Source of the DNA: a virus
Strand: one strand, 5' to 3'
Length of the DNA stretch: 22,415 nt
Virus record (IMG/VR): IMGVR_UViG_3300023284_002575
Span: 1-22,415 of that record
Part shown: piece by piece, positions 1 to 22,415 of the stretch
How the letters are laid out: each line of letters opens with the position of its first letter
Position numbering within the stretch: the first letter of the stretch is position 1
Position numbers and translations under genes: made by a program
The notes under the pieces: model-generated
Database searches by the model: none
Told to the model about the DNA's origin: nothing
Seen by the model: the letters and a program-made list of their open reading frames with translations, nothing else

Positions 1-3000
1 AAAAACACGGGCTTATCAAAATCTGTGACGTTGTTTTCCTGAATATCAAATCCAATGTCTTGATTAATAACAAAATCTCTTAGTTTAGTGTGATATGGTT
101 TTGCTTCTTCTATGTAAGCAATAAGATCGTCTGTAGTATCTGGTCTGAAAATAGGATCTTGATCCGCAGTTTGATTTAAACCAACAGCCTTTATATACGT
201 TGTCTTAAATGCCCAATCAACAAGTAATTGTTCACTGTGAACGTATCTTATCATTTTGAAGAATAGAAGATTTTGTTCTAAGTCTGTTAAAATATCGTTT
301 CGTAGGGCATCAATAACTTCTTTAAAAGCTAAATCTCTTCCATTCAATCCTGTTAATACATCAACATTTCCATATGTTGGATCAAAGAATAAATCAATAT
401 CAAATTCAATAGTACAATCTTCTTTCCCAACTAGAACCCAAGGATTAAAAGTATCACTTGGAGTAAATTCATACAATGCAAAAAGGTTAGTATTATCACC
501 ATTAGAATCATTGACTTTAACTAACACACCTTCGACTGGATTTGGTATTGCATCTCTCTCAGCAATAGTGTCAACAGTAATATCTGCTTCTGTGTTTATA
601 TCAAATCCTTCAGCAAAAAAATCTACTAGCTGCCAAAAATCAGAAACTCTAAATGCTTCACTACAAATCTCTGTAAATATTGGATTTCCTAATATGTCTG
701 TTCCATCAAAACTATAAACTCTCCAAAATCCTTCGGTCTCCACAGTTCCATCAACCCATATTTGAGCACCGACAGTTAATCCTGGAACAACAAACAAAGC
801 ATCTCGTTCTTCGTTGTTTGCAACATGGAAATCAAACTGACACACTGTTTTATCTAATGATATAGCAGTGCTCCAAGAAGAGCCGCTCCAGAAGCTATTA
901 CTCCAACCGCCGTCGTCTGCTACTGTTGGTGTTGGCTCGGCTGATATATTGAAAAGATTATCAAACAGATCTATTCTTGTATCGATGACACACTCTTCTG
1001 ACAATAGAAGATTAACACAATCTATAAAAATCTTTCCAGCTTGTTCTCTATCGATAAACCAAGTTTGTCTTGGACGGATAAAGTTTCCAATTTTTCTGCT
1101 GTCTTCGAGTCTTGGATCGGGAACAAGATTATCATTTCGGTCAAAACCAACAAGACTGTCTTTCATTTTCTCCCAGAAACGATCAGTTGGAACATCAGAT
1201 TCATCACCGTCTCTTGTAAGAACCCAATCGCGATGGCGTCCAACTTCTGATCTTCTAGAATCAAATGTTATTTGTAATACTGAATCATTATTAGTAAGGA
1301 ATGGTTCGGTATTGCTAATGATCATCGCATTTTGATTTATTGGAGAAAACCATGGAATTCCTGCGGCTGTTGGATCTGTTAATTGTCTTGCAACTTGTGC
1401 TACACTTAAATCTCTATTCTCAACATTTGGAATAGTTTCACTATTTTTAACCCAGAAATAAAAGAATATTTCTTCTTCGCCGGTAAGTTGATTAACTACT
1501 ATTCTTTGGGAGAACGGGGGATTATCAACTTCATCAGCTTTGAACGCTTCGCCGGATGGTTTATAACGGAAGCTTTCTTCCGGTTGTTCTTTGACACTTT
1601 CAACAAGTGCTGCCCATTCTGTAGGCGGCACAGAAGATCGTATCCATTCATAAATATCAATTGATTTTCCGGGGGCAATCCTACCCCATTTGTTGCGGCG
1701 TTCACGATTTGAACTAGTCTCATAATTTGTATACTCCACTGTTGATAGATCCCACCATACTTCTCCAAAATGCTCTTCACCCCAAGATTGCTCTGGATCA
1801 ATTTGGAATATGTCTTCACCGTCGGTGTATTTGGCCGGATTAAATTCTAATCTGAAATCAATTTCTTTTAGTGTTTGTGCCGGGAACAGACCTTTTGCTG
1901 GATCAAAAATATTAAGTCTAATATCTGTTATATTAGTAACTCGATTATAAACAAGCGCCTGTTCGAAAAGTGCTACATCAATGCGTTTGTTTTGAATGCG
2001 CCTTACATTATCAAATTCGGTTACTGTCCAGACTGGAGAAGTAGGCTGTGTTTCTGTATTTTGGAAAACGTTCCATAGGTCTAATCCGTTAGCATCAACT
2101 GAAGCATTATCAATAAAGGTATGCTCGCCGTTATCCCAAGGAATTACATTTCCTCTTGGATCGACTAAGGCATCTCTATCAGTTTCTGTTAAGAAACGTG
2201 CTTCGGTAAATATTCCAATTGTTGCTTCAGAAATATCTATTTCGTCAATGTTAGTAATTGGAACATTCACTCTAAAATGATTTTCTCTTCGGAATGTAAT
2301 GTTATTTGTTCCTACTGGTGGCGGAGTAAAGAATCTAACATCGGTTCCAGGTGATGTAAATATTCCAGGAGTTAAACCAAGATCAAGCAATGGAGTTCCG
2401 AGCGTATCTACCAAAGTAAGACTTTCTCCCGACGTATTCCGTATAACTACTACTCCATCAACATTTTCTGATTCAATATTTGCAATTCCGGCATTATTAA
2501 TATTTTCAACTACAGAATCTACTGTCGGAAGTTGTGCTATTATTGTTCCGGGCATAAATCCAAGATCAAGAAGAGCATTTTTGTGTGTTCCTGAAATAAG
2601 TCCAAGATCATCTAAAGCAGTTCCAGAACCTTCTGCTAATGTAAAAGTGTTTGAAGAACTAATTTTCAATCCTCCAGCGTCGGAAATTGCTGTTATATCA
2701 GGAATTGCTGCTGTTGTGATATCTGTAACCGCATCAGCCACTGTTCCTATTCGTGCAGTAGTTCCCGGAATAAAACCAAGATTTGCAAGTGCAGTTCCTG
2801 ATCCTTCTGCAAGAGTTAATGCAATAATAGAAGAATTAATTTCTAGCGCACCACTTACGTTTGTTGCTGTTATACCAGGAATTGCTGCCGCAGTAATGTC
2901 TGCAACAGCATCGTCGATATCTCCAAATACGACAGTAGCAGGTAATCCAAGACTTGCAAGTGCTGTTCCGGCTCCTTCTGCAAGTGTTAATGGAACCGTA

Positions 3001-6000
3001 GAGGTAATTTTTAAAGCTCCTCCTACATCTGTTGCTGTTATACCGAAAATTGCTGCTGCGGTTATATCTGTAACTGCATCAGCAACTGTTGTTCCAGTTG
3101 AAAGAACCACAACATTTCCATTAATAACAATATCTTCGCCGTTGACATAAGTTGCTCCAATCGTTCCTGTAGCACTTGCCGAAAGAAATACATTATTGCC
3201 ATTAATGATGATATCTTCCCCAGCGGTATAGGTTGCACCAATTGACCCCGTGACGATTGCATTTCCTGATGAAAGAGTTACTGTTGTTCCATTTACTATA
3301 ATCGTATCATCGCTTGCGTAGGTTGCACCCGAATCACCACGTGTTATAGTTGTTCCTTCTGCTAATATCATATCTCCAGCAACAGAAGACAGTTTTAAAG
3401 CTCCGTTTGCTGTCTCGGCTGTTACGGCAGGAACAAATGGTCCAGCAGCAACAATATCTGTTATCGCATCGTTGATTGTTATTCCAGTCGAAAGTGTCAC
3501 TGTTGTCCCATTGATTATAATTGATTCACCATTTGTATATGTTATTCCTGGTGTGCCGATTGCTGTTGCGGGGACAGATGCTAATAATACAACAGAAGAT
3601 CCGTTTATGGTAAATTCATCAAGAATTGTTAGAGCATCTGGTGTGGCGCCAATTACTTCTGTTATTTCTCCTCCACCAATTTCGTAATTTGTTAAAAATA
3701 TTTGTGATATTCCATTTATTTCAATATCTGTAGAATCTGGATGTATCGTTGCGGCGCTTGTAGAAAATGTATCTGTTGTTCCATCGCCATCAAAACTAAA
3801 TCCAATGTCGCTAACTAAGAACGATCCAATCAACGACGGAGTAACTCCAAAAACATTATCAATCATTACTAGATCGCCGTTATTCAACCCATGTGGATCG
3901 CTTAGAGCGGTAGAAATATCTATCGGATCACCTTCTTCAACAGCTACCTCAGCAACTTCCCATTCAGGAGAAGATGTATTGTCAAACAGACTAGTGTATC
4001 TAAATACCATGAACTCAAAATTGAAAATTGCTCTTGGATCATCATCAGTCAAATTATCAGGGTCATTTATAGTATAAAAGTTTCCAATACGATCAACCCA
4101 GACGGTATCTCCAAATGATAGATTATCTTCTTCGGCAGTCACTCTTAAATCATCAAATAAATCGTTTCTTTCAGCAATTGTTTGAACACGATGCGTAACT
4201 TCGCTCTCTAATGGATATCCTGCTATTCTTACATCTGTTCTAAGTAGATAAGATCCGTTTATTCTTTTCACTTCTGTATTGGTTAAATCTCTAAATGGAA
4301 ATGTTACGTTTTCGTCATTAGGGGCGCGCCTTATCCATCTTTCATCATTAGGGGCAATAAGAATAACATCATCAAATAAATTGTCTTCAATTGACACTAT
4401 TTCTCCGGATAAATGTTCGGCAGCTTCGGTGTCTTTCTGTCCACGCAACAATCCGCTAAGCGTATTTCCTATTTTAGAAGTATAAAAAAGAATTTCATCA
4501 TCTATTTTGATAACAGCCGAATCTGGAAAATTACTTGCATCATTTATTACAAGAGATACATCTGTTTCGTTTATGTCGTTTCTTAAGATAGATCCTTTAA
4601 ATTCAATAAGTTGTGGACTGGCCTTTACTTCTTCCGCTCTTGCTAATAGTTCTACTGTGATAGAATCTTGAATAGCACCATATTCACCCAATCTTAGTGC
4701 CCATTCTTCAAAAAATTGTAGTTCTTCAGCATCAGATGTTGTGTCACTTCTTAAAAGCCTGTCAAGAACCTGCGGAGTTCCTTTCTTCCTAATAAATCCT
4801 TGCATAAATTGAAACTGTGTGTCATTGCTTAATAACAAATTAGTAAGGTAATCACGAGTTTGAAAACCAAATAATCTTCTTGCAGTGTCTTGAATTGCTG
4901 GTCTTTCGACTACATCTTCTATCTCAAAATAACGTCGGAAATCATTAACTACTTTTTCGTAGTTAGGTAACAAATTATTTTCCGTAATAATAAATCCAGG
5001 TGCATCAAATCTTCCTACCCATCCCCCAGCTCTAGTAGTGAAAACCTTAAATCTTGATTGTCTTAATTTAAGTAACGGATTGTATATTAAGTCATTGAAA
5101 ATAGTCCTGTTGTTAAATGTTAAAACATGTTCAAATTCTGCGATAAACAATCTTGCTGAATATATTGATTGTTCTTCTTCTGGAATGACAGTAAGCTCAT
5201 CGTTAAACCGTGTGACAAAAGTTTGTTCAGGTTGAATTACCCTACCATCTCTATCAAGAAGACTATAAACTCCATTAATAATTTGCTCAATGCTCTGAAC
5301 TGCCCCTCGTTCTGTTCCAAATCGTATTTTTGTTGAACTCGGGCTCAACGAAATTAATGATCCTACAGCCCAACGACCTAACGACCAGAATAGATATTGT
5401 TTTCCTGATAAACGCCAATTATTAACTTCTCTTGATTCAGTATCAATCTCATCAAAAATCCAACCTCTGCTTTCTAAGAATTTACCATAACTTATTAGAA
5501 AATCGTAAACCTCTTGTTGTGTTTCAAATACTGTTCCATATGGAATTTCTTGAGGGCGATCTTCTTTAAATACTGTTGATTCAGAAACCCGAATAGCACC
5601 TATATCAATTGCAATTTGTCTACTCGTCTTAACTGGAGGGAATATGGTAAAAGATTTATCGAGAACATCATATCCAAATACTGCCCATCCTTTTGCTACT
5701 CTTTCTATTATAACTCCACTATAAATTTCTTCTCGAATACTTCTATTTCTATAAAGATTAACACCAATATCTTCTTGCGGAACTAAACCAAAATTATCAG
5801 CTAACACTCTTGTTGCGTTGGTGTTTATAAATCCAGCCATTTTGTGTCCGAGTCTCGGCTGTAATCCTCTAATAACATCTCCAAATATAACTGTTATAGA
5901 TTGACCATTGCTAACAACAAAATCTGTTATCCATTGTTGAATTCCATCACTTGTGAAGATTGTTTCGTCGTCAAGTTCTTCTCCATGAACTGTGATTTCT

Positions 6001-9000
6001 GAATGACGTTTTCTATCTTCTTTATCTGTGCTGATCCATTGTGGATTTCCTGCTGGATCGTCTTCATATCGGAACAATTGTAATTTTGAATCCCAGCCAA
6101 TTTCAATAAAACGAGCAGGTTTCATTAAGTAGCTAATCTGTGATATAGCAAACGACCAAAATTCGCTGCGACGAAAAACTGTTTCCACCGGTGCGCGGTC
6201 GCCAATTTTCCAATCTGCTTTTGCATCAAGAATACCTGGTTGGGTTGCTATACCGACAGCAATTGGATCTAAAATGTTTCCTACTGCGTCTACAGGAATA
6301 GGAGCAGTTGGTCTTGCAAATCTTTCATCGACTCCTTGTCTGGTTCCACCGGCAATTGTACCAATTCGCATATCATCCCATAGAAATGTATTCGTGCTGG
6401 TGTATGGAGGAAGTCCATAACGGGCATCCCAATAATCTGGTTTCTGGCTAAATCCAAACATTTCCCATGGATGTGTATTTGGCTTGTCGGTATCATAAAA
6501 AAGTTGGAAAATTCCTCTCCAGTATCCTGGTAAGCCTTGCGTTCCATAATTAAATGTGAATGGATCGTTTTGATCAAAAACATCATTTGTTGTCAAGTCA
6601 AGATTGTGAGAAGTTGCCCATCTTTGGATTATCGGAGTTAAAAGCTGATTAAATTCTTCTACTGAATAATCTCCTTCTCTAAATTCTGCATCAACAAAAT
6701 CGATGAAATTAAAATCTGGGAGTTCTTCTGTTTTGTATTCTTCCGGAATCGAATCGAAAATGTTATTTTCTAATTCTAATATTACATCATCACGAAAATC
6801 ATTAAACGCAATAATTATACTTCCATCATGCATTTGAATTACGTTTTGTGGCGTCTGAAATGTTGTATCAAGAAATATTTCTGGCTTGAAAACAGGAAAT
6901 ACTCCTAATCTACTTGGACTTGGTGGAATAAATGTTGGTTCGTTATTTGTTCTGGTTCCCATTCCACTAAATGCAAATGGAAAATCCGTTGTCTTTCCAA
7001 GATTAATCGAACTTAATGCATCTTCGACCCATAATGAAGGAAGATCAATAGTATCGTCATGTATTCCATCATTGTTGAATTCAGTAATTTTTCTCATAAA
7101 TTTATTTCTAAATCTTGAAAATTCTCTTTCAGCATATCGAACAGAAAACATAAAATCAATATTTCTGTTACTACCCATAGCCATTAATTTTAACATTGGT
7201 GCTTGATGCTGAAGTATTTCTGTTCCAATGCTTCTATCTTGTATGGTGTCTCTCCAGTTATTGGTTCCATTTGGATTTCCTGTGAGACCTTCTTGATTTT
7301 TAATTATACTTGTAAAGTGTGCGAAATAATCGCTGTTAGCAATAAATTCTACTTCTTCGTTATCTGGATTACCTTCCAAATTAATCGGTATCTCATACGT
7401 TGTATCTTCCGATAGAGGAATCCCAGAAGAAAAATAGCGAACCTGTAATATGTCATCATTTTCAAAGAAATCAAAGAATTGGATTTGGTTGCCTACGATA
7501 TCCCATCGTTGATCTGTCTTCTCATCACCATTAACAAATACTGTAACTTCGTCGTCATTATCGGGAGTTAAGGTAAGATCAAAATCGCGAGTATCATCAT
7601 CAGTAATGAATGTGTCAATCAAAAATTGTCGACTGTCTATTTTAGATAAATACCAATCATTGTTAAAAACATCTTCAGCTGTTGTTTCGCCAATTGTTTT
7701 GTGAAAATAAAACCCGATAATTTCTTGTGCTGGTGTGCCGAAATTAAACCTATCCGTTACTAAAAAGTTTTGAAATACAATTTCACCAAATTCGTTGAAT
7801 ACTAACGGAATACCTAGTTCTGAATCAATTGGCTGTCGAGGATCATTATTTACTTGATAACTGAAAAGTCTACTTCCAGCGAAATCACTCGATGGATATT
7901 TTCCTGGATCTTGAAGTTTTGTTGCCTCTGTATCATATAGCTGGAATAATGGTGCTTGATTAATAACATCTTTCTGCTGTGCCAAAAGCCATTCGCTTTC
8001 TGCGTCACTCCAATAATAGGAGTTTCCTTGATGTATTAATCCTAATAGAACTTTTATTTGATCGCCGTCTGCCGGTGATCCGTCTTCGTTTTGTCCATCA
8101 GTAACAAGAGTTAGTGTTAATCCGCCGACAGTTCCTATTCCATCAACTTTAAAAACTCTGTTTTGATATAATGTTCTTTGTTCTATTATTGTTACGTTGT
8201 TAGGAATAGGAATACCAATTCCTGTTGTATTTACGAACGATTCGGTTAGCGTGATTGTTGAGGAACTTACAGTATCGATAGTATACTCGCCATCTTGTGC
8301 AGGAGTACCAGAAAGAACAATTTTCATTCCTGGATCAAAGCCTAATGTGAGAAAATTAGCGCCGACAGTTGTGATAGTATTAAGTCCAAGAACAATGTCA
8401 AAAGCCGGAGCTGAATAAATGACATTAATAAATTCATCCCATTCACCGTCTGGATTGTCTTCGTTGTCCCATGGACCAATGTCCCATGTTCCTTGTAATG
8501 ATGGAGAATTTGTAAATAAAATTATATCACCATTAGAAATAGTAATGCCATCGATAACAGGAGCAACAACTAAACCAAGAAGTTGTAAATCTGGGTCCGT
8601 TGTAACGTCATCTCTTACAGTCACAGGAGCTCGGCCAAATGTTCCGTGATTAAAAAGTTCAAGATTTCTACAAAATTCAATAATAGGTCTAAGAGCTTGT
8701 CTTTCTAATGCAATAGAAAATTGTGTGTCATTTAATTCATCGCGATGATACCATCTATTTCCAACACTCCAGGCACTTCCATCTGTCGAACCACGCTGAA
8801 CCACTATGTAGTCGGGAGTATTAAAGGAAATTGCTAGTTCGGGATCTGGTCCATCCCAAGGTCCTTCATCCCACGCAATAATTGGATCGTCCCAAAGATG
8901 CTGAAAGAGTTCAGTTTCAAGTAGCAAATTAAATGATACACCAATTCCATCTACAATAAACACTCTATCATTGAATGAAAAATCTACATCGTTTTCAAAA

Positions 9001-9581
9001 ACAACGCGCATTCCATCAAAAAATTCTATTCCATCAATAATAACAGGATCAGATGTTCCTAACTCTCCGCCAATATTAGTAGGGACACTTATTCGAACAA
9101 CATCAGGGCCAGCAGGAAACCAAAAATAATTTGTAAAGTTCATTATTTTGTCAAGATCGATACAAGGTGACCAAGAATAAAATTCTGTATCAAATAATCT
9201 ATCCTGATTATTAACTAATCCACCTTGAAATCTTAGAAGATTTAAAATATCTTCATAAAACATTATATTCGTAAGAGCACCTGTATCCGGATCGGTGCTT
9301 ATTGTAGTAGGCTCGAGTTGATAATCACGACGTTTATTTGTTTGTTCAGCAATATAAAAATCTTGACCTTTTTTAAAATGTGCTGGGATGCGCCCAATAA
9401 ACCCTGCTAGTTTTTCTGATACTTCGGGTTGATATAAATGATCTCCTGAACCAGCAAAAAACTTTTTTATTAGATCTGTATTTAGAAGCGCAGGAAGTTT
9501 CTCTGTAACACGTCGTCGAACAACTACGTTTTTTTCTTGATCAGGATTTTTTTCAGCTACCGGGCGCGGATTATCTACCAT
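1..9581 (-). CDS. Giant baseplate/tail structural protein in the gp7 position (3' end outside window)
   Basis: An ATG at 9579-9581 opens a minus-strand frame that I read to position 1 without an in-frame stop, giving at least 3193 residues. It starts 2 bases after the gp6 stop. T4 has gp7 (1032 aa) in this place, so by position this is probably a peripheral wedge or fibre-like part, but I see no clear gp7 similarity. Approximate landmarks: a Trp/Tyr-rich stretch near residues 136-162 (MNFTNYFWFPAGPD); a beta-type segment near 387-450 (QDGEYTIDTV, STITLTES); a VFVNG fibre-like segment near 660-717; an INDASNFP...IDDEILFYTS...LLRG segment near 1673-1735, a pattern I associate with phage tail proteins; the repeat block near 1986-2407; and AKPYHTKLRDF near 3158-3169. 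The composition is acidic and rich in aromatics and Asn, as in secreted or virion beta proteins. No transmembrane segment or catalytic motif was seen. Coding is secure; the exact role is inferred from context. Confidence 0.7.
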   Translation of the reverse strand, partial: MVDNPRPVAEKNPDQEKNVVVRRRVTEKLPALLNTDLIKKFFAGSGDHLYQPEVSEKLAGFIGRIPAHFKKGQDFYIAEQTNKRRDYQLEPTTISTDPDTGALTNIMFYEDILNLLRFQGGLVNNQDRLFDTEFYSWSPCIDLDKIMNFTNYFWFPAGPDVVRISVPTNIGGELGTSDPVIIDGIEFFDGMRVVFENDVDFSFNDRVFIVDGIGVSFNLLLETELFQHLWDDPIIAWDEGPWDGPDPELAISFNTPDYIVVQRGSTDGSAWSVGNRWYHRDELNDTQFSIALERQALRPIIEFCRNLELFNHGTFGRAPVTVRDDVTTDPDLQLLGLVVAPVIDGITISNGDIILFTNSPSLQGTWDIGPWDNEDNPDGEWDEFINVIYSAPAFDIVLGLNTITTVGANFLTLGFDPGMKIVLSGTPAQDGEYTIDTVSSSTITLTESFVNTTGIGIPIPNNVTIIEQRTLYQNRVFKVDGIGTVGGLTLTLVTDGQNEDGSPADGDQIKVLLGLIHQGNSYYWSDAESEWLLAQQKDVINQAPLFQLYDTEATKLQDPGKYPSSDFAGSRLFSYQVNNDPRQPIDSELGIPLVFNEFGEIVFQNFLVTDRFNFGTPAQEIIGFYFHKTIGETTAEDVFNNDWYLSKIDSRQFLIDTFITDDDTRDFDLTLTPDNDDEVTVFVNGDEKTDQRWDIVGNQIQFFDFFENDDILQVRYFSSGIPLSEDTTYEIPINLEGNPDNEEVEFIANSDYFAHFTSIIKNQEGLTGNPNGTNNWRDTIQDRSIGTEILQHQAPMLKLMAMGSNRNIDFMFSVRYAEREFSRFRNKFMRKITEFNNDGIHDDTIDLPSLWVEDALSSINLGKTTDFPFAFSGMGTRTNNEPTFIPPSPSRLGVFPVFKPEIFLDTTFQTPQNVIQMHDGSIIIAFNDFRDDVILELENNIFDSIPEEYKTEELPDFNFIDFVDAEFREGDYSVEEFNQLLTPIIQRWATSHNLDLTTNDVFDQNDPFTFNYGTQGLPGYWRGIFQLFYDTDKPNTHPWEMFGFSQKPDYWDARYGLPPYTSTNTFLWDDMRIGTIAGGTRQGVDERFARPTAPIPVDAVGNILDPIAVGIATQPGILDAKADWKIGDRAPVETVFRRSEFWSFAISQISYLMKPARFIEIGWDSKLQLFRYEDDPAGNPQWISTDKEDRKRHSEITVHGEELDDETIFTSDGIQQWITDFVVSNGQSITVIFGDVIRGLQPRLGHKMAGFINTNATRVLADNFGLVPQEDIGVNLYRNRSIREEIYSGVIIERVAKGWAVFGYDVLDKSFTIFPPVKTSRQIAIDIGAIRVSESTVFKEDRPQEIPYGTVFETQQEVYDFLISYGKFLESRGWIFDEIDTESREVNNWRLSGKQYLFWSLGRWAVGSLISLSPSSTKIRFGTERGAVQSIEQIINGVYSLLDRDGRVIQPEQTFVTRFNDELTVIPEEEQSIYSARLFIAEFEHVLTFNNRTIFNDLIYNPLLKLRQSRFKVFTTRAGGWVGRFDAPGFIITENNLLPNYEKVVNDFRRYFEIEDVVERPAIQDTARRLFGFQTRDYLTNLLLSNDTQFQFMQGFIRKKGTPQVLDRLLRSDTTSDAEELQFFEEWALRLGEYGAIQDSITVELLARAEEVKASPQLIEFKGSILRNDINETDVSLVINDASNFPDSAVIKIDDEILFYTSKIGNTLSGLLRGQKDTEAAEHLSGEIVSIEDNLFDDVILIAPNDERWIRRAPNDENVTFPFRDLTNTEVKRINGSYLLRTDVRIAGYPLESEVTHRVQTIAERNDLFDDLRVTAEEDNLSFGDTVWVDRIGNFYTINDPDNLTDDDPRAIFNFEFMVFRYTSLFDNTSSPEWEVAEVAVEEGDPIDISTALSDPHGLNNGDLVMIDNVFGVTPSLIGSFLVSDIGFSFDGDGTTDTFSTSAATIHPDSTDIEINGISQIFLTNYEIGGGEITEVIGATPDALTILDEFTINGSSVVLLASVPATAIGTPGITYTNGESIIINGTTVTLSTGITINDAITDIVAAGPFVPAVTAETANGALKLSSVAGDMILAEGTTITRGDSGATYASDDTIIVNGTTVTLSSGNAIVTGSIGATYTAGEDIIINGNNVFLSASATGTIGATYVNGEDIVINGNVVVLSTGTTVADAVTDITAAAIFGITATDVGGALKITSTVPLTLAEGAGTALASLGLPATVVFGDIDDAVADITAAAIPGITATNVSGALEINSSIIALTLAEGSGTALANLGFIPGTTARIGTVADAVTDITTAAIPDITAISDAGGLKISSSNTFTLAEGSGTALDDLGLISGTHKNALLDLGFMPGTIIAQLPTVDSVVENINNAGIANIESENVDGVVVIRNTSGESLTLVDTLGTPLLDLGLTPGIFTSPGTDVRFFTPPPVGTNNITFRRENHFRVNVPITNIDEIDISEATIGIFTEARFLTETDRDALVDPRGNVIPWDNGEHTFIDNASVDANGLDLWNVFQNTETQPTSPVWTVTEFDNVRRIQNKRIDVALFEQALVYNRVTNITDIRLNIFDPAKGLFPAQTLKEIDFRLEFNPAKYTDGEDIFQIDPEQSWGEEHFGEVWWDLSTVEYTNYETSSNRERRNKWGRIAPGKSIDIYEWIRSSVPPTEWAALVESVKEQPEESFRYKPSGEAFKADEVDNPPFSQRIVVNQLTGEEEIFFYFWVKNSETIPNVENRDLSVAQVARQLTDPTAAGIPWFSPINQNAMIISNTEPFLTNNDSVLQITFDSRRSEVGRHRDWVLTRDGDESDVPTDRFWEKMKDSLVGFDRNDNLVPDPRLEDSRKIGNFIRPRQTWFIDREQAGKIFIDCVNLLLSEECVIDTRIDLFDNLFNISAEPTPTVADDGGWSNSFWSGSSWSTAISLDKTVCQFDFHVANNEERDALFVVPGLTVGAQIWVDGTVETEGFWRVYSFDGTDILGNPIFTEICSEAFRVSDFWQLVDFFAEGFDINTEADITVDTIAERDAIPNPVEGVLVKVNDSNGDNTNLFALYEFTPSDTFNPWVLVGKEDCTIEFDIDLFFDPTYGNVDVLTGLNGRDLAFKEVIDALRNDILTDLEQNLLFFKMIRYVHSEQLLVDWAFKTTYIKAVGLNQTADQDPIFRPDTTDDLIAYIEEAKPYHTKLRDFVINQDIGFDIQENNVTDFDKPVF
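2360..3625 (-). repeat. Tandem flagellin-IN-like repeat block inside the giant protein
   Basis: Two alternating sub-motifs recur. Sub-motif (a) reads like ATYxxGExIIINGTTVTLS and occurs four times, plus one diverged copy. Sub-motif (b) reads like DAVTDITAAAIPGITA, then GALKI-S, then LTLAEGSGTALAxLGL; it occurs about five times, plus a remnant (NALLDLGFMPGT). The DNA is also similar between copies, for example the segments around 2690-2750, 2860-2915 and 3030-3090, so the copies look recently duplicated. The pattern INGxxV, DAVxDINAA, ITA, GxLxIxS, LGL resembles the flagellin/hook IN motif of FliD and flagellins. That assignment is by eye. Confidence 0.7.
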
Positions 9582-9583
9582 TA

Positions 9584-12500
9584 TCAATTACCAATTCTCA
9601 GAATAGTATCGTTAAATGCGAGTACTATTTGCACATCAGAAACATTAGCTGAACTTATAAATACTTCATCAGCAGCACTTCTGACTTGGAATAATTCTCC
9701 AAATTTTTGTTCTTCGTCAAGAGGAACAATAACAACAGAACCAATAATAGTTGCTAAACTTTGATGAATAAATGCTGCCAATTCGGTGAAATAAAATGTC
9801 TCTCCAAAATCAAAATTGCCGATTGCAAAGAATTCATTTATAGCTCCAATAATACCAGCTTTAATTTCTCCATCGCTTGCTGTTGTTCCTTCAACTCTTG
9901 TAACTTTAAATCTAGCCTGCAATAATTCGTCAGCTTGTGCTCCAAATAAAACTTTATATCTAACTGGATGCCATACAATCTCATCGCTAATCATTTTATT
10001 TTCTATTTCTTCCGCGAATGAAATCTGTAGTTGTTCATTTGTTGGAGGTTGTGGCATCTCGTCGCGCCGGCCGTTATCATCTATCCATTGTCGTATTTCA
10101 ATATCATACGATGTTGTTAATACATAAATATCAATTATATTTGTAATTGCTGGATCGATCCGTTGATCAGTAGAAGCAAAATGTTTCCATTGAAAAAGTA
10201 GATCGTTTCTTCCGCGTCTTATAAAATAAAAATCATTGACTAGTTCAAATTCATCAAGACCAATTCCTATATTTGCTTTATAAAAATTTCCAGTGTCTCT
10301 AAAGAAAATAACATCTCCATCGAAAAGTTCCGTGGGATCGAGTGTAAGTGTAATTGTACTAGGAAATATAGTTGCTATAAAATTAGTAGGTTCTGTATTA
10401 AAAGCTTTGACTATGTCATTTGTCGGTCTAAATTCTTCGAAGCCATCAATATTAATAAATGATTCCCAGAACAATTCCGTTTCATCTACCTGTTCGTCAG
10501 GAAGAGTAAGACCAACTGTATCTCCTGCGGCCAGACCTGTCACTTTTGTTATTTCTTCAAAAATAGTAGGATCATCTGGAATACCATCTTCATCGGTATC
10601 CGTAAATGTTAATCTAAGTCTTCTAGGATCAACAAATCCATCATCTTCTGTAAATACAGCTTCAACGTTCCAATCAACATTTTCTCCTAAACCAAAACAT
10701 GGGTTGATCTCTTGAAAATCTATATTTGTTACATTGTCTAATCCTAAATCTGCCAATGCTGTTCCATTTCCTTCTTCTAATGTAAGAGCATTTTCTGAAA
10801 CTATTTTTAAGAAACCTCCTTCGTTTGACGCAGTGATGCCATCTATATTCGCGGCATTAATATCAATAACAGCATCATCTACTATTGTGCCCGTTGAAAG
10901 AGTAACAATAGTAGAATTTATTACAATCGTTTCATTGTTTACATAAGGGCCTGTAGATGTTCCTACAACAACTGTTGCGAACGCTGGATTTACTTTTAAT
11001 ATTCTAATAAAATCTTCAACTGTTAGCCCTGTTTGTGTGTCGACAATTTTAGTAGTACTTGAATGAAAGAACCGAACTTCGTTTACACTTTCAAAAATAT
11101 AATCAAGACCGCGAGAGGTAAATCTCCAAAATGTTGGATTAAATTCGGCTCGGATCAACCAACTTGAATCTCTTTCCAATCCTGTTGTGTCGCCTGCAAA
11201 TTCAAAAGAGAATGGATCTATAATATTAAGATTGTCACCAGTAATAACTTTCCAACCAGTCGTTCCTATATCGTATCGTAATCCAAAACTATTCTTTTGA
11301 GTAATTTGTGATTGGATAGAAAGAATTTCTAAATCATCGAGTTCAGTTTTAAACGGTGGAATTATAAGTTTCACAAAATCACCATCATCAACAGGTTCGC
11401 TAAGACGTACTGCCCCATCTCCATTTTCAAGAATAGTATCTCCGTCACCAAATATATCCATTATAGAAACCCATCCCGCATCATTAAACAAAACAAGGCC
11501 GCCCTCGTTCATGAAGAATTCTGGATTTAAAGGAGAAACTGCGTCTCCTATCGCAATTGGTACAAGAGGTCCTGGGCCGCCTCCGTCGGGATCTATAAAA
11601 AATCTTCCCGAGCTAGTATTAACAGCGTTGGTTGCGTTAAACCAAAATACGTGAGTATTAGGATTGCTTTCGTCAAACGGGCCGGCAACTTCAGTTGTAA
11701 ATCTTGGATAATTAAAATAGAAAAAATGTTTCCTAGCTAATTCTCTTATAATAGGAGCAATTACTTGTGATACAATCTCATCATCAGAAATATTAGCAGG
11801 AAGTGCTAATTCTTCTAAACTCTCGTTGAGATTAAAATATAACAGTCCGTCTTCTGCAAATAGACTAACATTTTGCGCTACTCCTGTTGGATCATTAATG
11901 TCGATATGTCTGCTAAAACCACTGTGAATTCTATTGACAGACTTTATTTTTGCTGCTTCTGGATTCCTTAATGGAAAGACATTATAATCCTCTCCATTAA
12001 CCATTCTATCTTGTGTAAAGAAAATTTGTGGAGCACGTTCTTTCACAGACTCCGAAGTTTCAGTTGGTGTTGAATTTGAAACTGATTCTTGTAGAGAAAA
12101 TGTAAAACTAACAAAAAATGTATCGTTATTGACGCCACTAAAATAAGGGATATCAAGACGATTGTTTCTGATATTTTCTGGTTTGATTGTAAATCGTACT
12201 CCAGCCGATTCTCTATACCATATTCGAAAAAGACCTGTAGGAACATTAGCAAATCTTCCATCAGCAAAACGAACACTTATCTGATCATTTGGGCGAGTAA
12301 CAACGTTAAAAATATCTCTTTCATCTTTTTCAATACTATTAAAGATAACGTTGTTACCAACAATTGCTGGAACTTTTGTCCATTTCTGAATAATAAATCC
12401 TTGTTCATCTATTTCTTGAACAAAGACATCATCATTATTAACATTTGTTCCTAGTAGATTAAGTAGACGATTTTCAATTGGAATATCTATTCTAAAATCT

Positions 12501-13297
12501 TCTTTCTGTAAAACACCTTGTTTAAACAACAAGAAAAATCCAGTATCAGGACTTGCATTTCCTCTTCCATCTGTGCGGAAGATTAAATGAAGAGCATCAA
12601 TTGGATCCGGTGCTCTTTCGAAAAACAAACCATTGTCTTCAAAATCTGGATTTACTATTTCAAAATCAAAACTTTCTCCATTAATCGACGAGCTAAATGG
12701 AAATACTCTATTTGCTGACGGATCATTATTTAAAGTATATAGCTGTGTCTTAATTCGATTTACTAGTCCGTCTTTAAATGGTCGACCAAATGGATTAGTT
12801 TCGCTAAAAACTGCGTTTAATACTAGGATAAATTGTTCAAACCAATCAGGGTTATTTGCATCGTTCCATCGTATAGAAATATTTGATAAGTCATTTCCGT
12901 TACTGTCTGTAAGAGATTGTGTTGTAGAAATTTGTGTAAGTTTAACTAATCCTGCTGCCGCTCTGTTTCTACTTGGAATAAATGAAAGCATTCTTGCTAA
13001 ACGAAGAACAGATTCACGTCTTTCAGCAGTATCAAGAAAATTTTCTCTGGTATTTAAATCAGCTCTAAAAGTTAATGATTGTCCTAAATATGCTAGCAGT
13101 TCTATTAGAGCAACAAATTCAGAACTTTCAATCCAATCATTAAAATCTTCCGGAAAGTTAATTCTTATATAATCAATTAATGCAGCACGAATAGTATCAA
13201 AATCATAAGCTGCAAAATTAACTTCAGTAAATGCTCGATAGATTACTCTCCAATCTTCGGCAACAAATAAACCGCTTTGTCTTAGTGCTACTCCCAT
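9584..13297 (-). CDS. 6: Baseplate wedge protein gp6, enlarged
   Basis: Baseplate J-like wedge component. In T4, gp6 dimers join neighbouring wedges into the continuous inner ring and bind gp25 and gp53. The N-terminal part (about residues 47-122, with FVALIELLAYLGQSLTFRAD and RLARMLSFIPSRNRAAAG) and the segment near 431-470 (MVNGEDYNVFPLRNPEAAKI, NRIHSGFSRHID) are typical of gp6 and its marine T4-like relatives. The C-terminal 170 residues (DEIVWHPVRYKVLFGAQADE, GNFDFGETFYFTELAAFIHQ) also look like the conserved dimerising arm. At 1237 aa it is nearly twice T4 gp6 (660 aa). The extra length is central and includes an IN-like repeat (about 783-854) and a calcium-loop-like DTDEDGIPDD (about 899-909). 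The ATG at 13297 has AAGGA about 7 bases upstream and lies 12 bases after the gp25 stop. It probably shares the late promoter at 13777-13784. Confidence 0.9.
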   Translation of the reverse strand: MGVALRQSGLFVAEDWRVIYRAFTEVNFAAYDFDTIRAALIDYIRINFPEDFNDWIESSEFVALIELLAYLGQSLTFRADLNTRENFLDTAERRESVLRLARMLSFIPSRNRAAAGLVKLTQISTTQSLTDSNGNDLSNISIRWNDANNPDWFEQFILVLNAVFSETNPFGRPFKDGLVNRIKTQLYTLNNDPSANRVFPFSSSINGESFDFEIVNPDFEDNGLFFERAPDPIDALHLIFRTDGRGNASPDTGFFLLFKQGVLQKEDFRIDIPIENRLLNLLGTNVNNDDVFVQEIDEQGFIIQKWTKVPAIVGNNVIFNSIEKDERDIFNVVTRPNDQISVRFADGRFANVPTGLFRIWYRESAGVRFTIKPENIRNNRLDIPYFSGVNNDTFFVSFTFSLQESVSNSTPTETSESVKERAPQIFFTQDRMVNGEDYNVFPLRNPEAAKIKSVNRIHSGFSRHIDINDPTGVAQNVSLFAEDGLLYFNLNESLEELALPANISDDEIVSQVIAPIIRELARKHFFYFNYPRFTTEVAGPFDESNPNTHVFWFNATNAVNTSSGRFFIDPDGGGPGPLVPIAIGDAVSPLNPEFFMNEGGLVLFNDAGWVSIMDIFGDGDTILENGDGAVRLSEPVDDGDFVKLIIPPFKTELDDLEILSIQSQITQKNSFGLRYDIGTTGWKVITGDNLNIIDPFSFEFAGDTTGLERDSSWLIRAEFNPTFWRFTSRGLDYIFESVNEVRFFHSSTTKIVDTQTGLTVEDFIRILKVNPAFATVVVGTSTGPYVNNETIVINSTIVTLSTGTIVDDAVIDINAANIDGITASNEGGFLKIVSENALTLEEGNGTALADLGLDNVTNIDFQEINPCFGLGENVDWNVEAVFTEDDGFVDPRRLRLTFTDTDEDGIPDDPTIFEEITKVTGLAAGDTVGLTLPDEQVDETELFWESFINIDGFEEFRPTNDIVKAFNTEPTNFIATIFPSTITLTLDPTELFDGDVIFFRDTGNFYKANIGIGLDEFELVNDFYFIRRGRNDLLFQWKHFASTDQRIDPAITNIIDIYVLTTSYDIEIRQWIDDNGRRDEMPQPPTNEQLQISFAEEIENKMISDEIVWHPVRYKVLFGAQADELLQARFKVTRVEGTTASDGEIKAGIIGAINEFFAIGNFDFGETFYFTELAAFIHQSLATIIGSVVIVPLDEEQKFGELFQVRSAADEVFISSANVSDVQIVLAFNDTILRIGN
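10730..10960 (-). repeat. Single IN-like repeat module within gp6
   Basis: About residues 780-855 of gp6 contain one copy of the module that is tandemly repeated in the giant neighbour: ETIVINSTIVTLSTGTIV, then DDAVIDINAANIDGITAS, GGFLKIVS, and LTLEEGNGTALADLGL. Both sub-motifs are in the same order as in the neighbour, so this is a shared module and not chance similarity of a few residues. It is followed by an acidic stretch ending in DTDEDGIPDD. Confidence 0.7.
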
Positions 13298-13309
13298 TTT
13301 TAATCCTTA

Positions 13310-13741
13310 TTAGATGTCTTCTGCTATTTGCAATCTAGTCTGTGTTCCATTTTGTATACTATTTCTACGATCAAAATCAACTTCAAATGTTCCAAAAGCT
13401 TCAAACGGAATATAAAAAACAGCAATATTTAATCTTATTCCGTGTTCAAATTCGAGAATATCAAGTCTATCTAAATTTACTCTTGGTTCTTGTGCAATAA
13501 TAGCTTCAACGTCTGCAATAATAGCTTCTCTGGTTGTTCCGTCGAATGGATCAAATAAGAGATCCCAAATAATACTACCAAATTCAGGACGCATTACTCG
13601 TTCACCTCTCCTAGTGAAAAAATGATTCAACAGATCTCTTTTAACTAAATCAATATCAGTAATTTCGGTATCAGGTTTGATTTTATCAATTGAACTAAAT
13701 CCACGAAAAAGTCGCTGTGTTGTTGTTAACGTTCGAACCAC
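13310..13741 (-). CDS. 25: Baseplate wedge protein gp25 (GPW/gp25 family)
   Basis: Small wedge protein with the GPW/gp25 fold, found from T4 to type VI secretion (TssE). It sits with gp6 and gp53 in the inner wedge and helps start sheath assembly. The 143 residues compare with 132 in T4 gp25. Typical features are a leading DxxLVKRDLLNHFFTRRGERVM, then RPEFGSIIWDLLFDP, an acidic helix (TREAIIADVEAIIAQEPRV) and a C-terminal strand region. The start is GTG at 13739-13741: an in-frame stop lies at 13757-13759, no ATG occurs in between, and AAGGA sits 10 bases upstream. It is the first gene after the exact late promoter at 13777-13784, so it heads the gp25, gp6, giant-protein segment. Identity is nearly certain; the start is slightly less so. 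Confidence 0.95.
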   Translation of the reverse strand: MVRTLTTTQRLFRGFSSIDKIKPDTEITDIDLVKRDLLNHFFTRRGERVMRPEFGSIIWDLLFDPFDGTTREAIIADVEAIIAQEPRVNLDRLDILEFEHGIRLNIAVFYIPFEAFGTFEVDFDRRNSIQNGTQTRLQIAEDI

Positions 13742-13776
13742 AAAGAATATTTCCTTCTAAAAATAATGTACTGTTA

Positions 13777-13784
13777 TATTTATA
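13777..13784 (-). promoter_or_regulatory. T4-type late promoter TATAAATA
   Basis: On the minus strand this reads exactly TATAAATA, the T4 late -10 element recognised by gp55 with the sliding clamp. It lies in the 66-base gap between gp5 and gp25, the only gap of any size in the tail block, and points at gp25, whose GTG is about 35 bases downstream. The genome also encodes gp55. No -35 element is expected for this class. Confidence 0.85.
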
Positions 13785-13807
13785 CCTTGAATAATATACG
13801 TAGTTAA

Positions 13808-15967
13808 TTAAGCGGCAGGATTCTTTGCAAATAGCTTAGCTTCTGTTACTCTTCTGTTTGTTAACCCTTGTAATGGTTGAAGTGTGCCGCCAATATTAGC
13901 TTTATTCCATCGCTGCATTTCATTTGGAACTTCTTGATAGTTCCCTTCGTTTATTCTTTTTACGAGAGTGCTATTACAGAATCCAGTATTTCCTATGTTA
14001 AATGCCATACTTACTAGAGCGTCATATTGATTATTTGTGAGCGGTTGATTAACACAACCTCTTACTGCTTCTTGGACATTAGCAAGATCTTCTCTTAATA
14101 ATTCTTCAACCTCAATATCAGTAATAAACCCACTTGCAAAACGACCGGAAGCTCTATCTGCTTCTGTTATTAAATGACCCACACCAATAGTTGACAGTCC
14201 GGCTGCATCAAAATAGATCCGATTTTCAAAACCTTCAAATTTTGTGATTAGATCAAGTCCAACTTGACTTACTCCAAGAGCTGCGATTGGACTTAAATCA
14301 CTTGCAAGAACATTCGCTACTTGAATATATTCTGGCAATAAAGCACTATTATATCTTTGACCTATGAGATTTGTTGCGTCCGGAAGAATTATATTATTTG
14401 GTATTAATTGTCCTAATAAAGAAGAACCAGATAATATTGATGAATCACGAGGACTCTCAACAATTTTACGATTTACGCCCTGTGTAGAAACATTATGATC
14501 AATCCAAGGTTCATGTTGTGGAACACGTGATGCAATATTAGACCCGTCGGGATATGCAGCACCGGGTTCCCATCTTCCAGAATCGGTCGCTTCGGGTGGT
14601 TGGCTTGTGCCTGCTACCTCATATGAGGTGGGTGTTGACGGTGCGTCGGCCTGTGGGCCGCCTCCACTATTCATAAAAATATTACTAGCTTCTTCAGAAA
14701 GATTACCTACGGCTGTAATTCCAATTTCGGAATCAGAATTAACAGCATAATCTCCAGCAGCGTGCGAACTAATTTTTGCTCCGCTCTCTATGTTAATATT
14801 TCCTTGTATTAAAGTATCAAAATCTTCACCTGCAAGTATTCTAATATTCTTTCCGGCGACTATATTAATGTCTCTTTCTGCTTGTATGTTAATATCTTTT
14901 AATCCAGCCTTGAGATTTATATCTCCTTTCTCAGCATGAATTGAAATATTTCCAGAAGTATAAATATCAAAATTTCCATCTCCCTTATCGCTGAGTTCTA
15001 ACCATGTTCTTCCGTCGCGACTAATTGCATAAACAAATCCGTCTGTTTGATCTATTAGTAATTGTGCGCCGCCTCTAGTTCGTAATCTAATAAATTCACG
15101 GGTTTGAACTGGAGGACTTTGTGGGTCAGAACTTGGCGGCTCACCATCGTCCATAACAAACTGACTTCCATTAGGAGTCAATATTCCAAAAACTTGACTA
15201 GGTGATTCTCTTCTTGCAGAACTAGTGCTCTGTCCTCTTGCTCCATCTTGATCTAATCCTTGTTGAAGTTTAAGTCCATCTCTTAATGGTTTGAACATTC
15301 TTCTATCTGGATTATCTTTATTTTTTGTATTTTCTGCAACACTTAGATCTGCTTCAATAACAGGCCCGGCTTCATCATCCATTACATCGCTATCTGAACC
15401 TTTAAAAATTGTGTCTTGACCAACTCCAGGAATCATATGGTTAAGATCTTGTTGAAATAAACAACCAAACCATACTCCAAAATTAGGATCACCATTAACA
15501 AACAAAATTAAAACCTCATTACCAACGTCAGGTGGGGTAAACCACATGCCATATGATTGTCGGCCACTATACTCTGTTGGTTTGTTATCTTTACGAATAG
15601 TATCGGGTTTCGGTACACGATTAGCAGCATCAGCGCGATCCCCTATATCTTGAATAGCGCCAATACCTTCCGAGCTTATAGTATCTTTTTTAGGATCTTT
15701 ATAAAAATCAAAATTAAAGAAAGATGCTCCAGCAAAAGGAGAACAATATGAACAGATAATCCAATTTTCTTCTTTGTCGGCTTCTCCTGATAATTCTGGT
15801 ATCCAGACTAAAATTCTTCCCATTCGTTGTGGGTCGCGGGCGTCTCTAACGATCCCTAGATAAGTTTTTGTAAGAAGGGTAGTATCAATTGCTGGTTTTT
15901 TTTCATACCCTTTAGGCAATTTTGCTGTTCGTTGTGTTTCATGATATTCGAAATCTGGATGTGCCAT
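13808..15967 (-). CDS. 5: Baseplate hub spike with C-terminal lysozyme, gp5
   Basis: Central tail spike that pierces the outer membrane and digests peptidoglycan at injection. The N-terminus (about 25-180) is the gp5 OB-fold: KTYLGIVRDARDPQRMGRIL, NWIICSYCSPFAGA, and PPDVGNEVLILFVNGDPNFG with WFGCLFQQD. Around 325-425 is a beta-helix like that of VgrG and gp5C (repeats such as DINLKAG, DINIQAE, DINIVAGK, NIRILAGED, NINIESG). A Pro/Ser-rich linker follows. About 570-719 is a GH24 phage lysozyme with the catalytic spacing E-8-D-5-T intact (E578, D587, T593; GLSTIGVGH) and a C-terminal QYDALVSMAFNIG motif. T4 gp5 is 575 aa with the lysozyme between OB and beta-helix; here the enzyme is last. The ATG lies 2 bases after the upstream stop, with an AGGAAG ribosome site inside the end of that gene. 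Confidence 0.93.
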   Translation of the reverse strand: MAHPDFEYHETQRTAKLPKGYEKKPAIDTTLLTKTYLGIVRDARDPQRMGRILVWIPELSGEADKEENWIICSYCSPFAGASFFNFDFYKDPKKDTISSEGIGAIQDIGDRADAANRVPKPDTIRKDNKPTEYSGRQSYGMWFTPPDVGNEVLILFVNGDPNFGVWFGCLFQQDLNHMIPGVGQDTIFKGSDSDVMDDEAGPVIEADLSVAENTKNKDNPDRRMFKPLRDGLKLQQGLDQDGARGQSTSSARRESPSQVFGILTPNGSQFVMDDGEPPSSDPQSPPVQTREFIRLRTRGGAQLLIDQTDGFVYAISRDGRTWLELSDKGDGNFDIYTSGNISIHAEKGDINLKAGLKDINIQAERDINIVAGKNIRILAGEDFDTLIQGNINIESGAKISSHAAGDYAVNSDSEIGITAVGNLSEEASNIFMNSGGGPQADAPSTPTSYEVAGTSQPPEATDSGRWEPGAAYPDGSNIASRVPQHEPWIDHNVSTQGVNRKIVESPRDSSILSGSSLLGQLIPNNIILPDATNLIGQRYNSALLPEYIQVANVLASDLSPIAALGVSQVGLDLITKFEGFENRIYFDAAGLSTIGVGHLITEADRASGRFASGFITDIEVEELLREDLANVQEAVRGCVNQPLTNNQYDALVSMAFNIGNTGFCNSTLVKRINEGNYQEVPNEMQRWNKANIGGTLQPLQGLTNRRVTEAKLFAKNPAA

Positions 15968-15969
15968 TT

Positions 15970-18864
15970 TTAACTTCCTGTTGTATTACTTAGGTTTATT
16001 ACTGCATTTATTACGTCAGATTCTTGAGTTAATATATCTGCATGTCCAATTAATTTTTGTGTAAATTTTCCATTAGAAAAGTTATTCTCGACCCGTCTAA
16101 TATAATAAACACCATTAAATCCATTTTCCTTGCGATTTATATTATATAATCCTGTTCCTTCAAAGCTATCGTCGCGATTATCTCCCCCGTCATTTATTCC
16201 ATTTGGAAATGCAAATGTCATTAATATTAGCGAATCTGCTCTTGTTAGATCCCGCGAATTAGCAGAGGAAACAGTTAACCGTTTCAATATATCAGGTTCG
16301 CCTAACCAATACGGATCACCTCTTATCGTCATTTCTATCTGTCGCATCTGACTACTTACTCCATAAACCTGATTCATAACAGATGAAAAAAACGATCTTC
16401 CTTTTGATGCGGTTCCTTCCACACCTATTTCGGCTGAATTATTAGTTGGAGCTATTTCCGTCCCAACATTATTATGTGCCTGATTTTCAGTTTTTGTTGT
16501 ATCCGGTCCTCTTTTTTCTTGTTCCAATTTTTCTAAATCTTCAGCAAAAAAGATTGAACCTTTTATGTTTTGTTTTGATGTTTGACGATTTTTTACTTGT
16601 TCAACAAATTTTCGTTCTTCGTCGGAAATTATAATCTCAGATTCTTGAAACAGATTAATATTTCCACCAATACTTCTAATATCTGTTTCAAGTCGTGTAA
16701 CAGGGCTACCAAAAGTTGAAGTATCAATTTTGCGAGCGCCCGTTCTTAGTTGTTGTTGTTGAAGGCCTATAGCTTTGGCAAGTATTGCTTCTTGTGTAAG
16801 ATCATTTTCTTGTTGTGTTACATCTATTTTTAATATTTCTTTTAATAATCGTTGTCGTTCTTGTTCAAGCGTAAAACCTTGTGGCGCATCTAAAACATTT
16901 AACAGTTTACCTTCGATATCTTCAAGCCTTGCAGCTTTCTTAGCACGAATACTCTGGGTTGAGTCGTTAACAGCATCTGCTGTTTGAAGAATTCTAAGAT
17001 CTGATTTACTAAGATCTATAAATCCTGAAGACATTCCGAGAGCAGTTCTATTTTGTCCTTGAAATATAGGAAGAGATAAAAACCAACTTCTATCAAATTT
17101 AATTTTATAATCCAAAACTTCAGTGTTTAATCCAGTAAACATATATTCGTATTTTTTACGAAGATTTGTAATTTTTAATTGTTTTGCAAGTCGTGCTTTA
17201 CTTTTTCTTTCTTCTAAAGAATCTTCTATCTGTTCTCTGGAAAGAATTGGTTGAAAGGTTAGATAAGGTCTTATATGATAAACATTTAATGTATTGTAGG
17301 CGCGGGCCACCCCATTATAACTTATAATGTCCACAGTAGGATCTACAGTAAAAATGACAGATGGTTTTGTTGGTTCCCTTGGTTCTTTTATTTTAATATC
17401 ATTTACATTTCCACGTTTTTCTCCGTATAGAGCAAGTGATTGTCCTTCAACTGTTGTTCCTATAATCTCTTGTATTATAGCTTCTATTGCGGTTCCTTGT
17501 CCGAATGTAATTCTCCATCGTCTTTGACCATCAACAAAAGATTCGCTTCTCCTATTCTCAGCAATATTTAGACCTCGAATTTTCCAAGTTCCCATATCAT
17601 TTATTTGCGGAACTTGATTATCTTTTGCAAAATTTAATTCATCACCTCTCGGTAAAGAAAAAGCATATTTTCTTACACGTTCTGTAATATCTTGTGACTC
17701 TTCATTGGCTGTGCTATAATTTTCATTATTGTTTAATTCTTTAGATAGATTTTCAAAAAATTCTTTTAAATCAGCAGCGTCAATCTTTATATTTGTTTCC
17801 AATCTTCGTGCAGCGTCACCAAGACCTTGCTCATTAAGAGGAATTGCTGTAATAACATATTCTGTTCCTCCTTTATTAATTTCTGCTTCAATTCTTCTAA
17901 TTTTGATTTGCCAAGTTCTAGTTTCTTCATTTAACTCACCTGTTGGTATTCCACCGTCGTGTGAATTTTGAGCATTGTTTTCTCCCTGGGAGTAACCTTT
18001 AAACGAGATACTAAACCATAAAGGAGCATCTTTATGATCAATAACCCCTAATGAACTAGCAGCATTTCTCATTCTATCAATTAATGAGTTTCCGTGAGGC
18101 TCGATAATAGATATTTTAAGATTTGTTGCATAAGAATTTCTTGTTAAAAGCGACGGAGAGATAATTGTTTTTATATTAACATCTGTAATATTAAATCCAG
18201 TCGAACCTGTCTCTGCAATTACTACAATATCTTCAGTAGATAAAGTATTGCTAGTAGCAAGTTCGCCAGTCATAAAAAGTCTAAAATTATAAGTCATAGC
18301 ATCAAATTTAGTTAATATATTGTCTTCAATTCTAATATCACTTACAGATGTATTAGTATCTATTTCATCTTCTTCGGCGAAGTCGAGTTCGGGAACTAAA
18401 CCAATTTGATTTCTTAATCGATCTACTAATTGACGTGTCTGCTGTATTTCTCTTAAAGCAACTACATTAGTTTCAGTTTGTTGCTGAATGGCTCTAGTTC
18501 TATCAATTACTGTTTGTAATTCTGGTGATGTTATTGCACCTTGCGGTGCTGTTTTAGTTTGATCAGTTCTTTCTATAAGAGTATCAAGACTGTCTATCTT
18601 AGATCGTAATTCTCTTTTAGCAACAAGACGTTCACGAGCATCCTGTAGCTGACGAGGTTCCCTACGTTTTCCTGCGTCGGCGTTTGTAGAATTCAAATTA
18701 TCAAATGCTTCAGGTGTAGCTTTTCCACGTTGTCCAATAAGACTAGTTCGTGTCCGTGTCACTCTTGCTGGATTATCACGCTCTGCGTGCGAAAGCTGAG
18801 CAGCGTTTTGTTCAGTTGTTGTGTTTCCAGGTGGCTGTTCTTTAATTCTTTTTCGAGATGGCAT
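15970..18864 (-). CDS. Large baseplate hub-like structural protein (possible gp27 counterpart)
   Basis: A 964-aa protein between gp53 and gp5; I do not recognise it with certainty. The first 110 residues are charged and low-complexity. A Gln/Arg-rich coiled-coil-like stretch lies near 110-155 (RTRAIQQQTETNVVALREI). From about 180 a structured region contains KISIIEPHGNSLIDRMRNAA and PLWFSISFKGY, which recall gp27-type and late-control-D hub proteins. A long helical, Lys/Glu/Gln-rich section follows (about 560-800). The C-terminus has RGDPYWLGEPDILKRL, then GVYYIRRVENNFSNGKFTQK, a pattern typical of hub/tube proteins ending in a ring-forming beta domain. Its place directly before gp5 suits a hub partner of the spike, as gp27 is in T4, but it is more than twice gp27's length. 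Start ATG with AGGATAA upstream, 4 bases after the gp53 stop. Confidence 0.6.
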   Translation of the reverse strand: MPSRKRIKEQPPGNTTTEQNAAQLSHAERDNPARVTRTRTSLIGQRGKATPEAFDNLNSTNADAGKRREPRQLQDARERLVAKRELRSKIDSLDTLIERTDQTKTAPQGAITSPELQTVIDRTRAIQQQTETNVVALREIQQTRQLVDRLRNQIGLVPELDFAEEDEIDTNTSVSDIRIEDNILTKFDAMTYNFRLFMTGELATSNTLSTEDIVVIAETGSTGFNITDVNIKTIISPSLLTRNSYATNLKISIIEPHGNSLIDRMRNAASSLGVIDHKDAPLWFSISFKGYSQGENNAQNSHDGGIPTGELNEETRTWQIKIRRIEAEINKGGTEYVITAIPLNEQGLGDAARRLETNIKIDAADLKEFFENLSKELNNNENYSTANEESQDITERVRKYAFSLPRGDELNFAKDNQVPQINDMGTWKIRGLNIAENRRSESFVDGQRRWRITFGQGTAIEAIIQEIIGTTVEGQSLALYGEKRGNVNDIKIKEPREPTKPSVIFTVDPTVDIISYNGVARAYNTLNVYHIRPYLTFQPILSREQIEDSLEERKSKARLAKQLKITNLRKKYEYMFTGLNTEVLDYKIKFDRSWFLSLPIFQGQNRTALGMSSGFIDLSKSDLRILQTADAVNDSTQSIRAKKAARLEDIEGKLLNVLDAPQGFTLEQERQRLLKEILKIDVTQQENDLTQEAILAKAIGLQQQQLRTGARKIDTSTFGSPVTRLETDIRSIGGNINLFQESEIIISDEERKFVEQVKNRQTSKQNIKGSIFFAEDLEKLEQEKRGPDTTKTENQAHNNVGTEIAPTNNSAEIGVEGTASKGRSFFSSVMNQVYGVSSQMRQIEMTIRGDPYWLGEPDILKRLTVSSANSRDLTRADSLILMTFAFPNGINDGGDNRDDSFEGTGLYNINRKENGFNGVYYIRRVENNFSNGKFTQKLIGHADILTQESDVINAVINLSNTTGS

Positions 18865-18868
18865 TTTG

Positions 18869-19186
18869 TTATCCTAGTAAACTTAAAATTCTTTGTTTAG
18901 TTGGTATAAATATTTCTATTTCAGTAACAAAATCATAAATGGGATCGATAATCGTATCAGGATTTCTTACCATAAAAACCCACCACAAATCAGGAGTTCC
19001 ATATAATTCGTTGCTAAAAATATCGGGACGCTCATTAAATTGTGGAGACAATACAATAAGTTCATCTGTATCATCTTCCGGAACGGGTATAAAAGTTAAG
19101 ACATCTAAATATTCTACTAAGAAATTTCTCTGTGGTGTTGTAAAATATGGTGAATTCTTTTTGTATATGACAACCATTATACCCAT
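18869..19186 (-). CDS. 53: Baseplate wedge protein gp53
   Basis: Inner wedge component that binds gp6 and gp25 in T4. The core RPDIFSNELYGTPDLWWVFM followed by RNPDTIIDPIYDF and IFIPTKQRI is the recognisable gp53 signature (short ordered domain with LYG-xP-xLWW). At 105 aa it is about half of T4 gp53 (196 aa). Two starts are possible. The ATG at 19186 overlaps the upstream gene by 10 bases but has its GAGGGGG directly abutting the ATG. The ATG three codons later (19177) overlaps the upstream stop as TAATG and places that purine run about 9 bases away, which is the better ribosome spacing. The longer form is given here. Confidence 0.85.
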   Translation of the reverse strand: MGIMVVIYKKNSPYFTTPQRNFLVEYLDVLTFIPVPEDDTDELIVLSPQFNERPDIFSNELYGTPDLWWVFMVRNPDTIIDPIYDFVTEIEIFIPTKQRILSLLG

Positions 19187-19980
19187 CCCCCTCTCTTAAC
19201 TAATTTCCCTGTTCTAAAATCATTTAGATTAAAACTTCTTCTAAGACGATCGGGAGTATTTTGAACCGTCATCGTAAGTGATACAGTAAATTTTGTTGGA
19301 ACCCAGGCGCTAATATCACTGGATTGTTCAGTAGTATTAAATCTATCTGCTGAAAATATATCGAATCCAAAATCTATATCGCGTCTTTCGGTTCCTGCAC
19401 TTCGGCTAAAATCTACCTCGACATAATCAATATCTTGTGGAAATTCTACATTATAAGTAGTAACAATAACAGGAACATTATGATATATTGCAGTTCCATA
19501 TGCATTAAAAAGTAAAATGGGCGGTGGGGTTCCGCGAAGATCAACTGCGCGACGTCCGGACTGTCCGGTTCCTATATTTGTTCCAAAAAACATTTTTGTT
19601 ACAGTTCGAAGAAAATGAATTGCTGCGAGACAATATCTTGCTTCGTCTTGATTTTGTGCTGTAAATGGTCCGATAACAGTAATTTCTTTTGCAGCAACAG
19701 ATTTAAAAGCAGCAAATGGTTGATTAGTATGTATCGGATCGTAATAATCATATTGTACTGTAGCGGAATCGTTTATGTTTGGAGTGTATGGAAATAATAA
19801 TCCACCTGTTTCGTATAATGGACTTAGAATATTATTATTAACAGCAGGACCATAGATATCTGCTACAGCGTCGGGCTTTGCAGACAGCCTTGCGCGGCGA
19901 TCGCCAAAACCTCCTAAGTTACTACCTTGTCCTTTAATTGGTTCAGATTTTGATGGGTCTGATGTTTTTACTATTGTCAT
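19177..19980 (-). CDS. 48: Baseplate tail-tube cap/initiator protein, gp48-like
   Basis: Probable tail-tube initiator on top of the baseplate hub. After a basic, Gly-rich N-terminus (about 1-45) come LLFPYTPNINDSATVQYDYY, then DPIHTNQPFAAF, EITVIGPFTAQNQDEARYCL, AIHFLRTVTKMFFG, TPPPILLFNAYGTAIYHNVP and a closing DIDYVEVDF. I know this set from marine T4-like proteins annotated as the gp48-type tube cap, and it matches the tube-fold family. T4 gp48 is 364 aa, so this is shorter; gp54 is the alternative name. Its ATG follows directly on the stop of the nucleotidyltransferase gene with no gap, with a strong AGGAGT at 19988-19993, 7 bases from the start, so the two are translationally coupled or at least co-transcribed. 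Confidence 0.75.
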   Translation of the reverse strand: MTIVKTSDPSKSEPIKGQGSNLGGFGDRRARLSAKPDAVADIYGPAVNNNILSPLYETGGLLFPYTPNINDSATVQYDYYDPIHTNQPFAAFKSVAAKEITVIGPFTAQNQDEARYCLAAIHFLRTVTKMFFGTNIGTGQSGRRAVDLRGTPPPILLFNAYGTAIYHNVPVIVTTYNVEFPQDIDYVEVDFSRSAGTERRDIDFGFDIFSADRFNTTEQSSDISAWVPTKFTVSLTMTVQNTPDRLRRSFNLNDFRTGKLVKRGGWV

Positions 19981-20586
19981 TTATTCTACTCCTAATCCTC
20001 TTCTAACTTCTGTGTACAATTGTTTTTTTAAATTTTTGTTTTCACCTGGCGCAATAAGATTTACAAAATCAACTTCTTGTCCAGTTTTTGCAAGTTCTCT
20101 TGCTTTTGTTCCGCTTGCTCCCTCTGCGCCTTCGGCATCTGGATCTCTTTGGCCAGCATCAACTACTTTAAATGTTTCAAAATTAATTGCAACTCCGGGC
20201 TCTACTTTATTCATTGATGAGATATACGGCATAATTACATCACGAAATTCACTAACTCTATCAGAGCCTGCTACCATGTGTGCTTCAGTATATCCCTTAT
20301 CAACCAACCATTTTAATACAACAAATAATTGTCCTGTCGTTTCTACAAATTTAACTTCGGGAAAAAATGATTTCAAAAATTTTAGCTTAGTACTAAAGGT
20401 TAAAGGATTTTTTTCTCTATCATGTGTTCTTGTTGGAAACACAAAAAAATCTGCGTTAAGACTTCTAGCTAACATTTTTCCAGTATCGATTAATTTCTCG
20501 TGCCCAATTGTTGGCGGGTTCATACGTCCATATACAAAAACCACTGTCTTCCCAGCATTCTGTTCAACAACTTCATATAAACGCAT
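19981..20586 (-). CDS. Nucleotidyltransferase, cytidylyltransferase-like fold
   Basis: Member of the HxGH nucleotidyltransferase superfamily (NMN adenylyltransferase, phosphopantetheine adenylyltransferase and glycerol-3-phosphate cytidylyltransferase types), which transfers NMP from an NTP to a small acceptor. The first beta-strand and motif read VFVYGRMNPPTIGHEKLI (about residues 16-33), with TIGH as the HxGH variant. A second conserved element, SGTKAR (near 157-163), corresponds to the ISSTxxR motif that binds triphosphate. HMVAGSDRVSEF (near 103-114) fits the central GsD segment of the fold. All expected catalytic elements are therefore present and the enzyme is probably active; the acceptor cannot be told. 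The ATG has GGAAG upstream and heads the minus-strand tail operon, so it is probably expressed late with the baseplate genes. Confidence 0.88.
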   Translation of the reverse strand: MRLYEVVEQNAGKTVVFVYGRMNPPTIGHEKLIDTGKMLARSLNADFFVFPTRTHDREKNPLTFSTKLKFLKSFFPEVKFVETTGQLFVVLKWLVDKGYTEAHMVAGSDRVSEFRDVIMPYISSMNKVEPGVAINFETFKVVDAGQRDPDAEGAEGASGTKARELAKTGQEVDFVNLIAPGENKNLKKQLYTEVRRGLGVE

Positions 20587-20623
20587 TTTACTTCCAATAA
20601 CTGTGTAGTTTATCCATTAATTG

Positions 20624-20631
20624 TATTTATT
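20624..20631 (-). promoter_or_regulatory. Possible late promoter (AATAAATA) for the tail operon
   Basis: The minus strand reads AATAAATA, one base from the T4 late consensus TATAAATA, about 38 bases upstream of the nucleotidyltransferase ATG and in the right direction. The base-poor AT surroundings make chance matches likely, so this is a candidate only. Confidence 0.45.
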
Positions 20632-20697
20632 TTTTTGATTATATACCGTTTTTATTAAAGAAATCAAGTAATAACCTATTTTTCTTTATCTTTTTAT

Positions 20698-20727
20698 TCG
20701 ACCTTTACTTGAAGTGTATGTTAACAT
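20698..20727 (+). promoter_or_regulatory. Candidate early/middle promoter of gp55
   Basis: TCGAC at 20698-20702, then TTTACT at 20704-20709 and TAACAT at 20722-20727. The same TCGAC plus TTTACT pair appears before gp47. Neither half is a good sigma-70 consensus; the call rests on recurrence and on position before the only plus-strand genes. Confidence 0.35.
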
Positions 20728-20732
20728 TAGTA

Positions 20733-20753
20733 AAAATTTGCATTGCAAATTTT
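20733..20753 (+). repeat. Perfect 9-bp inverted repeat in the gp55 leader
   Basis: Left arm AAAATTTGC (20733-20741) and right arm GCAAATTTT (20745-20753) are exact complements around a 3-base loop ATT. The repeat ends 29 bases before the gp55 ATG. It could be an operator or an mRNA hairpin; it lacks the U-run of a terminator. Confidence 0.6.
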
Positions 20754-20782
20754 AAACTAAAAACTAAAGGAAATCAATAAAA

Positions 20783-21691
20783 ATGGCAAGAGCAAATACA
20801 AACTATCTGAATAACAAAGATTTGCTTATAGAAATTCATAAATCAAAAAATACATATTGCGAATATGAAGATCCAAAATTTTCATATTTTGATGCGATTA
20901 TTTATGATTTGGATGTTCTAGTGGATGATGATGTATGTACTAATTATTTTGGTAATTGGGACATTACATATAAAGATACTACTTCTATTAAAAAAGAAAT
21001 TGAATCTAAAGTATTAGTTGAAGCTACGACTGTAGATGAATGGATATATAATTTAAGACTTAAAAAACTAGACAAAATAAAAAAGGAAGATCCTACTTCC
21101 GAGCTTGAAATCGGAGATATATTAATTGGTGATTTGGTTTTTAGATATATGACGTTTGATCATATACCAGAAAATCCCGACTGGCCTGAAGAGAAAATAA
21201 AAAAGAAACCAGCTGATGGATTCGTAAAGGTTAATTTCCCGCCCTTTCAGCATATTATCTTGGAAAATGGGACGCCCAGATGCGTTGGCCTAAGTCACTA
21301 TAGAGATGGAGAATTTAATTTGGAGTATGGTCGAATTACTAATAAACTAGGAAAAATGTATATGTTATTAGTAGAAAAAATTAGCAAGAAAGGAAATTGG
21401 AGGAATTATACATACATTGATGAGATGAGAAGCTCATCACTTGTTCAATTAAGTCAAGTAGGTCTTCAATTTGACGAAGGAAGAGCCCAAATTCCGAATC
21501 CTTTCGCTTTTTATACCACTGTGGTAAGCAATGCGTTCAAGCAAGTTCTAAATACCGAGAAGAAAAATCGAAAAATTAGAGACGAATTAATTGAAATGGA
21601 AGGAGAGACTCCCAGTTTTTCAAGGCAAATGGAAGAAGAATATAAAACCTCTAAAGATTTTTATGCTACTAGACGAAAAAGGAATACTTAA
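20783..21691 (+). CDS. 55: Late-transcription sigma factor gp55, with large insertion
   Basis: Phage-encoded sigma-family protein that replaces the host sigma on RNA polymerase and recognises TATAAATA late promoters, acting with the sliding clamp. The N-terminal NYLNNKDLLIEI (about 7-18) and the C-terminal part from about 183 (RITNKLGKMYMLLVEKISKK, NYTYIDEMRSSSLVQ, then QIPNPFAFYTTVVSNAFKQV and LNTEKKNRKIRDELIEMEG) match gp55: the NPFAYFT-type helix and the EKK tail are diagnostic. T4 gp55 is 185 aa; this one is 302. Roughly residues 25-180 are extra, acidic and aromatic (DAIIYDLDVLVDDD, DWPEEKIKKKPADGFVKVNF) with no motif I recognise. The ATG has AAAGGAAA upstream. It is divergent from the tail operon that it presumably activates, and 70 bases before gp47, as gene 55 lies near 47 in T4. 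Confidence 0.9.
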   Translation: MARANTNYLNNKDLLIEIHKSKNTYCEYEDPKFSYFDAIIYDLDVLVDDDVCTNYFGNWDITYKDTTSIKKEIESKVLVEATTVDEWIYNLRLKKLDKIKKEDPTSELEIGDILIGDLVFRYMTFDHIPENPDWPEEKIKKKPADGFVKVNFPPFQHIILENGTPRCVGLSHYRDGEFNLEYGRITNKLGKMYMLLVEKISKKGNWRNYTYIDEMRSSSLVQLSQVGLQFDEGRAQIPNPFAFYTTVVSNAFKQVLNTEKKNRKIRDELIEMEGETPSFSRQMEEEYKTSKDFYATRRKRNT

Positions 21692-21699
21692 AATAAAAC

Positions 21700-21733
21700 T
21701 CGACTTTTTTACTGTAATTAAATAAACTATACT
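21700..21733 (+). promoter_or_regulatory. Candidate promoter of gp47
   Basis: In the 70-base gap after gp55, TCGAC (21700-21704) and TTTACT (21708-21713) are followed by a good -10 hexamer TATACT (21728-21733). ACTGTAA also occurs twice, at 21711 and 21731. The first two elements match those before gp55. Spacing to TATACT is short (14 bases) from TTTACT, so a non-canonical factor may be involved. Confidence 0.4.
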
Positions 21734-21761
21734 GTAAAAGCAAACAAAAAGAAAGAACTTA

Positions 21762-22415
21762 ATGGCTGATCAACAGTTATTTAAAAAACTAGTAGCATTT
21801 TCAGATATTCATTTTGGCTATAAAGGTGATTCTAAACAACATAATCAAGATTGTGAAGATTTTGTTAGTTGGTTTATAGAGGAAGCTAAGAATTTTGGAG
21901 CTGAAACCTGTATCTTCCTTGGAGATTGGCACCATAATCGAGCAAGAACCAACGTAAGCACGATGAATTATAGCCTTCGAAACATCGAAAGGCTTGGTAA
22001 AACATTTGAAAAATTCTTTTTCATCACAGGAAATCATGATTTATATTACCGAGATAAGAGAGAACTGAACTCAATGGAGTTTAGTCGCAATGTTAGTAAC
22101 GTAAGTATTGTCTCGAAGCCTTTAAATCAGGATGGTGTCGCTATTATACCTTGGCTTGTTGGCGATGAATGGAAAAAAATTGGAAGAATTAAATGTAAGT
22201 ATATGTTTGGACACTTCGAACTTCCTAGATTTAAAATGAATGCTATGATGAATATGCCCGAAACAGGACAATTACAGGCGGAAGATTTCGTACATCCTGA
22301 ATATATCTTTAGTGGTCACTTCCATAAACGCCAAATACAAGAAAAAATGATCTACATAGGCAATCCTTTTCCTCATAACTATTCGGATTCGTGGGATGAT
22401 GATCGTGGAATGATG
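21762..22415 (+). CDS. 47: Recombination endonuclease subunit gp47 (SbcD/Mre11-like), 3' end outside window
   Basis: Metallophosphatase nuclease subunit of the gp46/gp47 (Rad50/Mre11-type) complex, which resects DNA ends for recombination-dependent replication and host DNA breakdown. The 218 codons present contain the family's metal-binding motifs in order: FSDIHFG (about 13-19), FLGDWHHNR, FITGNHD, FGHFELP and FSGHFHKRQ, followed by IGNPFPHNY. All the Asp/His/Asn ligands expected for the two-metal site are visible, so it should be active. T4 gp47 is 339 aa, so about one third is missing here. The ATG at 21762 has a weak AAAGAAAG site. gp46 would be expected next, beyond the right edge. Confidence 0.95.
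   Translation, partial: MADQQLFKKLVAFSDIHFGYKGDSKQHNQDCEDFVSWFIEEAKNFGAETCIFLGDWHHNRARTNVSTMNYSLRNIERLGKTFEKFFFITGNHDLYYRDKRELNSMEFSRNVSNVSIVSKPLNQDGVAIIPWLVGDEWKKIGRIKCKYMFGHFELPRFKMNAMMNMPETGQLQAEDFVHPEYIFSGHFHKRQIQEKMIYIGNPFPHNYSDSWDDDRGMM

Follow-up and report, generated by a model that had tools for sequence, protein, structure and literature searches.

In gp5 of phage T4, the OB fold is followed by the lysozyme and then by the beta-helix. Following maturation cleavage, which occurs at Ser351-Ala352, the helix blocks the lysozyme until dissociation (PMC3004832). The enzyme has been described at a different place in giant phages. RaK2 gp078 was reported in 2013 to have 'a very unusual domain composition', in which a beta-helix domain is accompanied by a lysozyme domain at the C-terminus; mass spectrometry of virions did not detect the protein (PMC3622015). 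The CBB protein, published in 2017, is described as beginning with a gp5 domain, possibly containing an M23 domain in its center and ending with a lysozyme (PMC5259590). In our Pfam searches the order OB fold, helix and C-terminal GH24 was also found in RaK2, 121Q, Munch and Vibrio phage 2.275.O. The layout with a C-terminal lysozyme is therefore not new: it was published for giant phages in 2013 and 2017, and it is standard in these well-described relatives (RaK2, CBB, 121Q, Munch and Vibrio phage 2.275.O), the outcome that the original prediction for the present locus had named as one that would refute it. In the A-1(L) structure a lysozyme domain occurs in the hub protein and not in the spike. 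Evolved VgrG proteins are bacterial weapons that come with an immunity protein, and they contain a gp27-like hub within the VgrG chain. One of them, VgrG3cp, carries a peptidoglycan hydrolase (muramidase) C-terminally on the spike of type VI secretion (PMC9927483).

The DNA analyzed here is a 22-kb viral contig fragment from IMG/VR (22,415 nucleotides; the whole stretch is called the window). It encodes a gp5-like spike protein, and the coordinates of the features are listed in Table 1. The original prediction had the coordinates of this gene right and requires only a correction of the strand; the plus strand has no open frame over the interval, and the gene lies on the minus strand. The genes in the window are ordered sigma factor, cytidyltransferase, structural protein, gp53, structural protein, gp5, gp25 and gp6. 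This order recurs, slightly varied, in Phosso, Atu_ph07, PA5oct, RaK2 and 121Q. The position of the 964-aa structural protein makes it a candidate hub partner of the spike.

Table 1. Positions of the spike gene, its domains and its neighbors in the window, and of free lysozyme genes in three related phages (contig named).
Feature	Position	Strand	Evidence
Open frame of ~3195 aa, running off the contig end	3-9587	-	virion structural phrog_10938; weakly a tail fibre family
gp6-like baseplate wedge protein, 1237 aa	9584..13297	-	phrog_10646, 1182 bits
gp25-like baseplate wedge protein	13310..13741	-	Pfam GPW_gp25 3.8e-13
gp5-like spike gene with C-terminal GH24 lysozyme, 719 aa	13808..15967	-	Pfam/PHROG, homologues
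OB fold (Phage_base_V), residues 34-171	15455..15868	-	Pfam 1.2e-13; AF2 pLDDT ~80-90 mostly
Conserved pre-helix segment, residues 181-290	15098..15427	-	invariant D241, R244, G245, R253, G261, D273, D274 (alignment A4)
Predicted trimeric beta-helix with octad repeats, residues ~291-440	14648..15097	-	DUF2345, lag-8 periodicity, VgrG/CIS spike matches
Pro-rich flexible linker, residues 441-475	14543..14647	-	pLDDT <50 at 449-474; composition
Conserved post-helix motif SRVPQHEPWIDH, residues ~479-491	14486..14542 (residues 476-494)	-	52/76 tails; pLDDT ~80
Second linker, residues 495-560, Leu-rich, conserved	14288..14485	-	pLDDT <50 mostly; dN/dS ~0.2
GH24 lysozyme domain, residues 561-719	13811..14287	-	Pfam 2.5e-36; triad alignment; Foldseek
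Catalytic residues E578; D587; T593	14234-14236; 14207-14209; 14189-14191	-	triad alignment
Virion structural protein, 964 aa, directly upstream of the spike	15970..18864	-	phrog_11190 2.7e-48
gp53-like baseplate wedge protein	18869..19186	-	Pfam Phage_gp53 8.6e-6; phrog_7145 1.6e-21
Second free GH24 genes in RaK2, 121Q and Munch	L005:10380-10868; L006:8635-9123; L007:8638-9126		

The presence of an OB fold, a beta-helix and a C-terminal lysozyme in one chain and in this order is confirmed by the Pfam matches, and it agrees with the octad repeats, the AlphaFold2 model and the Foldseek matches. The model reached a mean pLDDT of 72.5 with an alignment of 49 sequences (the window protein and IMG/VR proteins) versus 34 from the single sequence. 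The OB fold is N-terminal as in T4 gp5 and is preceded by only 33 residues; it matches Phage_base_V, best over residues 135-171, whereas T4 gp5 itself matches Gp5_OB. AlphaFold2 predicts it with confidence at residues 36-170 except for a low-confidence insert at ~89-134. The segment that follows contains no lysozyme at residues 181-290, unlike T4 gp5. Next comes the predicted beta-helix. Here the hydrophobic autocorrelation over residues 333-440 is maximal at lag 8 (p=0.011), and this octad period is that of the gp5C repeat VXGXXXXX in T4 (PMC3004832). Pfam DUF2345, a VgrG-type beta-helix, matches residues 338-404 with 26.9 bits, just below the curated cut-off of 30.7, and the Foldseek matches of the spike body are VgrG and contractile-injection spikes. 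The first helix strands (residues 291-337) are predicted with confidence, and they are the only helix strands that appear in the AlphaFold2 monomer model.

The region between helix and enzyme (residues 425-560) had been described as a single Pro/Ser linker. It is not one linker because residues 476-494 are a conserved motif and residues 496-560 are Leu-rich and conserved; only ~441-475 are Pro-rich. The AlphaFold2 model has two disordered stretches, 449-474 and 495-552, and between them a short confident segment at ~481-490. The GH24 domain is again predicted with confidence (~560-716). The Pfam family Phage_lysozyme matches residues 576-709 (E=2.5e-36), which places the enzyme after the helix and not between OB fold and beta-helix as in T4 gp5. 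Residues E578, D587 and T593 align with the catalytic triads of T4 lysozyme (T4 e) and T4 gp5, in agreement with the prediction that they are intact. In Foldseek the domain matches the endolysins 8app and 7m5i and the muramidase 6h9d. The nearest lysozymes in the databases are stand-alone enzymes with ~40-43% identity, namely lysins of Roseobacter and Caulobacter phages and the endolysins of Phosso and Atu_ph07. Hence the window protein resembles T4 gp5 in its OB fold, octad beta-helix, GH24 triad and baseplate position; it differs in domain order and in the lineage of its GH24.

A survey of marine T4-like gp5 proteins had been suggested as a check of the domain order. Two marine T4-like phages were checked, S-SSM5 and HTVC008M, and in neither was a C-terminal lysozyme found in gp5; the relevant relatives are therefore jumbo phages of the RaK2, PA5oct and Atu_ph07 type. 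The closest named spike bodies are the gp5 proteins of Atu_ph07, Phosso and PA5oct, with ~32-35% identity over residues 13-491, the motif region included. The three differ at their C-termini from the window protein: Atu_ph07 has an endolysin-like segment and a trypsin-like domain, Phosso a long Gly-Ser stretch and an endolysin-like segment, and the 477-aa PA5oct spike has nothing at this place. The PA5oct homologue carries an ESI-MS/MS mark in its record. A protease such as the trypsin-like domain of Atu_ph07 (L001:5974-8571) is unusual on a phage spike, and the Gly/Ser stretch in Phosso (L003:5983-9117) is very long.

We extracted 76 non-redundant C-terminal tails from the relatives, most of them metagenomic, and scanned 49 of these, mostly the longer ones and including that of the window, for protein families. 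GH24 was found in 18 of the scanned tails, GH19 in four and M23 in three; single tails match trypsin-like, SLT, VanY or GDSL families, and the PHROGs add further endolysin-like families. The C-terminal slot of these spikes thus contains GH24, another recognised enzyme, a domain without a family match or nothing, and some of the spikes stop soon after the helix. On the spike-body tree (68 rows) the states GH24, other and none require at least 17 changes, and the starred branches force at least six changes for GH24; the exact counts hinge on the cut-offs because 'GH24' was assigned by our own profile at E<1e-4 and 'none' to tails of <185 residues. A group of 710-aa IMG/VR proteins (L011-L038) has a C-terminal E-x8-D-x4-S-x-G-x-G pattern, which resembles a diverged GH24. 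Its domain has no Pfam family match, and for this reason the group was left out of the lysozyme count.

In some relatives the lysozyme sequence is in the next gene. The spike in contig L061 ends with ARVPEEEPWFNH...VYK, and the next frame, a GH24 open reading frame of 291 aa, starts at an ATG that overlaps the spike stop codon (TAATG; L061:2311-4406); this overlap suggests translational coupling of the spike and a free lysozyme. The spikes of L066 and L069 end in an apparent degenerate GH24 N-lobe, in which the catalytic Glu is replaced by Ser (L066:3593-5846, L069:5884-8020). The open reading frame that follows is a homologue of the C-terminal portion of the fused L060, L063 and L071 proteins (46-58% identity, E values as low as 8e-71); these fused proteins are in the same 100/100 clade of the spike-body tree. 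Judged by these alignments, the lysozyme fold is apparently split over two genes in L066 and L069, with the C-lobe in the second one, and the split enzyme is possibly inactive. The lysozyme sequence in the next frame in L061, L066 and L069 means that the covalent join is optional among the relatives. Free genes also occur next to fused ones: RaK2, 121Q and Munch have near the fused spike a second, free GH24 gene, which is close kin of the fused domain. Another enzyme type shows positional lability as well. The lytic domain of the phrog_27932 region follows the helix in L040 (L040:2-1564) and precedes it in Rhizobium phage RL2RES (L049:2008-4587).

A motif R-V-P-x-H-E-P-[WFY], or a close variant, occurs between helix and payload in 52 of the 76 non-redundant tails, whatever follows it. 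The motif itself is present in the tails of the window, L008, L054 and L060-L128 and missing from all four RaK2-type proteins (RaK2, 121Q, Munch and Vibrio phage 2.275.O). In the short spikes that bear it, the chain usually stops ~20-50 residues further on. In the window protein it has a pLDDT of ~80 and is flanked by disordered stretches. It may serve as a cap, a hinge, a docking site or a processing site. A pairing of the motif with a PAAR tip protein was considered and rejected. PAAR genes are present in PA5oct, Atu_ph07, T4 and Phosso (L133-L136) and were not found in RaK2, 121Q, Munch and Vibrio phage 2.275.O; they were also not found in the motif-bearing contigs of 170-327 kb, while T4 does have PAAR. 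In this clade of jumbo phages the motif might mark a C-terminal slot in which wall-degrading enzymes have repeatedly been added, swapped, lost or split off, either fused to the spike or encoded by the next gene; this would be a phage version of the contrast between evolved and cargo VgrG effectors. We put this forward tentatively, as an idea with slightly less than an even chance of being right.

The origin of the fusion in the window can be explained in several ways. Since split arrangements occur among the relatives, a spike gene could have been joined to a neighboring endolysin gene by an error in sequencing or assembly. However, the same in-frame, single-ORF fusion is present in L008 (87% identity over the full length) and in L009 (85% identity; the protein is truncated at the contig end), two independent metagenomic viral contigs from other samples. 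Purifying selection is furthermore evident in all domains and in both linkers (dN/dS < ~0.25 for the window against L008 and L009), and residues 496-560 show no indels relative to L008. The repeated fusion in L008 and L009 rules out an artefact, to which we assign practically no weight. It is also very improbable that the lysozyme was 'moved', as the original prediction put it, from the middle of an ancestral T4-type gp5 to the C-terminus. The fold and the catalytic triad are identical, and T4 gp5 likewise combines OB fold, GH24 and helix; on the other hand, a common GH24 clade of the window, L008 and T4 gp5 was rejected under the model used (AU test, p=0.000287). In the GH24 tree (27 rows, with poorly resolved deeper nodes) a 100/99 branch groups the window and L008 with endolysins and separates them from T4 gp5, T4 e and the RaK2 type. 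A clade that joins the window GH24 to the Phosso, Atu_ph07 and DLP_6 endolysins was not rejected (p=0.107), a value that gives it no positive support.

Another explanation is a single C-terminal fusion that was ancestral to the window, RaK2, 121Q, Munch and Vibrio phage 2.275.O. The RaK2 gp078, CBB_240 and 121Q gp587 type (Alcyoneusvirus, Asteriusvirus and kin) indeed has the same domain order as the window protein, and the gene cluster is syntenic over gp53, structural protein, gp5, gp25 and gp6. We nevertheless regard a common fusion as unlikely. A clade of the window and the RaK2-type fused GH24 domains was rejected (AU test, p=9e-13), which indicates the same architecture and not the same fusion event, and a clade of all C-terminal fusions was rejected too. 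Furthermore, three of the four RaK2-type proteins (RaK2, Munch and Vibrio phage 2.275.O) contain a central M23-like segment, as reported for CBB; with Pfam it was not detected in 121Q, and the window protein has no M23 match. The HEPW motif is missing in all four, their GH24 belongs to another lineage, and relatives without GH24 stand between the two types in the spike-body tree. As a caveat, an in-place swap of one GH24 for another would give the same picture. The grouping with endolysins, and not with T4 gp5 or the RaK2 fusion, gives the window GH24 an endolysin-type affinity at the level of sequence and argues that the joining of the enzyme to the spike C-terminus was most likely independent of both.

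We consider it likely that the product of the gene is the trimeric central spike of a T4-related contractile-tailed, probably jumbo, phage and that this spike carries tethered, active GH24 domains of independent C-terminal origin. In the proposed mechanism OB fold and beta-helix would form a trimeric puncturing needle in the virion, and three GH24 muramidases would hang on flexible C-terminal tethers beyond the post-helix motif. During entry the enzymes would cross the outer membrane with the spike and cut peptidoglycan at its leading edge. The expectation that, compared with T4, tethering behind the needle alters the coupling of puncture to digestion is supported. With the lysozyme after the helix on flexible tethers, the topology forces neither a T4-style occlusion nor a cleavage to uncover the enzyme, and we infer that a T4-style cleavage would be dispensable. 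The enzyme had been placed at the membrane-distal tip; the needle, however, has its C-terminus distal to the tail and proximal to the host membrane. The tether of ~84 disordered residues has a contour of up to ~290 Å, which exceeds the 110 Å of the T4 helix (PMC3004832), so that the position of the lysozyme is not fixed by the sequence. Storage of the enzymes along the spike, folded back, is equally conceivable.

The chain may alternatively be processed, with the C-terminal lysozyme cut off in the linker and then free or held non-covalently as a virion lysozyme. Such processing has a precedent in the cleavage of T4 gp5, and the AlphaFold2 model of the window spike offers two disordered linkers for it. 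The lysozyme in L061 is a separate open reading frame right after the motif, which means that covalent linkage is not always needed. Yet a cleavage motif was not identified in the window chain, and the linkers are kept in length and sequence among the window, L008 and L009, a result that would be compatible with cleavage too. We judge processing to have perhaps one chance in a handful, and we favor the tethered enzyme. By analogy, the closest tested mechanistic parallel for a tethered enzyme is an evolved VgrG with a C-terminal muramidase, in which the effector is likewise C-terminal to the spike helix and delivered on the spike. The two differ in that VgrG has the gp27-like hub in the same chain, whereas the short N-terminus of the window protein leaves no more than the residues before the OB fold.

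In itself the window gene is mostly ordinary, one more and independent instance of an architecture known since 2013. More is to be gained from the wider pattern: the same needle occurs with different enzymes, with none, or with an enzyme encoded by the next gene. Because the relatives vary both in payload and in its linkage, the roles of covalent tethering and of maturation cleavage are testable by natural comparison. The payload pattern also connects the entry enzymes of phages with type VI secretion and the logic of its VgrG effectors.
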